Shown: positions 1-64,000 of the stretch, in pieces
Position numbering within the stretch: the first letter of the stretch is position 1
How the letters are laid out: each line of letters opens with the position of its first letter
From: Saccharibacillus kuerlensis DSM 22868
GTDB lineage: Bacteria > Bacillota > Bacilli > Paenibacillales > Paenibacillaceae
DNA length: 64,000 nucleotides
Direction: 5' to 3'
Assembly (NCBI RefSeq): GCF_000378145.1
Contig: NZ_KB899284.1
Location: forward strand, 62,001-126,000
The notes under the pieces: generated by a model
What the model was told of the DNA's origin: nothing
The model's database searches: none
Seen by the model: only the letters and a program-made list of their open reading frames with translations
Translations under genes and position numbers: made by a program

Positions 1-61
1 TTGGCACCCTGGGGAGGAGGGGGGTTCCTCTATCTCTTTTTTCTATCTTTTTCTTCGAAAT

Positions 62-165
62 AAGTGTCCCAAGCGCCACGGGTTAGACGAGATCCCAGGC
101 AGCCGTTGGGGAAATGGAGTGGCACCTACCCTTTCGAAGTGTCCCGCAAGCGTCCCAAGTGTCCC
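62..165. repeat. Iteron-like 9-mer repeats beside the primase-helicase genes
   Basis: The 9-mer AAGTGTCCC occurs at 62-70, 137-145 and 157-165. A one-base variant, AAGCGTCCC, lies at 148-156, and a degenerate AAGCGCC follows the first copy directly at 71-77. The copies at 148 and 157 abut head to tail. The cluster lies immediately 3' of the helicase gene. P4-type replicons have short direct repeats bound by their primase-helicase near that gene, so an origin role is possible. Only the repeats are seen; the role is inference. The rest of 1-201 shows no gene. Confidence 0.45.
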
Positions 166-201
166 AGAAAGCCAATAGGTAGTAGCAACTTCTTTATGAG
201 G

Positions 202-2085
202 TTATTCAATATCCTCAATATCTGTAATTGTAGTGAATCCTGTCCGCAAATCCGTTGTCTGCTGCGATAGCTGCTTTAGTCTGACTCCCTCCAGCCCGCG
301 AATGCCTCCCGACTTATAGCGGTTTACTGCTATGTTTTGACCTCGAAGGTTATTTTCGATGGCATTGAGGAGACGCTGATTGTTCATTGGATTGGAGATA
401 TTGGCACCTGTGCACCAACTCTGGTAGCGGACCGCCATGTCGCGATTCGGTATCCGATCGTCAGGTTTGCCGGCCTCGATGTTGTCCTCAATGAAGCGTT
501 CGATCGGATCGAGGTCCATTCTATAGTCGTCCAGCGCTTGTCTGGCAGCTCTGGAATTGGAGAATCGGAACTTGTTTTTCTGCAGGCGTCGGAGCCCTCT
601 CAATGCAAAGTTCAGGATGCCGGGAAGCTCTTTGTTCAGCTTAGCGGCGAGATGAGGATCTTGTTCCTCTTCCCTGAATATGCGATTGAAGGGGAGGACG
701 ATCAGGCGCCGTGTAAAGCCGTGGCTCTTGTCTCTGGAATAAGGAAGATTGTTCAGCGCCAGAACCAACTTGCAGAACGGCTGATAGGAAAACCCTGGCC
801 CGTACTTAACTTCGACTCGAATACTGTCTCCTGCTACGACGGACTTGAAGAACTGCGTGTTTAGGCCTTTTGAGCCGACCTCATTCTCCGTAGAGAGGAG
901 AAGCGACTTGTCGACGAGTTCCGAGCGGGCGAACGCTTGGTCCAGGTCACTCAAGGTCAAGTTTGTAACGTTCTTCTTGCCGACGAGCTGCTCCAATACG
1001 CCAGCCAATATGCTTTTCCCGTTCGCCCCTTGACCGTAGAGTACGAAGGCTTTCTGAGCCTCAACTCCTGAGGTGAGGCAGTAGCCAAACATCTCTGCGG
1101 TAAGGTCGATCAGCTCCTGGTCGTTGTTGTAGATCTGTGCCAGAAACTGATCGAAGCGCGGGCAGGCTGCCTTCGGATTATAATGAATCGGGATGCGAAT
1201 GGTCGAGTGAAATTCCGGCTTATGCCGATAGAGCTTGAAAGGTCTTCTCTCTGGTTCTTTTCGTTTGTTTCTCAAGCTGAGCATTCCGTTCTCTAGATTG
1301 AGCAAATTTCGCCGGCCGTCCATTCTCTCTACAGTTTCGGCTTGCAATTGCAGAGCTTTGAGGTAAGCCTCCTCCGTTATCGGTCTCCAGAAGTCGGCAA
1401 CATAGCCATTCAGAATGTCGCGCAGCTTACGCCGGAGCTGGTTATCGCTAAGGACGTTCCAGACTCCGTCGTCGTATAGGTAGAAGCGGTCCCCCAGTGT
1501 GTGCACGAGCTTGAGGCGATGTTCGACGACGTGCCGGGCAAAGGCGTTCGGGTTGAGCCCCGTTGGTCTTCCGCTGTTACGATCTAGGATGAACCCTACA
1601 GTGGAAAGGTTTACTGAAGGCAGCGGAGCTGCCTTTTTACGGGGAGTAGCAAGAGATTTGACCGGGCTGTTTGTGATCTGTCCTTTTTCGTTCTTGCGCA
1701 CATTGTTCGGAAAGCAGAGGCCGACCTGCTTGACATCGCAGCCAAAAGTTGTGCAGCGCGTACAGCCTTTCGGAGGATTCGCTATGAGCTCGCTTATACG
1801 CCGCTCGCTTCCCGCGTCGTGCTTGACTGAGGCCCGAGAGAAAGCCAGTGCAGCTTGCGGATTACCTGAGGCGATAAGCAGGGAGATCCATTTGTACCAC
1901 CGCTCTTCCGGAAGTCCGTCCTGCTGCTGGATGCTCCAGTCTTGCGCGAAAGCCGGGCAGGAGGATTGCAGGATAGTCAGTGCAGGATCTTCGGCGGGCA
2001 CTTTCTTAGACCGGTTCTGGTTTCGATTCAAGTAATCGGGAAGTTCAGCTAAGCCATTCGTATGAATTGCGGTGGTCTTATCCAT
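202..2085 (-). CDS. Phage/plasmid-type SF3 (D5/P4) replicative helicase
   Basis: A 627-residue protein of the D5/P4 superfamily 3 helicase group, which unwinds DNA at the origin of phages, satellites and integrated plasmids. A cysteine cluster at residues 108-124 (C108, C111, C116, C124) could bind zinc. Walker A GQGANGKS lies at 351-358, a Walker B-like strand ends in STEN near 398-401, and motif C (ALNN) is near 443-446, followed by GFTRR as a candidate arginine-finger region. I place the start at 2085 because GGAGG stands 10-14 bases upstream; the frame stays open further upstream but runs over the primase gene. It overlaps the end of the primase by 37 bases, which suggests translational coupling. 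In many relatives primase and helicase are one protein. Confidence 0.85.
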   Translation of the reverse strand: MDKTTAIHTNGLAELPDYLNRNQNRSKKVPAEDPALTILQSSCPAFAQDWSIQQQDGLPEERWYKWISLLIASGNPQAALAFSRASVKHDAGSERRISELIANPPKGCTRCTTFGCDVKQVGLCFPNNVRKNEKGQITNSPVKSLATPRKKAAPLPSVNLSTVGFILDRNSGRPTGLNPNAFARHVVEHRLKLVHTLGDRFYLYDDGVWNVLSDNQLRRKLRDILNGYVADFWRPITEEAYLKALQLQAETVERMDGRRNLLNLENGMLSLRNKRKEPERRPFKLYRHKPEFHSTIRIPIHYNPKAACPRFDQFLAQIYNNDQELIDLTAEMFGYCLTSGVEAQKAFVLYGQGANGKSILAGVLEQLVGKKNVTNLTLSDLDQAFARSELVDKSLLLSTENEVGSKGLNTQFFKSVVAGDSIRVEVKYGPGFSYQPFCKLVLALNNLPYSRDKSHGFTRRLIVLPFNRIFREEEQDPHLAAKLNKELPGILNFALRGLRRLQKNKFRFSNSRAARQALDDYRMDLDPIERFIEDNIEAGKPDDRIPNRDMAVRYQSWCTGANISNPMNNQRLLNAIENNLRGQNIAVNRYKSGGIRGLEGVRLKQLSQQTTDLRTGFTTITDIEDIE

Positions 2086-2582
2086 TCGTAGTAGCCTCCG
2101 TTTCTGTGTTTGGAAGGGGGAAGAACGGTGCAGCTGTTCTCTCCCAATAAGAGAAATTCTGAGTGTGTTGCGTCTGGATTCGGATCGCTGATTGAGTACT
2201 TTTTTACGATACAGTCTTTTGGAGCGGCAAAGATGTATCGCATTCCGCCGCCTGGAGTAGAGAACTGCCACGTGTCAGGCAGCTCTCCTTCGCTGAGCTC
2301 TTCTAGCTTCTGACGTCCGAACTCTCCATCCAGGTCAATGGCAACGAGCCCCTGCCGCTGTCCGAGTGACATTCCGATGTTGGCCTGGGGCCACTTTTTG
2401 AACCACCGCTCGATTTCGGCGTCCGAAGGGACGCCGGCGTTCTGCCAATTCCTAATAAGCGGTCGCTTGCCAGGCGAGCGGCAAACTTCGATATGCCTAG
2501 CGCTCATGCCGGCGTGATCGGCAGGGCACATCGGAATAATATGGAACCCTGCGTGAGCGTACTCTTTGGCTTGTTCTATCAT
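2049..2582 (-). CDS. Bifunctional DNA primase/polymerase (Prim-Pol domain), stand-alone
   Basis: A 177-residue protein made of one Prim-Pol (archaeo-eukaryotic primase) domain, which lays down primers for a mobile element. The metal-binding pair is seen as AIDLDG (D83, D85). The strand after it reads STPGGGMRYIF; relatives usually have a histidine where this protein has Arg, so catalysis may be altered. The domain ends with the usual LPPS...YYEWI segment, so it is complete. It overlaps the upstream gene by the tetranucleotide ATGA and the downstream helicase by 37 bases, giving a three-gene operon. The split from the helicase appears natural, because the helicase has its own ribosome binding site. 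Confidence 0.82.
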   Translation of the reverse strand: MIEQAKEYAHAGFHIIPMCPADHAGMSARHIEVCRSPGKRPLIRNWQNAGVPSDAEIERWFKKWPQANIGMSLGQRQGLVAIDLDGEFGRQKLEELSEGELPDTWQFSTPGGGMRYIFAAPKDCIVKKYSISDPNPDATHSEFLLLGENSCTVLPPSKHRNGGYYEWIRPPQFIRMA

Positions 2583-3181
2583 TGGGCTTGAGGCTCTGCT
2601 TGAACGGTAGTATCTTTCTTCAAAGTATATTTGACATGTTCTTCAAGGCCGAAGAGGCCCAACATCTGGTTATACCTGTACTTTAGCTCCAACATGTCAG
2701 GGTCTAGTACGCCAGCATCGCATAAAGTAAAGAAGTCACTCACTCGGCTTGAGATCTTCATTTCTTCGAGAAGTCGCTTTTTGATGTTTTTACAGATTTT
2801 TTTTCGTTGCTTTTCGGTAAACCCCTTTAGACTTACTAGACCTGAAAAGTCTCGATAAGAGTCGATCTTTGTTTCATAGACTTCATTATCTGATTCGGAA
2901 AGTCCATAATGGGCAGCGAAGCAATTGAATCGGTGGCACGCTTCGAACATTGCCGCCTCTCTAGCCTGTAGATTAGTCATATCTTTGAACTTCTGTCCAT
3001 CCATGCCAGTCAGTCTGAATCGGAGAGAGAAGACTGTATCCGAGTCGTCATCTTCCAGTTTATTCTCAAAGCTGTTCCAATCGATCCTAGCCTGCTCTTT
3101 ATAAACTGCGATCATGCCTTCTTCAAATTCTCCTTGATTGGAATAAAGCTTCTCTCGTTGCATCGTTAACAATTGTTCCAT
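2579..3181 (-). CDS. Unrecognised protein, first gene of the primase operon
   Basis: A 200-residue, soluble, charged protein that I do not recognise. It has no signal peptide or membrane segment. A basic, likely helical stretch around residues 120-140 is rich in Lys and Arg (KQRKKICKNIKKRLLEE), and the tail is Gln/Ala-rich. A strong AAGGAGG site lies just upstream of the ATG at 3181. Its last codons overlap the start of the primase (ATGA), so it is co-translated with the replication genes and is likely an accessory replication or DNA-binding protein; that role is inference from position. Confidence 0.7.
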   Translation of the reverse strand: MEQLLTMQREKLYSNQGEFEEGMIAVYKEQARIDWNSFENKLEDDDSDTVFSLRFRLTGMDGQKFKDMTNLQAREAAMFEACHRFNCFAAHYGLSESDNEVYETKIDSYRDFSGLVSLKGFTEKQRKKICKNIKKRLLEEMKISSRVSDFFTLCDAGVLDPDMLELKYRYNQMLGLFGLEEHVKYTLKKDTTVQAEPQAQ

Positions 3182-3503
3182 TTTGCTTCCTCCTTGAATG
3201 GGCTATTAGATAGGGAAGCGAGAAGGAAAATCCTCTCGGCGACGCCTTCGCAGATAGATATAAGCCATGATTGCTAAGCCTAAACAGCGCTACTTGTCGC
3301 TAGAGAGAGGCAAAAAGGTCAGTTTTAGGGAACAGGGGAGCAACTCCTCGCGGATAGCGTTTTTGCTAAGAAAAAACTTTTTTTTTTTGCGATACCTATT
3401 CAAAGACAAAAAAAGACAGAGATTATCCTCTCTGTCTTGATATATTAACTTCATGAGTAATATAATGTAATATTTTTTTGCTAGCTTTCTTGTACTCCTT
3501 TGA
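3182..3503. other. Gene-poor gap upstream of the primase operon
   Basis: About 320 bases without a convincing gene. It contains the leader of the minus-strand replication operon on the left side, long A and T runs near 3370-3390, and one minus-strand terminator (listed separately). An 81-codon open frame on the minus strand crosses the terminator and lacks a ribosome binding site, so it is not called. Confidence 0.5.
3404..3438 (-). terminator. Rho-independent terminator of the small membrane protein gene
   Basis: AAGACAGAGA (3413-3422) pairs perfectly with TCTCTGTCTT (3429-3438) around a 6-base loop. Reading the minus strand, the stem is followed by a run of T (the A-run at 3408-3414). It lies downstream of the minus-strand gene ending at 3504. 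Confidence 0.75.
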
Positions 3504-3743
3504 TCAAGAACTTCTACGTTTCGATAACACAACAAATCCGAGAACGATGACCACTACTGTAATAGCCCAGATAGGATGATTTTTGATGAAATCGAGCGTC
3601 AGCGATACAACAAAATAAGCAGCTGTAAGGCTACCAGCTATAGTAGCAATAATCCCGTAGAGACCGAAATAAGTGATAGAAAACAAGCGATTTACCAGAA
3701 TGAAAAAGACGATCCCTAATACGATGGTTGATACAGTTACCAT
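3504..3743 (-). CDS. Small membrane protein, unknown
   Basis: A 79-residue hydrophobic protein with two or three predicted membrane helices (about residues 3-18, 25-50 and 56-73) and a basic RRSS tail that would face the cytoplasm by the positive-inside rule. A GAGGAAG motif precedes the ATG. It sits alone between the replication operon and the lipoprotein gene, and has its own terminator. I see no family signature; a small integral membrane protein of a mobile element is the most that can be said. Confidence 0.6.
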   Translation of the reverse strand: MVTVSTIVLGIVFFILVNRLFSITYFGLYGIIATIAGSLTAAYFVVSLTLDFIKNHPIWAITVVVIVLGFVVLSKRRSS

Positions 3744-3782
3744 ATATAAAACTTCCTCTCATGTTTCTTAATTTGAATTCAC

Positions 3783-4673
3783 TCAATTGGCAGACTGCAG
3801 AAATTCTTTATCTACATACTTATAGATTTCAACCAGTCCCTGCGATCCGTAGGGAGCAATCAGTTGGTTACCATCGAGCACGATGTAAGATTGAGAGCCG
3901 ATGGCCAGATCCTGCGTCATAGGGTCTACTTTCTCCACGTTTGCGACATCGGTGTAAGAGAACACCCATACAGCTTCGTCGATCACAGAATCTCCGGCTG
4001 CTAGAACCAACTCGTCTATGCCGTCGCCATCGAAGTCGTGAAGGGCGGCTTGGATCGCATAGCCTGTACTCAGCTCGCCGTAGTCGTCGAACGCGCCGGA
4101 ATCTTCCACGCCGGAAAGGTCCAGCGGTCGAGCGATGGAACCGGACGGGAATAGGAGGAGAACTTTCACGCCGTTTGGGCTGTCCTGGCCTAGAATTAGC
4201 TCGGCTTCCGTACTACCGAAACGAACAGGCATCGAAATATCCGGATCGCCCGTTCGCCATTCTATGTTTGGAATCATACTTCCGTCGGCGGCTCGGATCA
4301 GGTCGTCGCTCTGCGGGGCATCTCCGGCGACTTCGTCTTCATCGTCTTCCATTTCTTGACGGTTCAGTTCTTCGTTCTGAGGGGGCTCTTCTTCTGTTTC
4401 GGTTACTGGCGAAGCCGCTTCACTCTCTGTAATCGGCTCCGTACCTTCCAGCGCGTTTTCTTTCTCTGTGGAGGATGTTGCTTCTTCAGGTGCCCCAGCT
4501 GACTCGGTCGTCTTCGGCTTTTCGGAATCCGCTTCTTTGAGAGAGCCAGTTCCTTCTTCCGTTTCGTTGGTCTTACTTACAGCAGTGGAGGCGCTGTCGA
4601 CGGGTTCTTCTTTTCCGCAGGCGGAAACTACTGCCAGAGCGAGCACCGTAGGCAGCAGAAAAAGCTTTCTCAT
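3783..4673 (-). CDS. Secreted lipoprotein with acidic linker and FG-GAP-like segment
   Basis: A 296-residue lipoprotein. The signal peptide ends in the lipobox VVSAC, so Cys19 would be lipid-modified and the protein held on the outer face of the membrane. Residues about 20-130 are a low-complexity Ser/Thr/Glu-rich spacer. The C-terminal half is globular and carries DFDGDGIDELVLA, the calcium-loop pattern of FG-GAP/VCBS-type repeats. A promoter with consensus spacing lies upstream. Neighbours on both sides are mobile-element-like genes, so it may be cargo. The function is unknown. Confidence 0.7.
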   Translation of the reverse strand: MRKLFLLPTVLALAVVSACGKEEPVDSASTAVSKTNETEEGTGSLKEADSEKPKTTESAGAPEEATSSTEKENALEGTEPITESEAASPVTETEEEPPQNEELNRQEMEDDEDEVAGDAPQSDDLIRAADGSMIPNIEWRTGDPDISMPVRFGSTEAELILGQDSPNGVKVLLLFPSGSIARPLDLSGVEDSGAFDDYGELSTGYAIQAALHDFDGDGIDELVLAAGDSVIDEAVWVFSYTDVANVEKVDPMTQDLAIGSQSYIVLDGNQLIAPYGSQGLVEIYKYVDKEFLQSAN

Positions 4674-4737
4674 TTTGGGCCTTCCCTTCTTGATTGCGAA
4701 TTTTGATGCTCAGGAACTGTTGCAATCTCCTATTTCC

Positions 4738-4749
4738 CTAACTCGTTAG
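4738..4749. promoter_or_regulatory. Short palindrome, candidate repressor site
   Basis: CTAAC-TC-GTTAG is a perfect 5-bp inverted repeat in the interval between the lipoprotein gene and the XRE repressor. It sits just downstream of the lipoprotein promoter, so the adjacent XRE protein is a reasonable candidate to bind it. That link is inference. Confidence 0.35.
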
Positions 4750-4762
4750 GTAGGATATGCCT

Positions 4763-4791
4763 ATTATAATAACTTAAAAGTACTATAACAA
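4763..4791 (-). promoter_or_regulatory. Sigma-A promoter of the lipoprotein gene
   Basis: Reading the minus strand, TTGTTA (4791-4786) is followed after 17 bases by a perfect TATAAT (4768-4763). The lipoprotein start lies about 90 bases downstream. Confidence 0.65.
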
Positions 4792-4869
4792 CGTTTTTTT
4801 GTAGTTTGGTAATATGGTTTCCCTTTCCGAATCTTTACTACGCTTAGTGGATAAGAGGGGGAATGAGAC

Positions 4870-5232
4870 TTGTCGGATTTGCTCAAACTCATCGGGGCGC
4901 GGATCAAGCAGATTCGTAACGATCGGGGACTGTCCCAGGCTGGGTTGGCGGAGCTTGCGGGCATGCAGGATTCCTACATAGGCGGGGTGGAGCGCGGAAC
5001 CCGAAACATCTCGATCAACTCGCTGCATAAGATCATGTCGGCGCTGGACGCCGAGCCCATCGACGCATTCAGGTTCGGAGAACTCGAACATACGGATTGG
5101 GAGCTCGAAAAGCAGCAGGTGTTAGGCATTCACTTGGCGATGCTGCAAGAGCGTAGTTTGTCCGAGGTGAAGCTCGTAGAGCGTATGGCGCGGGACATGT
5201 TCCGCACGTATGACGAAGAGGAACAAGAATAG
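4870..5232 (+). CDS. XRE-family helix-turn-helix repressor
   Basis: A 120-residue DNA-binding protein. Residues 4-60 form the XRE/Cro-C1 helix-turn-helix, with GLSQAGLAELAGM and YIGGVERGTRNIS as the two helices of the motif. Residues 70-120 are a charged helical tail that may dimerise. The start is TTG at 4870, preceded by AGAGGGGG; no ATG fits. It is transcribed opposite to the lipoprotein gene, which is the usual arrangement of a small regulator of a mobile element. A strong terminator follows. The target genes are not known. Confidence 0.8.
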   Translation: MSDLLKLIGARIKQIRNDRGLSQAGLAELAGMQDSYIGGVERGTRNISINSLHKIMSALDAEPIDAFRFGELEHTDWELEKQQVLGIHLAMLQERSLSEVKLVERMARDMFRTYDEEEQE

Positions 5233-5242
5233 AAAATACGAG

Positions 5243-5279
5243 GCGAGCAGACGGAGTAATGACCGCTGCTCGCTTTTTT
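5243..5279 (+). terminator. Terminator after the XRE repressor
   Basis: GCGAGCAG (5243-5250) pairs with CTGCTCGC (5266-5273); the stem extends by CGG/CCG after a one-base bulge. Six T follow. It may also stop the convergent minus-strand gene at 5301. Confidence 0.85.
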
Positions 5280-5300
5280 GATCTGCTGCGCTCCATGTTC

Positions 5301-5525
5301 CTACTCGAGCATCTTGCGGAGCAGGCCTTTCAGCAGTCGACGTTTCTTTCCGCTTCGTCGCGTCGGTACAGTCACGGCTACAGAGAGCGAGAAAGAGCTT
5401 TTGTGCTCTTTCTTCTTCTCCATACGAACAAGAACGTTGGATGCACCTAAGCTCTTTGGTTCGATCTCCTTCCATGTGGCTAACGTCCGTTCGAGCTTAG
5501 GAATAAGCATTTCCTCTTCGGGCAT
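5301..5525 (-). CDS. Small basic protein, unknown
   Basis: A 74-residue protein with a strong AAAGGAG site seven bases before its ATG, which supports it as a real gene. The first half is mixed (KLERTLATWKEI) and the second half is strongly basic, ending in RRSGKKRRLLKGLLRKMLE. No membrane segment or family signature is evident. It converges on the XRE repressor gene. Nucleic-acid binding is possible from the charge but is only inference. Confidence 0.5.
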   Translation of the reverse strand: MPEEEMLIPKLERTLATWKEIEPKSLGASNVLVRMEKKKEHKSSFSLSVAVTVPTRRSGKKRRLLKGLLRKMLE

Positions 5526-5610
5526 TTGGCGCTCCTTTCTAATACAAATTTCTATTGGCTAAGATAACTTTCTATCTATGCGAGCATTCGGGATAAGTCG
5601 ATGGTACAGG

Positions 5611-6654
5611 TCAAGCCTCCTTTCTATATCTAGGGTTGATGCTCACACTTACGTCACTGTATTTCGCGTAGAAGCGCATATCTCTCGTCGCCTGGTTGGC
5701 CTGCTGAGTGAAGCTTTCTCTCAGACTGTCATCCTCGAACTCGAAGAAATCCCTTTTCTTCTGCGCTCCGAACATGGCAATCAGAGCGTAGTGGTAGCTG
5801 GCGGGGTTGCAGATATTGCCGGTTCCCAGTGGGAGGGCACCGACTATTTCGCCTACCGTAAGCGTATCGGGAAGCGGTTCTTTTCGATCTAGCGAAAGCA
5901 GCAGGCACGCGAAAAGGACGTCGGCATTAGCTTTGGCGGAGATCTGACTGAGGTCGTAGTTCGTGCAGGGAGAACTCTCCCAATCAAGGTCAGGAAATTC
6001 AGGCTCGACTGTCGGCCCCGATCGCCCAATCACGCGAGCGAGCGTATTGCGGTTGCCGTAGGCTTTGAGAAAGCGGCCGAGCTGCAGCGGAGCACGTTCC
6101 CCCAGGTTGGTCTGGAGCTTGGGGAGGAGCTGGCGGAAAAACTCGGTGTATCGCTCTAGGTTACCGTAGTCGTAATTTTCGGAAACTTCTTTCTCGTCGT
6201 GCTCGATTTCCGCCAGCAGATCGCTCATGGCGCAGAGACGGTGTGTGTCGACGAGCTCGATCGCTTCGGGACTTAGAAGGTGGCACAAAAAAGCGGCAAC
6301 GTCGAAGCCGACGTTGCCGCTGTCTCCAAACTTGTCTTGCCAGAAGTCGAAGATGTCGGCCGGATTATCGGGAAGGGTTTCGACAAAATCCGACCAGTTT
6401 TGAATAGCAATGATTTCGAGCTTTTTGTGAGCGTAAGGCTTGTCTCTTCGCTGCCAAGCTCCGCACTGCCAGGAAAGCGCGGACTTCAAGATAGCAGCGT
6501 CTACCGACTTTGGATCGGCGAAAGCCGCGCGCCAATCGTTCAGAGGCCTTTCGGGAAAGCGGGCGTAGGGGAAACGCGAAAGCTGCTCGTCAAGTCGCTC
6601 CCGAATCAGCCGGGCCAGGGATTTCTTTTGGTTCTCGTTAAGGGAAAAGGACAT
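5611..6654 (-). CDS. Unrecognised 347-residue protein, possibly a helix-hairpin-helix-like fold
   Basis: A soluble, mostly helical protein with GAGGAG seven bases before its ATG. The stretch around residues 120-145 (AAFLCHLLSPEAIELVDTHR, then CAM) resembles the AFLLHLL-P-IxDxHxxRAM pattern I associate with HhH DNA-glycosylase-like proteins often found near restriction systems. That resemblance is from memory and weak. It is the first of two unrecognised genes placed between the replication module and the restriction-modification genes, both on the minus strand and separated by 145 bases. It may be part of the defence cargo. Confidence 0.6.
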   Translation of the reverse strand: MSFSLNENQKKSLARLIRERLDEQLSRFPYARFPERPLNDWRAAFADPKSVDAAILKSALSWQCGAWQRRDKPYAHKKLEIIAIQNWSDFVETLPDNPADIFDFWQDKFGDSGNVGFDVAAFLCHLLSPEAIELVDTHRLCAMSDLLAEIEHDEKEVSENYDYGNLERYTEFFRQLLPKLQTNLGERAPLQLGRFLKAYGNRNTLARVIGRSGPTVEPEFPDLDWESSPCTNYDLSQISAKANADVLFACLLLSLDRKEPLPDTLTVGEIVGALPLGTGNICNPASYHYALIAMFGAQKKRDFFEFEDDSLRESFTQQANQATRDMRFYAKYSDVSVSINPRYRKEA

Positions 6655-6799
6655 AGGAAACTCTCCTCAATGAATGTATTTTGGAACAGGAATGGAAAGG
6701 GGGTGGCATGGTGCACGTGGAATAGAGACGATCGCGGAGTGTTAAGGTGGACGTACGAGTGGTGTAGACACGGAGACGTGGGCCTGATTGGACGTACAG

Positions 6800-7660
6800 C
6801 TATTCGAGAAACGGGTCTTCATACTGCACGTGGAAAGGAGCGGCAAGTTCGCTGACCCAGTGGATCGCGGAAGGAAGGTCGCCGCCCTGGAAGATGGGAG
6901 TGTCGTTGAACGCCTCGTCTTCCCAGAGAAGCTCTGCCTGTTCGAGTTCTCGATTCACTCGGAAGCAGCAGGTGTTGCCGTCTGTGTATTCGTTCGGTCC
7001 GTCGATCAGGTTGTTGGTGCGAAGCACGAGGCGGATCAGGTGAGTGGGCGGGAGCGGAAACTGGGAGAACGGATCGCTATCGAAGGGAAGTTCCCGGGCG
7101 TAAGCGGGGAGGAGGCCGGTGAGAGTGTCGGGTGTAAAGGGTCGGGCCGATACTAGCATGAGCCAGATGTTGTCGCCTCCGTTTTCGGGGCCGAGGTCGG
7201 TTTCGTCTTGCTCGAAGAGTTCTTTTAGACGCTTCAATATGAGATCGTTGTCGGTGGGGGTTAGACCGGATTTTTGGCGCAGCCACTTCTCGATTGTCTC
7301 GTCGTGGGAGCCGGCTATTGTGAAGAAGGTGGTCATGTAGGAGTCGTTGTAGACGACACCGATCATGTAGGCTGTGCCAGTTTGATCCGGAAGTTCGATG
7401 GCTTGAACGTACTCTGGCGTGCAGCCGAGAAGTCCGCCGTCTTCGCGGCTGAGGCCGATGAAGGAGAGATCGTGAAGATTGTCGCCGGGTTCGAGGAGGA
7501 TGATTGGGCCGAGGTGGTCTAGTGTGAAGATAGTGTCTTCTTCGTCACCGTGGGTAGAATGGAGGTGATCGAAATGAGCTTGGATCTGCGGAAGTAAGGT
7601 TGGGAAGGTATCAGTATAGCAGAGAGTAGTGAGGTCTTGTTGAGTTTGGATGATTTTCAT
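6800..7660 (-). CDS. Unrecognised acidic 286-residue protein
   Basis: A soluble, acidic protein without signal peptide or membrane segments and without a motif I recognise. The middle (residues about 120-160) is rich in Asp and Glu, and Trp, Pro and Phe are frequent near the C-terminus. It is transcribed in the same direction as the methyltransferase gene upstream and the unknown gene downstream. Base composition is like the host genes, not like the A/T-rich methyltransferase next to it, so it may predate the restriction block. Confidence 0.6.
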   Translation of the reverse strand: MKIIQTQQDLTTLCYTDTFPTLLPQIQAHFDHLHSTHGDEEDTIFTLDHLGPIILLEPGDNLHDLSFIGLSREDGGLLGCTPEYVQAIELPDQTGTAYMIGVVYNDSYMTTFFTIAGSHDETIEKWLRQKSGLTPTDNDLILKRLKELFEQDETDLGPENGGDNIWLMLVSARPFTPDTLTGLLPAYARELPFDSDPFSQFPLPPTHLIRLVLRTNNLIDGPNEYTDGNTCCFRVNRELEQAELLWEDEAFNDTPIFQGGDLPSAIHWVSELAAPFHVQYEDPFLE

Positions 7661-7748
7661 AGTATATAGGCCTCCAAAATAAAAATAGAGCTTTAAGCAT
7701 ATGCTTAGAGCTCTTCAGAAATATAATATTAATTTTCATCTGGCTTAA

Positions 7749-9338
7749 TTACATATCTTGCTCTGATGGTATAAGACACACTTCTTCGAATGTACGATCT
7801 ATAACTTCTTGACTCGGTAATTCTGTTTCGTAACTTTTCCCTAAAATTACAAGCTGCTGAATAGTAGGATACTTGATACTTCTTAAGTCTGTAGCGTTAA
7901 CTTGAGTGTTTCCACTGAACTGCCTGAAGTACAAATCTACCAATGTAGAATTCAAGAAAAGCGATAATCCTTTTGCTAACGTCAAGTCTAAACCATTTCT
8001 ATTGATATGATAGTAGTTAACCTTGTTCTCAAATGCTACTAGATTAGAACCAGTTAAGCTTTCCTCGTAAACGGCTGCTACAACCCTTCTTTTTTCTTCC
8101 TTCGAAGTCATGCGTTTCACAAGCACATAGTTCCCACGTGGGCGAAGTTTAGACATTAATTTTTCGCTTATAAGGATAGAGTTATACTTTTTGACCTGTA
8201 CTTTCGGCCAAAGCACTTTTCCAATTCCTTGATTGAAGTGTTCGGGATAAATCAAAGGCACTGAATCAGGAGAAGGTTCTTTCAATAGCGTGCTCTTTTC
8301 CTCTCTGAAGTCAACGACTGGGCCTGTAGAGAGAGTTAATCCCAAATTCTCAAGAGTACAAGGAAGACCTTCTATAGCATTTTTTGTCGCAACATCAGAA
8401 ATATCTTTAATTAGTCGAATCGTGAGCAATGGATCGTCAGATAAAACGAGTTCTTCAAAGCGGATTTTGTTAGTTTCTATATTCTCGAAGTTCTTCGTCT
8501 GACTAAAAGTTAAAGTTACCTCGTATCCTGTTACTGGTTTCTTATTGATAAGATGGTAGATCACGTTTTCTTGTAAAACATTATCCTCTGCAAAGACCTT
8601 ACTTCTAGACTCAAAAAGATGAAAGTGATTAATCATAGTATCCTTCACTAGTTCTTCTCGAAACCTTTTAAAGTATTGTCCATTACAGAAGCTTCTAGGA
8701 GTGATTGCTACAAGCTCGCCATCCTTTAACAGCCATCTTTTAGAAAGAGCAACAAAAGCAGAGTAAAGATTAGTAACATCAAGATCGATTGAAGCCAATA
8801 ACTTTTTTTCTTTGGAATTACTGCTGAGTTTCTGGTAAGGAGGATTCAGGATTGCTAGGTCAAACTTACTTTTTGCTGTAGCTGATGGTAGCTTTTGAAC
8901 ACTACTGTGTATGAAATTCTCGTTCACTATTTTCCCAGTGAATTTAATATCAAAATCGGAACAAACTTGATGACAGATGGTTAGAGTTTCTTGCAAGGCA
9001 GCTGAAAGGCTCTTATCTATTTCAAATGCTTCCCAGTAAATTTCTTTAGGTTTTTCTTCCCAGCTACATATTTCTTTTATAACGGCGGCACCTAGAATAC
9101 CTGCACCAGCGCCTGCATCCAAAATTCTAATTTTTTTCTTTTTTCGTACTTGAAATAAACTTGCCATAAAAGCGGCGGTTACGATGTCCGTAAAAAACTG
9201 TTCAAGTCCTTCTTTATTTTTAGCGTCTAACTGCTGCCGAGCAGATTCAGAGATAGTAGAAAGCATATTTGAGAAATTCACTGGATACATGGATTCTTCT
9301 TTAAAAACAAGCACACCTTTTTCGATAATAAATCCCAT
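7749..9338 (-). CDS. N6-adenine DNA methyltransferase, BsuBI/PstI type
   Basis: A 529-residue class I SAM-dependent DNA methyltransferase of the type that modifies adenine in a palindromic site. The N-terminal GLEQFFTDIVTAAFMA is the motif X-like region, DAGAGAGILGAA (74-85) binds SAM, and NPPY (165-168) is the catalytic motif IV. The C-terminal 250 residues form the target recognition region. The ATG at 9338 follows AAGGAG by eight bases. It is divergent from a BsuBI/PstI-type endonuclease gene, so the two form a type II restriction-modification system; CTGCAG is the family's known target but cannot be read from sequence. The gene is markedly A/T-rich compared with the flanks, a sign of transfer. 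Confidence 0.88.
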   Translation of the reverse strand: MGFIIEKGVLVFKEESMYPVNFSNMLSTISESARQQLDAKNKEGLEQFFTDIVTAAFMASLFQVRKKKKIRILDAGAGAGILGAAVIKEICSWEEKPKEIYWEAFEIDKSLSAALQETLTICHQVCSDFDIKFTGKIVNENFIHSSVQKLPSATAKSKFDLAILNPPYQKLSSNSKEKKLLASIDLDVTNLYSAFVALSKRWLLKDGELVAITPRSFCNGQYFKRFREELVKDTMINHFHLFESRSKVFAEDNVLQENVIYHLINKKPVTGYEVTLTFSQTKNFENIETNKIRFEELVLSDDPLLTIRLIKDISDVATKNAIEGLPCTLENLGLTLSTGPVVDFREEKSTLLKEPSPDSVPLIYPEHFNQGIGKVLWPKVQVKKYNSILISEKLMSKLRPRGNYVLVKRMTSKEEKRRVVAAVYEESLTGSNLVAFENKVNYYHINRNGLDLTLAKGLSLFLNSTLVDLYFRQFSGNTQVNATDLRSIKYPTIQQLVILGKSYETELPSQEVIDRTFEEVCLIPSEQDM

Positions 9339-9395
9339 CAGAAAAACTCCTTAAGGCATAATTTTTTATTCTGCAATACTTCAGTTAAAAATTTC

Positions 9396-9424
9396 TTGAC
9401 GCAGAATACAACTGCAATTATATT
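9396..9424 (+). promoter_or_regulatory. Promoter of the restriction endonuclease gene
   Basis: TTGACG (9396-9401), a 17-base spacer and TATATT (9419-9424) precede the endonuclease start. A 7-bp inverted repeat, ATTCTGC (9369-9375) with GCAGAAT (9402-9408), spans the -35 box in the 127-base divergent interval. It could serve coordinated control of methyltransferase and endonuclease; no separate controller gene is seen. Confidence 0.65.
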
Positions 9425-9465
9425 AATAACTATCGGAACAACAATTGCATTCAGAGGTGAGGATT

Positions 9466-10395
9466 TTGAAAACAAATGTCCAAGAAATTTTGACGATTTT
9501 AGAAGGGATGGCATTCCCAAAACAGTACACAAATGAACTAACCGCTATCTGCATACTGGCACTACAAGATCGTACTCCACGGTCAGGTCTGATTAAAGGC
9601 CATACTTGCTTAGCTGAGGGAGCTAGAATAACGGATATCCTCAATTATGCTCGAAACGATCTAGGTAAGAATTATGCAGAAAACACTCGTGAGACCGTAA
9701 GGAAGAACAGCTTAAAACAATTAGTTGAATTCGGTTTGGTACATGTAAACAAAGACGATCCTAAGAGGTCCGTTAATTCTGGTAAAACCAATTATACCTT
9801 AGTAGAAGAGTTTAGCGAACTGTTACAACTACAAGGGAACCCTGAATTGTTGGCTCAAAAAATGCTTAATTTTGCAGATGAAATTACTTTGAATCGGCAA
9901 TCGTACTTAGCTGAGTTACAACAACACGACATAATGATTAATGTACCTTTTTCAGATACAATAATCCCTTATTCACCTGGTGACCATAACGTCATTGCTA
10001 AGCTTATAGTTGAAGAGATCTTTAAAGAAGATGACCGAGAGATACATTTGGCCTATCTAGGCGATACTAAAGATAAGAGTAAATTCTTGAATGGAGATCT
10101 TTTAAACCGTCTTGAGATCTCTATAGATCAGCATGCGAAGCTCCCAGACGTAATAGGAGTTGATTTGAATAAAGGAGAAGTATTTATCTTCGAGGCTGTA
10201 GCATCAAGTGGTCCAGTCGATACTTTGAGAAAGAAGGAGTTAGAGCTTCTTTTTGCACAGTGTCCATACCAGTTACGAATGGCTACTGTGTTTTTGAAGC
10301 GAAATGTGTTTCAGAAGTACTCTAATAATATAGCTCCTGATACTACAGTTTATGTGATTGAGAATCGGATGAAGATTTCGTACAAAGAGTATTGA
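9466..10395 (+). CDS. Type II restriction endonuclease, BsuBI/PstI family
   Basis: A 309-residue endonuclease. The C-terminal catalytic half contains LPDVIGVDLN (226-235) and FIFEAVASSGPVDTLRKKEL (240-259), the characteristic EAV-S-GPV signature of the BsuBI/PstI family. The N-terminal part (about 45-115) looks like a winged-helix domain. I choose the TTG at 9466 because AGGTGAGG lies five bases upstream; a TTG at 9445 is possible but has no such site. The next gene starts 26 bases after the stop. Low G+C as in the methyltransferase. It cuts unmodified DNA in the cytoplasm. Confidence 0.87.
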   Translation: MKTNVQEILTILEGMAFPKQYTNELTAICILALQDRTPRSGLIKGHTCLAEGARITDILNYARNDLGKNYAENTRETVRKNSLKQLVEFGLVHVNKDDPKRSVNSGKTNYTLVEEFSELLQLQGNPELLAQKMLNFADEITLNRQSYLAELQQHDIMINVPFSDTIIPYSPGDHNVIAKLIVEEIFKEDDREIHLAYLGDTKDKSKFLNGDLLNRLEISIDQHAKLPDVIGVDLNKGEVFIFEAVASSGPVDTLRKKELELLFAQCPYQLRMATVFLKRNVFQKYSNNIAPDTTVYVIENRMKISYKEY

Positions 10396-10421
10396 TACCA
10401 AAATTCAAAGGAGAATTAAAT

Positions 10422-12563
10422 TTGCGACTCTTAAATGTTACATTAAGCGGAATCAAGAAATACACTAAGCCTCAAAGTTTTAACTTTGAAGACAGCACTT
10501 CTATAAATACATTAAGTGGAAGGAATGGAGCAGGAAAAACTACTATTTTTGCAGCAGTCATGCAAGTTCAAAAAGCATTTTTCATTACTAGAATGCAAAA
10601 TGTAGTGACCAGTGCCGAATATGAGAAGTTATCTACAAAACTTGGGCAAGAATTGTATAACTCCTCATTTGAAAAGGGATCTTATATAGAAGTAACTTTC
10701 GAATTCGATAAAAAAGATAGAGCTTTGATTGCTCCTTCCAATGTTTTTGATGAAAACTTTAAATTGTATTGGCCTGAAGATTTAGAAGAGAATCATACTT
10801 GCAAAGTAACAGCTAAATTAAAAGTACATGGTATCCTCCAGAATACAGCTCAGTGGAGTATATTTCTCGACGACAGGGACAATGCAATTCTAGGCGCTTT
10901 TTGGAATCTCGAAAACCCCAGAAACGTAGTAGCTTTTATAAATTCTAGCAAAAATATCGTAGAGCAAGATGTCATGTTTGATAACTTAAAGTTAAGACCT
11001 AGTAGAAAGCCAGTTAATTCGATTTCAAGTGTTGTATATTTTGCAATTGAACCTGAAAGTGCTTTTGAAAAATTATACGAATTAATGGTGAATGACTATT
11101 TATATGAAAAGATGAACCCAGTAAACCGTAAAACTAGTTCACCAAGAAATGACATTTATTACCATGTCACAAAAGTTCTTTTTGATTATTTATCTCCACA
11201 TCTGATGCTTAAAAACTTATCTTTTGTTCAAAAAGAAGACCAGTTTGTTATAACAGCTCAGCAGCGAATTGTTGGTAAGTCTAGTGCCTACGATATGCGT
11301 GGTTTTAGTGCGGGAGAAAAGCTATTATGGTACTCATTACTTTTTATTAACTACACGAAAAGTATGGGAATATTAATAATTGATGAACCGGAAAATCACT
11401 TGCACGAAGAGTTGGCAAGCAAGTTAGTCGCGTTGTTGCAGGGTCTTGTTGAAGCAGAAGATTATAAAAAGTTTATTAATACGTTAGGAAATAGAAACAA
11501 TGTTAGATTGCCAAGCTTAGAAAAAGAACTTTTAAAAGAATATGTCTTTTTTAGACTAAGTCAAGTTTTTCTTCTTACTCATTCTAAAAGTTTGATTTAT
11601 CAGAATTTTACAAACGGAAAAAATTTCGCTTTACAAAATAATACAGTTTCGGTGATAGATTACGAGTCTTGCGAAAGAGTCCTTCGAGATATAGGACTTA
11701 GCTACGTAAACGATAAAGTTCTTTTTGTAGAAGGTCAAACTGATGTAGTACTTCTAGAAAAGGTAGTCGGACAATATAATATTAAAGTTAAAGAACTAGA
11801 TAATTGTAATGAAATCATAAAGGTGTTCAAGTCAGTAAAGCAGATTAAAGATTTATTGAAAGACCCTATTTTTGTATTTATGATCGACAGAGATACAAGA
11901 AGTAATGAGGAAATAGAGAAACTAAGAAATGAAGATGAAGAGTATTTTGAAAAGCACTTTATAATTCTTGACAAACATGAACTAGAAAATTACTATCTTG
12001 AGCCAAGTGTCTTAGAAGAAGCGTTAAAAACATTTGAGCATCCAACCGACCTGGTTTATCAAGCACCTAGCTTACAAAATATTGAAGAAATTATTTTTGA
12101 AGTAGCAAATTTGAAACTCGATGATACTAAAAGAAAATATTTGAACTACAACCTAAACAATACGATAGGGAAAATGAATAGTTTAATAAAGAGAAGAGAT
12201 TTAAAAGTGGACACAATACAGAATCATGAGCAGCACATTGAAGAGATATTGTCGGGGGAAAATTTTGAAAAGATCAAAAGGGAACTTATTGAACATTTTG
12301 AAGCTATGGAACAAAGTTTTTCTGAATCCAACTGGCGCAGTAATTGGCGAGAATTAATGGATGGAAAATCTGTTTATAGTTTAGTAATTAATAGGTTATC
12401 CCAAGGATGTCCTGGGGATGAAAACTCATTAAAAAGAAGAGTAACTGAAATATTGTTGTCTTCTAGAGACACGGAATTCAAGAGATTGACTAACCAAATT
12501 TTTAGAATGTTCAATATCGTAGAAGGTCCTATAAGAGATACAACTTTTGAGGAGACTATTTAA
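10422..12563 (+). CDS. AAA ATPase fused to a TOPRIM (DUF4435-like) nuclease domain; PARIS-like or OLD-like defence protein
   Basis: A 713-residue protein. N-terminal SMC/ABC-like ATPase: Walker A GRNGAGKT (33-40), signature SAGEK (296-300), Walker B ILIIDEPENHLH (317-328), and a THSK switch near 386-389. C-terminal TOPRIM domain: FVEGQTDVVLLEKV (E437 as catalytic acid), MIDRD (D489, D491) and KHELENYYLEP (518-528), which resembles the DUF4435 domain of AriB. ATPase plus DUF4435 is the make-up of the PARIS anti-phage system, usually two genes; OLD nucleases have a similar order. The start is TTG 10422 with AAAGGAGA eight bases upstream. It follows the endonuclease in one operon and has the same low G+C content. 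Role in phage defence is inferred. Confidence 0.75.
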   Translation: MRLLNVTLSGIKKYTKPQSFNFEDSTSINTLSGRNGAGKTTIFAAVMQVQKAFFITRMQNVVTSAEYEKLSTKLGQELYNSSFEKGSYIEVTFEFDKKDRALIAPSNVFDENFKLYWPEDLEENHTCKVTAKLKVHGILQNTAQWSIFLDDRDNAILGAFWNLENPRNVVAFINSSKNIVEQDVMFDNLKLRPSRKPVNSISSVVYFAIEPESAFEKLYELMVNDYLYEKMNPVNRKTSSPRNDIYYHVTKVLFDYLSPHLMLKNLSFVQKEDQFVITAQQRIVGKSSAYDMRGFSAGEKLLWYSLLFINYTKSMGILIIDEPENHLHEELASKLVALLQGLVEAEDYKKFINTLGNRNNVRLPSLEKELLKEYVFFRLSQVFLLTHSKSLIYQNFTNGKNFALQNNTVSVIDYESCERVLRDIGLSYVNDKVLFVEGQTDVVLLEKVVGQYNIKVKELDNCNEIIKVFKSVKQIKDLLKDPIFVFMIDRDTRSNEEIEKLRNEDEEYFEKHFIILDKHELENYYLEPSVLEEALKTFEHPTDLVYQAPSLQNIEEIIFEVANLKLDDTKRKYLNYNLNNTIGKMNSLIKRRDLKVDTIQNHEQHIEEILSGENFEKIKRELIEHFEAMEQSFSESNWRSNWRELMDGKSVYSLVINRLSQGCPGDENSLKRRVTEILLSSRDTEFKRLTNQIFRMFNIVEGPIRDTTFEETI

Positions 12564-12578
12564 ATAATCTATAATGTT

Positions 12579-12610
12579 AGAGAGCCCTTTAATTTTAAAG
12601 GCTCTCTTTT
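12579..12610 (+). terminator. Terminator of the defence operon
   Basis: AGAGAGCC (12579-12586) pairs with GGCTCTCT (12600-12607), with TTTAA/TTAAA extending the stem inward after one unpaired base; TTTT follows. Confidence 0.85.
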
Positions 12611-12698
12611 TAATTTTGGAATTTTATTGATTCTATACAATTCACCTGAAACTTTATATACTTGCTTGTCGTATAAAAAGTCAAAAGGAGGGTATGTC

Positions 12699-13121
12699 GT
12701 GTTTAATAAAAGAGGTTTCCAGAGGATAAAAAGAACTTTCAAGCAGGCAAAACCAGGTTTAACTAGGTGGGGATTCTTTTTGTCTACAGTGGCTTTTATT
12801 TTGACATACGTAGCTGAGCGAGTCTACTTAAACAATCCTCATGCATGGTATGACATTACAGGACGTGAAGATATTCTGCTCCTTGGCCTTGCATTAGTAT
12901 TTTCATTGGTGCATATGTACATAAAAATTAGCCTTTTGGCTTTTGAGTTGTATTTAGGTGTAGGGAACCCTAAGTTAACAATACTTAGCATACTTGCTCC
13001 ATTTATTTTCATTCTACATTCTTTATTTACCATGTCGCCTTTATATATTATGCCACTTTTAATGATTGTGTTGCTTCAGGTTTATAACTACTTTAGAGCT
13101 CAACCTCCAAAGCTAGCTTGA
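12699..13121 (+). CDS. Small multi-pass membrane protein, unknown
   Basis: A 140-residue protein with a basic N-terminal tail (about 25 residues) and four membrane helices (roughly 25-43, 60-84, 92-112 and 115-132). GTG at 12699 is chosen because AAAGGAGGG lies six bases upstream; the frame is open further up without a site. It is A/T-rich like the defence operon and lies just beyond that operon's terminator. It may be part of the same acquired block, for example as a membrane effector, but nothing in the sequence proves this. Confidence 0.6.
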   Translation: MFNKRGFQRIKRTFKQAKPGLTRWGFFLSTVAFILTYVAERVYLNNPHAWYDITGREDILLLGLALVFSLVHMYIKISLLAFELYLGVGNPKLTILSILAPFIFILHSLFTMSPLYIMPLLMIVLLQVYNYFRAQPPKLA

Positions 13122-13183
13122 AGATCCTCAAAATCTATTTTAAGAATCGTATGCTAGCATAAGTTTTATAATTTCTCTTTTAA

Positions 13184-13219
13184 AAATCAAAAGGCACCCA
13201 TTTGGGTGCCTTTTGATTT
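13184..13219. terminator. Strong bidirectional terminator
   Basis: AAATCAAAAGGCACCC pairs perfectly with GGGTGCCTTTTGATTT (13204-13219) around ATTT. The A and T runs inside the stem let it act on both strands. It closes the membrane protein gene. Confidence 0.85.
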
Positions 13220-13274
13220 CGCTCTGTAACTGATACGGTGAGCCCTACCATAAGTAGACACAATCTCCACAAAC

Positions 13275-13318
13275 CAATTGTACTCCTCAATCAGTGTTAC
13301 TCTGAAGAGCAGTAGAAC
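13275..13318 (-). repeat. Repeated remnant element, copy 1
   Basis: This 44-base stretch recurs with few changes at 24957-25001; the core ATCAGTGTTACTCTGAAGAG is identical. Read on the minus strand it encodes FRVTLIEEYNWFVE within an open frame of about 60 codons (roughly 13200-13380) that has no start codon. The other copy keeps FRVTL and YN but has a stop in place of Trp. It looks like the residue of a small coding sequence or mobile element that once existed twice. Confidence 0.5.
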
Positions 13319-13375
13319 TTCTTTTTCGTTCTTTGTACAGAAAGTCGTCGGGATTAGGGAAAATAGAGTCTGAAT

Positions 13376-13416
13376 AGAAAAGCCTACTTCCGATTTTTAC
13401 GGAAGTAGGCTTTTCT
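13376..13416. terminator. Terminator of the GNAT gene
   Basis: A perfect 17-bp stem (13376-13392 with 13400-13416) around a 7-base loop, with AAAA and TTTT at its outer ends. It lies directly after the stop of the minus-strand acetyltransferase gene. Confidence 0.85.
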
Positions 13417-13420
13417 AATC

Positions 13421-13972
13421 CTATTTTTTCATAACTTTTTCGAATTTAAAGAAGTCATCTTCGCCGGGGAAAGGACTCTCGTCGTTGTGACCGTGATCAG
13501 GCGAATGCGGGTCGGGATGATATTTATTGTAGAACTCTACGATATGGAATCCGCATTTGTTCACATAGAAATGAATATTTCGCTTTTCGAAATAAGGGGT
13601 TCCGGTTTCCCATAACACGGTGTCCGGATATTGGGCTTCGATTGCGTGCCAAGCGGCAAGACCGATACCGGAGCTATGATACTCTGGAGACACATAAAAA
13701 AAGTCGAGAGAATTATGATGAGTCTTGCTGTCGATCCGGACGATGGCACCTCCTACTTTATTGCCGTTTTGAATAATGTGGTGACCGACTGCACCGGGAG
13801 CATCCAAAGACGCTTCGATGTCGCTGTCAGGCGGGATTGGTTCATTTTCGTTTGTGCCGAACGTTTCGATGACGGAAATTGCAAAAGCTTCCTGTAATTT
13901 TTTTTTGAATTCCGGTAAATCGGATGTTTCCAGCGCTGCTAGAGTGATTTTTGCCGCTTTTTTTGTATTCAT
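13421..13972 (-). CDS. GNAT-family N-acetyltransferase
   Basis: A 183-residue GCN5-related acetyltransferase that would move an acetyl group from acetyl-CoA to an unknown amine. The acetyl-CoA loop is seen around SPEYHSSGIGLAAWHAIE, and the following strand WETGTPYFEKRNIHFYVNKCGF is the typical C-terminal motif B. The last 30 residues are His/Asp/Pro-rich (HPDPHSPDHGHND), which is unusual and might bind metal. A small hairpin, AGGGG-TAT-CCCCT (13977-13989), overlaps its ribosome binding site and could hide it. Confidence 0.85.
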   Translation of the reverse strand: MNTKKAAKITLAALETSDLPEFKKKLQEAFAISVIETFGTNENEPIPPDSDIEASLDAPGAVGHHIIQNGNKVGGAIVRIDSKTHHNSLDFFYVSPEYHSSGIGLAAWHAIEAQYPDTVLWETGTPYFEKRNIHFYVNKCGFHIVEFYNKYHPDPHSPDHGHNDESPFPGEDDFFKFEKVMKK

Positions 13973-14002
13973 GCTTAGGGGTATCCCCTTTCCTTAAATT
14001 TT

Positions 14003-15220
14003 TTACTGAACCGATTCTCCGACAGGAGGCGATATCGTTTTGGAATGTTCTTTTACTTTGCCGTAGGTCAGCTTACGCCATACAAATTCCATAGGCCCAT
14101 ACTTGAATCGTTTTAACCAGAACGTACTGAACAAAGTAAGAGCTAGGTATACGGCCAGAGCGATCGTCAATGTACCGATAGGCTGAATACGGTTGGCAAG
14201 GCCGAATCCGTACCCCAGCAGCAGAATCGTTCCAATGATCGAGTGCAGCAGATAACATGTCAACGACATCCGTCCAACTTTGGTGAAAATCATCAATACG
14301 CCTTGCAGTCGAGGAACATAGAGCAGCATCATCGCAAGGGTGCTCATATAGAACATGCTTCCGGTCAAGCCTCCATTTTGCATCAAGACGGAAGAAAACT
14401 CCATCGCTATATAATTATCGGAAGAAAGATGAACAGTGAATAACGAACTGCTTTCCGTAACGACAAAAGCGATTGTGCTGATGATCCAAATTTGCATCCA
14501 AAGCTGTCTTTTTGTGAACATCGCTTTAAAAAACTCCATTTTAACAAAATATACACCTAGCAAATACATGAGAAGCATGGAATATACAGTGGAGAAAGAA
14601 CTTAAAGACATTGCTTTCATATCCAACCATCTGGCCCCGATCGAGCTGAGGTAAGTGAGGCTGCTATTGTGACTGGATAGCACGAAGTCTGCGAAATTCG
14701 ACATTTCGGATGGTTGCGCGCTAATCGACTGGAATAAAAAGCTAATTACAGGAAACAAAAATTGAATAGCAATAAGCGCAATAATCCAGTGTAGCACTGT
14801 TTTGGGCTTGCACTTGTAGAAAGCGAGCAGTAAGAATCCGGTTAAGGCATAAAAAGCCAAAATGTCGCCGACCCAAACTAAAGTGATGTGCAAAAGGCCG
14901 AATCCTAGCAGAACAGTCAACCTACGGGCAAAAAGTTTGTTCGGATTTTTGACTCGCATTAAAGCACGATTCATAAAAATCATGAATCCGACGCCGAATA
15001 AGAAAGAAAACAACGTTACGAATTTTCCTTCGGCAAATTGGGAAACGAGATTACGAATAACATCGTTCGAACCCATCTCGAATCCTTTTGCGGAATCCAC
15101 CATTAAAAAATAATTGACGATAATAATGCCCAGCATGGCGAATCCGCGGACGATATCTAAAAAGTGTATCCGTTCCCGCAGACTCATAGGTTGCATAAGT
15201 TCTTCTTTTTGTGAGCTCAT
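14003..15220 (-). CDS. DUF418 (YeiB-type) integral membrane protein
   Basis: A 405-residue membrane protein with about ten helices. The N-terminal [20 protein letters not shown] is the hallmark of the DUF418/YeiB group, and the C-terminal part with [11 protein letters not shown] and [13 protein letters not shown] is the DUF418 domain proper. The biochemical role of the family is not established. AAAGGAG precedes the ATG. It is divergent from a sensor kinase/response regulator pair, and the shared interval holds two mirror-image copies of a 23-base sequence, so the two-component system probably controls it. Confidence 0.85.
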
Positions 15221-15307
15221 AGCAATGCTCCTTTTATTTTTAAATGTGCAATGATTTTAAGGTGTGAGGAGTGCTTGTCGTCGATCCTTACTCTCGATAA
15301 TATAAAG

Positions 15308-15417
15308 AGCAAATCTTAACGGTTTATGAAGGCTGAAGAAATAATTCAAATTCATTTTTATCAACTGGATATTTGCTTTCATAAACAATTAAGATTTGCT
15401 TTGTATCCTATTAATAT
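15308..15417. promoter_or_regulatory. Mirror-image operator pair between DUF418 gene and two-component system
   Basis: A 23-base sequence at 15308-15330 reappears in inverse orientation at 15378-15400, with only two differing positions in the middle (CG versus TT). Its halves read AGCAAATCTTAA and GTTTATGAA. On the plus side the copy ends 11 bases before a -10-like TAATAT (15412-15417); on the minus side the other copy is placed the same way before TATATTAT. The symmetry fits a response regulator binding at the -35 region of both divergent promoters. The likely binder is the adjacent OmpR-type regulator (inference). Confidence 0.65.
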
Positions 15418-15459
15418 AAAAGGGACGTAAGACCAAACTCAACGAGAAGAGGAAAGGAT

Positions 15460-16776
15460 TTGACGCATCGCAATTATAAATCCATGCTGACCGGAAAATT
15501 GCTCCTGCTGATTGCAGTCGCTTTGCTCGCAAGCGGTATCGTATTCGCAGCACTGCAAAAAATCACGAATGACCTGATCGAGGGATATCTAAATTCAGAC
15601 GAATATTACGAAAAAGAATCGACCCGATACACCCAGAAATTCAGCGACTACGTTTCTGCGAATCACTTGTCGACATCGGATCGCCAAGCTTTTGAACAAT
15701 GGGCGAGAGAAGAAAATCACATTCTGCTGACGATATCTAAAGATCAGATTCTTCAATTTAATTCTACGTATTCCCGATCGGATGAGTCGGCTTATGGAAA
15801 AGAAAAGGTGTCTCAATATCATCAGACCCATTCACGTCCGGTTCAGTTCAGCGACGGTCAAGCGCAGGTGAGGATCGACGGTTTTTACTCTTCCCGATAT
15901 TTCGCTCTAGCGTTCACGCTGGAGTTGTTCGGCGCGACCTTGATTTTTCTGATTATCGTTCTGCTGGGGATACGCGGGAGCTTGAATTATTTGAAAACGA
16001 TCCATCAAGAGATTCATATTCTTGAAGGCGGCGAGCTGGATTACGAGATGACGATAAAAGGAAATGACGAGTTAGCGAGGATTGCGCAAAGCATAGAAGG
16101 TTTAAGAAAAGCTTTTCTAGATAAACTTAAAGCTATCGAGGAGTTGCAAAAAGAAAGCCGCAGCCTCGTAACCGAAATCTCGCACGATATGCGCACGCCG
16201 CTTACATCGCTAATCATGTATCTGGAGTTTGCGAAAAAAGAACGAAGCGAAGCGCGTACCGACGACAAAGTAGGGTACGTAGACAATGCTTATCATAAAG
16301 CTCTGCAATTAAAAAGGATGTCCGACAATTTGTTTGCGTATTTTTTGCTGGATAAGGAGACTGAAGCGGAGCTGGAATCGGTTACCGTGAAGGAAGTGAT
16401 CTACGATCTGATATCGGATCAGATCGCTGTTCTTCATCAGGAGAATTTTCGGGTTCATATTTCGGGTGAGCTGCCGGAAACTTATATTTATGTGAATATG
16501 GAAGAGCTTGGACGCGTTTTCGATAACCTCATGTCCAATTTGCTTAAATACGCCGACCCGGCGGAAGAGATCAACATTGTATTTACATCGAATCAAGAAA
16601 CCTTCGAAATCCGTATCCACAATACTATTAAAAAAGCCGATGCGAAAACCGAAAGCAACCGACTCGGTGAAAGAATCATCGGACGAATGATGAATCGGAT
16701 GCAAGCGCAGTTTAAAAGCACGCAAGAAAATAACGAATACTTAACGTTATTGAGATTTTGGAACACAAAGATATAA
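15460..16776 (+). CDS. Membrane sensor histidine kinase
   Basis: A 438-residue kinase. Membrane helices at about 11-31 and 150-171 enclose a 120-residue extracytoplasmic sensor; a HAMP linker follows (about 172-225). The H-box EISHDMRTPLTSL puts the phosphorylated histidine at 242, and DNLMSNLLKY is the N-box. The C-terminal part is degenerate: the usual D-x-G-x-G box is missing and GLGL is replaced by NRLGERI. This pattern is seen in some small Bacillota kinases, so activity is still likely. The start is TTG 15460 after AAAGGA. It forms an operon with the response regulator 39 bases downstream. Confidence 0.88.
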   Translation: MTHRNYKSMLTGKLLLLIAVALLASGIVFAALQKITNDLIEGYLNSDEYYEKESTRYTQKFSDYVSANHLSTSDRQAFEQWAREENHILLTISKDQILQFNSTYSRSDESAYGKEKVSQYHQTHSRPVQFSDGQAQVRIDGFYSSRYFALAFTLELFGATLIFLIIVLLGIRGSLNYLKTIHQEIHILEGGELDYEMTIKGNDELARIAQSIEGLRKAFLDKLKAIEELQKESRSLVTEISHDMRTPLTSLIMYLEFAKKERSEARTDDKVGYVDNAYHKALQLKRMSDNLFAYFLLDKETEAELESVTVKEVIYDLISDQIAVLHQENFRVHISGELPETYIYVNMEELGRVFDNLMSNLLKYADPAEEINIVFTSNQETFEIRIHNTIKKADAKTESNRLGERIIGRMMNRMQAQFKSTQENNEYLTLLRFWNTKI

Positions 16777-16815
16777 GTCGCCATTCAAAACTATGAATAG
16801 ATAAGGAAGGGTAGG

Positions 16816-17508
16816 ATGAAAAATCGGATTTTGCTTGTTGAAGACGATCGGGAAATCCGAGATTTGCTGAAGCTTTCTCTTTCCAATCAAGGATATGAAG
16901 TGATGACGGCAGAAGATGGAAGGCAAGCGCTGGAGATTGTGGACGCCTCGTTTGATTTGATCGTTTTGGACGTCTCGATGCCCGGACTTTCGGGTATTGG
17001 AACATGTATACGGATCAGAGAACGTTTTAATATGCCGATTTTGTTTTTGACAGCGAAATCTGACACGTTGGACAAAGCGGAAGGCTTGTTAGCCGGCGGC
17101 GACGACTATATGACCAAGCCTTTTTCGGAACACGAGCTTCATGTCAGAGTCATTGCTTTATTGCGAAGATATAAAATTTATCAAGATAAAAAGGAGGATA
17201 ACGAAACGTTTCTTGTTGCCGGTATACTGAAAGTGAGCGAACTATTCAACGAGGTTTGGAAAGGAAGCCAGAAAATCGAGCTATCCGAACTGGAATACGG
17301 TATTTTGAAATTATTGATGACTAGACGCAATAAAATTTTTCCTGCACAAAATATTTATGAAAGCGTCTGGAAGCAGCCTTATTTTTATGACTCAAATAAC
17401 ACCGTGATGGTGCATATCCGTAAATTGCGCAAAAAGATCGAAGACGATGCTGCGAATCCGACTTACATTTTGACGGAATGGGGAAGAGGATATCGGTTTG
17501 GCAAATGA
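16816..17508 (+). CDS. OmpR/PhoB-family response regulator
   Basis: A 230-residue transcription regulator. The receiver domain (1-120) has the acidic pair D10-D11, phosphoacceptor D52 (IVLDVSMPG), the switch residue in LTAKSD and the lysine in MTKPF. The winged-helix domain (about 130-228) ends in the usual EWGRGYRFGK. It is the partner of the kinase just upstream and the best candidate to bind the mirror-image operators between that kinase and the DUF418 gene. Confidence 0.92.
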   Translation: MKNRILLVEDDREIRDLLKLSLSNQGYEVMTAEDGRQALEIVDASFDLIVLDVSMPGLSGIGTCIRIRERFNMPILFLTAKSDTLDKAEGLLAGGDDYMTKPFSEHELHVRVIALLRRYKIYQDKKEDNETFLVAGILKVSELFNEVWKGSQKIELSELEYGILKLLMTRRNKIFPAQNIYESVWKQPYFYDSNNTVMVHIRKLRKKIEDDAANPTYILTEWGRGYRFGK

Positions 17509-17518
17509 TAGTTTGGAT

Positions 17519-17566
17519 AAAAAAAGGGTCGATTCTATGGCGATAAGCCGAGGTCGTCCTTTTTTT
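17519..17566 (+). terminator. Probable terminator after the response regulator
   Basis: AAAAAAAGGGT (17519-17529) can pair with GTCCTTTTTTT (17556-17566), with a small GGC/GCC helix inside. The inner pairing is imperfect, so confidence is moderate. Confidence 0.45.
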
Positions 17567-17795
17567 ATTCCAACTCAGTGGCCCTAACAGTTTCCCCTTC
17601 AATCAACACCGGCTGCTAATAGGTCTTTTCCGGCAAATCCTTCTTCCCCTGCAGGCTCTTGATGATCCAGTCCGCCGCGTCGCGGCCCATCCGCTCCTGC
17701 GGATGCGTCAGCATGGTGAGCTGGATATTCGCGTTTTTAGCGATATATGAATTGTCCTGGCAGAAAATCGAGATTTCGTTCGGAATGTAGACGAA
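17565..17795 (-). pseudogene. Remnant of a LacI/AraR-type regulator (effector domain only)
   Basis: The minus strand encodes the end of a LacI/GalR-type effector domain: IPNEISIF, LTMLTHPQERMGRDAADW, IKSLQGKKDLPEKTY, then an in-frame TAG, then QPVLIEGETVRATELE and the natural stop at 17565. The DNA-binding part and most of the sugar-binding domain are missing, and similarity stops near 17792. The HPQERMGRDAA pattern is like the effector domain of AraR and related sugar regulators. It is a truncated, nonsense-mutated pseudogene. Confidence 0.7.
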
Positions 17796-17886
17796 GAGAG
17801 AGAACGAACTGTCTAAAAAGTACAATAGGTGGACGGATCTACTGGAATATAATTATCCGAGAATTGCTGAAATGCATCGTAAATAG
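17791..17886 (+). pseudogene. Possible C-terminal scrap of an unknown gene
   Basis: On the plus strand a 31-codon open stretch ends at TAG 17884-17886 and reads KKYNRWTDLLEYNYPRIAEM near its end. It has no start and begins where the LacI-type remnant on the other strand stops, so the point near 17795 may be a deletion junction joining two broken genes. I do not recognise the peptide. The remaining interval to 18100 shows only the leader of the next gene. Confidence 0.25.
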
Positions 17887-18100
17887 CAAAATCCTATCCA
17901 TTTGATGCGGATCGTGAAGGTAGATCAGCTAAAATTAACAGATGTTTACTACATTTTATCATCGTTCATATCTTCTACCCTTAGACCTAACCTTCCAGCT
18001 ATCGTTCAAAATTATGACTAGACATGCCTTTTTCGTATGACAAGAATTCTTTTTGATCATGTTATGCTTACTAGACTAAAAGGCAGAAGGAGCAAGCGAT

Positions 18101-19186
18101 ATGATACCCTTTCGACACGATCACGTAGGTAGCTTTTTACGTCCGGCGAACTTAAGCCAGGCGCGCGAACAATATAAATCAGGCAGCATCACATACGAGG
18201 AATTAAGAGCCGTAGAAGATCAGGAGATTATTCGGATCATCGAAAAGCAGAAGGAAAACGGCGTGCTTGCCGTTACGGATGGCGAGCTGCGCAGAAGCTG
18301 GTGGCATTTTGATTTCTTGGGCGGTCTGGATGGCGTTGAGCTGTATGAGCAGATCGACGGTCCGCAGTTCCACAACATGCAAACGCGTAAAGGCGGGATT
18401 CGCGTTATTGGCAAAGTCGATTTCTCGACGCATCCTTTCGTGGAAGATTTCAAATTCGTTAAGCAGCATGCAGGCGATACCGTAGCGAAACAGACCATAC
18501 CGAGTCCAAACATGCTTCTATATCGTTTGGAGAACGGCGCCAATGTCTATACGGACCGCGAGGCGTTTCTTCTGGACACGATTGCGGCGTATCAAAAAGC
18601 GATTCAAGCCTTCTATGATGCGGGATGTCGATATCTGCAGCTGGACGATACCGCTTGGGCAGACCTCTTCTCGGAAGCGGGTCACGATAAGATGCGCGCC
18701 AAAGGTCTGGAACCGGCGGAAGAGCTGCAAACGATGCAGCGTATGATTAACGAATCTTTGGCTCATAAGCCGGCGGATTTAGTGGTGACGATGCATATCT
18801 GCCGCGGTAACTATAAATCGAACTATTTCTCAACAGGCGGCTATGATTATGCTTCCGAGGTGATCTTTGGCGGTCTAGACGTAGACGGATTATTTTTGGA
18901 ATTCGATGACGAGCGCTCGGGTAGTTTCGAGTCGTTAAAGCACGTGAATCGAAAAGATTTGAAAATCGTGCTGGGTCTGCTCACATCCAAAACCGGCGAG
19001 TTAGAGGACAAAGAACAAATCAAAGCCCGGATCGCGGAGGCGGCAACCTATGTCCCTCTTGAGCAGCTTTGCTTGAGCCCTCAGTGCGGATTTTCGTCGA
19101 CGGAAGAAGGCAATATTCTGACGGAAGAACAACAATGGCGTAAGCTTCGTTACGTGAAGGAAATTGCAGACGAAGTGTGGGGTTAA
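18101..19186 (+). CDS. MetE C-terminal-like methyltransferase (YxjG/YxjH type)
   Basis: A 361-residue protein matching the catalytic C-terminal half of cobalamin-independent methionine synthase, as in Bacillus YxjG/YxjH. Zinc ligands are visible: H232 and C234 (MHICRGN), a Glu near 267, and C329 (SPQCGF). N-terminal HVGSFLRP is the family opening. Such proteins move a methyl group to homocysteine or a related thiol, but the folate-binding N-terminal half of MetE is absent. AAGGAG precedes the ATG. No S-box or T-box was seen in its leader. A structured repeat element follows its stop codon. Confidence 0.85.
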   Translation: MIPFRHDHVGSFLRPANLSQAREQYKSGSITYEELRAVEDQEIIRIIEKQKENGVLAVTDGELRRSWWHFDFLGGLDGVELYEQIDGPQFHNMQTRKGGIRVIGKVDFSTHPFVEDFKFVKQHAGDTVAKQTIPSPNMLLYRLENGANVYTDREAFLLDTIAAYQKAIQAFYDAGCRYLQLDDTAWADLFSEAGHDKMRAKGLEPAEELQTMQRMINESLAHKPADLVVTMHICRGNYKSNYFSTGGYDYASEVIFGGLDVDGLFLEFDDERSGSFESLKHVNRKDLKIVLGLLTSKTGELEDKEQIKARIAEAATYVPLEQLCLSPQCGFSSTEEGNILTEEQQWRKLRYVKEIADEVWG

Positions 19187-19188
19187 AA

Positions 19189-19281
19189 TCGTCTCAAATT
19201 AAGAGTAGGATTACGTTCGTCTGAAACGCGCATGCTTCTAGGGCGATTCAGATGGACGTAACCTTTCAGCTGATGAGACGA
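19189..19281 (+). repeat. Structured repeat element, copy A
   Basis: A 93-base element between the MetE-like and aldehyde dehydrogenase genes. Closing stem TCGTCTCA/TGAGACGA (19189-19196, 19274-19281). Inside it a long hairpin pairs 19208-19225 with 19247-19263 (17 pairs, one bulged A), topped by CGC/GCG. Copy B at 22031-22140 has the same architecture, with several changed base pairs preserved by compensating changes. Conserved unpaired bases include AGTA on the 5' side and TTCA-CTGA on the 3' side. It is not a simple terminator, since no T-run follows. A structured RNA or an extragenic palindrome is likely. Confidence 0.65.
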
Positions 19282-19316
19282 CCGGTAAGCCATCTAAATC
19301 ACGGAGGGGATATCAA

Positions 19317-20807
19317 ATGACCATTCAAGCACACCAAGAGGCCGTTACCGTTGAAGCGTTGATTAACGGCCAGAACGTAAAGTCCCTTTCCCAGTCAGCC
19401 AAAGAAAATCCGGCCAACCCGAGCGAGGTCGTGGGTTATTTCCCTGTTACAACGAAGGAACAAGCTGTCGAAGCAATCGAAGCGGCGGCGAATGCCTTTA
19501 AAACGTGGAAGAAAACGAGCATCGAGGAACGCGTGACGAGAATGCGAAAAGCGATCGAGAAGATTAGAGCAGCCGAAAATGAGATTGTGCATTTGTTGTC
19601 CAGAGAGCACGGCAAGCCGCTGTATGATGCGCACGGCGAAATTTATGTGTCGTTGATGTGGATGGAGTTTACTTGCAATGAAGCGGCATCGGCTCTCCAG
19701 GAAGAGATCCAAGAGCATGAGAAGGGGAAAACGATTCTTTCTTACGATCCGATTGGCGTAGTGGCGGCGATTAGTCCTTGGAATTATCCGATTGCATTGT
19801 CTACGATCAAGATCGCTCCTGCCCTGCTGGCGGGCAACACGATTGTGCTTAAACCGAGTCCGTATGCGCCGCTTGCAGCGGCGAAGGTAGCTGAGATTAT
19901 CGCGAGCGAGTTCCCGGCCGGCGTCATCAATGTCGTTCATGGCGATGCGGAAGTGGGCGTTGAACTGACGACGAATCCTCATGTGACGAAAATCGCTTTT
20001 ACAGGCGGAACCGAAACGGCCAAGCATATTATCAAAGCAGCTTCGGACACGATCAAGGATATGACGCTGGAGCTTGGCGGCAACGATGCGGCGATCTTCT
20101 TGGAGAGCTTTGACGTGAACGATGAGCGCGCGATGCGCCGGATCGTCGTTTCCAATTTCTTGACAACAGGTCAGATCTGCATGATCGCCAAACGCGTATA
20201 TGTACACCGTTCGATCTATGATCAGTTTGTGGAAAAATATATCGAGGCGGCAAATCGTTGGATTCGCATCGGTGATCCATTCGATCCCAATACGACGGTA
20301 GGCCCGGTCAATAACTTGAAACAGAAAGATTACGTGCTGAGTCTGGTCGAAGATGCGAAGCAGCGCGGGGCCAAGGTCATCCCTCTCGGCCAAATTTTGG
20401 ACCAGAAGGTGTTTGACCAAGGATACTACCTGCAGCCTACGCTTGTTCTGGGCTGCGATGCGCATGATCGAATTGTAGTGGAAGAACAGTTCGGCCCTAC
20501 GGTTCCGATTCTGCCATTTGACGATGAAGAGCAGGTGATTGGTCTCCACAATGAAAGTATCTACGGACTGACGAGTTCGGTGTGGGGGAAAGAAGAGGAT
20601 GCGATCCTCGTTGCGCGTCAGCTCGAAGCCGGAACAACCATGATCAATACGGCTGCCGTGCAGGGGTTGGACGTTCGTTTCCCGTTCGGCGGCTTCAAGC
20701 AATCCGGGATCGGCCGTGAATACGGTACGGAAGGCATCCGCACGTATACGGAACAGCATGTAATCAATATTCCGAAGATGCTGGATCTTCCTTATATTCC
20801 GGAATAA
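19317..20807 (+). CDS. NAD(P)-dependent aldehyde dehydrogenase
   Basis: A 496-residue aldehyde dehydrogenase that oxidises an aldehyde to the acid. Visible signatures: SPWNYP (153-158), cofactor loop FTGGTETAKHI, catalytic-base motif LELGGND with E252, and the nucleophile C288 in GQICMIAKR. The family most like succinate-semialdehyde or benzaldehyde dehydrogenases, but substrate cannot be assigned. GGAGGGGA precedes the ATG. The structured repeat element lies in its leader, ending 35 bases before the start. A strong terminator follows. Confidence 0.9.
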   Translation: MTIQAHQEAVTVEALINGQNVKSLSQSAKENPANPSEVVGYFPVTTKEQAVEAIEAAANAFKTWKKTSIEERVTRMRKAIEKIRAAENEIVHLLSREHGKPLYDAHGEIYVSLMWMEFTCNEAASALQEEIQEHEKGKTILSYDPIGVVAAISPWNYPIALSTIKIAPALLAGNTIVLKPSPYAPLAAAKVAEIIASEFPAGVINVVHGDAEVGVELTTNPHVTKIAFTGGTETAKHIIKAASDTIKDMTLELGGNDAAIFLESFDVNDERAMRRIVVSNFLTTGQICMIAKRVYVHRSIYDQFVEKYIEAANRWIRIGDPFDPNTTVGPVNNLKQKDYVLSLVEDAKQRGAKVIPLGQILDQKVFDQGYYLQPTLVLGCDAHDRIVVEEQFGPTVPILPFDDEEQVIGLHNESIYGLTSSVWGKEEDAILVARQLEAGTTMINTAAVQGLDVRFPFGGFKQSGIGREYGTEGIRTYTEQHVINIPKMLDLPYIPE

Positions 20808-20863
20808 ACGGTAGAGAAGTTGTTCGCAAATCCTGCTGTTGACGGCGGGTACAGGCTCTAACT

Positions 20864-20911
20864 AAACGCCCTGTTTGCTGATTCTCAAGAATCGGCAAAC
20901 AGGGCGTTTTT
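20864..20911 (+). terminator. Terminator after the aldehyde dehydrogenase
   Basis: A long stem (AAACGCCCTGTTTGC pairing with GCAAACAGGGCGTTT) with a second GATTC/GAATC helix at the tip, followed by TT. Confidence 0.88.
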
Positions 20912-21039
20912 CTAAATGAGAGATGCGGAAGTGAAAATTGTGAAGAATAAGGAAGGCGAGCGGATCTTGAGCGCAGATGTATCAAACGGTGAAGATTAAT
21001 CAGTGGAGCCGTATCATCAGTAATAGCGGGAAATCATGA

Positions 21040-22014
21040 CTACCCTTTTCGGTTAACGTTTTTTTGCTTAAAAGAGTCTGCCATGTACACCCATCCGATT
21101 AATCCAAACAAAACAAATCCAAACGCATGCAGCGATCCGTAAATGGGAATGAAATCAAGTATGGTGAAGTCGAATCTATTTTTCAGCAGCGGATAGAACA
21201 TGGAAACGACGACAACGCTGTAGAAGGCCAGGCAGGAAAGAACTAAAAAGAAGGCTGCCTTTTTGTGTAATGGATTTCGCTTCAAGTAAGTAAGGAGATA
21301 CGTGGTGTAAATCGCAATATTACAAGCAAACAAAGTGACACCGATGTACTCGATTGGCTTGGAGAAAATCATGCCGATCGCGATTAAGATGGGTCCGATA
21401 ATATCGATGGCAACGACCCACGGATACCAGCTTTTCTTCGTCATGATCCGTCCCAGTATCCCAATAAAAATCGGAACGATCGCAGAAGAAAAATGAAAGT
21501 GAACCGAACTTAATGCATGGGTGTCAGGATTAGCTTGGAAGAGGTTCAATTGATATTGATATAAGGTGAACCAAATGCCCCCGATAAAAAAGTAAATGAG
21601 TCCCGCGCCAATCGCAATCTCCGCTATTTTTCCCTTATGGTCCCCTATAGTCGCTATCCCATACATACCAAGCAGCAAGGTGAGCAATAGCCAACCAAGG
21701 GAGAGTGCGCCCGGTATAGACGTGCCTTCTAACCCCCAAATTTTACTGCTCATCACAGAGACTAGAACAAGAAGTGCTGCGGGGAATTGAAACCCTTTCA
21801 TAGCCGTATAGATTGTCCGTTGATGGGTACTCTTCTCGTCATAGTCCAACAATAAAATGACTAAAGGTACAATAACAAAAGCCGCAAACAGCAGAAATTT
21901 TTCAACAAGTTCAAATTGGAAGTAATCAAGAGAAAATATGAGAATGATCACGATTCCACCTGGAAGCATGGGTGCGAATAATGGTCTCATCATTTTTTTC
22001 TGGAAACGATGCAT
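21040..22014 (-). CDS. YndJ-like integral membrane protein
   Basis: A 324-residue membrane protein with about nine helices and a very basic tail. HFHFSSAIVPIFIGILGR near the middle resembles the HFHF segment of Bacillus YndJ-type proteins; this likeness is from memory. Several His and Trp residues near membrane borders are conserved-looking. No enzymatic motif is evident. AGGAG precedes its ATG. The gene's 5' flank carries copy B of the structured repeat. Confidence 0.6.
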   Translation of the reverse strand: MHRFQKKMMRPLFAPMLPGGIVIILIFSLDYFQFELVEKFLLFAAFVIVPLVILLLDYDEKSTHQRTIYTAMKGFQFPAALLVLVSVMSSKIWGLEGTSIPGALSLGWLLLTLLLGMYGIATIGDHKGKIAEIAIGAGLIYFFIGGIWFTLYQYQLNLFQANPDTHALSSVHFHFSSAIVPIFIGILGRIMTKKSWYPWVVAIDIIGPILIAIGMIFSKPIEYIGVTLFACNIAIYTTYLLTYLKRNPLHKKAAFFLVLSCLAFYSVVVVSMFYPLLKNRFDFTILDFIPIYGSLHAFGFVLFGLIGWVYMADSFKQKNVNRKG

Positions 22015-22030
22015 GGCAGCTCCTTTCTAG

Positions 22031-22140
22031 CTAGCAGCTTGTCTCACTTAAATAGTAGGATTTTGTTTGGCTGAAACGTACATGGTTTAAGTGCGATTCA
22101 GACAGGCGAAACCGTTCATCTGATTGAGACAAGCTGCTAG
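22031..22140 (+). repeat. Structured repeat element, copy B
   Basis: Same architecture as the element at 19189-19281. The closing stem is longer here, a perfect 16 bp (22031-22046 with 22125-22140). The inner hairpin pairs GGATTTTGTTTGGCTGAA with TTCAGACAGGCGAAACC with one mismatch, several G-T pairs and the same bulged A, and the apical CGT/GCG helix is kept. The outer stem sequence differs from copy A although both pair, which argues for selection on structure. It lies between the 5' ends of the YndJ-like gene and the 3' end of the marR gene. Confidence 0.65.
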
Positions 22141-22275
22141 GCTTCGCGTTATACGTACTCCTATCAGGTTGTGAAGCATTCTTTGTCATAGATAGGCGCT
22201 GCTCTTTTAATAGTTTAACATAGTTATTTGCCGATCGACCTGTCATACATCTGTACCATAAGTAAAAGCACCGCA

Positions 22276-22320
22276 CAAAAAAGCATCCTCTTCCGCCGCT
22301 TTCTGACGATAGAGGATGCT
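22276..22320 (-). terminator. Terminator of the MarR regulator gene
   Basis: AGCATCCTCT (22282-22291) pairs with AGAGGATGCT (22311-22320). On the minus strand the stem is followed by six T (A-run at 22277-22283). Between 22141 and 22276 nothing convincing is seen. Confidence 0.75.
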
Positions 22321-22348
22321 GCTGTTTTGGTAAAATTTTAACAAGGCT

Positions 22349-22792
22349 TCAAGATTGCTTTTTTGTTCGTTCAGCCAGTGCCGTAATCGATTCAAGATCC
22401 TGAGGGGTCAATTGACTTAGAAAATATTTGCGTATAGCGGATGAAACAACGGGGAGAGCTTCGTCCAAAGCGGCTTGCCCGGCGAGGGTAATCTCAACTT
22501 GAACGCCGCGTTCGGTAGTTAGCGGTTTTCGAACCACAAGGCCGCGTTTTTCCATCCGGGTTAAGTGATGCGACAATCGGCTTTTGTCCCAGTCCATAGA
22601 GTCTGCCAGTTCCTGTTGACGCAGCTTTCCGTCTCCAAATTGAACCAACCGATCCAAGATCCCGAAGTCGCCTTCCGATAGCCCGGTATGTTCGGACATC
22701 TCTTTGACGACCCTACCGAAAGTCCGCTTGAAATTACCTTTCCACATGTTCCATATTTGCAGTTCTTCTTCGTTCAGTTCGTTTTTATCCAT
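22349..22792 (-). CDS. MarR-family transcription regulator
   Basis: A 147-residue winged-helix regulator starting MDKNELNEEE. The recognition part reads QQELADSMDWDKSRLSHHLTRMEKRGLV and the wing RGVQVEITLAGQAALDEA. I take the ATG at 22792; a longer reading from 22897 would begin inside the operator and is unlikely. It is divergent from a short-chain dehydrogenase gene and the interval holds two perfect copies of a 14-base palindrome, so it probably represses itself and that enzyme, with release by a small molecule. Confidence 0.85.
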   Translation of the reverse strand: MDKNELNEEELQIWNMWKGNFKRTFGRVVKEMSEHTGLSEGDFGILDRLVQFGDGKLRQQELADSMDWDKSRLSHHLTRMEKRGLVVRKPLTTERGVQVEITLAGQAALDEALPVVSSAIRKYFLSQLTPQDLESITALAERTKKQS

Positions 22793-22809
22793 GGAAATAT
22801 CATAACATG

Positions 22810-22914
22810 GTTGACATGTCATCCTCAAGAGATTAAAGTATACTCGAGTTGATACATCAACCAAAAACGACGCGCGTCCACTAAGTTGATACATCAACCT
22901 ATATGTACTATACG
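22810..22914. promoter_or_regulatory. MarR operators and the SDR promoter
   Basis: The palindrome GTTGATACATCAAC occurs twice (22848-22861, 22885-22898), and a degenerate version GTTGACATGTCA lies at 22810-22821 near the marR start. The right copy covers the -35 box of a plus-strand promoter: TTGATA (22886-22891), 17 bases, TATACG (22909-22914), which drives the SDR gene. The left copy can overlap the -35 box for marR on the minus strand. This is a classic divergent MarR control region. Confidence 0.75.
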
Positions 22915-22983
22915 TATAAGGGCTTATAAGAACGTAATATTGTTTTTATTTCACTGAGAATGCCAAGAAAGGAAGGGACGAAT

Positions 22984-23736
22984 ATGCATCCTAAACCTGT
23001 TGCTCTTATTACTGGGGCCAACAAAGGAATCGGCTTTCAAATCGCTAAAGGTTTGACAGGACATGGCTTCACCGTACTCGTAGGGTCTCGAGATTTCGAT
23101 AAAGGAAAAGCGGCTGCAGAAAGTATTGGAGAAGATGCTCGGCCCCTGCAGATTGATGTGACGGATCCCCATTCTTTGTTAACTGCAGCGGCCAGTATTC
23201 GTAGAGACCTTGGGCGCCTCGATGTTCTCATCAACAATGCCGGTATATCGCATGCCGGTGAACCGGGCAGGCCGCTTCAAGAGATTGGGAAATCGGGTCG
23301 ACCAAGTACGGCATCTTTGGACGAAGTGCGAGCTGTTTTCGAGACCAATGTGTTTGGCGTTATCGCTGTCACACAGGCTATGCTACCTCTGCTTCGCGGG
23401 GCTCCTACGGCACGGATCGTCAACGTATCAAGCGGTTCCGGTTCGTTAACCTTGAACGCGGATCCAACCCATTCTCACCGCGAAATGTTTGGTGCCGTAT
23501 ATGGGCCTTCGAAAACGGCGCTTAACGCTATGACACTTGCTTTTGCCATCGAGCTGGAATCGACAGGGATTAAAGTTAATACAGTGTGCCCGGGATTTAC
23601 AGCAACGGATCTCAATAATTTTGAGGGAACAGGTACGACTGAGCAGGCCGCGCGTCAACCTATACGTCTGGCACTTCTGGACGAAGCGGTTCCTAACGGT
23701 ACATTCTCCAATGCGAATCGTGAGCTTCCGTGGTGA
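22984..23736 (+). CDS. Short-chain dehydrogenase/reductase
   Basis: A 250-residue classical SDR, an NAD(P)-dependent oxidoreductase. The cofactor motif is TGANKGIG near the N-terminus, NNAG marks the central strand, and the catalytic Ser (NVSSGSGSL) and YGPSK follow. GFTATDLNN is the usual substrate-loop start. ATG at 22984 is chosen because AGGAAGGGA lies upstream; a reading from 22960 is possible. Control by the divergent MarR protein is likely. An aldo-keto reductase gene lies 90 bases downstream. Confidence 0.88.
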   Translation: MHPKPVALITGANKGIGFQIAKGLTGHGFTVLVGSRDFDKGKAAAESIGEDARPLQIDVTDPHSLLTAAASIRRDLGRLDVLINNAGISHAGEPGRPLQEIGKSGRPSTASLDEVRAVFETNVFGVIAVTQAMLPLLRGAPTARIVNVSSGSGSLTLNADPTHSHREMFGAVYGPSKTALNAMTLAFAIELESTGIKVNTVCPGFTATDLNNFEGTGTTEQAARQPIRLALLDEAVPNGTFSNANRELPW

Positions 23737-23826
23737 TAACGACCGGAACGGATACTTATCAGATGTATGGCAAATTCTATTTTACGTATAATTCTATCCT
23801 ACTTATTTTAAGGAGTGTTTGATCAA

Positions 23827-24798
23827 ATGGAATATGTAAAACTCGGACGAAGCGGCTTGGACGTATCGCGATTGAGTCTTGGAACGATGAGCTTCGGTAT
23901 ACCGGAACGCGGTAATACGCCTTGGTCGTTAGGTGAAGAAGACAGCAGACCGATTATTAAAAGAGCGCTCGAACTGGGCATTAATTTTTTCAGTACGGCC
24001 AATATGTACTCCGACGGAACCAGTGAGGAAATTTTGGGCCGTGCCCTGAAGGATTACGCTTCTCGTGACGAAGTGGTTATTGCGACCAAGGTGTTCGTTC
24101 CGATGCGAAAAGGTCCGAACGCCATGGGGCTTTCCCGTAAAGCGATCATAACCGAATTGGATAACAGCCTGAAGCGGCTCGGGACCGACTACATCGATCT
24201 GTATCAAATTCATCGCTGGGATCCGAATACCCCGATCGAAGAAACGATGGAGGCTCTGCACGATCTAATTAAGGCGGGCAAGATTAGATATATTGGGGCT
24301 TCTTCCATGCTCGCTTGGCAGTTTGCGAAAGCCCAGCATATTGCGGAACGTTACGGTTGGACTCGGTTTATTGCGATGGAAAATAGATTGAACCTGCTGT
24401 ACCGGGAAGAAGAACGCGAGATGCTTCCTCTTTGCCAAGATCAGGGCGTAGCGATTACTCCATATCTGCCTCTAGCTGCTGGGCGCTTAACCCGCGATTG
24501 GAATGAACAAACCGTGCGCTCGAAAAATGACCAGGTAGCGAAGGGGCTGTTTGCCAAGACGGAGGACGCGGATCGTAAAGTAGTGGAAAGGGTAGCGGAA
24601 GCTGCAGCACATCGGGGAGTTACGCGTGCACAAATGGCTTTGGCCTGGCTGTTGAATAAAGACGGGGTTGCATCGCCGATTATCGGCTCAACCAAAGTCA
24701 GCCACCTGGAAGAAGCCGTTTCGGCCTTGTCCATTCAATTGACGGCTGAAGAAATCGCGAGTCTGGAAGAACTTTATATCCCGCATCCACTGGTATAA
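23827..24798 (+). CDS. Aldo/keto reductase with altered active-site Asp
   Basis: A 323-residue TIM-barrel NADPH reductase of the YajO/YhdN-like group. The family motif around the tetrad Asp and Tyr reads NFFSTANMYSDG here; relatives have FFDTAN, so the catalytic Asp is replaced by Ser56. Lys (ATKVF) and His (QIHRWDPN) are present, as is the cofactor-binding GSTK near the end. ATG 23827 follows AAGGAG by 11 bases; an overlapping GTG at 23815 is less likely. The gene follows the MarR-controlled SDR and may belong to the same response. Activity may be reduced by the Ser. Confidence 0.85.
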   Translation: MEYVKLGRSGLDVSRLSLGTMSFGIPERGNTPWSLGEEDSRPIIKRALELGINFFSTANMYSDGTSEEILGRALKDYASRDEVVIATKVFVPMRKGPNAMGLSRKAIITELDNSLKRLGTDYIDLYQIHRWDPNTPIEETMEALHDLIKAGKIRYIGASSMLAWQFAKAQHIAERYGWTRFIAMENRLNLLYREEEREMLPLCQDQGVAITPYLPLAAGRLTRDWNEQTVRSKNDQVAKGLFAKTEDADRKVVERVAEAAAHRGVTRAQMALAWLLNKDGVASPIIGSTKVSHLEEAVSALSIQLTAEEIASLEELYIPHPLV

Positions 24799-24816
24799 GC
24801 GGAAGATGCGATTGAG

Positions 24817-24848
24817 AAGGCGAGCACTTACAGTGCTCGCCTTTTTTT
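24817..24848 (+). terminator. Terminator after the aldo/keto reductase
   Basis: AAGGCGAGCACT pairs with AGTGCTCGCCTT around TAC, then a run of T. Confidence 0.9.
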
Positions 24849-24956
24849 AATACATCAAGGAGGTGCGACCGACCGGATGTGTTTGCTGCGCCGCCGTCCT
24901 CAAGCCACAAAGTAGAATCATACAGCTCAAAGACTTTCGTTGATTTGGCTACAAAT

Positions 24957-25001
24957 CAATTGTACTTCCCCCCCATCAGTGTTACTCTGAAGAGTGGTAA
25001 A
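24957..25001 (-). repeat. Repeated remnant element, copy 2
   Basis: Second copy of the element at 13275-13318. Shared: ACAAAYCAATTGTACT, then ATCAGTGTTACTCTGAAGAG. The middle is three bases longer (a C-run), which keeps the minus-strand reading frame; translated it gives FRVTLMGGKYN followed by a stop. It sits in the leader of the ABC-F gene. The rest of 24850-25070 shows nothing else. Confidence 0.5.
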
Positions 25002-25070
25002 CATAACACTTATGCTCCGCCACACCCCTAAAAAATAATTACCAATTTAGCTATCAAGAAAGGTAACACT

Positions 25071-26810
25071 ATGATAAAAGTTGAAAACGTATCCTTCTCG
25101 TTTCCGCAAAAGGAACTCTATAACAACATCTCGTTTACGCTTGAAGAAGGCCAGCACTGCGCCTTCATCGGAACAAGCGGAAGTGGGAAAAGTACGCTGA
25201 TCGATATGCTGATGGATCCGGAGAAATATTTGTACGATGGCAAGCTTGAGATCGACCCGGATTGCAAAATCGGATATGTGAGCCAGTTCTCGCAGGTGGA
25301 TAAAACCAAAGAAATGACTGTTTTTGAATATATCGGAGAAGAATTTATTCGGATCCAGGATGAACTCACGGATATTTATGCGGAAATGGCTACGACGACG
25401 GACATGGATGCGCTGATGGAAAAGCTTCAATCCGCTTTGGATGCTTTCGAAGCAATGGACGGAGACAATTTTGAAAACACCATCAACAAACAGCTGAACC
25501 TGGCCAACCTCATCAAGCTGAAAGATCTTGACGTATCCTCCCTAAGCGGCGGGGAATTCAAGCTCGTTCAAGTGATGAAGGAAATGCTGAGTCGTCCGGA
25601 CTTGATGATTATGGACGAACCGGATGTGTTTTTAGACTTTGAAAACATAAATGCGCTTAAAAAACTCATTAATTCCCACAAGGGTATGCTGCTCGTAGTG
25701 ACGCACAATCGCTATCTGCTCAACCACTGCTTTAACAAAATCATTCACCTTGAAGACACCGAGATCCAGGAGTTTGACGGGCGCTATATCGATTACAACT
25801 TCTCGCTGCTTCAGACCAAGATTGAGCTGCAGGAAATCGCGGTGGCTGAAGCCGAAGAAATCGAGCGATACGATAACCTCATCGATAATCTGAGAGAGAT
25901 TGCAACCAATGTCGACGATCCATCCAGAGGCAGAGCGTTAAAAGCCCGCGTGAAGTTCCAGGAAAGATTGGAAGCGCGCCGCATCAAGGCTCCATTTGTT
26001 GATATTAAGCAGCCGCGTATCCATCTGGGTGTCGATCAGGTACTGGAAGATACCGTTATGGTAAGTGTCAACAATTACAGCGTTTCTTTTGATGAACTGC
26101 TGCTGGAGAATGTGAACTTCGAGATCAAATCGACAGACAAAGTCGCTATTATCGGTCCAAACGGTACGGGCAAAACGACTTTGCTCCGAGAAATTTTCCG
26201 CAACAATCACGATGCAATCGAAGTCCATGCAGAGGCCAAAGTGTCTTATTTGTCTCAGTCTCAGGACGAAACGCTAACCGATTCGAATACGATCTTGAAC
26301 GAATTCATCGATGCCGGATTTAAGACGTATGATGAGATCAGAGCGTATCTGGCCGACTACAGCTTTGAAGGTGAGATCTTCGACCAAAAAATAGGATCTC
26401 TATCCGGCGGAGAAAAAAACATGCTGCAGTTGGCCAAAGTGTCTGCCAGCAAAGCAAACGTACTGCTTCTGGATGAACCGACCAGCCATCTGGACATCTA
26501 CTCGCAGCTCGCATTGGAAAAAGCGATCCAAGAGTATAAAGGCGCTATTCTTATGATCTCTCATGACTTCTATTCCGTTGTAAATGGGATGGATTATGTG
26601 CTGATCATTGATGGTAAGACGATTCGAAAAATGACGATGCGCAAATTCAGACAGATGATTTATAAGCGTCATTTCGATCAGGGTTACCTGGAAGCGGAAC
26701 AAAATAAAAAAGCGCTTGAGATGAAAATCGAATTGGCTTTGAAAAAAACCGATTTTGAACTTGCAAAGGTCTTGGCTGAGGAATTGGAAGAGCTGATCAA
26801 GCTGCTTTAA
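25071..26810 (+). CDS. ABC-F family ATPase (duplicated ABC domains, no membrane part)
   Basis: A 579-residue cytoplasmic protein with two ATPase domains. Domain 1: GTSGSGKST, LSGGE, LMIMDEP. Domain 2: GPNGTGKTT, LSGGEKN, LLLDEPTSHLD. The linker (about 235-310) is charged and helical, and a coiled-coil-like tail follows domain 2. ABC-F proteins act on ribosomes, as translation factors or antibiotic-protection proteins; which applies cannot be read here. Domain 1 has Asp-Val-Phe (EPDVFLD) where most members have EPTNHLD. Its long leader holds the second copy of a repeat element. Confidence 0.88.
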   Translation: MIKVENVSFSFPQKELYNNISFTLEEGQHCAFIGTSGSGKSTLIDMLMDPEKYLYDGKLEIDPDCKIGYVSQFSQVDKTKEMTVFEYIGEEFIRIQDELTDIYAEMATTTDMDALMEKLQSALDAFEAMDGDNFENTINKQLNLANLIKLKDLDVSSLSGGEFKLVQVMKEMLSRPDLMIMDEPDVFLDFENINALKKLINSHKGMLLVVTHNRYLLNHCFNKIIHLEDTEIQEFDGRYIDYNFSLLQTKIELQEIAVAEAEEIERYDNLIDNLREIATNVDDPSRGRALKARVKFQERLEARRIKAPFVDIKQPRIHLGVDQVLEDTVMVSVNNYSVSFDELLLENVNFEIKSTDKVAIIGPNGTGKTTLLREIFRNNHDAIEVHAEAKVSYLSQSQDETLTDSNTILNEFIDAGFKTYDEIRAYLADYSFEGEIFDQKIGSLSGGEKNMLQLAKVSASKANVLLLDEPTSHLDIYSQLALEKAIQEYKGAILMISHDFYSVVNGMDYVLIIDGKTIRKMTMRKFRQMIYKRHFDQGYLEAEQNKKALEMKIELALKKTDFELAKVLAEELEELIKLL

Positions 26811-26902
26811 ATGAAGACGCTCTGACTGTCAAACAACAACTTAATGTTAGAATGATACGCTGAACCGTGCCAAAAACCATATCAACACCAACTAACCCTA
26901 AG

Positions 26903-26956
26903 AGCCACCGAGTATACCTGAGACTTTGTCTGCAGGTTTCGGTGGCTTTTTCTTTT
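26903..26956 (+). terminator. Terminator after the ABC-F gene
   Basis: AGCCACCGA (26903-26911) pairs with TCGGTGGCT (26939-26947), with inner ACCTG/CAGGT, then TTTTCTTTT. The remaining part of 26811-27099 holds only the leader of the next gene. Confidence 0.85.
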
Positions 26957-27099
26957 CAATCTTTGATGACGCATGCAGGGATTGGGAAATATCTATTGAA
27001 TGTTAAACAAGCAAGCGACTAACAAAGAAAGACTTCAAAATATCAGGAAAGTAAAAGGATTTGTAGATCAATAATTCAAAAAAGCAAAGGGAGGCTTGT

Positions 27100-30096
27100 A
27101 TGCATTTTATGAAAAAGATTGGAAGGGTTCTCTTGGCCGCATTCGTGATGACAGGGCCGCTGTATTCAAAACACGTAAATCATGCCTATGCCGCTTCTCC
27201 AACATCGACGATTGTCGTCTCGGATACGTCGCTGAAGATTGGGGAGACCGCCATAGTTACCATCACGTTCTCGGAAGCGGTAAGCGGCTTTACAGCTAGC
27301 GACTTAGAGTCTAAGAACGCTTCGATCAGCAATCTCTCTTCGTTCGATGGCGGAGTTACATGGACGGCCGTATTGACTCCGAATGCAAACATAAAAGCTT
27401 CCAACGAAGTGGTTACGCTCAATAACGCAGACGTACAAAATTCAGCTCAAGAATGGGGTACGGGAACAACTGTATCGAATGCCTATTCGATCGATACAAT
27501 CAGGCCGTCGTTGATGAGCGGCATTACGATTTCGGATACGGTGCTGGCCATCGGGGATTCTGCTGCCGTAACGCTCATATTTACGGAAGCGGTAGTCGGT
27601 TTCACAGCTGCCGATCTAATCGTTCCAAACGGTACGATAAGTAATCTTGCCACACTCGACGGCGGAGTTACATGGACGGCGACTTTAGTTCCGAATGCAG
27701 CTGTTACGGATTCGAACAATGTTATCACGCTTGATTATGCGGGCGTAATGGATATGGCGGGAAATGCAGGCAGCGGGACGACCGTATCGTCCAACTACGC
27801 GATTGATACGATCAGGCCGACGGCAGAGATTGTGGTATCGGATTCTTTCTTGAATTCCGGAGAAACCGCTCAAGTTACCATTACGTTCTCGGAAGCGATA
27901 ACGGGCTTTACGAAGGAAGATCTCACGGTCGATAACGGCACGATTAGCGATCTGTCTTCAAGCGATGGCGGCACAACCTGGACGGCGACTTTGACGCCTG
28001 CCGCAAATACTCAAGCCTCGACCAATATTATGACTCTCGATAACCTAGGAATTATGGATCTTGCCGGCAATATCGGAACGGGCACGACCCCATCAAACGA
28101 TTATGCGGTCGATACCGTCAGACCAATGGCGGCAGCAATCACCCTTTCAGACACATCGCTGGCCATTGGAGAGACGGCTGACGTAACGTTTGTTTTCTCG
28201 GAAGCGATAGTCGGTTTTACGAAGGAAGATCTCACGGTCGGGAACGGTACGATCAGCGATCCGTCTTCGGGCGACGGCGGGACGACATGGACAGCGACGC
28301 TGACATCGGCAGTGGACGTCGAGGCTTCCGTCAATACCGTAACGCTCGATAACTCGGGCATCGCCGGTCAATCGGGCAATACGGGCACCGGAAAGACCGA
28401 TTCCGACAATTACGCGGTCGATACAATCAGGCCAACAGCGACGGTAGCGGTGACGAATACGACGCTGAAGAGCGGAACGACTTCGCCGATTACCATCACG
28501 TTCTCGGAAGCGGTGACCGGCCTGACGATAGAAGATCTCACGGCCGGAAAGGGTACCCTGAGCGGGCTGTCTACACTCGACGGGGGAATCACATGGACGG
28601 CGATACTGACACCGACGACAGATGTCGAGAGTTCGACTAATGTCATCGTACTCGACAATGCCGGAGCAGCGGATCTTGCGGGCAACTCAGGAGAAGGAGC
28701 GATAAATTCCAACAATTACTCGATCCACACAGTCGTACCCACAGCGGTTGTGGCGATTGAAGATTCGACACTGACGGCGGGCGAGAGCTCCCGGGTAACG
28801 ATCACATTCTCGGAGGCGGTGACGGATTTTACGAATAACGACCTGACGGTTGAGAGCGGAACGTTAAGCAGCGTGACTTCAGCCGATGGCGGAATCACAT
28901 GGACGGCGACTTTTACGCCTCAAACCAACGTAAGTGCGGCAGTCAATTACATAACGCTGCAGAACGATGGCGTAACCAATCTGACGGGTAATCCGGGCAT
29001 TGGGACGACCAAGTCGAATGTTTACGCTGTCCTGACCGTAACTGCGGCAGACGGAAATTCTTCCTTGCCTTCCGACTCTCCTGCTTTCACGATGCCTTCG
29101 TTTGAAGGTCCGACCGTCTCAACGAATGGACACCTGACGCTTCCGGCGGGCAGGTCGGGTACCGTTGGTCTAGGAGAAGAAATCAGCATGACGATTCCAG
29201 CGGGCGCTTCACTCAAAGAACTTAAGCTGACGATTCAAAAAGTATCCGATACACAGTCTCTGCTGACGAACAATGAAATTTTGGCAAGCCCGGTCTTTGA
29301 ATTGCTCAAAAATTCGCTAGAAAGTTTCAGGAAGCCTGTAACCTTGTCTTTGGCGTTCGATCGCGCAGTCTTAAATAACGAACACACGGCTGCCGTGTTT
29401 TATTACGATGAAACGAAGAGAGAATGGATCCAAGTTGAAAGCGGCACGGTTGGAGAACATCGAATCACTGTAGAGGTGGACCATTTGGCGAAGTACGCGG
29501 TGCTTGCTGTGGATGAGCGGGCAGAAGCGCCTGTGGACGGAAATACGCAGGAAGCTGCGATTCGCGATCTTTCGGGGCACTGGGCGGAAGAAATCGTTAG
29601 ACGGGCCATCCATGAAGGCATCGTCGCCGGTTACCCGGACGGAACATTCGAGCCCGACTCCATCGTGACGCGTGCGGAATTCTCGGTCATGCTGATGAAT
29701 GTGCTGAACGGAGAGGAAGCGGGCGCAGCCTTAAACTTCACAGATACCGCCGAGATCGGAGTCTGGGCTCAACAAGCCGTATCGCAGGCACTGCAGGCCG
29801 GTATCGTTACTGGGTATAGTGACGGCTCCTTCCGGCCTTATGCTCACCTGACCCGCGCCGAGATGGCGGTCATGGCAGCCAAGGCGCTCAAGCTCCCTGC
29901 CGGGAACAATGCCGAAACACCGTTTGCAGACGACAAAGCGGTTCCTGCCTGGGCAAAAGGCTCAGCAGCGGCGTTGAAGAATGCAGGAGTTATTCGTGGA
30001 ACGAGCACCAACAAATTCAATCCAAGAGCTCAAACGACAAGAGCGGAAGCCGTAGTCGTTCTTATAAACGTGTTGAAGCTGCTGGAGAAGAAATAA
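27100..30096 (+). CDS. Secreted cell-wall protein: six Ig-like repeats and three SLH domains
   Basis: A 998-residue exported protein. Signal peptide about 1-32 (cut after AYA). Then six tandem repeats of about 101 residues (roughly 33-650), each with a SDTSLKIGETA-like start, TFSEAV, DGGxTWTATLTP and YAIDTIRP end, as in bacterial Ig-like (Big_12) domains. A ZU5-like region (about 690-810) follows, and three SLH domains (about 825-996) with GYPDGTF, GYSDGSF and the degenerate RGTSTNKF anchor it to pyruvylated wall polymer. GGGAGG precedes the ATG. Likely an S-layer-associated adhesin or structural protein; no catalytic domain seen. Confidence 0.85.
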   Translation: MHFMKKIGRVLLAAFVMTGPLYSKHVNHAYAASPTSTIVVSDTSLKIGETAIVTITFSEAVSGFTASDLESKNASISNLSSFDGGVTWTAVLTPNANIKASNEVVTLNNADVQNSAQEWGTGTTVSNAYSIDTIRPSLMSGITISDTVLAIGDSAAVTLIFTEAVVGFTAADLIVPNGTISNLATLDGGVTWTATLVPNAAVTDSNNVITLDYAGVMDMAGNAGSGTTVSSNYAIDTIRPTAEIVVSDSFLNSGETAQVTITFSEAITGFTKEDLTVDNGTISDLSSSDGGTTWTATLTPAANTQASTNIMTLDNLGIMDLAGNIGTGTTPSNDYAVDTVRPMAAAITLSDTSLAIGETADVTFVFSEAIVGFTKEDLTVGNGTISDPSSGDGGTTWTATLTSAVDVEASVNTVTLDNSGIAGQSGNTGTGKTDSDNYAVDTIRPTATVAVTNTTLKSGTTSPITITFSEAVTGLTIEDLTAGKGTLSGLSTLDGGITWTAILTPTTDVESSTNVIVLDNAGAADLAGNSGEGAINSNNYSIHTVVPTAVVAIEDSTLTAGESSRVTITFSEAVTDFTNNDLTVESGTLSSVTSADGGITWTATFTPQTNVSAAVNYITLQNDGVTNLTGNPGIGTTKSNVYAVLTVTAADGNSSLPSDSPAFTMPSFEGPTVSTNGHLTLPAGRSGTVGLGEEISMTIPAGASLKELKLTIQKVSDTQSLLTNNEILASPVFELLKNSLESFRKPVTLSLAFDRAVLNNEHTAAVFYYDETKREWIQVESGTVGEHRITVEVDHLAKYAVLAVDERAEAPVDGNTQEAAIRDLSGHWAEEIVRRAIHEGIVAGYPDGTFEPDSIVTRAEFSVMLMNVLNGEEAGAALNFTDTAEIGVWAQQAVSQALQAGIVTGYSDGSFRPYAHLTRAEMAVMAAKALKLPAGNNAETPFADDKAVPAWAKGSAAALKNAGVIRGTSTNKFNPRAQTTRAEAVVVLINVLKLLEKK

Positions 30097-30137
30097 AAGG
30101 GAATCCATCATCTGAAATTTCGTGATGCAGCATGGAA

Positions 30138-30250
30138 TCGAAAGGGATTTTTCCAGCGGCGTGAATCAGATGGGCCATCCAGAAGTCCCACTGACAGAGC
30201 ACAATAGGCAGCTTCTCGATGCGGGCAAACATATCTAAAGAAGATGCCAA
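30138..30250 (-). pseudogene. Scrap of an aminoglycoside-phosphotransferase-like gene
   Basis: The minus strand reads FARIEKLPIVLCQWDFWMAH then LIHAAGKI, which resembles the LPVVLCHxDFWxxN...G.I catalytic-loop region of APH/choline-kinase-like proteins. The catalytic Asn of the loop is His here, and the frame loses similarity on both sides. No ribosome binding site. It is a short decayed remnant; the identification rests on this one segment. Confidence 0.4.
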
Positions 30251-30295
30251 GAGAGAAATGAAGAATAAAGAGAAATGAAGGATAAGAAGTGGATG

Positions 30296-30331
30296 CGACC
30301 TGCCTTTTCATAAAGGAAAGGTCGCTTTTTG
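30296..30331 (+). terminator. Terminator downstream of the SLH protein gene
   Basis: GCGACC (30296-30301) pairs with GGTCGC (30321-30326), with an inner CCTTT/AAAGG helix, and TTTTTG follows. Confidence 0.75.
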
Positions 30332-30437
30332 TTTAGATTTCTATACTGAATCTCTATACTACAAATTCCTATACTAAACGGTACGTTTATTGTGGGGATG
30401 GGGATTGCGTTATACGCTAGTGCTGGAGGTGAAGATA

Positions 30438-31076
30438 TTGAATAGTGCAAAGGTAGGGCAGTTGATACAGCGTCTTCGAAAAGAAAAAAATATGACCCAA
30501 CGGAATCTGGCCCTTCTTATGAATGTGAGCGAGCAGGCGATTTCCAAATGGGAGCGTGGCGTAGGGTGCCCGGACATTTCGCTGTTGAGCCGCTTATCCG
30601 AGGTGCTGGGCGTTAATATTGAAAAAATATTGTCAGGAGAGCTGCAGCCGAATGATCAGGATAGTGGAAGTGTAGGAAGGATGAACTGGTTCTCATGTAA
30701 AGACTGCGGCAATGTGATTACAAGTACGGGAGGGATTAATCTTTCCTGCTGCGGCAGAATTTTGGAGCCGCTTCAGACTCATCCGATCGATGAAGAACAT
30801 ACGATGCAGATTGAAGAAGTAGAAGATGATTATTACGTCACTTTGAAGCATGAGATGAGCAAAGATCACTATATTTCTTTCCTGGCTTACGTATCGATTG
30901 ATAGAGTTCTGATCATCAAATTATATCCGGAGCAGAATGCCGAGACACGATTCCCCAAAATGTACGGAGGCACTCTGTATTTTCACTGCACGAGGCATGG
31001 ATTGTTCCGGTATGAGTTAGAGAGGTCCAAGGGAAGGAGGAGATCGACAGGTGAAAAAAGCACTGCTGATCGTTGA
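30438..31076 (+). CDS. XRE-family regulator with cysteine-rich C-terminal domain
   Basis: A 212-residue protein. Residues 3-60 form an XRE helix-turn-helix (MTQRNLALLMNVSEQAISKW). Then SCKDCGN and SCCGRILEPL give a four-cysteine cluster that probably binds metal, followed by a compact beta-rich region with His. The TTG at 30438 lies five bases after GGAGGTGA and is preferred to an upstream frame. It overlaps the next gene by 26 bases, so the two are co-expressed. The signal and targets are unknown; a metal- or redox-sensing repressor is plausible. Confidence 0.8.
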   Translation: MNSAKVGQLIQRLRKEKNMTQRNLALLMNVSEQAISKWERGVGCPDISLLSRLSEVLGVNIEKILSGELQPNDQDSGSVGRMNWFSCKDCGNVITSTGGINLSCCGRILEPLQTHPIDEEHTMQIEEVEDDYYVTLKHEMSKDHYISFLAYVSIDRVLIIKLYPEQNAETRFPKMYGGTLYFHCTRHGLFRYELERSKGRRRSTGEKSTADR

Positions 31077-31584
31077 TATGCAAACCATGCCTTTTGTTTG
31101 GAAAGATTACGGAGGCAAAACTCTTTATCAGGAAGAGGGACTAATCGCGAATACAAAACTTTTAATTGATAAAGCCAGAGAAGCGCAGTCGCCCATAGTT
31201 TATGTTTTACATACGGAGATGACAGGGCCGCGCTCGGTTGAACAACCCTTATGGAAAGTGGTCGATCCGCTTGCACCTGCACCAGAAGATCTCCTCATGA
31301 TCAAGTATCATGCAGACTCTTTTCACGAAACGGATCTTCACACGCTGCTGGGTAACCATGAAGTCGAGGGGTTGGTCATCTGCGGGATTCAGATCGAGTA
31401 CTGCGTAGATACAACGGTAAAAAGAGCTTACTCCTACGGGTATAACGTTGAGTTGGCTGACGATTGTACCAGCACCTTCGACTCCGATGAGTTAACAGCC
31501 GAACAAATCATACGTCATCATCGTCACCTACTGCAGCAGTTCGCTTCCATTTTGCCATCCGATCAGGTGCGATTCAAAACATAG
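31051..31584 (+). CDS. Isochorismatase-family cysteine hydrolase
   Basis: A 177-residue cytoplasmic hydrolase. The triad is seen as Asp in LLIVDMQ, Lys in MIKYHADSF and the nucleophile Cys in GIQIEYCVD, with the cis-peptide GI just before. Family members hydrolyse amides such as nicotinamide or pyrazinamide-like compounds, or isochorismate; the substrate is not evident. Start GTG at 31051 with AAGGAGG upstream. It overlaps the end of the XRE regulator gene and is followed convergently by an oxidoreductase remnant. Confidence 0.85.
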   Translation: MKKALLIVDMQTMPFVWKDYGGKTLYQEEGLIANTKLLIDKAREAQSPIVYVLHTEMTGPRSVEQPLWKVVDPLAPAPEDLLMIKYHADSFHETDLHTLLGNHEVEGLVICGIQIEYCVDTTVKRAYSYGYNVELADDCTSTFDSDELTAEQIIRHHRHLLQQFASILPSDQVRFKT

Positions 31585-31899
31585 AGTCAAACTTAATAAT
31601 CACATTCCCTTTTTTGCGTCCGGTTTCTACATATTCATGAGCTTCGGGCAGTTGTTCCAGAGAATAGCGGCGATCAATCACGGCGTTCAGTATTCCGGTT
31701 TTGGTGAGTTCCATCAGGAAGGCCATATTGTCTTTGTTCTGCATAAGGCCGGCTGTCGCAAAAATGGCTCATCCGCGCCCGCTGTTCGGACCAACTCTTC
31801 GTTGCCAGCAGAACACACCCCGGTAACTTCAGCGCCGTAATACTTGGTCAACTGCACTGCATAGATCCCTACAGCCCCGGAAGCACCGTTAATAAGCAC
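31574..31899 (-). pseudogene. Broken quinone oxidoreductase / zinc-type alcohol dehydrogenase
   Basis: The minus strand first encodes the cofactor fold start [20 protein letters not shown] and [12 protein letters not shown]...GADEP. It then jumps, in a different frame, to the family C-terminus: [33 protein letters not shown] and KKGNVIIKFDSMF with the stop at 31574. The N-terminal catalytic domain (about 150 residues) and the piece between the two segments are deleted. Clearly a pseudogene. Its left end overlaps the isochorismatase stop by 11 bases. Confidence 0.8.
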
Positions 31900-31931
31900 T
31901 TTTCAATTCTTGAAAAGTTGTACGTACATAT
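31898..31931. promoter_or_regulatory. Upstream AraR-like operator with adjoining palindrome
   Basis: TGTACGTACA (31919-31928) is the core of the Bacillus AraR box (consensus ATTTGTACGTACAAAT). A perfect 9-bp inverted repeat, ACTTTTCAA-TTC-TTGAAAAGT (31898-31918), lies next to it. A second AraR-like box lies 167 bp downstream over the araB promoter, so looping is possible. Confidence 0.65.
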
Positions 31932-32077
31932 TTAGGATTGAATAGATTGAAACAAAACGAAATAAGATATTTTGGACGGTTCAAACCGTGAAATCTCCCT
32001 TTTTCTTACGAAAAAGCATGAATATCAGTCTATAAGAGGGGGAAAATCGTTTATGTTGGTGTGACTGTTATAATGGA

Positions 32078-32107
32078 TTGACAAATGTACGTACAACAAA
32101 ATATACT
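32078..32107 (+). promoter_or_regulatory. ara operon promoter with AraR-like operator in the spacer
   Basis: TTGACA (32078-32083), an 18-base spacer and TATACT (32102-32107). The core TGTACGTACA (32086-32095) fills the spacer, so a bound AraR would block RNA polymerase. AraR dimers leave the DNA when L-arabinose binds. Confidence 0.8.
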
Positions 32108-32121
32108 AGGTTTATAAGCTT

Positions 32122-32135
32122 TGAAACCGCATTCT
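32122..32135 (+). promoter_or_regulatory. Candidate cre (CcpA) site in the ara leader
   Basis: TGAAACCGCATTCT matches the catabolite-response consensus TGAAANCGNTNNCA except near its end. It lies about 15 bases downstream of the -10 box, where CcpA can act as a roadblock. Carbon catabolite control of ara genes is known in Bacillus. Confidence 0.4.
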
Positions 32136-32290
32136 TTCGGTCCCAACTTTAGAGTTGTCTCGTCAATAGACCGATTGGATCGAGAGTTTTTCGTATAGAA
32201 GGCACATAGAGATAGAGATCGCATTCAAATCGCATCAGAATCGAATTTCTGTAAAAGCAGAGCGTGACCAGGAAGGGGACAAATAAGATC

Positions 32291-33892
32291 ATGAATCAAG
32301 AGGACTTGAAACAAGCGATCATCGGCGGACAGACTTCGCTCGGGATCGAGTTCGGATCGACCCGAATCAAAGCTGTATTGATCGATCAGCGTTTCGAGAC
32401 GGTCGCTTCGGGAAGCTATGAGTGGGAAAACCAGTTAAAAGACGGATTTTGGACATACGATCAGGAGGTTATCCTGACAGGTCTCCAGACGGCTTACCGT
32501 GAAATGAAGCAGGACGTCCAGCAGAAATACGGAGTAACGCTTCAGACCGTAGGTTCGATCGGATTCTCGGCCATGATGCACGGCTATATGGCATTCGATA
32601 ATACGGGCAAGCTGCTGGTACCGTTCCGTACTTGGCGCAATGCGACAACAGGCGCGGCGGCACGTGAACTCACGGAATTGTTCCAATTCAATATTCCGGA
32701 GCGCTGGACTATCGCCCATCTGTACCAAGCGATCTTGAACGGAGAAGAGCATGTACCGAGTATCGATTATGTAACGACGCTGGCCGGGTACATCCACTGG
32801 CTGCTGACTGGCAGCAAAGTGATCGGCGTAGGCGATGCTTCTGGGATTTTCCCGATCGAAGAGTCGAGTCATACGTACCACCCTGCGATGGTTAGGCAGT
32901 TCGACGAACTGATCGCAGCGAAAGGTTACCCATGGAAGCTGGAAGGCGTTCTGCCTCAAGTACTGCTCTCCGGCGAACAAGCCGGTGCGCTTACAGGCGA
33001 AGGAGCGAAGCTGCTCGACCCGGCCGGCGATCTCCAAGCAGGTATTGCCTTGTGTCCGCCGGAAGGCGATGCCGGAACAGGCATGGTTGCTACGAACAGC
33101 GTGAAGAAGCGTACAGGCAACGTTTCTGTAGGTACTTCCGTATTCGCGATGATCGTATTGGAGCATGAATTGTCCAAGCTCTATCCGGAGATCGATATGG
33201 TGACAACGCCGGACGGCAGTCCGGTCGGCATGGTACATGCCAACAACTGTTCCAGCGATCTGAACGCCTGGATGGGATTGTTCCGCGAATTCTCCGAAGC
33301 GATGGGCTACGGCGCCGATTCCGGCAAGCTGTTCAGCGTGCTGCTCGGCAAAGCGCTCGAAGCCGATCCGGATGCGGGCGGCCTGATGAGCTACGGCTAT
33401 CTCTCGGGCGAGAATATTACAGGCCTGGAGCAGGGCAGACCGCTGTTCGTTCGTTCGCCGGAAAGCAACTTTAATCTGGCTAACTTCATGCGTACGCATC
33501 TGTTCACCGCTTTCGGAGCATTGAAGCTCGGTATGGATATTCTGACCGAGAACGAGAAAGTCGGCATTGACAGCATTCTGGGACACGGCGGATTGTTCAA
33601 GACTCCTGTCGTCGGACAGAAAGCTTTGGCCGCTGCGCTGAACGTACCGATCTCTGTGATGTCCACAGCCGGCGAAGGCGGAGCATGGGGCATGGCGCTG
33701 CTGGCTTCCTACATGACTAACAAGGATCAGGGAGAAAGCCTGGAGGGTTTCCTCGGCGAAAAAGTGTTCAAAGATGTCGCAGGAGAAGAGATTGCTCCGG
33801 ATCCGGCGGATGTCGCTGGTTTCGAAACCTTTATCAAACGTTACCAAGCCGGACTTGCCATTGAGCAGGCTGCTGTAGACCATCTCATTTAG
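32291..33892 (+). CDS. araB: L-ribulokinase (FGGY family)
   Basis: A 533-residue sugar kinase, the second step of L-arabinose use (L-ribulose to L-ribulose-5-phosphate). [15 protein letters not shown] is the N-terminal ATP-binding strand, [13 protein letters not shown] the sugar-side segment, and [12 protein letters not shown] with [14 protein letters not shown] the second FGGY half. I use the ATG at 32291, 11 bases after AAGGGGA. It heads araB-araD-araA with 17 bases to araD. The sequence belongs to a distinct branch from the E. coli type, so the kinase call leans on context with araD and araA. Confidence 0.85.
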
Positions 33893-33909
33893 AACAGGAG
33901 TGACTTACC

Positions 33910-34608
33910 TTGTTGGAACAATTGAAAGAAGAGGTATATCAAGCGAATCTGGAACTGCCTAAGCACGGCCTCGTGAAATTCACTTGGGGCAATGCAAGTG
34001 CCGTTGACCGCGAAAGCAATCTGTTCGTCATCAAGCCGAGCGGAGTCAGCTATGAAACAATGAAGCCGAGCGACATGGTTGTTGTGGACTTCGACGGCAA
34101 TGTCGTTGAAGGAGAGATGAGACCATCTTCCGACACGGCGACTCACGCTGTGCTGTACAAGCACTATCCGCAAATCGGCGGTATCGTGCATACTCACTCC
34201 ACTTGGGCGACGATCTGGGCGCAGGCAGGACTAGATGTGCCGGTTATGGGAACGACGCATGCGGATACGTTCTACGGTTCCGTACCTTGCGCAAGATTTT
34301 TGACACAGGAAGAGATTGATCGCGGCTACGAAGCGGAGACAGGCAAAGTCATTATTGAAACGTTCGAGAAGCTCGGCGTGGACATTCTGGCGATTCCGGC
34401 TGTCCTGCTGCAGGGGCATGCACCTTTCACTTGGGGCAAAGACGTGAAATCGGCGGTCGTAAACAGCGTCGTACTGGAAGAAGTGTGCAAGATGAACCTG
34501 TACGCGCGTCAGCTGAACCATTTTGCCAAAGAACTGCCGCAGGGCATTCTGGATAAGCACTATCTGCGCAAGCACGGGAAAGATGCCTACTACGGACAGA
34601 AAAAATAG
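33910..34608 (+). CDS. araD: L-ribulose-5-phosphate 4-epimerase
   Basis: A 232-residue class II aldolase-type epimerase converting L-ribulose-5-phosphate to D-xylulose-5-phosphate, which enters the pentose phosphate pathway. The zinc ligands are visible in IVHTHSTWA (two His) and the later QGHAPFTWG (third His); KFTWGNAS and IKPSGV bind phosphate. Start TTG at 33910 (a second TTG follows directly), with AGGAG upstream. It lies between araB and araA. Confidence 0.93.
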   Translation: MLEQLKEEVYQANLELPKHGLVKFTWGNASAVDRESNLFVIKPSGVSYETMKPSDMVVVDFDGNVVEGEMRPSSDTATHAVLYKHYPQIGGIVHTHSTWATIWAQAGLDVPVMGTTHADTFYGSVPCARFLTQEEIDRGYEAETGKVIIETFEKLGVDILAIPAVLLQGHAPFTWGKDVKSAVVNSVVLEEVCKMNLYARQLNHFAKELPQGILDKHYLRKHGKDAYYGQKK

Positions 34609-34751
34609 GCTGAACCGTTTCCGAATTTAGCTATCGTGAGCATCACCGATCACTAGCGCAATCAATGATGAGTGTAATCGATCACAAGTCTTACAAGTCT
34701 TACCGATTGCCGGCCTTACCCATCATTCATTATGAAAAGAGGATGACTTAT

Positions 34752-36176
34752 ATGACATTGACAGCTGATAAACAGTTTTGGTTTGTTGTAGGTTCGCAGC
34801 ACTTGTACGGAGAAGAAGCGCTGGCTGAAGTTAAAGCTCACGCGCAGCAGATGACGGATGCCCTGAATGCCAGCGGCGTACTTCCTTATCCGCTCGTTCT
34901 TCAAGATCTGGCTGTAACGGCAGACAAAATTACAAACATCATGAAAGAAGTAAACTATCGCGACGAAGTAGCGGGCATCATCACTTGGATGCACACGTTC
35001 TCGCCTGCAAAAATGTGGATCCGCGGCACAAAAATGCTGCAAAAACCTCTGCTGCACCTGGCGACTCAGTTCAATGAGAGCATTCCTTGGGCGACAATCG
35101 ACATGGACTTCATGAACCTGAACCAAGCCGCTCACGGTGACCGCGAGTACGGATTCATTAACGCTCGTTTGAACAAACAGAACAAAGTCGTTGTCGGCTA
35201 TTGGGAGCGTCCGGAAGTCCAGAAGCAGATTGCAGACTGGATGGACGTAGCCGTTGCTTACAACGAAAGCTTCAATATCCGCGTTGCCCGCTTCGGCGAC
35301 AACATGCGCAACGTTGGCGTAACAGAAGGCGACAAAGTCGAAGCTCAGATCCAGTTCGGCTGGACAGTCGATTACTACGGAATTGGCGACCTTGTCGAAT
35401 ACGTAAATGCCGTTAGCGAGCAGGAAATCGATGCCTTGATGGCTGAGTATGCCAACCTGTACGAATTCGACTATGGCACGAACAGCAAAGAAGCTTGGGA
35501 AGCCAGCGTTCGGGTTCAAGCGGGCTACGAAATTGCGATCAAGCGCTTCTTGGACGACAAAGGCTACAACGCCTTCACATCGAATTTTGAAGATCTGCAC
35601 GGCATGAAGCAGCTTCCGGGTCTGGCTGTACAGCGCCTGATGGCTCAAGGTTACGGCTTTGCCGGCGAAGGCGACTGGAAAACGGCAGCGCTTGACCGCC
35701 TGATGAAAGTCATGAGCCACAACCAAAACACAGGCTTCATGGAAGACTACACGTATGAAATGGCAGCCGGTAAAGAAGCGATCCTGCAGTCCCACATGCT
35801 CGAAGTCGATCCTTCCCTGGCAGGCAACAAGCCAAGCATCGTTGTATCGCCGCTCGGTATCGGCGGCAAGGAAGATCCAGCTCGTCTGGTATTCGATGGC
35901 AAAGCCGGCGACGGTGTTGTCGTATCGATGATGGACCTGGGTACGCATTACAAGCTGCTGATCAACGAAGTAACGGCATTCGAGCCAACAGAGCCGGCTC
36001 CGAACCTGCCTGTAGCGCGCGTTCTGTGGACGGTAAAACCGAACTTCCAAGACGGAGTCAAAGCTTGGATCGAGAACGGCGGCGGTCACCATACCGTTGT
36101 CTCCTTGAACCTGACGACAGACCAGATCGTGACTTACGCGAAGCTGGTTAACCTGGAGTACGTTGTAATCAAGTAA
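34752..36176 (+). CDS. araA: L-arabinose isomerase
   Basis: A 474-residue isomerase converting L-arabinose to L-ribulose, manganese-dependent. It begins with [14 protein letters not shown], the family opening, and has [21 protein letters not shown], and metal ligands in [13 protein letters not shown] and the GGGHHT segment near the end. The ATG at 34752 is preceded by AGAGGATGA; longer readings cross a 143-base gap that has a tandem AAGTCTTAC and no other gene. Last gene of the ara operon; terminator follows. Confidence 0.96.
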
Positions 36177-36218
36177 TAAGCATTAAGGAATAAGCAGAAA
36201 ATAAGTGTCGGATATAGA

Positions 36219-36273
36219 AAGAACCGCCTTTTCGGAAAATGGATCATCCATTTATCGCAGGCGGTTCTTTTTT
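36219..36273 (+). terminator. Complex terminator after araA
   Basis: AAGAACCGCC (36219-36228) pairs with GGCGGTTCTT (36260-36269), then TTTT. Inside is a second hairpin, AATGGAT-ATCCATT. The design resembles the terminator at 38313. Confidence 0.85.
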
Positions 36274-36319
36274 GTGAATTTCGAATTTGTTAATGCTTGG
36301 AGAAACCATCGTTATTGGA

Positions 36320-36371
36320 TTGACTTTGTAAAACACCTCGTGATACATTGTGAATGAACAACATACACAAT
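36320..36371 (+). promoter_or_regulatory. Promoter and inverted repeat before the ABC-GntR operon
   Basis: TTGACT (36320-36325), 18 bases, TACATT (36344-36349). The inverted repeat ATTGTG (36347-36352) / CACAAT (36366-36371) overlaps the -10 box and could bind the operon's own GntR/YtrA-type regulator. Confidence 0.5.
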
Positions 36372-36384
36372 TTTGGGGGTGGAT

Positions 36385-37242
36385 ATGATGCTGGCTTTGG
36401 ACATTCGAAATTTACATAAGAAGTATACGGACTTTCAGATCAGAGACGTTTCTTTCCAATTGGAAAAGGGCTATATCATGGGCTTTATCGGAGCCAATGG
36501 TGCAGGGAAAACAACTACGATCAAATCGATCCTGAATATGATTCGTATCGACAGCGGCGAAGTGTACGTATTTGGCAAAAATATGGCCGAGCACGAGACA
36601 GAGGTAAAGCAGCAGATCGGATGCGCGTTCGGGGACATCGATTTTTATACGCGCAGCAGGATCAAGACCGTAACCGACATCACCAAGAAGTTCTACAAAA
36701 ATTGGAACGAAGAAACCTACTCCGATTGCCTGCGGCGATTCAAGCTGGACGAAAACAAGAAAATTGCGGAGCTGTCTACCGGTATGAAAGTGAAATACAG
36801 TCTGGCGCTGGCCCTGTCGCACGGCGCGAAGCTGCTCATTCTGGATGAGCCGACAAGCGGACTTGACCCCGTCTCAAGAGACGATCTGCTTGATCTTTTT
36901 CAGGAACTGATCGTCGACGGCGAAATCAGCATCCTTTTCTCGACGCATATTACTTCCGACCTGGAGAAGTGTGCCGACTTTATTACGTTTATCGATAACG
37001 GACAGATCGTCGCCAGCGCCGAAAAAAATGAGTTTATGGAATCTTATCGGCTTGTTAGCGGCAGCGAAGCGCACCTGAATGAAGTTAAGGAGCGGCTCAT
37101 CTCTTACAAGGTTAATTCGTTTGGCTTCACCGGATTGATCCGTACAGAGGACTTTGATCCTTCTTCCAAACTAAACGCATCGATGCCAAGTCTTGAAGAG
37201 ATCATGATTTATTTTGCGAAAAAGGAGGGTCTATATGTATAA
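36385..37242 (+). CDS. ABC transporter ATP-binding protein (YtrB-like)
   Basis: A 285-residue ATPase. Walker A GANGAGKTT near residue 40, signature LSTGMKVK, Walker B LLILDEPTSGLD and the switch His in FSTHITSD. The domain is complete, with a 60-residue C-terminal extension typical of the export group. GGGGGTGG precedes paired ATG codons (36385, 36388). It is followed, with overlaps, by a permease and a GntR regulator, as in the ytr system of Bacillus, which responds to cell-wall-active antibiotics. Confidence 0.88.
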   Translation: MMLALDIRNLHKKYTDFQIRDVSFQLEKGYIMGFIGANGAGKTTTIKSILNMIRIDSGEVYVFGKNMAEHETEVKQQIGCAFGDIDFYTRSRIKTVTDITKKFYKNWNEETYSDCLRRFKLDENKKIAELSTGMKVKYSLALALSHGAKLLILDEPTSGLDPVSRDDLLDLFQELIVDGEISILFSTHITSDLEKCADFITFIDNGQIVASAEKNEFMESYRLVSGSEAHLNEVKERLISYKVNSFGFTGLIRTEDFDPSSKLNASMPSLEEIMIYFAKKEGLYV

Positions 37243-37891
37243 TTTGGTCATGAAGGATCTGAAGTTGGGCGTTAATCCGTGGTTCTTCGCTCTTCCCCTC
37301 CTTGCAGGTGCCCTCATGCTGATTCCTGCCTGGGTGTATGTGCTCGTCCCTCTGTACTTTTGTTTCATTACGGTTCCGAATATGCTCGGAGGCTTCAAGA
37401 GCCAGAATGATCTGATGTTCAGTACGCTCATGCCTACAAGCAAAAGGGATATCGTGAAGGCCAGAATTTTCGTGATCGTCCTGCTGGAAGTTCTGCATCT
37501 GCTTGCAGGTATGGTCTTCAGCTTGTTCACGCTTCATCTGTATCCGAATATCGACTATCTTTTCTTTGCGCCACATGCCGGTTTCTGGGGAATCTGCTGG
37601 GTGATGCTGGGCATTTTTAACATCATCCTGCTGCCTATCTACTACAAGACGGCCTACAAATATGGAGGGGCTGTAACCTTCTCGACGATCGCTGCCGCTC
37701 TGTTCGCTATTGTCGCTCAAGGGGCCGCAATGGGGATTCCTTGGGTAAACGATATTTTTTACGGGGCTGGACTGGATCGGGTAGGGCTGCAATTTTCCAT
37801 CCTCGCTGTGGGCATTCTGATTTTTGTTGGACTTACTCTAATTGCTTACCGGATTTCGGTAAGACGATTCCTTAACGTGGAGATTATATGA
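37235..37891 (+). CDS. ABC-2 type permease, short
   Basis: A 218-residue membrane protein with six helices and the N-terminal MKDLKLGVNPWFF that marks ABC2-type permeases of the ABC2_membrane_5 group. The ATG lies after AAAGGAGGG and overlaps the ATPase gene by eight bases; the stop overlaps the next start (ATGA). Two copies would pair with the ATPase dimer. Substrate unknown; antimicrobial peptide or lipid handling is common for this group. Confidence 0.82.
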   Translation: MYNLVMKDLKLGVNPWFFALPLLAGALMLIPAWVYVLVPLYFCFITVPNMLGGFKSQNDLMFSTLMPTSKRDIVKARIFVIVLLEVLHLLAGMVFSLFTLHLYPNIDYLFFAPHAGFWGICWVMLGIFNIILLPIYYKTAYKYGGAVTFSTIAAALFAIVAQGAAMGIPWVNDIFYGAGLDRVGLQFSILAVGILIFVGLTLIAYRISVRRFLNVEII

Positions 37892-38256
37892 ACGTAACGA
37901 TTTCGAACACATCGGAAAAACCGATCTACCAGCAAATTTACGAACAAATCAGCGCTCTCATTTTGAAAGGCGAGTTGGAGAGCGGCTACTGTCTGCCTCC
38001 TATTCGTCAGGCTGCCCTGGAGCTTCGCGTCAGCGTAATCACGGTGAAAAAAGCCTGGGAAGAACTCGAGCGAACCGGCTTGATCCATACCGTGACGGGG
38101 AAAGGATGCTTTGTCGCCGACTTCACCTCGGGAGAGATGCTGGAGACCCGAGATCAGCTGATTCTGAAGCAGCTTGCAACCGATGCCGCCTACTACAAAT
38201 CTTTTGGCCTTACCTTGGAAGAAGTCATAGAGTTGTTGAAAAAGGTTTACGATTAA
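37888..38256 (+). CDS. GntR-family regulator, YtrA subfamily
   Basis: A 122-residue regulator. The winged helix (about 8-75) begins KPIYQQIYEQISALI and has SVITVKKAWEELERTGLI as recognition segment and the GKGCFVA wing. The short C-terminal tail of about 45 residues, with no effector domain, is typical of YtrA. Here the regulator is the last gene of the operon, not the first as in Bacillus ytr. It probably represses the operon at the inverted repeat before the ATPase gene. Confidence 0.88.
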   Translation: MNVTISNTSEKPIYQQIYEQISALILKGELESGYCLPPIRQAALELRVSVITVKKAWEELERTGLIHTVTGKGCFVADFTSGEMLETRDQLILKQLATDAAYYKSFGLTLEEVIELLKKVYD

Positions 38257-38312
38257 GGCATTGTCTGAGTTAAGTGAGGAATAAGGCGCAGCTTGGGTTA
38301 AGCAAGAAAAAG

Positions 38313-38370
38313 AAAAGAACCGTTTTTTGATAAATGACGCATTCATTTACCGAGAACGGTTCTTTTTTTG
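38313..38370 (+). terminator. Complex terminator after the GntR gene
   Basis: AAAAGAACCGTT (38313-38324) pairs with AACGGTTCTTTT (38355-38366) and TTT follows. An inner AAATGA/TCATTT hairpin sits inside, as in the araA terminator. Confidence 0.88.
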
Positions 38371-38423
38371 CTTTTTGGGAAGTGTCATCTTAAAGTATGA
38401 GGCAAAGGGAGGCTGAGTCAGCT

Positions 38424-39554
38424 ATGGCACGAACCATTCTGATTATAGGCGGCGGCATTGCGGGACTGTGCGCCGCAATTGCCCTGCAGCATATCGGTAT
38501 GCAGGTAAAAGTCTATGAAAAAAATGCCGGACCGGCTGCTGCCGGAGCAGGCATCATTATCGCTCCCAATGCTCTGCAGGCGCTGAAGCCCTACGGCATT
38601 TCCGACGAAATTATTCGTCGGGGGTATCCGAGCAGCGGATTCCGCCTGATGTCGGATCGAGGCCAATACCTCACCCAACTTGCGGTTCCTGCCGACTACG
38701 GCAGTCAATATTCGATTCACCGCAAAGATCTGCATCAGATTCTTCTGTCCGCTCTTCCTCCCGGTACAGTAGAATGGGGAAAATCCTTTTCCCGGCTTGA
38801 GCAGCGGGATAACTGCGTTCGGGCCGTGTTTGATGATGGCAGTTATGCGGAGGGCGATCTGCTTGTCGCGGCGGACGGCATTTACTCCGGCGTTCGCCAG
38901 CAGCTTGTTCCCGCGGAAACCTACCGCTATGCCGGCTACACCTGCTGGCGCGGCGTCGTCTCCGGTGATCATCTTCCTGGCCTGTCGCCTCATTTCATCG
39001 AGACATGGGGGACCAAAGGCCGCTTCGGAATCGTACCGCTTCCTCAAAATAAAGTGTATTGGTATGCGCTTATCAATGCACGCCAAAGCGATCCCCGTCT
39101 GGCAAACTATTCTGCGCAGGAACTGCATCGTCAATTTGCGAACTACCACAATCCCATACCGGATCTGCTGCTGAAGACAACCCCTTCCGACATAATCCAC
39201 CGTGATATCGTAGACATTATGCCGATGAAAAGCTTTTATTCGGGCCGGATCGTTTTTGTCGGCGATGCCGCTCATGCGATAACCCCCAATATGGGACAGG
39301 GTGCCTGCCTGGCGATGGAGGATGCACGCGTGCTGTCCGATTGTCTTCACGCGTCCGCGGGCGATCATGAAGCTTTTGTTCATTACGATGCCCGGCGCCG
39401 AAAGAGAATTCAGCAAATCTCCGCTCAATCCTGGAAGATCGGGAAGGTGGCCCAATCGGAAAGCTTTTTGTTTGCAAGCATCAGAAATCAGTTAATGAAG
39501 CGCGTTCTCAAAAAGATTTCTCATAACCAAGCAGAGCGTTTGTACCGTTTTTAA
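38424..39554 (+). CDS. FAD-dependent monooxygenase
   Basis: A 376-residue flavoprotein of the salicylate hydroxylase/zeaxanthin epoxidase group. It has the dinucleotide fold IIGGGIAGLCAAIAL, the DG motif VAADGIYSGVR and the GD motif FVGDAAHAITPNMGQGACLAMEDA region. It would hydroxylate an aromatic or related compound using NAD(P)H and oxygen. GGGAGG lies 11 bases before the chosen ATG (38424). A VOC protein gene follows after 36 bases, so the two may act on the same compound. Confidence 0.87.
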   Translation: MARTILIIGGGIAGLCAAIALQHIGMQVKVYEKNAGPAAAGAGIIIAPNALQALKPYGISDEIIRRGYPSSGFRLMSDRGQYLTQLAVPADYGSQYSIHRKDLHQILLSALPPGTVEWGKSFSRLEQRDNCVRAVFDDGSYAEGDLLVAADGIYSGVRQQLVPAETYRYAGYTCWRGVVSGDHLPGLSPHFIETWGTKGRFGIVPLPQNKVYWYALINARQSDPRLANYSAQELHRQFANYHNPIPDLLLKTTPSDIIHRDIVDIMPMKSFYSGRIVFVGDAAHAITPNMGQGACLAMEDARVLSDCLHASAGDHEAFVHYDARRRKRIQQISAQSWKIGKVAQSESFLFASIRNQLMKRVLKKISHNQAERLYRF

Positions 39555-39590
39555 AATTTTAAGACACTATGCAAAGGGAGAAGAGACACA

Positions 39591-39956
39591 ATGAATGTTA
39601 GTCTAAATTGGATTACCCTCCGCGTTCGCGACATTGAAGATTCGCTGGAGTTCTATCACAACATTCTCGGGCTGCCGATCAATCGTAGGTTCGAGAGCCG
39701 CGGCAAACAGATTGCCATGCTCGGAACGCAAGAACAGCCCAAGATCGAACTGATTCAGGGCAGCGAGATTATGGTTATGCCGGAGAACGGTATCTCTGTC
39801 GGCTTTGAAGTAGAATCGCTGGATGCGGCCATAGAAGAATTGAACAGCAAGGGCATTCCTATCGTTCGCGGCCCAATCTCTCCCAACCCCCATCTGCGTT
39901 TTTTCTACATTTTGGACCCGGACGGCTTTGAAGTGCAGTTGGCGGAACACAGCTGA
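39591..39956 (+). CDS. VOC (glyoxalase/bleomycin-resistance fold) protein
   Basis: A 121-residue protein of the vicinal oxygen chelate fold with two beta-alpha-beta-beta-beta units. The first begins WITLRVRDIEDSLEFYHNIL, the second ends FFYILDPDGFEVQLAEH. Expected metal ligands (His or Glu at the start and in FEVQLAE) are only partly present: a Thr stands where His is usual at the start. It may be a lyase, a dioxygenase or a binding protein. AGGGAGAAG precedes the ATG; operon with the monooxygenase. Confidence 0.85.
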   Translation: MNVSLNWITLRVRDIEDSLEFYHNILGLPINRRFESRGKQIAMLGTQEQPKIELIQGSEIMVMPENGISVGFEVESLDAAIEELNSKGIPIVRGPISPNPHLRFFYILDPDGFEVQLAEHS

Positions 39957-40003
39957 ATCGTTCGTATGAAATACAGCGGCGGAGAATCGGATCAGGACAC
40001 AAG

Positions 40004-40031
40004 AAGAGGCACCTCAAGAGAGGTGCCTCTT
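40004..40031 (+). terminator. Terminator-like hairpin after the VOC gene
   Basis: A perfect 12-bp stem AAGAGGCACCTC/GAGGTGCCTCTT around AAGA. Only a short T-run is available, so efficiency is uncertain. Confidence 0.6.
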
Positions 40032-40157
40032 TGCCGTGCCATTTTACAGCAAGATATGGAAAGCCGGATGCCGTCCAGCATGATATTTTATGTACAGATA
40101 GAGAATGACCAAAGTCAAAAAGAAAGGAGCGGGCGGAATGGGAAGCGGAGCTTGAAT

Positions 40158-41030
40158 TTACAGATCAGGTTCGCCGGGAAGCTTTTTGATAGGCGCATAA
40201 ATATGATAAGTCGAATCCAGCTGGTGAACATCGTCAAAAGCCTGAATAAGCTCGATATCCGTTTCGGCCGTTTCCTGTCTGGAGATTTTCAGGAATCGGG
40301 CATAGTCGCTTTTTAACACATCCCCAATATCGAGGAGATCGCCGGAATAGCTGAACCGAGCACAGAAAGTCTGCGGTACATCGACGGTAAAGGAGTACGG
40401 TTCATCGATTTCGATGCGTCCCGGAATTCCGCACAGCACATTGAAAGTAGGGGAGTCAGGTCGACAGTTTGAATAAATGACGTAGCAGGGGCTCTGTACA
40501 GTCTTATCGACATGACTCAGCAGCAGGGCGGAGTGAGCACGGATTTTTTTTCTATAGTCGTCGGCAGCCAGATCCACTTCAAAAGCGATTCCGCTAATTG
40601 GAGTCTCTGCGAATTCGGTCAAAGTAAAGTCTGTTACGACATCGCCGTTGATGTTTTTCAAAGGCCTTCTGATTACTGGGGGGATGGGTGCCGGCAGGAG
40701 AGTGGAGCTTCCCGCTTTCATAGCACTTGGAGTGACGCCATACTGCCTTTTGAAAGCTCGGGTAAACGAGGCTTGTGTGCCAAAGTTAAGACGGTAAGCC
40801 ACATCGGTCAGGGAGGAAGAGCTGCTGTCTTGAATGAAAGTCAAAGCTGCATTCAATCTTCTCGATAGGATGTATTGGTTCAATGAATCTCCCATTACCG
40901 CAGAAAACAGCCGATGAAAATAAAATTTGGACATGTTAAAAGCATGGGCGACGGATTCTACGGTTAAGGGCTGCTGCAGATGATTCTCAATGTAGATCAG
41001 GGCGCGCTCAATGATTTTGTTATGGTCCAT
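40158..41030 (-). CDS. AraC-family regulator with GyrI-like effector domain
   Basis: A 290-residue regulator. The N-terminal AraC domain (about 5-105) has two helix-turn-helix units (LTVESVAHAFNMSKFYFHRLF and LTDVAYRLNFGTQASFTRAF). The C-terminal half (about 125-288) is a GyrI-like/Rob effector-binding domain with TPISGIAFEVD and IYAPIKK. This is the MarA/Rob/BmrR-like type that senses hydrophobic compounds. It is divergent from a DUF4386 membrane protein gene, which is a candidate target. Confidence 0.87.
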   Translation of the reverse strand: MDHNKIIERALIYIENHLQQPLTVESVAHAFNMSKFYFHRLFSAVMGDSLNQYILSRRLNAALTFIQDSSSSSLTDVAYRLNFGTQASFTRAFKRQYGVTPSAMKAGSSTLLPAPIPPVIRRPLKNINGDVVTDFTLTEFAETPISGIAFEVDLAADDYRKKIRAHSALLLSHVDKTVQSPCYVIYSNCRPDSPTFNVLCGIPGRIEIDEPYSFTVDVPQTFCARFSYSGDLLDIGDVLKSDYARFLKISRQETAETDIELIQAFDDVHQLDSTYHIYAPIKKLPGEPDL

Positions 41031-41137
41031 AATGGCTCCTTATATTCACTCTTTATTTTCAGTAGCGACAGATCATTTTGTTCTAAGTATATCACTTGTT
41101 TATCGTTATAAGGGTAAAGCGAAAGGGGAAGAAGGAA

Positions 41138-41815
41138 ATGAAGGAAGATCGCAGAAATGCAAGGATACTGGGTGTTTTCTATATCATTGCCGCGGCAGCG
41201 TCGATTGCGGCGGTGATTCTGTACGGACCCATCTTGTCAGAACATTGGCAGTTGAATATAGTAGACGGAACGGAAACAAAAATCTTGATCGGGGTCGTGA
41301 GCGATCTGCTGCTCGTGGCGACGGTTGTCGGTACGGCAGTCATGCTGTTTCCTTATGTTCGGCAGTGGAATGAACACCTGGCTCTCGGTTATCTTTGTTT
41401 TCGATTCATGGAAGCTGTTTTTATCGGAATCGGTATTGTAAGCATATTGGGATTGCTGCACCTGAGTACGAATGACAATCCGGCTATTCCGGCAGGAAAT
41501 CCCAACCTAGAGCCTATAGGACAGCTGCTGCAGGCGGTTTATGATTGGACGGCTGTGTTGGGGCCCAATCTCATGCTGGGTCTCAATACAAGCTTGTACA
41601 GTTATCTGCTTTTCCGAACGGGTCTTGTGCCCAAACCGCTGGCCGCTTTCGGCATGGTTACGGCGGTGATGGTATTCACGGCAGGGATGCTGCAAATGTT
41701 CGCGATCATCGGGCCTTATTCGGCGGTGAAAGGATTGATTGCGCTGCCCGTCGGTCTCTATGAGATGAGCTTGGCGATCTGGTTGATTGTAAAAGGATTT
41801 CGAATAAGAAAATAA
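41138..41815 (+). CDS. DUF4386 membrane protein, first copy
   Basis: A 225-residue protein with six or seven helices. [14 protein letters not shown] at the start and the [13 protein letters not shown] and [15 protein letters not shown] segments are those of DUF4386. Function unknown. AAGGGGA lies eight bases before ATG 41138. It is directly followed by a MalT-like LuxR gene (26 bases), and a second DUF4386 gene follows that, so the three form one unit. Confidence 0.82.
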
Positions 41816-41841
41816 GAATGGACGCACAGGGGGACAACGTA

Positions 41842-43995
41842 ATGACCGCACCGATCATGGCCACCAAACTGTATATCCCTGCGCTTCGGCCGCATGCGGT
41901 GCTTCGCCGTCGTTTGACGGAAAGGCTGAATAGAGGAATATACCGCAAGTTGACATTGATTGCTGCGCCTGCCGGCTATGGGAAAACGACGTTGGTGTGC
42001 GAGTGGCTCGAAAGCTGCGAACGGGAAGCCGCTTGGCTGTCGCTCGAAGAAGAAGACGGAGACCCGATACGCTTTCTGACAGGGCTTATCTCTTCGCTCC
42101 AGACGCTTGGAGAAGGGTTGGGGCAGAATCTGCTCGCTGCGCTTCAATCTCCTCAGCCGCCGCCAATCGAGTCGATTCTGACCGTCCTTCTTAACGAGAT
42201 TGCCGCGATATCGGTGCCTTTCATACTGGTATTGGACGATTACCATGCGGTGAATGTTAAGGAGATCAATGACGTTTTGTTCTTCCTCATCACTCATCTT
42301 CCCCCACGGATACATATTGTGATTACTACTCGGGAAAGCCCGGATATTCCGCTGGCCAAATTTCGGGTTCGGGATCAGCTGACCGAACTGTATGCAGCCG
42401 ATCTGAAATTCACCTCTTCCGAAGCCGAGCTTTTCCTGAATGAAAGCATGGCTCTTAATCTGTCTGCGAAGCAGGTGTCTGTCCTGGAATCGCGTACGGA
42501 AGGTTGGATTGCAGGGCTGCATCTGGCTGCGATCTCGATTCAGGGAGAGGAAGACACCGATCGGCTGATCGAGTCTTTTACGGGGGATCATCGTTTTGTG
42601 CTGGATTATTTGATGGAGGAAGTGCTGCGGCAGCAGCCCCAGGCGGTCCGGAATTTTCTGCTGCGGACCTCGATTCTCGACCGGCTGTGCGGGCCTCTCT
42701 GTGATGCGGTTGTGCATGATTCTTCGGTTTGCGGTCATGAAGTATTGATCGACCTGAATGCGCAGAATCTATTTATCGTACCGCTGGACAATGAGCGGAA
42801 ATGGTATCGGTATCACCATTTGTTCGCCGACCTGCTGCGCAAAAGGCTGCTGGAAAGTACCGCGAAAAGCGAGGTGGCAGAGCTGCACGAACGGGCGAGC
42901 TTCTGGCACGAGCAAAACGGCGGCGAGATCGAAGCTTTTCGCCATGCTTCTCAGTCCCGCGATATCGAACGCGCCGCACATCTGCTGGAAGGCGGCGGTA
43001 TGCCGCTGCATCTTCGGGGAGCCGGGGGCGCTGCACTAAAATGGCTGGAGGGTCTGCCTGCCCAAGAACTGAACGCGCGGCCCGCGCTGTGGGTCATGTA
43101 CGGCTCGTCGCTCTTGATGTCGGGCAGGCCGACAGGCGTCGAAGACAAGCTTCAAGCGGCGGAATCCATCTTGGCCGGCACGGAACAAGGCGAGCGTGCT
43201 GCCGGTCTGACCGGATTGATCGCCGCGACCCGTGCGACACTGGCTTCGCTTGCGCTGGGCGGCGGTGCGGGTGGCGGCTCGGAGCGCCTCGAAGTAAAGC
43301 TGCGGGAAGCCGAAGCCGCCCTGCAGGACGGCGGAATCGACGACAAGACCGACGGATTGGTCGGTCGGATCGCGTTGGCCGGATCGACTGCCCCGCACGG
43401 ACGGCAGACTGCGGAGCAGGTCATTCTCCAGTGCCGCCGGGCACTCCTGTACCTTCGCCCGGAGCAGCTTCCGATCCGGACGGCTGCCGCTTGGATGCTG
43501 GGCGTCGCCTGTCAGCTAAGCGGCGATTCTGCCGCTGCTCGCGAAGCTTTCGATGAAGTTGTCGTCAACAGTACCATTATGGATCAGCCGCTGCTGGCAG
43601 TCGTAGCTTTGATCGGGTTGGGTCAGTTGGACGAAGCGGAAGATAAGGTCAATGCCGCAGGAGAGCGGTATCGGGAAGCACTGAAGCTGGCCGGCAATCT
43701 GCCGCTTCCTGCTGTACGGGAGGCGCAGATCGGCCTGGAGCGCTTGGAGCAGCGTGATCGAAAAAACACGCTGCTCAGTCCGCGGGAATATGAAGTGCTG
43801 CAGCTGATTGCCGAAGGGCTGTCGAACCGGGAAATTGGTGAACGGCTCTTTCTGTCCCTTGATACGGTCAAAGGCCATAACCGCAGAATTTTCGAAAAAT
43901 TACAGGTGCAGCGGCGTACGGAAGCGATCGCGCGCGCCAAACAATTGAATGTGCTCTCGGACACTCCTAAACCCCACACTTCCAAACCCCACTAA
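41842..43995 (+). CDS. MalT-like LuxR-family ATP-dependent regulator (shortened)
   Basis: A 717-residue LAL-type regulator. The N-terminal STAND ATPase starts with [15 protein letters not shown], Walker A PAGYGKTT, Walker [10 protein letters not shown] helical/TPR middle follows, and the C-terminal LuxR helix-turn-helix (about 645-705) reads [20 protein letters not shown]. Relatives are near 880-900 residues; here the TPR part seems to jump from [16 protein letters not shown] straight to the LuxR linker, so about 170-190 residues are missing in frame. It is flanked by two DUF4386 genes. AGGGGGA precedes ATG 41842. Confidence 0.88.
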
Positions 43996-44063
43996 AGTGT
44001 CTACTGGAGCTCATCTTGTTCAGGCTATACTCCTTGTAAATCAACGAAAAGGAGATAGCGCTT

Positions 44064-44798
44064 ATGACGATGAACAAGACGGCAAGAACGGCAGGAATAT
44101 TGTTTTTCATATCAACGGCCTCTTATTTGATCGGAAATGGACTTCTGGGTCCCGTGCTGAAGCAAAATGATCTGCTTGCGAGCCTGCAGGCGGGTGATGC
44201 GAATATGCTGCCCGGATTTTTCCTGGAGCTGGTTAATGCCGCAGCAGTCGTGGCGATTGCCATGCTGCTGTACCCGATCTTGAAAAAGCATAACGAAGTT
44301 TTTGCGCTGGGCTACTTCGGATTCAGGCTCTTGGAAGCTATTCTGCTGATTATAAGTGCGGCCGTTCCGCTGCTGCTGATTGCGTTAAGCGGCAGTTACG
44401 GCTCGGCCAGCGCCAGTGATCAGGGATACATGGTGACGACAGCAGATTTATTGGTGCAAAGTTACTCCGTGTTTTTCCAGATAGGCATGGTTGTGCTGGC
44501 ATTAGGCAGCTTTCTGCTGTGCGTCGTGCTATACCGGTTCAGGCTGATTCCCCGGCTGCTGTCGATCTTCGGCTTCATAGGCTATGCGTCACTGCTGACA
44601 AGCAGCTGTCTGAGTCTTATTGGACGGGATGCGGGAGCGCTTCTGTACATTCCGGGAGCTGTATTTGAAATCGCATTTCCACTGTGGCTCATTTTCAAAG
44701 GGGTTAATATGGAGGGAAGAAATGCCCGAGATCGGCGCAAGTCTGATCGTGAGCCGCTGACCGCTGTAAAAGGGACCGACTTTGGCAGTTCGCAATAA
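44064..44798 (+). CDS. DUF4386 membrane protein, second copy
   Basis: A 244-residue membrane protein related to the one at 41138: KTARTAGILFFISTASYLIG, FRLLEAILLIISA and FEIAFPLWLIFKG match the same family positions. The C-terminal 30 residues are polar and charged. AAAGGAG lies before the ATG. It is 68 bases downstream of the LuxR regulator gene and is probably its target or partner. Confidence 0.82.
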   Translation: MTMNKTARTAGILFFISTASYLIGNGLLGPVLKQNDLLASLQAGDANMLPGFFLELVNAAAVVAIAMLLYPILKKHNEVFALGYFGFRLLEAILLIISAAVPLLLIALSGSYGSASASDQGYMVTTADLLVQSYSVFFQIGMVVLALGSFLLCVVLYRFRLIPRLLSIFGFIGYASLLTSSCLSLIGRDAGALLYIPGAVFEIAFPLWLIFKGVNMEGRNARDRRKSDREPLTAVKGTDFGSSQ

Positions 44799-44891
44799 GC
44801 TGTAATCTGCACTGTTTTGCGCTGGGATGGTTAATACTTGGATGACTTGCATCATCTACGATCCCACATCGAAACGGAGGCCGCTTATCTT

Positions 44892-45830
44892 ATGCAAACA
44901 GCTGCAGAAATCACTTTTTGGCACAACGACGGCTCCGATATTCTTCTCCCGGTTCCGGCCGAGTTCAGCTTTGCCGAAAACTATAACCATCTTTCGACCG
45001 CCACCAACGAAGCCTTGTACACACTGCGGAGCGGGAAAATTTATAAAGCCATCGCTGTCGGTGACCGGGATACCGTGGTCGAAATCAGTGATGAAGACGG
45101 CACTCATCTGCGCATCGTCTTCATTGAAGAACCCGACACCGACTCCCCTGAACTGCGCGAAGGCGTCGCCCGGTACGTGCACGATTGGTTCGATCTCGGC
45201 ACCGACCTGGCTCCATTTTACGAGATGGCACAGAATGATCCCCTGCTGAAGCAGGCAGTCGAATCTTTCTATGGGCTTCGCAATATGGGCATTCCCGATC
45301 TGTACGAAGCGATCTGCTGGGGCATTCTCGGGCAGCAGATCAATCTGGGCTTCGCCTATACGTTAAAAAGAAGGTTCGTTGAGAACTTTGGCCGGTCGAT
45401 CGTGCGCGAGGGGGAGACGTATTGGCTGTTCCCGACCGCCGAACGTATTGCCCCGTTGACGGCTGCAGATTTGTCGGCTGCCGGAATGACGACTGGGAAA
45501 AAGTGCGAGTATCTGGTTGACACGGCAAGATTGATCGCAGGTGGAGGCTTGACTAAAGAGCAGCTTTTGCAAGCAGGCAGCGTGAAGCAGGCCGAAAAAA
45601 TGCTGATCAACATTCGCGGCATTGGACCATGGACTGCCCATTACGTGCTGATGCGCTGTCTGCGAATGCCGGACGCTTTTCCGATCGACGATGTAGGGCT
45701 GCATCTCTCGATCAAGCACGTGCTGGGCCTTGATGCCAAGCCGAGCAAGGAGCGGATTTTGGAGCTGTCTGCAGGATGGACACTCTGGGAGTCTTACGCG
45801 ACGTTTTATTTGTGGCGGCTGTTATATTAA
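44892..45830 (+). CDS. DNA-3-methyladenine glycosylase II (AlkA-like)
   Basis: A 312-residue base-excision repair enzyme that removes alkylated purines. The N-terminal 110 residues form the AlkA/OGG-like beta domain. The helix-hairpin-helix with glycine loop is LINIRGIGPWTAHYVLMR, and the catalytic Asp follows in FPIDDVGL. GILGQQINLGFAYTL is the family's intercalating-loop region. The ATG at 44892 is preceded by GGAGG at 11 bases. It stands alone with its own terminator. Confidence 0.9.
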   Translation: MQTAAEITFWHNDGSDILLPVPAEFSFAENYNHLSTATNEALYTLRSGKIYKAIAVGDRDTVVEISDEDGTHLRIVFIEEPDTDSPELREGVARYVHDWFDLGTDLAPFYEMAQNDPLLKQAVESFYGLRNMGIPDLYEAICWGILGQQINLGFAYTLKRRFVENFGRSIVREGETYWLFPTAERIAPLTAADLSAAGMTTGKKCEYLVDTARLIAGGGLTKEQLLQAGSVKQAEKMLINIRGIGPWTAHYVLMRCLRMPDAFPIDDVGLHLSIKHVLGLDAKPSKERILELSAGWTLWESYATFYLWRLLY

Positions 45831-45847
45831 GAGGAGTATGGAAATTG

Positions 45848-45882
45848 AAAAGACTCTTCTCCGATAAGGGGAAGAGTCTTTT
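45848..45882 (+). terminator. Terminator after the DNA glycosylase
   Basis: AAAAGACTCTTC pairs with GAAGAGTCTTTT around a small inner loop; TTTT lies at the end of the stem. Confidence 0.8.
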
Positions 45883-45998
45883 ACGGATATATAGAGGGAG
45901 TTCGTACTTTTCGATGAGAAGTTGGAGCTTGTAATCTGAAAGGAGTAAACTAAAATTAAGCGGTTACATAAACATCATGAATTCAGCACCTCGGAATC

Positions 45999-46034
45999 GA
46001 CGTCAACATTGGCATTAACATCAATATTGACGTC
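45999..46034. repeat. Inverted repeat in the esterase leader
   Basis: GACGTCAACATTG and CAATATTGACGTC form a 13-bp inverted repeat with one mismatch and a 10-base loop, ending 48 bases before the esterase start. It could be an operator or a leader hairpin. Confidence 0.35.
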
Positions 46035-46082
46035 GCCCTTGGCAGCACCGCCGCATTAACCAACGAACAAGGAGTGGATACG

Positions 46083-47015
46083 ATGAACCAGCAAGCAGCA
46101 GACCGGGCAGCGCGCGAAATGCCTGAAGGTACTCAGATTCTATATGGTGATTTTGCCGAAGCCGGCACTTATTATTCCTGCACGTACCATCCTGACGTCG
46201 TGTATGCCACGTATGAAGGCGTCGACAGAAGGCTGCAGATTATCCAGCCTCACCGGGAAGGATACAAGTTCCCCTTGATCATTTTTATTCAGGGTTCGGC
46301 TTGGAGAAAACAAAACGTATACACCGGAATTCCGAACCTCTCGCAGATCGCGGCCAAAGGGTATGTGATCGCCAGCGTAGAGATCCGGGACACGGATATT
46401 GCACAATTTCCGGCGGCGGTGGAGGATGTGAAATGCGCTCTTCGATTTATGCGAAAAAATGCGGAAGAATACGGAGTCGATCCTAGACGTGCAGCAGTGT
46501 GGGGAGATTCATCCGGCGGACATCTGTCTCTCATGACAGGGCTTACGATAGGCGAGTATAACAACGGGTTGTATGGGGAGCAGTCGGACGAAGTGTTGGC
46601 GGTCGTTGATTACTACGGCGTTTCTGATCTGCTCAGCTTGGGCAAATACAATGATATTCTCGATCATGATGCCGCCGATTCTCCGGAAGGATTGTTTATT
46701 GGAGGACGGGTTCAAGATCATGTGGAATTGGCAAAAGAGGCCAGCCCGCTGCACCACGATCTGGACCGAAAGCTTCCGCCGTTCCTGATTGTGCATGGCG
46801 ACAGCGACCGGATTGTGCACGTGAGCCAAAGCATCGAAATGTACAAGGCGCTGAAGGAACACGATCAGAACGTCCTCTTTTACAAAGTGGTCGGAGCGGA
46901 TCATGGAACAGGCATATGGAGTCCTCAAGTGCTCGATATTACGGCAAAGTTTCTGTCGGCTCATCTGAATCGGCCGATGGCAGAACCGCTTCCTTTCCAA
47001 CATGAGACCGAATAG
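46083..47015 (+). CDS. Alpha/beta-hydrolase, acetyl-esterase-like (BD-FAE type)
   Basis: A 310-residue esterase. The nucleophile elbow is GDSSGGHL, the acid lies in HGDSDRIV and the histidine in GADHGTG; the oxyanion region is IFIQGSAW instead of the classic HGG. No signal peptide, so cytoplasmic. Related proteins deacetylate sugars or xylan fragments. ATG 46083 lies eight bases after AAGGAG. A DUF3237 gene follows after 12 bases in the same operon. Confidence 0.83.
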   Translation: MNQQAADRAAREMPEGTQILYGDFAEAGTYYSCTYHPDVVYATYEGVDRRLQIIQPHREGYKFPLIIFIQGSAWRKQNVYTGIPNLSQIAAKGYVIASVEIRDTDIAQFPAAVEDVKCALRFMRKNAEEYGVDPRRAAVWGDSSGGHLSLMTGLTIGEYNNGLYGEQSDEVLAVVDYYGVSDLLSLGKYNDILDHDAADSPEGLFIGGRVQDHVELAKEASPLHHDLDRKLPPFLIVHGDSDRIVHVSQSIEMYKALKEHDQNVLFYKVVGADHGTGIWSPQVLDITAKFLSAHLNRPMAEPLPFQHETE

Positions 47016-47027
47016 GGGGCAGGGCAG

Positions 47028-47447
47028 ATGGAGTGGGAAGAAGTGCTCACGGTACATGTAGCGATTATAGACACGGTCAGCCTGCACAATGACAGCGGAG
47101 ACTCTGTTGTGATGATCTCGTTTACAGGACACGCGACGGGCAAGTATTTCGAAGGGATCATACTAGACGGAGGCGTGGACACGCAGATCATCGGATCATC
47201 CGGCGAACGACACAGCTTGTCGGCTAGGTACATGCTACGGGGAAAAGATTATACCGGCCAGCCCTGTGAGATCTACATCGAGAATAACGGAAATATGAAC
47301 AAGGAGCTGAAGAGCGCCGCTTTTCGCACCACGCCCAAGATCATTACCAACAGCAAAGCCTTATCTTTTCTAAATCAAGATCTGCTGATCGGCGAAGGTC
47401 TGCCAGCGGAAGCGGGAGTCGACATCCGGATTTACCGGGCGATCTGA
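47028..47447 (+). CDS. DUF3237 protein
   Basis: A 139-residue protein fitting DUF3237, a small beta-barrel family related to allene-oxide-cyclase-like folds. Visible features: GKYFEGIILDGGVDTQII, SLSARYMLRG, and the closing VDIRIYRAI, as in family members ending IEVYRV. The function of the family is not established. It is co-transcribed with the esterase, so both may act on one compound. Confidence 0.75.
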   Translation: MEWEEVLTVHVAIIDTVSLHNDSGDSVVMISFTGHATGKYFEGIILDGGVDTQIIGSSGERHSLSARYMLRGKDYTGQPCEIYIENNGNMNKELKSAAFRTTPKIITNSKALSFLNQDLLIGEGLPAEAGVDIRIYRAI

Positions 47448-47498
47448 CAGTGTGATCCTGGAGCGCGGTAGAGAGCGAAGCCTTTATTTTAACCTAAT

Positions 47499-49109
47499 CT
47501 ATTTCCCGTTCGCCTCTGCCAGCACCTCTGTCCCGCCGGCCTGCATAAATTCCTGCACAAAGTTATCGAATTCTTCGAGCGATCGTTCTCCCGTAATAAA
47601 CGAGATATAAGCGCGGTTCCGCAGCTTGATCAGCTCGGGACCGTTTTTGACGAGTGAAGGAGTCGACCCTTCCAACGCATTATAGATCCCGTCCCGGTCC
47701 AGCCCGAGCGTAGCGGCCCACTGCTCGCGGCGGCTGGTTGGCGGGTAAGGCACCATCATGCCGATATTGGCTCCGATCGTGTTCAAGTAATTCGAATCTT
47801 GATTGTAAGGAGGCAGCACGACGATATTTTCTTTCGATGAGTCCGCCCATTTCCAGTGCTTGCCGATAATGCCGTTTTTCAACGCTGCCCGTTCGTCGAG
47901 ATCCAGATTGGCACTGACATCGTCGAGAATCTGCAGTATCTTCTCCAGCTTGCCCGGCTCTTTGGTTACATTGGCTCCGATTGCCGTGAAACTCATCAAC
48001 TTATCGTATGCTTTGGAACCCCGCAGACCTTCCGGACCGCTGAATGGACGACCGAACACGACATCCGCTTCCGGATTTTTGGCCTTAAGCTCTTTCACGT
48101 TATAGGAAGCTTCTACCGGCTTTTCGATGATAACGCCGCGCTCGTCCGTGGTCCATGCGTCATAGTCGTTGTCGTCGATCCAGTGATAATAGTTGCCCAT
48201 CGAGGTCATGCCGATTCGGCCGTTGATAAAAGCGTGCGACAGATGTTTGTACCCGCCTTTATTTTCCCCGGTGATGAACTCGGGATCGATCACGCCATCG
48301 GCATACCACTTCCGCAAAACGTTCAGCGCTTCCTTCATCTCCGGCTGCAGAGCCCCTACTACTAGCTGTCCATTCTGTTCGCTAAAATACAGCTGATCCG
48401 CAAACACCACCTGACCGTAAGCGCCGAATACGACGTTCATGCCTTCCAGCGACAGTCCGTATGTATCCTTTATTCCATTGCCGTCGGGATCTTCATTCGC
48501 AAACGCATAGATTACCTTCTCGAATTCCTCCAGCGTCTGCGGCACATCCAATCCCAGCTTATCCAGCCAGTCCTGACGGTATACGACAGGAATCCGGTAA
48601 GTATTGGTCGGATTTATGACCGGAATGCCGTAAGTTTTGCCGTCAATCCTGCCGTAATTCGCGTAATCCGGTGCATACTGACGAATGGCGTTCATCAGGT
48701 TGGGGGCGTAACGATTCAGTGTCTCCTCGGAAATCTCCGCAAGCAGTCCCTGCTGCTGATATTTCAGCAGATCCTGCGGCTGACGAATACGCAGCAGATC
48801 GGGAGCGCCTTCCTGGGCCAGCTTCAGATCAAGCAGCGATTCGTAGCGGTTGTTTTCCAGATTCCAGATATTCAGATCAACGTTGTGCTTCTCCTCCACG
48901 TAACGCAGCATCTCCGCATCTTCGGGAACGGCAAGGTTCTGATGCATCGTCCAGGAAATCTTGTATTCGGGACTGCTGGAAGCCGAAGGAGGAGAGGAAT
49001 GTTTGGCGGAAAAAGAAAGACCTGAATAAGCTTCGCAGCCGGACAGCCCGATCATCGCAGCTGAACTTAGAACAATCCCGACAAAGCGCCGCAAAACCTT
49101 CTTTTTCAT
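47499..49109 (-). CDS. Extracellular solute-binding lipoprotein (LplA-like)
   Basis: A 536-residue binding protein for an ABC importer, probably for an oligosaccharide. The signal peptide ends in the lipobox LSGC (Cys25). The mature part has the family segments DLLRIRQPQDLLKY, WLDKLGLDVPQTLEEFEKV, the DPDGNGIKDTYGL calcium-like loop and RPFSGPEGLRGSKAYDKL. No permease genes adjoin, so it must work with a transporter encoded elsewhere. It is 50 bases downstream of the AraC sensor-regulator gene, which likely controls it. Confidence 0.9.
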   Translation of the reverse strand: MKKKVLRRFVGIVLSSAAMIGLSGCEAYSGLSFSAKHSSPPSASSSPEYKISWTMHQNLAVPEDAEMLRYVEEKHNVDLNIWNLENNRYESLLDLKLAQEGAPDLLRIRQPQDLLKYQQQGLLAEISEETLNRYAPNLMNAIRQYAPDYANYGRIDGKTYGIPVINPTNTYRIPVVYRQDWLDKLGLDVPQTLEEFEKVIYAFANEDPDGNGIKDTYGLSLEGMNVVFGAYGQVVFADQLYFSEQNGQLVVGALQPEMKEALNVLRKWYADGVIDPEFITGENKGGYKHLSHAFINGRIGMTSMGNYYHWIDDNDYDAWTTDERGVIIEKPVEASYNVKELKAKNPEADVVFGRPFSGPEGLRGSKAYDKLMSFTAIGANVTKEPGKLEKILQILDDVSANLDLDERAALKNGIIGKHWKWADSSKENIVVLPPYNQDSNYLNTIGANIGMMVPYPPTSRREQWAATLGLDRDGIYNALEGSTPSLVKNGPELIKLRNRAYISFITGERSLEEFDNFVQEFMQAGGTEVLAEANGK

Positions 49110-49159
49110 CGAAAGCCTCCCCTGATTTGTTTGCTGTGTACTTCTGTCCGATTCTTCGC

Positions 49160-51580
49160 TTAAGACGACTTCGCCTGTTTGAGGCTCTCTCTCAGGTAAT
49201 TCCCCGGTGTACAGCCATACGCTTCCTTAAACTTTTTGATAAAATACGCCGGCGTTGCATAGCCGACGGCACCGGCAATCTGCTCGATAGTCATGCCGCC
49301 GCGCTCGATCAGAATTTTTGCCGATTCCATGCGTCTTCCGGTCACATATTCCGTATAGGTAACGCCCAGCTCTTCCTTGAATAAACGGCTCAAATACTTC
49401 GCGCTGATAAAGACGCTGGAAGATACCGCTTCGAGCGACAGATCGCCGGACAGATGCTCTTCAATATACGCTTTGGCCGATTCCAGAGTATCCAATGATC
49501 GCTCGCCGTTTCTTTTCTCGGTCTCCGCCAAGAAATGACTCACCGAATTCAGCAGCCAATTGCGGAATTCATCGATGTGCGCCAGTCCGATATACTGCCG
49601 ATGCAGATCGGGATGCCCGCCGCTGGAATGTCTGTAACGAACACTTTTCAGATGATCCGAATACATGAACACCGTATTGGACAGAATGAAATGGCAGTAA
49701 TCCGCCGGATATTCGCCTTCCCGTATGACTTCGATCAGTCCGTCGACAGCTTCGACGATTTCTTCGAACTGCCGGCCCGGCAGCTTGTCCTTGAATCTGG
49801 ATAGAATCGGCTGCGGAATCTCCTCCTGGCTGCCTTCGCGCCGCAGCAGTGCCGGATCGTGCAGAATGGCGCATTCCGGCAGGAAATAAGCATATTTCAT
49901 ATAGCTTTCGGCCTCGCCGCAGCTGAGATGCAGCTCCTCCGGCCGGCTCACTTCGATTCCCCAAGAGAGCTGCATCTTAATATTTAGCTGACGTTCGCAT
50001 TCTTCTTGAACATACTGGGCAAGCGCCCGCATCTCTTCGTTGGAAGTCTTATTGGAAGCCTGATTAGAAACCTGATTAGAGGAATCAATGGAAGTCTCAT
50101 TAGAAGACTTAACAATGTCTTTGCTGAAATGCCGGACGATAATTGCCGCGACTTTTTGATCCGGCATTTCTTCGGCCACAATCAGAACTCCCTGCAGATC
50201 GATCTGCTCCAGCAGCGAGGCGATCTGTTCAGGCGTTTTCTGATGGGCTTCCGAGGCAGGCAGAGATGCACGGATCGGCTGCAGCAGCATACAGCGGAAG
50301 CTCCCGGATTCGCCGAACAGGCTGGACAGCAGCAGGCGTTCTTTGGGCGACTTTTCTGCCGGATCGCCTTCAAGCAGCTTCAGCATCAGACTGCGCTTGA
50401 CGAGCGGTCCCGTCTCCTGAAGCGTCTCTTCAAGGGTAGTCACTTTACGGCTCAGACTGCTCAATGCCGTATCAATCAGACCATACTCATTGGCGGATTC
50501 TGTCGGCTGACCGGCGAGATGCCGGATGCGGACGACAATCGCTTTGAGCGGGCTGTAGATCAGCTTGGTCATTACGCCTGACAGCAGCAGTCCAATCAGG
50601 AGAGCCAGTGCACTGATAACGAGCACGATTCGCTGTACGGTCAATGATTGTTCCTGAAAAAAGCTGTGCGGCATAGCGCTGTAGAGCATCCAGCCGGTCG
50701 TCGGCAGCTGTTCATAGAAGATCGTATAGTATTCGCTGTCCGTTCGGCCGCCGGTGATGCCCGGTTCTGTCGGAAGATTCGATGTGCCCATAAAAGAGGC
50801 AAGGTCGTCGACAGCCGGTGATCCGGCCTCTTGAGACGTTCCAAATATTTGGGCGGCCGGGCCAATCACCATGTCTCCCGAGGTACCCAGCGTCCATGTT
50901 TCTTCATATTGAAAAGGCATCATATTGCGCAGAATTTCCCGGATTGCGTCTTCCTTGACATCAATTGCAAGAATCAGATCACTGTCCGCACCCGAAGATT
51001 GGAAAGGATAGCTGTGTGCGTACGTCATCAGCATATGTCCGTTACCGCCGGGAATATTGGAGAAGATATCTTCGGGCACGAGTCTGGATGCCGTCCATAG
51101 GCTGCTCTGCGGAAGAGTCTTCATTTTTTCGATCCAATCGGCCGGGGGCGAATCATTCGCTGCCCGGTCCATTTGATCGACCAGTCCGTATTGTGAAGAC
51201 AGCATAGCACCGCTGCGAGGATCATATAAATGAATGGCTTCGATCAAGTTCGGATTTCCCGCCACTTCCGATGTCAGCAGCTCCTGCAGTTCCAGCAGAC
51301 GCGCCGGCTGACTTTCCCATGAATGATCCTGAAACTGCCGCAGATCCGAAGTCTTATCAAGCGCCAGTTTTAGAGCAGTCTGGTGGACCCGCTGCAGGAC
51401 AACAGAGTCGATCGTTTGTGCCGTGTTGGCCAAGTTTGTCTGACTGCGATTCTGCAGCTCGTCCATATAGCGATTGGAAGAATATAAGTAAAATACCGAA
51501 CACAGCGAGAGGACAATAACAAGCACAATGGATAAGTATGAAACGGCCAAGCGGGCCCAAACGGATTGATATTTTTTCAT
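49160..51580 (-). CDS. AraC-type regulator with membrane sensor domain
   Basis: An 806-residue one-protein sensor-regulator. A membrane helix at about 11-31, an extracytoplasmic Cache-like sensor (about 40-315), a second helix at about 318-340 and a HAMP-like linker precede a cytoplasmic region. The C-terminal AraC pair of helix-turn-helices (about 705-800) includes LSLEAVSSSVFISAKYLSRL and MTIEQIAGAVGYATPAYF. A Ser/Asn-rich stretch (SSNQVSNQASNKTSN, near 505) arises from short DNA repeats around 50045-50110. This type controls neighbouring sugar importers in Paenibacillus. Confidence 0.9.
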   Translation of the reverse strand: MKKYQSVWARLAVSYLSIVLVIVLSLCSVFYLYSSNRYMDELQNRSQTNLANTAQTIDSVVLQRVHQTALKLALDKTSDLRQFQDHSWESQPARLLELQELLTSEVAGNPNLIEAIHLYDPRSGAMLSSQYGLVDQMDRAANDSPPADWIEKMKTLPQSSLWTASRLVPEDIFSNIPGGNGHMLMTYAHSYPFQSSGADSDLILAIDVKEDAIREILRNMMPFQYEETWTLGTSGDMVIGPAAQIFGTSQEAGSPAVDDLASFMGTSNLPTEPGITGGRTDSEYYTIFYEQLPTTGWMLYSAMPHSFFQEQSLTVQRIVLVISALALLIGLLLSGVMTKLIYSPLKAIVVRIRHLAGQPTESANEYGLIDTALSSLSRKVTTLEETLQETGPLVKRSLMLKLLEGDPAEKSPKERLLLSSLFGESGSFRCMLLQPIRASLPASEAHQKTPEQIASLLEQIDLQGVLIVAEEMPDQKVAAIIVRHFSKDIVKSSNETSIDSSNQVSNQASNKTSNEEMRALAQYVQEECERQLNIKMQLSWGIEVSRPEELHLSCGEAESYMKYAYFLPECAILHDPALLRREGSQEEIPQPILSRFKDKLPGRQFEEIVEAVDGLIEVIREGEYPADYCHFILSNTVFMYSDHLKSVRYRHSSGGHPDLHRQYIGLAHIDEFRNWLLNSVSHFLAETEKRNGERSLDTLESAKAYIEEHLSGDLSLEAVSSSVFISAKYLSRLFKEELGVTYTEYVTGRRMESAKILIERGGMTIEQIAGAVGYATPAYFIKKFKEAYGCTPGNYLRESLKQAKSS

Positions 51581-51810
51581 CGCGCATTCCCCTCCCCGCC
51601 GGGATTATACAAGCAGGAATGCAGCGTTATTCAAGAGTTTCGTTAAGCGAATGTTAAATTGCGGAATTTGGGTCGAATTTGGTCGAAAACCTCCCAAAAT
51701 GATACTAAGGCGAAATCGTTCCATTGCCCAATTTCGGCTGCGGATGCTACATTTTCATCGATTCGAATCGAAAGGCAAGCGAATACCAAACCGAAGAGGA
51801 GCAATCACAA

Positions 51811-54459
51811 GTGAAAAAGAGACCGTTGAGAAAAATGATGGCTGTTGCATTGGGCTTCGCCATTCTCTCCAATTCCGCTATGATCCATCCCGCAATTGCG
51901 GCGCCTGATACTTATGAAGTTCAACTGCCGGCAGTTCCGGCATGGGGATACTTCAGCGATTCGTATACAACGAACCGATCTGAAAATCCGACCCTTGAAA
52001 CGAATGCGGCACTTCGCCTGCTGTCGGAATTCCTGGAATTGTGGGAGCCTGGGTATTCTTGGAATAACGGAACGCCGAAGATTCAAGCCGTACACGAGTA
52101 CAACATTCAGTATGTCGTAGACTTGGCAAAGACTCGAACGGCTGCCGATGAAGAAATGGCTTATCTGGTTGACCGCCGGGGACAAACATACGGAGCAACC
52201 GAAGGTCTGGGAATGCTGGCCGACGCTTATCGCGAGCTGAGCAATACGAGAACTTCGATCACCGGTGTTGCGGAAGATGCGACAACAGTAAAATATAACG
52301 ATACATTAGGTTCGAACAAAGGCGGGGATTCCGATTCGCCGCTTGGCAAGATGGTCGATTTGTTGGGCACGGTAAGAGGCAATTATGCATCGTCTAATCC
52401 ATCGAAATACTTCTTCCAATATATGCGCCCTTATCGCTGGGTGAATCAGCAGGAAGGTAACAATGATAATCGTATTGTTATACCAACCCTGGTTCCGGCA
52501 ATCAGTACTACACCGGAAAAGGACGGCGGTTTCCCGAGCGGACACACCAACGCTTCGTACCTCGCTTCGCTGTCGTTTGCCTATGCCGTACCGGAACGTT
52601 ATCAGGAAATGCTGACCCGTGCTTCGGAGATGGGCCATGCCCGCATTGTGTCCGGCATGCACTCGCCGCTTGATGTAATGGGTGGACGTGTGCTGGCAAC
52701 AGCGCTGGCTGCAGCTACACTGGCCGATCCGGCAAACGCCGATCTCAAACAGCAGGCGTATGAGCAAGCACATGATATTCTGCTTAAGGAGCCGCTCAGC
52801 GGAGAAGATCGCTTTAGCGATTACGAGAAAAATAAAAGAGAATATATCGAGCGCTTGACTTACGGTTTCCAACCGATCGATGATACAACAAAACCGATGG
52901 TTGTGCCGAAGGACGCCGAAGTACTGCTGGAGACTCGTCTGCCTTACCTGACCAGCCAGCAGCGCCGTGCTGTGTTGGAGACAACTGGTCTTCCATCCGG
53001 TTATCCGATGCTGGATGATCCAGAAGGTTGGGGACGTCTGAACTTGTTTGAAGCGGCCAACGGCTACGGTGCCTTCAATCATGATGTAACCGTTGAGATG
53101 GATGCATCCAAAGGTGGATTCTATGCCGAAGACCTATGGCGTAACAATATTACCGGCAACGGGAAATTTATCAAAGAAGGCACAGGCAAGCTGATACTGT
53201 CCGGAAACAATACGTATTCGGGCGGTACAGAAATTGTAGGCGGAACGCTGGAAGCGATGTCGTCGACTGCATTCGGTACTGGCAGCGTAAATAACGTTGG
53301 CGGTACGGTAACACAGAATGTCTACGGTGGCGATACGGTAACGAAGAGTGTTTATGGCGGCAAGCTGACGATCGGTGGCGACTTCACGCAGTCGGCAGGC
53401 GGAACGCTGGAACTGAACGTATCTGCTCCGAGCGATACGCTCGAAGTACAGGGCCGTGTACAAGCCGGCGGCACACTGAAAGTCAATTTCACCAATAACT
53501 ATGTACCGGCAGCAGGCGACTTTACGGTCATTACTCATGCTGCGGGAACTCCTGTCGGCGCATTCGATAGACTGGAAACGACCGGCCTGCCGAACGGATA
53601 CAGTGCAAGCCTGAACTACCGGAATGACCGAATCGTACTGACCGTGGCTGATACGACGGTTGGAACGCCGAATCCAGGCACGTCGAATCCGCCTTCGAGC
53701 GGCGGGGGAGGTTACGTAACCCCTGCTCCTTCGACACCTGCACCAACACCAGTATCGACACCTGCACCAACACCAGTAATCCCAACACCGGCGCCAACTG
53801 CTCCGCAGCCTACCAGCCCGTTCCGTTCGAACGTAGTGGACCCGGCGATCACGCTGCAGGCATTGACTCAAGCCGCAGCCGTCACGCAAAACGGAAGCCG
53901 GACGTTCTCCGACCTGTCCGCCGGTCACTGGAGCCGCGACGCTGTTGTCAAAGCGACCAAACTCGGTATCGTGAGCGGTTATGAAAACGGAACGTTCCGT
54001 CCGAACGCGTCGGTTACGCGTGCCGAGTTCACGGCGATGATCGCCCGCGCTTTCGGAATCGAACCGGCTTCATCTTCGGCTTCGTTCCGCGACACCGGCT
54101 CCAACTGGGCTTCCGGCTACATTGCAGCACTGTCCGATCTGGGTGTAGTGGCCGGTTACAAAGACGGCAGCTTCAAGCCAAGCGGAACGATCTCCCGCGC
54201 CGAGATGGCGGTCATGATCGCCCGTGTCATCAACCTGAACGAGCTGTCAACCGGCACAACAGCTAACTTTAGCGATGTGAGCGGCGATTACTGGGCAGCA
54301 GGCGCAATCAGCCAGGCTTCGTCCGCTGGTCTGCTGAACGGAACCTCATCTTCTTCCTTTGCACCGAAAAAGGAAGCCAGCCGCGCCGAAGCGATCACGC
54401 TGATCATCCGCGCACTGGAAAGCGACAGCTCCGTGAAGTCGCTGCTGGACAGCCTGTAA
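51811..54459 (+). CDS. Secreted PAP2-family phosphatase with autotransporter-type repeat and SLH anchor
   Basis: An 882-residue exported protein starting GTG 51811 after GAGGAG; signal peptide ends AIAA. The phosphatase domain (about 35-330) keeps all three PAP2 motifs: K-YFFQYM-RP, FPSGHT and R-IVSGM-H-SPL-D. Next comes a beta-strand repeat of the autotransporter-associated type (GTGKLILSGNNTYSGGTEIV), a Pro/Thr-rich linker (about 645-675) and three SLH domains with GYENGTF, GYKDGSF and NGTSSSSF. It would act on phosphate esters at the cell surface. A one-gene transcript with its own terminator. Confidence 0.88.
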   Translation: MKKRPLRKMMAVALGFAILSNSAMIHPAIAAPDTYEVQLPAVPAWGYFSDSYTTNRSENPTLETNAALRLLSEFLELWEPGYSWNNGTPKIQAVHEYNIQYVVDLAKTRTAADEEMAYLVDRRGQTYGATEGLGMLADAYRELSNTRTSITGVAEDATTVKYNDTLGSNKGGDSDSPLGKMVDLLGTVRGNYASSNPSKYFFQYMRPYRWVNQQEGNNDNRIVIPTLVPAISTTPEKDGGFPSGHTNASYLASLSFAYAVPERYQEMLTRASEMGHARIVSGMHSPLDVMGGRVLATALAAATLADPANADLKQQAYEQAHDILLKEPLSGEDRFSDYEKNKREYIERLTYGFQPIDDTTKPMVVPKDAEVLLETRLPYLTSQQRRAVLETTGLPSGYPMLDDPEGWGRLNLFEAANGYGAFNHDVTVEMDASKGGFYAEDLWRNNITGNGKFIKEGTGKLILSGNNTYSGGTEIVGGTLEAMSSTAFGTGSVNNVGGTVTQNVYGGDTVTKSVYGGKLTIGGDFTQSAGGTLELNVSAPSDTLEVQGRVQAGGTLKVNFTNNYVPAAGDFTVITHAAGTPVGAFDRLETTGLPNGYSASLNYRNDRIVLTVADTTVGTPNPGTSNPPSSGGGGYVTPAPSTPAPTPVSTPAPTPVIPTPAPTAPQPTSPFRSNVVDPAITLQALTQAAAVTQNGSRTFSDLSAGHWSRDAVVKATKLGIVSGYENGTFRPNASVTRAEFTAMIARAFGIEPASSSASFRDTGSNWASGYIAALSDLGVVAGYKDGSFKPSGTISRAEMAVMIARVINLNELSTGTTANFSDVSGDYWAAGAISQASSAGLLNGTSSSSFAPKKEASRAEAITLIIRALESDSSVKSLLDSL

Positions 54460-54501
54460 GAACTAACGTATTGATTTATCCACCCCCTTGGATAAATGAA
54501 A

Positions 54502-54528
54502 AGCCCGTCCTTATGGACGGGCTCTTTT
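54502..54528 (+). terminator. Terminator after the PAP2-SLH gene
   Basis: AGCCCGTCC (54502-54510) pairs with GGACGGGCT (54515-54523); CTTTTT follows. Confidence 0.9.
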
Positions 54529-54565
54529 TGCTATGTGAAGCCATGGTTTTTATGCGCAAAAGACC

Positions 54566-56269
54566 TTAGATCTTGAAGCGGCTTACGGCGTCATGCAGAT
54601 TTTCCGCGAGATGAGACAAAGCTGCCGAGGAAGAAGAAATCTCCTGCATGGAAGCAAGCTGCTGCTCGGCTGCCGCAGCCACGTTCTGCGAATGGTCGGA
54701 CGTCTCGTCCGCGATGTGCAGAATGCCTGATAGATTCGAAGAAGCGTGCTGCACGTGCGAAGACAGTTCGGTTGTTTCTCCGGACATAACTTCAACACGG
54801 CCTGTCAGATTGCCCATCAGCTCGAGAATTTCCTTGAAGTTCGTTTGTGTCCGTCTGATCGCTTCAAGTCCGGCCTGCACCTCCGTGCCTACCTGTCCGA
54901 TGGAACGAGTAGAATGCTCCATGTCGTTCTGAATTTCGTGGATCAGGCCCGAGATCTGTGAGGAGGACTGCTGGGACTGTTCGGCCAGCTTGCGCACTTC
55001 GTCGGCAACGACCGCAAAGCCTCTGCCGTGCTCGCCGGCTCTGGCCGCTTCGATCGCCGCATTCAGTGCGAGCAGGTTCGTCTGCGCGGCGATCGTCGAA
55101 ATGAACTGCGAGATTTCCTCGATTTCTTTCGAACGATCGTCCAGCATCTGAATAATCCTGCCGCTCTCGTGAACGGAACGATCGATCTCTTGGATTTGAA
55201 GAACGGTATCGTCGACGAGACGATCGCCTTCCGATGCTTTGCGGATTGTTTGACTGCTTACGTCCAGGACAGCCGAGGCATTGCCTGAGATGGACTGCAT
55301 ACCTGCTGCGACGTCACTAAGCACAGATGTACTGTCGTTGAGGCGATGTGCCGACTGTTCCGAACCGACTGCAACGTCTTGAATGGATTGAGCGATGGTT
55401 TCCGTCGCCTGGCTGGTCTGATCCGCACTGGCGGATAATTGTTCGGAAGAGGAAGCTACTTGATGGGACGTTTCGATGACTTCATTGAACGTATTTCTCA
55501 AACTTTCCGTCATCGTATTAAAGCTGCCGGCCAGGCTGGAAATTTCGTCGCCCGCCCGATCGTCTACTTGATGGGTAAAGTCGCCGCCGCCGGCTTGATA
55601 CAGCGAAGCGGTTACGGCGCCAAGCCGCTTTCGGATTCGTGAAGTGAAGAGGAAAACAAATGCAGTGGATAAGAGCAGAATAACGCCAAGTGCAATTAGG
55701 AATACCGTGAAGAAGCTGGAGAGAATACTGTCGATAATGCTTTGCGGCGCTCCCACGTAGAAAATGCCAATGACTGCTCCTGACGCGTCATGGAGCGGCA
55801 TGTAGGCAGCCTGATACGTATTACCTGCTACATTGGCTTCTCCGGTATACGGTTGTCCGCTATCGATCACAATTTGTTTCACCTTGTCCGATACCTGCGT
55901 ACCGACGGCGCGGTTGCCGTTGATTTGAACATTGGTCGCAACCCGGGTATCTCCCTGGAAGATTGTGACCGTACCGCCGCTGTCTTCGCCGATTGTATCG
56001 ACCAGTTCAAAGTTGTCGTTTATAACGGTTTCGCCCTTGAACAGTTTGCCGTCCGAGATGGACCATTCTCCGGGGTAGGCACTGTCGATATAGCGATAAG
56101 CCAAAGCCATATCATTTTTAGCTTTTTCGACTGCAAATTCCTTGATGCCTCGAGTTACCTGATCTTGTACAATCACTCCCACAATACCGGAAAATAGAAT
56201 CATGCAGGCGAGAAACAATAGATTTATTTTTGTACCCAATTTCATTTTCAGCTGCAGTTTTTTACGCAA
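54566..56269 (-). CDS. Methyl-accepting chemotaxis protein
   Basis: A 567-residue receptor. Membrane helices at about 14-34 and 185-210 enclose a single-Cache periplasm-facing domain with [24 protein letters not shown] follows (about 210-265), then the long signalling coiled coil with the hairpin tip around [20 protein letters not shown] and [16 protein letters not shown]. It would signal to CheA/CheW. The transcript shares its strand with the GAF kinase gene upstream; a hairpin stands between them. Confidence 0.93.
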
Positions 56270-56354
56270 AGTTCGTCCGCTCCTTAAAAAAAGTATTGCT
56301 AACTATATCGGCGAAATTTGAAGGATTTGAAGAGAAAATGACTGGAATTCGACA

Positions 56355-56391
56355 CAAATAGACCTTTCACTTATGTGAAAAGGCCTATTTG
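56355..56391 (-). terminator. Hairpin between the GAF kinase and chemoreceptor genes
   Basis: CAAATAG-CCTTT-AC on one arm pairs with GT-AAAGG-CTATTTG on the other, with two internal mismatches. No long T-run, so it may attenuate instead of ending transcription fully. Confidence 0.5.
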
Positions 56392-56440
56392 ATCATAAAT
56401 TTTGAATGAAAATGCTTTAGTTGAATGAAAAAGCGTCTCT

Positions 56441-57772
56441 TCAATCTCCCCAAGCACTCTCAGGCAGCAGCATTGGCAGATGAAAAACGAAAGAGCTGCC
56501 TTCCGGCGAGGAGTGCTCCAACTTCAGTTCTCCATTCATCAATACGACAAGCTGTTTACAGATCGACAAGCCCAGTCCGGTGCCGCCGTAGCGGTTAACG
56601 TAACCGGGTGTATGCAGTTGGGTAAAGGCTTGAAACAGCATAGGCTGTTTATCTTTGGCAATGCCGGGGCCCGTATCTTTTACAGCAAACGTTAAATAAG
56701 CCGTTTCTGCCGCAGAACGTACTGGAGAAAATTCATTTCTAGCAGCGCAAGAAGAGATGACTGCCGCCGAATCTTCTGTAAAGCCTACCTGCACAACGCT
56801 TTCTCTGCCCCAAGACATCCGGACTTCGACTTGCACTTCTCCTTCATTCGTAAATTTTAATGCATTAGACAATAAGTTGACGAGGATTTGCCGAATTTTG
56901 TTCTCGTCCCCGATCCAAAGATCCGGTATGCTTGGCGGTACGCTAGCGTGCAGTCCAATCTTTTTAAGATTAGCTTCGGTTCTAAACATCTGCGTGACTT
57001 CAAGTAGACAGCCTCTCAGAGAGAACGGCTCGCATACGACTTCCATTTTGCCTGCATCCAATCTTGAGTAGTCCAAAATTTGATGCAGGATCGTCATCAG
57101 CGAACGTCCGCTGGACTGAATGATGCGCAGATACTCCATTTGCGTATCTGACACTTTGGACGATTGCAGCAGTTCCCCCATATTCAGAATGGCATTCATC
57201 GGTGTACGAATCTCATGACTGAGAATGGCCAGTAGATTGGCTTTCCCTTCCATAGCTTTCTTCTGTTCCTGCTCGGCCTTGCGCCACCTTCGGTACGTTT
57301 GATCCAGATCCAGCATGTTTTCGAAAAAAGCAGCGAGCGAGATCAGCAGTTCCACATCTTCCGGCTGATACGCGTAGAAGTTATGATCGAATGCGCACAG
57401 CGAACCGAACACTTCACCATCGCTCGTTCGGATGGGTACTCCCATAAACGAACAGCCGCCGATAAACGAGGTAACGCTCATATCGCGGGTCAAAGGGTGA
57501 GTCAGGTTGCTATCGATCACCAGCGGCCCGGGACCATTTTCGGTCACAAGATGACAGTAAGAGTCGGTATGATCGATCACTAATCCTTCCTGCAAAATCA
57601 CGGCGCTGCGGTTGATTGTATTGAGCACCTTTGTCTGGTCGTGGTCGCTTAGTGCGATACAGAATGTATTGGCAGGGATCACTTTACTGGCTGTATCTAC
57701 AATTTGGGCAGCGGAAGTATATAATTTCTCGGATAAGACGTCCATGACGTCGATATAAGTTGTTTTAAGCAA
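56441..57772 (-). CDS. GAF-domain sensor histidine kinase, soluble
   Basis: A 443-residue cytoplasmic kinase. A GAF domain (about 15-155, with CSFMGVPIRTSDGEVFGSLC) is followed by the H-box ILSHEIRTPMNAIL, N-box RQILVNLLSNALKFT, D-box VKDTGPGI and G-box YGGTGLGLSICKQL. A stretch of about 35 residues (SVVQVGFTEDSAAVIS...SAAE) is inserted between N- and D-boxes. I take TTG 57772 as start because GGGGGTG lies six bases upstream; a reading from 57796 has none. No response regulator adjoins. Confidence 0.88.
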   Translation of the reverse strand: MLKTTYIDVMDVLSEKLYTSAAQIVDTASKVIPANTFCIALSDHDQTKVLNTINRSAVILQEGLVIDHTDSYCHLVTENGPGPLVIDSNLTHPLTRDMSVTSFIGGCSFMGVPIRTSDGEVFGSLCAFDHNFYAYQPEDVELLISLAAFFENMLDLDQTYRRWRKAEQEQKKAMEGKANLLAILSHEIRTPMNAILNMGELLQSSKVSDTQMEYLRIIQSSGRSLMTILHQILDYSRLDAGKMEVVCEPFSLRGCLLEVTQMFRTEANLKKIGLHASVPPSIPDLWIGDENKIRQILVNLLSNALKFTNEGEVQVEVRMSWGRESVVQVGFTEDSAAVISSCAARNEFSPVRSAAETAYLTFAVKDTGPGIAKDKQPMLFQAFTQLHTPGYVNRYGGTGLGLSICKQLVVLMNGELKLEHSSPEGSSFVFHLPMLLPESAWGD

Positions 57773-57796
57773 AAGAGCACCCCCAGGTATGGTCAA

Positions 57797-58020
57797 GCTT
57801 TTATTGGATGAATGAAAAGGAAACTAGCTTTAGAAAAAAGCGAGAACATTAAATCGGGAATTTTGGATCTTTATAGCGAAAATTAGGGGGGAATAGCAGT
57901 TTATAGAGGCCTGCCTTATGAAAAACTACATTACTCTCTAAATAAACCGACGTTTCGACAAACTAAACAAATAGAAAAACCGGCTTTGCCCCAAAAAGAA
58001 TGCCGAGTTTTACGTTACCA
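57797..58020. other. Intergenic region before the thiamine promoter
   Basis: About 220 bases with no convincing gene. A GCCGG/CTCGGC-type imperfect hairpin near 57975-58013 is seen, but no gene it could terminate is identified. The right end merges into the thi promoter. Confidence 0.4.
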
Positions 58021-58049
58021 TTGCCATTTGCGCTGCGGTTCGCTATGCT
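58021..58049 (+). promoter_or_regulatory. thi operon promoter
   Basis: TTGCCA (58021-58026), 17 bases, TATGCT (58044-58049), placed just before the TPP aptamer. Confidence 0.65.
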
Positions 58050-58066
58050 AAAAATAAATCAAATAA

Positions 58067-58162
58067 GAATGCGGGTGCTGGATGAAGTCCGGCTGAGATT
58101 GGAGCCTTGTGCTCGGGACCGTTAATCTGATCCAGGTAATGCTGGCGTAGAGAACCTCATTC
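58067..58162 (+). ncRNA. TPP riboswitch (THI element)
   Basis: A TPP-sensing aptamer. P1 is GAATG (58067-58071) with CATTC (58158-58162). Conserved elements seen: GCGGGTGC, GGCTGAGA (pyrimidine sensor), then GGGACC, ATCTGATCCAGGTAATGCTGGCGTAGAGAA in pieces as the diphosphate sensor helix. P1's 3' strand (CATTCG) is also complementary to CGAATG in the terminator's 3' arm, giving a plausible switch: with TPP bound, P1 forms and the terminator folds; without it, the pairing prevents the terminator. Confidence 0.95.
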
Positions 58163-58171
58163 GAATTGTCC

Positions 58172-58204
58172 AAGCCATTCGTGTATTCTCGAATGGCTTT
58201 TTTG
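58172..58204 (+). terminator. Riboswitch-controlled terminator
   Basis: AAGCCATTCG (58172-58181) pairs with CGAATGGCTT (58190-58199), followed by six T. It is the expression platform of the TPP riboswitch. Confidence 0.9.
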
Positions 58205-58328
58205 TATATTCGCGAGGAAAAGGATTCGGGAGCGGGAAGCAAACGGCAGATTGACGGCTGCGACTTATCGCTTGAATTGATTTTCCGGTTCCAGCGTCCG
58301 GCATGATCTTGGAACGAGGAGGGGCATC

Positions 58329-59450
58329 ATGCAGAAAAATGCATGGAATCAGCAGGGGGAGACTGCTGCGGACAGTGGGAACACGGTACGCGAAACAATC
58401 TCTATTGAAGAAGAAACATCTACTAAAGAAGAAACAAATGATAGGGAACGATATTCTCGTCAGATGCTGTTCGCGCCGATTGGATCGGAAGGACAGAGTC
58501 GTCTAGCAGAGCGCTCCGTTTGTATCGTTGGCATGGGCGCGCTCGGTACCGTGTTGGCGAATCATATGGTTCGGGCCGGTGTTGGACGTGTACGTTTGGC
58601 AGACCGCGATTATGTGGAGCGCAGCAATCTGCAGCGACAGATGCTCTATGACGAAGAAGATGCCATACAGGCACTTCCGAAGGTGACGGCAGCCGAGCGC
58701 AAGCTGCGCAGCATCAACTCATCCGTGAGGCTGGAGACTGTTTTCGCAGACGTGACGCCTGGAAATATCGGCAGTCTGCTGCAGGACATCGATCTGGTGC
58801 TGGACGGGACCGATAATTTCCAGACCCGGTTTCTTCTGAATGATGCCTGCTACAGCGGAGGAATTCCGTTTATATATGGCGGCGCGGTCGGATCGCGGGG
58901 AATGAGCGCCATTTTCGTGCCGGGGGAGACGCCTTGTCTGCGCTGCTTGATCCCGACTGCGGATTCCGGCGGAGAAACATGCGATACGGTAGGTGTGATC
59001 TCGCCGATCATCGATATCGTCGCGTCGTATCAAGCGGTCGAGGCGCTGAAGTTTCTGGTGGGAGATCGTGAAGCGAGAAGGGAAACGCTGCTGTCGTTCG
59101 ATATATGGAATAATCACCATCACGCGCTGAAGCCGATCTCTCCGCGCCCGGATTGTCCATGCTGTGGATTGAAGCGTTATCCGGCGCTCAATCGTGAAGA
59201 GGAAACGGTGCTGTCGCTGTGCGGACGGGATTCGGTGCAGATCGCGGGACATGAACCGTTCGATCTGGAGCTCTGGCGGAAGCGGTTAGAGCCGGCTGCA
59301 CGCAGTCTGAAGACCAACCCATATCTGATTCGGGCAGAAATGCCAGAAGGCGAACGCCTCGTTTTGTTTGAAGATGGACGCGTACTTGTGCAGGGGACGG
59401 ACGATCCGGCCCGAGCCCGAACCGTCTATGCCAAATATATCGGCAGTTGA
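58329..59450 (+). CDS. thiF: ThiF/MoeB-type adenylyltransferase
   Basis: A 373-residue E1-like enzyme that adenylates the C-terminal glycine of ThiS. The ATP fold is CIVGMGALGTVLANH; DGTDNFQTR is the catalytic Asp segment; zinc cysteines are CLRC and CPCC. About 40 residues of acidic, likely disordered sequence (IEEETSTKEETNDRE) precede the domain, and about 80 residues follow the zinc site. GAGGAGGGG lies upstream. First gene of the operon, ahead of thiE and thiS, which is not the B. subtilis order. Confidence 0.88.
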   Translation: MQKNAWNQQGETAADSGNTVRETISIEEETSTKEETNDRERYSRQMLFAPIGSEGQSRLAERSVCIVGMGALGTVLANHMVRAGVGRVRLADRDYVERSNLQRQMLYDEEDAIQALPKVTAAERKLRSINSSVRLETVFADVTPGNIGSLLQDIDLVLDGTDNFQTRFLLNDACYSGGIPFIYGGAVGSRGMSAIFVPGETPCLRCLIPTADSGGETCDTVGVISPIIDIVASYQAVEALKFLVGDREARRETLLSFDIWNNHHHALKPISPRPDCPCCGLKRYPALNREEETVLSLCGRDSVQIAGHEPFDLELWRKRLEPAARSLKTNPYLIRAEMPEGERLVLFEDGRVLVQGTDDPARARTVYAKYIGS

Positions 59451-59476
59451 GGACAATATAAAGGAGGACGACAGTA

Positions 59477-60100
59477 ATGCGCGATTTTAGATTGTATGCG
59501 ATCACCGGTGAAAATTTTCATCCCGGTCGCGAACTTGTCGAAGTGATGGAGCAGGCGATTATCGGAGGCGCGGATATTATACAGTACCGCGATAAGACGA
59601 GCGGAAGGGAAGATCGTCTGCGCAAAGCCAAGGCGCTGCGAGAGCTGACACGCAAATATGATATTCCGTTTATCGTCAACGACGATGTCGACTTGGCGCT
59701 GGAAGTGGATGCGGACGGTATTCATCTCGGTCAAGGTGATCTGCCGCTGGAAGAAGCGCGGCGCCGGGTAGGGGACAAGGTCATCGGCATCTCTACACAC
59801 GCGATTGAAGAAGCGCTGCTGGCGCAGGAGCAGGGAGCGGATTACATAGGAGCTGGTCCGGTCTACGCTACACAGACCAAGGCGGACGTGGTCGATCCCG
59901 TTGGACTTGATTATATCCGCGAAGTTTCTCGGCAGATTACCATCCCGTTTGTCGCGATCGGGGGCATCAAGCTCGGCAACGTGGACGAAGTAATCGAAGC
60001 CGGTGCCACTCGGGTATGTGCAATCAGCGAGATCGTCAGCAGCGACGACGTGGCGGGCGCCTGTCGGGCATTTATCGATAAATTGGAAGGGAAAGGGTGA
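59477..60100 (+). CDS. thiE: Thiamine-phosphate synthase
   Basis: A 207-residue TIM-barrel enzyme that joins HMP-pyrophosphate and thiazole phosphate to give thiamine phosphate. Visible: IIQYRDK, FIVNDDVDLALEVDADGIHLGQ in pieces (the pyrophosphate site), GISTH and VAIGGIKLGNV. AAGGAGG precedes the ATG. The TenI-type thiazole isomerase looks similar, but the QYRDK and NDD motifs favour ThiE. Confidence 0.85.
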   Translation: MRDFRLYAITGENFHPGRELVEVMEQAIIGGADIIQYRDKTSGREDRLRKAKALRELTRKYDIPFIVNDDVDLALEVDADGIHLGQGDLPLEEARRRVGDKVIGISTHAIEEALLAQEQGADYIGAGPVYATQTKADVVDPVGLDYIREVSRQITIPFVAIGGIKLGNVDEVIEAGATRVCAISEIVSSDDVAGACRAFIDKLEGKG

Positions 60101-60104
60101 ACAA

Positions 60105-60305
60105 ATGGTGGAGCTGATCATTAACGGAAGCAGGCGAGAGGTAGAGGCGGCTACGGTGGTGGACGTGGTGAGAGAGCTGGGTCTTGCGGGAAGACCGGTC
60201 GTGGCCGAGGTAGACGGGGCGGTATTGACCGAGGAGCAGTGGGCATCGACGGAAGTGAGAACCGGCATGAATATCGAATTAGTCCATTTTGTGGGAGGGG
60301 GCTAA
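60105..60305 (+). CDS. thiS: Sulfur-carrier protein ThiS
   Basis: A 66-residue ubiquitin-like carrier. It begins MVELIINGSRREV and ends in VHFVGGG; the terminal glycine becomes a thiocarboxylate after ThiF acts, and gives sulfur to the thiazole. Four bases after thiE and four before thiG, so tightly co-translated. Confidence 0.92.
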   Translation: MVELIINGSRREVEAATVVDVVRELGLAGRPVVAEVDGAVLTEEQWASTEVRTGMNIELVHFVGGG

Positions 60306-60309
60306 ACCT

Positions 60310-61182
60310 ATGTCTGAAGCAAATCGAAATAGCGAAAAGCAAACGGACACGAATCGGAATATGAGCTCCAAGGCGGATTGGCCGAACGAGACTTATGCAG
60401 GTACAGCCAGAGATACTTGGCGGATCGGAAATTTGGAAATGACATCGCGCTTTTTCCTTGGCACCGGATTGTTTCCCAACCCGTTTGTACAGACAGAAGC
60501 GATCCGCGCCTCCGGCGCGGAAGTGCTGACGTTCGCCATTCGGCGTGTCGATCTGGAATCTGCGGAAGACGATTCTATTCTGCAGCATCTGGAGCCGGGC
60601 GCTTTTCAGTTTCTGCCGAATACGTCGGGTTCCCGAACGGCGGAAGAAGCAGTTCGTATCGCACGCTTGGCCCGCGCATCGGGACTGAGCGACTGGATCA
60701 AGGTAGAGATCAGCGCAGACGAGCGCACGCTGCTGCCCGATCCGATCGAGACACTGCGGGCGACCGAAATCCTGGTCAAGGAAGGATTCACGGTGCTGCC
60801 GTATATTTCGGACGATCCGGTGATCTGCCGCAAGTTGGAAGAAGCCGGTGCGGCGGCAATTATGCCAGGCGGAGCACCGATCGGGACAGGGCTGGGTATT
60901 CTGAATCCTTATAACATCGGATTAATCGCCGAAGAAGCGAGTGTACCGGTTATCGTCGATGCGGGACTCGGTACGGCAAGCGATGCGGCACTTGCGATGG
61001 AACTCGGCGCATCCGCTATTCTGATGAACACGCCGGTCGCCAAAGCCCAAGATCCCGTTGGCATGGCACTGGCGATGAGATTGGCGATCGAAGGCGGACG
61101 GTTGGCCCATCTGTCCGGAAGGATGCCGAAGAAGCGCTATGCTTCCGCCAGCAGCGGTTTGCAGTCGTTGATCGTGGAGTGA
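60310..61182 (+). CDS. thiG: Thiazole synthase
   Basis: A 290-residue TIM-barrel enzyme that builds the thiazole ring from deoxyxylulose phosphate, dehydroglycine and ThiS thiocarboxylate. LEMTSRFFLGTGLFPN opens the domain, the Schiff-base lysine is in WIKVEI, and phosphate loops are MPGGAPIGTGLG and VDAGLGTASDAALAMELGA. Family length is near 255; the first 35 residues are a polar extension with no match. The iminoacetate comes from glycine via ThiO, encoded next. Confidence 0.94.
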   Translation: MSEANRNSEKQTDTNRNMSSKADWPNETYAGTARDTWRIGNLEMTSRFFLGTGLFPNPFVQTEAIRASGAEVLTFAIRRVDLESAEDDSILQHLEPGAFQFLPNTSGSRTAEEAVRIARLARASGLSDWIKVEISADERTLLPDPIETLRATEILVKEGFTVLPYISDDPVICRKLEEAGAAAIMPGGAPIGTGLGILNPYNIGLIAEEASVPVIVDAGLGTASDAALAMELGASAILMNTPVAKAQDPVGMALAMRLAIEGGRLAHLSGRMPKKRYASASSGLQSLIVE

Positions 61183-61309
61183 ACGGATTGAGCCGCATAG
61201 AGGCGAATTAAGCAGGAACCGCATAATCGGTCGGCAATCGAAGTTTGACTGAAGACTATAAGGGCTATGAGAGACAGAGTCTTGGGCTGCCAAGGGAGGC
61301 GACAAGGAG

Positions 61310-62533
61310 ATGAACGATTCTTTTATCGTGTTGGGCGGAGGAATTGTCGGACTATCATGCGCGCTGGAACTGCGGCTGCGCGGAGGAGATGTGACGCTGC
61401 TGGAGAGCGGTGTCTGCGGCGGCCAGGCCTCAGGGGCCGCAGCCGGGATGCTGGCGCCATATTCGGAAAACCCGGAGTCGCCGGATGAGTTTTTCCACTT
61501 GTGCCGGGAGAGCCTGGGGCTCTATCCGGAATGGCAGCGGCGTGTCCGGGAAATGTCGGACAAGGACTTCGAGTATACAGAGTGCGGCAGTCTGTACGCT
61601 GCTTACCATGAAGCGGATCTGCTGGCGCTGGAAGGCCGGCTGGATTGGCAGAGGCAGCATGGATCGAGCGGCAAGATTCTGCGCGGAGCAGAGTTGTTCA
61701 AGGCGGAGCCAGGGCTGTCGAGTTCGGTTGTAGCGGCGCTGTGGACGCCGGAAGAGAGTCATGTTTATGCGCCTGACTTTGTCGAAGCGCTCAAGACGGC
61801 CTGTCTGAAGGCCGGCGTCGTGATCCGCGAACGGCTGGGCGCTGTGGAGCCGGTAGAATGGGAACAAGGCATTGAGGTTTGGTCGGCGGAATACGGTATC
61901 GAGGTACGCCTGACAGAGTCCGGCAGCGATATGCAGTCGGCGGATCACAGCGGCGAAGTGCCGTCGGTAAAATCCGGTCACGGCGTGTTTCGCGCCGATC
62001 GACTGGTCGTCTGTACGGGGGCTTGGGCCGGCGGGCTGTCAGACCTGCTCGGTCTTCGCCTTCCCGTGCAGCCGATCCGCGGACAGATCTGTGCATACGA
62101 ATGGCGCGAAGAGCGTACGCCGGTCAAGCATATGGTGTTCTGCAGTCAAGGATATCTGGTACAGAAAACAAACGGGACTCTGGTCTGCGGCGCATCTGAA
62201 GATGTCGCAGGCTTTGATACAAGCGTAACCGAGCGCGGGATCTCGCGCCTGCTGCGCTGGAACAAGCGGCTGCTGCCCGCGCTGGAGCAGGCGGAGCCGT
62301 TCCACCGCTGGGCCGGACTGCGCCCGGCGACGCTCGACGGCCGCCCGCTAATCGGGCGGCTGGAACGCGCGGAACGGGTGATCTTCGCGGTGGGACACTA
62401 CCGCAACGGCATTCTGCTCAGCCCTGTCACCGCGAAGCTGGTGGCCGACTGCGCGGAAGGCCGTTCGCCGCAGCCGTGGCAGCAGGCGTTCCGGCCTGAA
62501 CGGTTCGGTATGCCTGCGGCAAGCTTGCGATAG
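61310..62533 (+). CDS. thiO: Glycine oxidase
   Basis: A 407-residue FAD enzyme that oxidises glycine to iminoacetate for ThiG, the aerobic route of Bacillus. FIVLGGGIVGLSCALEL binds FAD, GQASGAAAGMLAPYSE is the family glycine-oxidase signature, and HRWAGLRPATLDGRPLIG and GHYRNGILLSP lie near the end. An insertion of about 30 polar residues near 205-225 is unusual. AAGGAG precedes the ATG. The 127-base gap after thiG may hold a weak secondary promoter. Confidence 0.9.
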   Translation: MNDSFIVLGGGIVGLSCALELRLRGGDVTLLESGVCGGQASGAAAGMLAPYSENPESPDEFFHLCRESLGLYPEWQRRVREMSDKDFEYTECGSLYAAYHEADLLALEGRLDWQRQHGSSGKILRGAELFKAEPGLSSSVVAALWTPEESHVYAPDFVEALKTACLKAGVVIRERLGAVEPVEWEQGIEVWSAEYGIEVRLTESGSDMQSADHSGEVPSVKSGHGVFRADRLVVCTGAWAGGLSDLLGLRLPVQPIRGQICAYEWREERTPVKHMVFCSQGYLVQKTNGTLVCGASEDVAGFDTSVTERGISRLLRWNKRLLPALEQAEPFHRWAGLRPATLDGRPLIGRLERAERVIFAVGHYRNGILLSPVTAKLVADCAEGRSPQPWQQAFRPERFGMPAASLR

Positions 62534-62609
62534 ACGTACGCTTGCCAACGGAGCTGTATAAGGTGCTGGAGATCGGTCGCTCAGCTTTCTGAACCGTGCT
62601 TGATGCTGC

Positions 62610-62650
62610 AGCGTTCTAACGGAACGTCATTCCGTTAGAACGCTTTTTGA
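62610..62650 (+). terminator. Terminator of the thi operon
   Basis: A perfect 15-bp stem (AGCGTTCTAACGGAA with TTCCGTTAGAACGCT) around CGTCA, followed by TTTT. Confidence 0.93.
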
Positions 62651-62742
62651 CATATTCAAAAACATTAAAGGTTCTTGCAGGTCCGCTTTGTTGTGTTGGA
62701 CTGAAGTGAATTTCCTTCGGGAAAATCTAACCATTTTCATAC

Positions 62743-62778
62743 TTAAGAAAAATTTAACTTTGCCTCGCTTTTTCTTAA
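62743..62778. promoter_or_regulatory. Inverted repeat before vanY
   Basis: TTAAGAAAAA (62743-62752) and TTTTTCTTAA (62769-62778) form a 10-bp inverted repeat just before a -10-like TATACT (62790-62795). It may bind a regulator of the carboxypeptidase gene. Confidence 0.4.
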
Positions 62779-62827
62779 ACGGCTTCTTCTATACTTGGAG
62801 AAGAGAGCGATGGGGAGGAAGAACGGA

Positions 62828-63711
62828 ATGAAAAGCGGGATGAAGAGATGGGGAGTTATAACGGTAATCGTCGCGCTTCTGGTTGCAGCGGCTGTCTTTA
62901 AACTGGCGGATCAGAGGAGCGTACTCGGCGATCATTACGAATTGGCGGATGGCTTAATTCAGGAGATCGCCCTGCGCAACAGCAGAGAGGCTCTCCGGGT
63001 GACGGAAGAAGAGCGGTATGAAGGCGATCTGCTGCTCGTAAACAGCGATTACCCGGCACGTCCGCAGGGAACGAAGCCTGATATCGTCGAGCTGTTTGGG
63101 CATCCCGAGCTGACAGGCCGGGCAGCTCTGCTGGACAGCAGCATTCGTCTGTCACGGAGTGTGGCATTGAAATTCGTTGTGATGCTCGATGCGGCCGCAG
63201 CCGACGGAGTCGAGCATTTTCTGATCAGCAGCGGTTATCGAGATCAGGCGGAACAGGGCCAGCTGTATAAGGAGAAAGGTGCGGATTACGCGCTGCCGCC
63301 CGGACGGAGCGAGCATCAACTGGGACTGGCGCTGGACGTAGGTTCGACGGAAGGCAAAATGGGCGAAGCCGACGAAGGCAAATGGCTGGAGGAGAATGCG
63401 GCAAGATACGGATTCGTGCTGCGCTATCCTGCCGACAAGACAGAAATCACGGGTATTTCGTTCGAACCCTGGCATTTTCGCTACGTCGGTCTGCCGCACA
63501 GTGTGCTGATGAAAAAAACAATATGGTACTGGAAGAGTATGTGGAGCTGTTGGAGGAGAAAAAGGCGATCTCGACTACCGTCGGCGGCCGCAAATACGAG
63601 GTCTGCTATTATGGACCGGATGAACAGTCGAAGCTTAAAATACCTAAAAACCGCGATTACTCCCTCTCGGGCGATAATCGCGGCGGTCTGATCCTCACGG
63701 TTTATCCGTGA
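62828..63711 (+). pseudogene. VanY-type D-alanyl-D-alanine carboxypeptidase, frameshifted near its end
   Basis: A membrane-anchored peptidoglycan carboxypeptidase. Signal anchor at about 10-28, then the zinc-peptidase signatures SSGYRDQ, SEHQLGLALDVG and EPWHFRYVG. The catalytic domain is complete. At an A7 run (63512-63518) the frame breaks: LMKK reads on into the wrong frame, while the natural tail (NNMVLEEYVELLEEKKA to LILTVYP, stop 63711) is in the -1 frame. One missing A explains it. As read, the enzyme ends in about 55 unrelated residues; it may still work. GGGGAGG precedes ATG 62828. Confidence 0.75.
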
Positions 63712-63716
63712 GGTTA
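63693..63716 (+). terminator. Hairpin at the end of vanY
   Basis: CCTCACGG (63693-63700) pairs with CCGTGAGG (63706-63713) and TTATTTG follows. It overlaps the last codons. A weak terminator is likely. Confidence 0.4.
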
Positions 63717-63764
63717 TTTGCATTTGAACAGCTCCAAATTCGAAGCGGCTCAGATATTCAATAT

Positions 63765-64000
63765 TCAAATATGCTGGAACATTCGCTCCAGCGCGGCTCT
63801 GGCATCTTCGGTGATATGTGCGGGAACTTTGATAATTCCGGTCGGTTCGCCGCGATCGATGCATTCTAGCGACCAGAGCAGATACGGAAGATCGATCCGG
63901 TTCATGGTCAAGCATGGGCACAGATCCGGATTAAGCGAGACGATATGCTGGTCCGGATGATTGGCCGCAAGGCGGCGGACCAGGTTCATCTCGGTGCCGA
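63765..64000 (-). CDS. nadA: Quinolinate synthase, C-terminal part (runs off the window)
   Basis: The last 78 residues of NadA, which condenses iminoaspartate and dihydroxyacetone phosphate to quinolinate for NAD synthesis. Seen: [39 protein letters not shown] and [19 protein letters not shown]. The CPC segment carries the last cysteine ligand of the 4Fe-4S cluster. The gene continues beyond 64000 on the minus strand and converges with vanY. Length and residues fit the Bacillus form. Confidence 0.92.

Follow-up and report, generated by a model that had tools for sequence, protein, structure and literature searches.

A dispersed palindromic repeat with a conserved fold in one clade of Saccharibacillus

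Two related elements and their surroundings

The window, which is the whole stretch of 64,000 nucleotides from Saccharibacillus kuerlensis DSM 22868 that was analyzed, contains two copies of a palindromic element, listed in Table 1 with their flanking features. The gene upstream of copy 1 has its closest named relatives in Saccharibacillus species, with 93-97% identity at the protein level, and a similar range is found in some Paenibacillus (96% in P. dauci and 95% in P. wulumuqiensis); the product of the downstream gene presumably resembles an aldehyde dehydrogenase. In five Paenibacillus loci (L039, L046, L053, L057 and L078) a different palindromic insertion is located in the same gap 3′ of the match to the 361-aa gene; these gaps measure 131-192 bp, and the insertion carries TTTACAC or a similar sequence at one end and GTGTAAA at the other where these could be read, the motif being present in four of the five loci.

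Table 1. Positions in the window of the two copies of the repeat and of the features next to them
Feature	Positions	Strand	Basis
Flanking gene upstream of copy 1, 361 aa; outside the element	18101..19186	+	Relatives in Bacillales
Copy 1 of the repeat	19186..19285	+	Limits by alignment to the model; covariance-model match 19180-19293, 81.6 bits; row in the 72-copy alignment
Apical hairpin of copy 1, CTGAAACG...CGATTCAG	19221..19251	+	Core pattern match
Flanking gene downstream of copy 1, 496 aa; outside the element	19317..20807	+	Gene call
Left target-site duplication of copy 2, CTAG	22031..22034	.	Flank test
Copy 2 of the repeat, 102 bp, inverted ends CAGCTTGTCTCA / TGAGACAAGCTG	22035..22136	+	Covariance-model match 22028-22144, 104.1 bits; limits from the flank test
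Apical hairpin of copy 2	22071..22101	+	Core pattern match
Right target-site duplication of copy 2, CTAG	22137..22140	.	Flank test

Both elements had been reported in a sequence-only reading of the window, and they were located where that reading had placed them. The common fold that it had described is also found, since the left loop AGTAGGATT, the right loop TTCA-CTGA, the bulged A and the apical helix of the two copies align; likewise, neither copy is followed by a T-run, and a scan of the whole window with Rfam gave no family at or above its gathering score, in agreement with the lack of a T-run and of a riboswitch match noted there. Two occurrences of the core pattern CTGAAACG-N{8,24}-CGATTCAG were counted in the window, vs. 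a mean of 0.00 in 100 shuffles. The folding energy of the + strand is -42.8 kcal/mol for copy 1 and -51.5 kcal/mol for copy 2; compared with 200 dinucleotide shuffles, this corresponds to z values of -6.47 and -8.83, respectively, while those of the - strand are -4.68 and -6.92, with no shuffle as good in any of the four cases.

Two statements of the earlier reading had to be modified. The outer stem of copy 2 is indeed longer than that of copy 1, but the CTAG on each side, which had been included in its eight additional bases, is a target-site duplication and lies outside the element; in copy 1 the ends are eroded and a clear target duplication is not readable. Moreover, the two copies are real, but they are not alone: the repeat occupies at least 12 distinct places in its own genome (the weakest of those listed scoring 38.7 bits) and more in related genomes.

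Distribution, ends and insertion sites of the repeat

The strict core pattern gave matches in 11 of the 16 genomes of the genus and yielded 30 loci. Of these, 27 were aligned together with locus L037 in a 28-copy alignment, leaving out L008 and L023, where the rest of the element is missing, and L012, whose right side has diverged. The covariance model made from these 28 copies matches ten of the 16 genomes at E up to 0.01, one of them (G013) by a single weak match. In Paenibacillaceae, whose search the sequence-only reading had proposed, the model matches 10 of 295 genomes, all in one of 19 genera, and in the order it matches 9 of 392 genomes, all in one of 49 genera; these two runs used stricter filters, with which weak matches may be lost. 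The identity of rnc to that of the host splits the genus into ten genomes with at least 97% and six with 81-82%, and the former are exactly the ten genomes matched by the model. Among the genomes sampled, the repeat is confined to one clade of Saccharibacillus. The number of matches per genome is at least 22 in the own genome of the window and reaches at least 137; both strands of the palindrome are counted and up to 150 candidates were scored per genome, hence these are not copy numbers. In the stretches examined, 153 matches correspond to 81 places, including 38 in genome G011, 19 in G006 and 12 in the own genome. Of these places, the nine weaker were left out of a 72-copy alignment, which extends down to a score of 76.3 bits.

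The element is 102 bp long in 59 of the 72 copies (range 100-108), and in this common form the length alone limits any reading frame to 34 codons; longer forms, of 125-127 and 140 nt between the end motifs, are also present. The ends are inverted, with the consensus TA(C/G)CTTG..., and form helix 1, which consists of 12 pairs with 91.1% of cells paired. Beyond them, the flanking 4-mers are identical on both sides in 19 of 72 copies, vs. 7.0 on average in shuffles (p 5e-5, the lowest value that 20,000 shuffles can give); 12 copies have exact 4-bp duplications other than CTAG. Agreement is strong at flank positions 1 and 4 (57 and 53 of 72 copies, p 5e-5 each) and weakly over shuffle at positions 2 and 3 (45 and 51 copies, p 0.06 and 0.18), whereas base pairing at the four positions does not exceed the shuffle level. 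Since the flanks agree yet pair no better than shuffles, the palindrome ends there and a 4-bp target-site duplication begins, its consensus being CTAG. A duplication one base wider gave a weak signal (p 0.07 for columns 3/116 and p 0.03 for columns 8/121) and was left uncounted; a 2-bp TA target duplication was rejected, as the flank test gave 4 bp. In L025, L016, L028 and L209 neighbouring copies abut, with a common junction such as GGTACTAGTACC, as if one copy had entered the target duplication of the other.

Ten copies were set against possible empty sites, four of which proved usable, with flanks 89-98% identical, while the other six had gaps or rearranged sequence there. In L205:7793, compared with L167, CCAG is present at both flanks and once at the empty site, and the same holds for CTAT in L192:11192, compared with L200. 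L207:4405 has ATAG at both flanks, and the sequence past ATAG departs from the empty site in L172; in L200:9911 the flanks are GTAG and TCAG, vs. GCAG at the empty site in L192, which we read as a decayed duplication. The site of copy 1 lacks the element in several relatives, e.g., L032 and L042, and contains it in L037, while L035 and L036 may hold remnants of copy 1 at the same site; in L037, two stem pairs are changed on both sides with respect to the window, GTCTCA/TGAGAC becoming GTTTCA/TGAAAC and G·U becoming T·A. Another copy, between rnc and smc, is present in 3 of the 16 genomes of the genus and was not seen in 13, and it too has two pairs changed on both sides between G000 and G011. 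These comparisons at the copy 1 and rnc-smc sites were made by eye. The relatives compared have not retained the gene neighbourhood in which copy 2 lies.

According to codon-scored gene calls made in this analysis, 77 of the 81 places are intergenic, three overlap a called gene and one is at an edge. The intergenic places lie between tandem genes in 46 cases, divergent genes in 20 and convergent genes in 11, which by plain comparison is close to the composition of intergenic DNA by length (59% tandem, 19% divergent and 22% convergent). Between tandem genes, 21 places are sense and 25 antisense to the genes (p 0.66). A bias toward one replication strand was considered and rejected, the GC skew placing 39 copies with the G-rich strand and 38 against it, with four unclear. 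Recurring neighbour genes, another check that had been proposed, were not observed: the 77 intergenic places have 147 distinct neighbours, with four alike pairs within one genome (E below 1e-10). This random orientation, together with neighbours that do not recur, is unlike a riboswitch.

An outward TTGACA, resembling a -35 box, is found at the right end of 28 of 72 copies (columns 106-111 of the 72-copy alignment) and at the left end of 13 (columns 13-18), and the copies having it include one subfamily of the repeat; by their sequence, such ends could make hybrid promoters.

Fold, covariation and strand bias

In the inner fold, the outer stem leads through an asymmetric internal loop to a long stem, which contains a bulged base and is topped by one apical hairpin; the loop of this hairpin is ACGCTTTAG in 34 of 72 copies. 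In some copies a second apical hairpin, GAGACTTCGTAC...GTACGAAATCTC, is found beside the first or replaces it, the loops of the two being similar, and a branched fold was computed for L253 and L164. Three copies (L199:8323, L204:17840 and L167:19396) have no apical hairpin; one such copy, folded alone, showed a slight advantage over shuffles (z -1.56, 12 of 200 as good). Subfamilies differ in the inner part of the outer stem, which reads GTCAAC, GACCAA, GTCTCA, GACCG, GCTTCG and others; each of columns 15-19 in this stem has 0 or 1 broken pairs among the 72 copies.

When one structure is imposed on the 72 copies, 93.9% of cells pair, vs. 80.7% for shuffles, 25 of 34 pairs are changed on both sides (shuffle, 15.8), and the cells changed on both sides number 285 (shuffle, 82.5); the covariation score is 0.416, compared with 0.171. 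None of 500 shuffles reached any of five measures, and sliding the partners as a control lowered the paired cells to 30-39%. The alignment was fitted to a model containing much of the same structure, which favours the result, and the shuffles ignore the relatedness of the copies. Compensatory changes in the repeat are thus strongly supported, and the claim that base pairs differ between copies while pairing is kept, which had been made on two copies, extends to the family.

The mismatches retained in the stems are informative on the strand. Counting all cells of the 72 copies, 202 are G·U and 51 A·C, in 23 and 8 columns, respectively, with columns 40-43 accounting for 117 of the 202 G·U cells; in the 28-copy alignment, where the strand had been assigned from the core letters and the pairs were those of RNAalifold, G·U and A·C stand at 80:9, in 15 columns vs. 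4. Shared ancestry of the copies was handled by counting each derived state once per close cluster: the inner pairs then show 21 changes to G·U vs. 5 to A·C (p 0.0025), and the terminal five pairs 5 vs. 5. A tighter cluster cut-off gave 7:2 for the inner pairs (p 0.18) and 3:2 for the terminal ones, and a looser one 33:12 (p 0.0025) and 12:9; when clusters were formed by single linkage, the ratios were 32:13 for the inner pairs and 8:19 for the ends, the latter leaning in the opposite direction. With these same clusters, stems change more than loops, i.e., 181 of 2434 sites (0.074) vs. 84 of 1512 (0.056). The excess of G·U over A·C inside the stems, and its absence at the terminal pairs, indicate that the fold of one strand seems to be constrained, in the inner part only. 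This strand is most likely constrained as RNA rather than as single-stranded DNA, since the element shows no link to the direction of replication.

Origin of the repeat and relation to known families

The repeat is very probably a family of small, non-autonomous, MITE-like DNA transposons of 102 bp with inverted ends and a 4-bp duplication, and the two window copies are members of this dispersed family of mobile palindromes with a conserved fold. Indeed, it is short, it has terminal inverted repeats and a target-site duplication of fixed length, and it is dispersed, with presence at a site in some genomes and absence in others. The most likely reason why pairing is kept, and why the inner stems admit G·U more often than A·C, would be co-transcription of the copies with adjacent genes, a compactly folded RNA strand being either acceptable to the host or of help in the spread of the element. 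The sequence-only reading had held that genome-wide copies with random neighbours and target-site duplications, but no compensatory changes, would indicate a plain mobile palindrome: the copies, the non-recurring neighbours and the duplications are all found here, but compensatory changes are present as well. Against the MITE-like reading stand the outer-stem covariation between subfamilies, which exceeds the needs of plain transposon ends, the lack of an autonomous element with matching ends in the searches described below, the yield of four clean empty sites from ten comparisons, one of them (L200:9911) with differing flanking 4-mers, and the eroded ends of copy 1. A two-layered element, in which the outermost pairs would be kept as DNA for the transposase, while the modular inner domain would be kept as an RNA fold of one strand whose transcript aids spread or has been recruited by the host, is a possibility that we put forward tentatively.

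Palindromes are known to be corrected by template switching, and compensatory changes could arise in this way, by quasi-palindrome correction and without selection, in an inert palindrome. The outer stem, which covaries with almost no broken pairs in columns 15-19, agrees with such a process, as does the lack of significance of the G·U excess at the tightest clustering; however, template switching should be symmetrical with respect to the strands and give no G·U excess, contrary to the ratios found for the inner pairs in close clusters, set against those of the terminal pairs, and for the 28-copy alignment. This origin is therefore regarded as rather unlikely. Much less probable is a hairpin repeat moved as single-stranded DNA, of the REP/RAYT, IS200/IS605 or attC type, whose + strand fold would be recognized as DNA. 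It would account for the favoured fold of one strand, G·T being tolerated in DNA hairpins too, and for the many copies of the GACCAA type having GTAG at the foot; yet the inverted ends on both sides, the even distribution on the G-rich strand and the real 4-bp duplications, which single-strand insertion by HUH enzymes or tyrosine recombinases is not known to produce, argue against it, and the G of GTAG is part of the duplicated target.

The strong covariation, the strand-specific tolerance of G·U, the slower change of loops than of stems within clusters and the recurrent apical loop would all suit a cis-regulatory, riboswitch-like RNA, located in 5′ or 3′ UTRs and sensing a signal or controlling expression, as the earlier reading implied. 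Such a role has found no support here and is highly improbable: the copies are dispersed without bias in orientation and without recurring neighbours, they have target-site duplications and empty sites, they occur in one clade of one genus among the genomes sampled, and no Rfam match was obtained in the window. Even at E up to 5, the five matches to Rfam on five loci included none on the element.

As for the mobility of the MITE-like repeat, we infer that a transposase acts in trans. Duplications of 4-bp YTAG/YTAR targets are a feature of some IS701 and IS5 elements; an IS701-type transposase was rejected as the mover, since DDE_5 (PF13546) is found in none of the 16 genomes of the genus. Among DDE_Tnp_1 elements, at 26 loci in eight genomes, no matching ends were seen and short motif matches were isolated; of the 14 pairs compared, one could not be aligned and several left the end of the element undefined. 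In G005, the genome scanned for ends, the end motif has 51 matches, which resolve into 19 pairs of repeat size and 13 single matches. Of the latter, six were inspected and correspond to two long forms, two fragments and two sites without an element, none being autonomous. Overall, no autonomous element with the ends of the repeat was found in the two transposase families and the one genome searched. A search for unpaired ends in 1.41 Mb gave five isolated ends, apparently from copies that are broken or have diverged. In L237, L238 and L240, transposase genes lie between copies of a terminator-like hairpin, as if an element entered terminators and repeated them.

MITE-like elements are a known kind, and several families described in other bacteria resemble the repeat in part. 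The BOX elements of Streptococcus pneumoniae are described as short dispersed repeats, likely MITEs, with a modular organization, variable middle modules and a high degree of folding as RNA (PMC3049150); the likeness noted here is one of modular behaviour and folding. In the Saccharibacillus repeat, by contrast, copies vary in having none, one or two apical hairpins, and insertion duplicates a 4-mer target with the consensus CTAG. RUP, ERIC and Correia/NEMIS, in the description available, are about 100-200 bp long, with inverted ends, a terminal TA, target duplication and stable stem-loop transcripts; compared by description, they share with our repeat the size, the ends, the duplication and the TA, but RUP enters sites holding a TA dinucleotide, whereas the Saccharibacillus repeat has a 4-bp duplication and a different host (PMC2229807). 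The MITE-like bcr1, confined to the Bacillus cereus group, with an average of 39 and a maximum of 130 copies and often found in transcripts, is similar in being restricted to one bacterial group in dozens of copies, but the mobility of bcr elements is linked to a TTTAT motif, vs. CTAG for our repeat (PMC6542083, PMC3446304). GTAG-tagged REPs are also intergenic palindromes, in which stem changes are complementary and G·T pairs common; unlike the 102-bp Saccharibacillus repeat, with its two inverted ends and target duplication, they are 20-40 bp long and have the tag at one end (PMC3733652). On tag and size, assignment to the REP/RAYT class was accordingly rejected.

No earlier description of the repeat was found in Rfam or in the top-listed open papers, and a term search of the S. 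brassicae genome paper returned no passage on such repeats; thus, the Saccharibacillus repeat appears to be a newly described family. Many intergenic hairpins in one clade of Saccharibacillus are in this way explained as one mobile family, which is also a warning that covariation by itself does not make a riboswitch candidate. The repeat provides a comparative system in which ends kept at the DNA level and a strand-specific inner fold can be separated on the basis of the G·U:A·C mismatch ratio.
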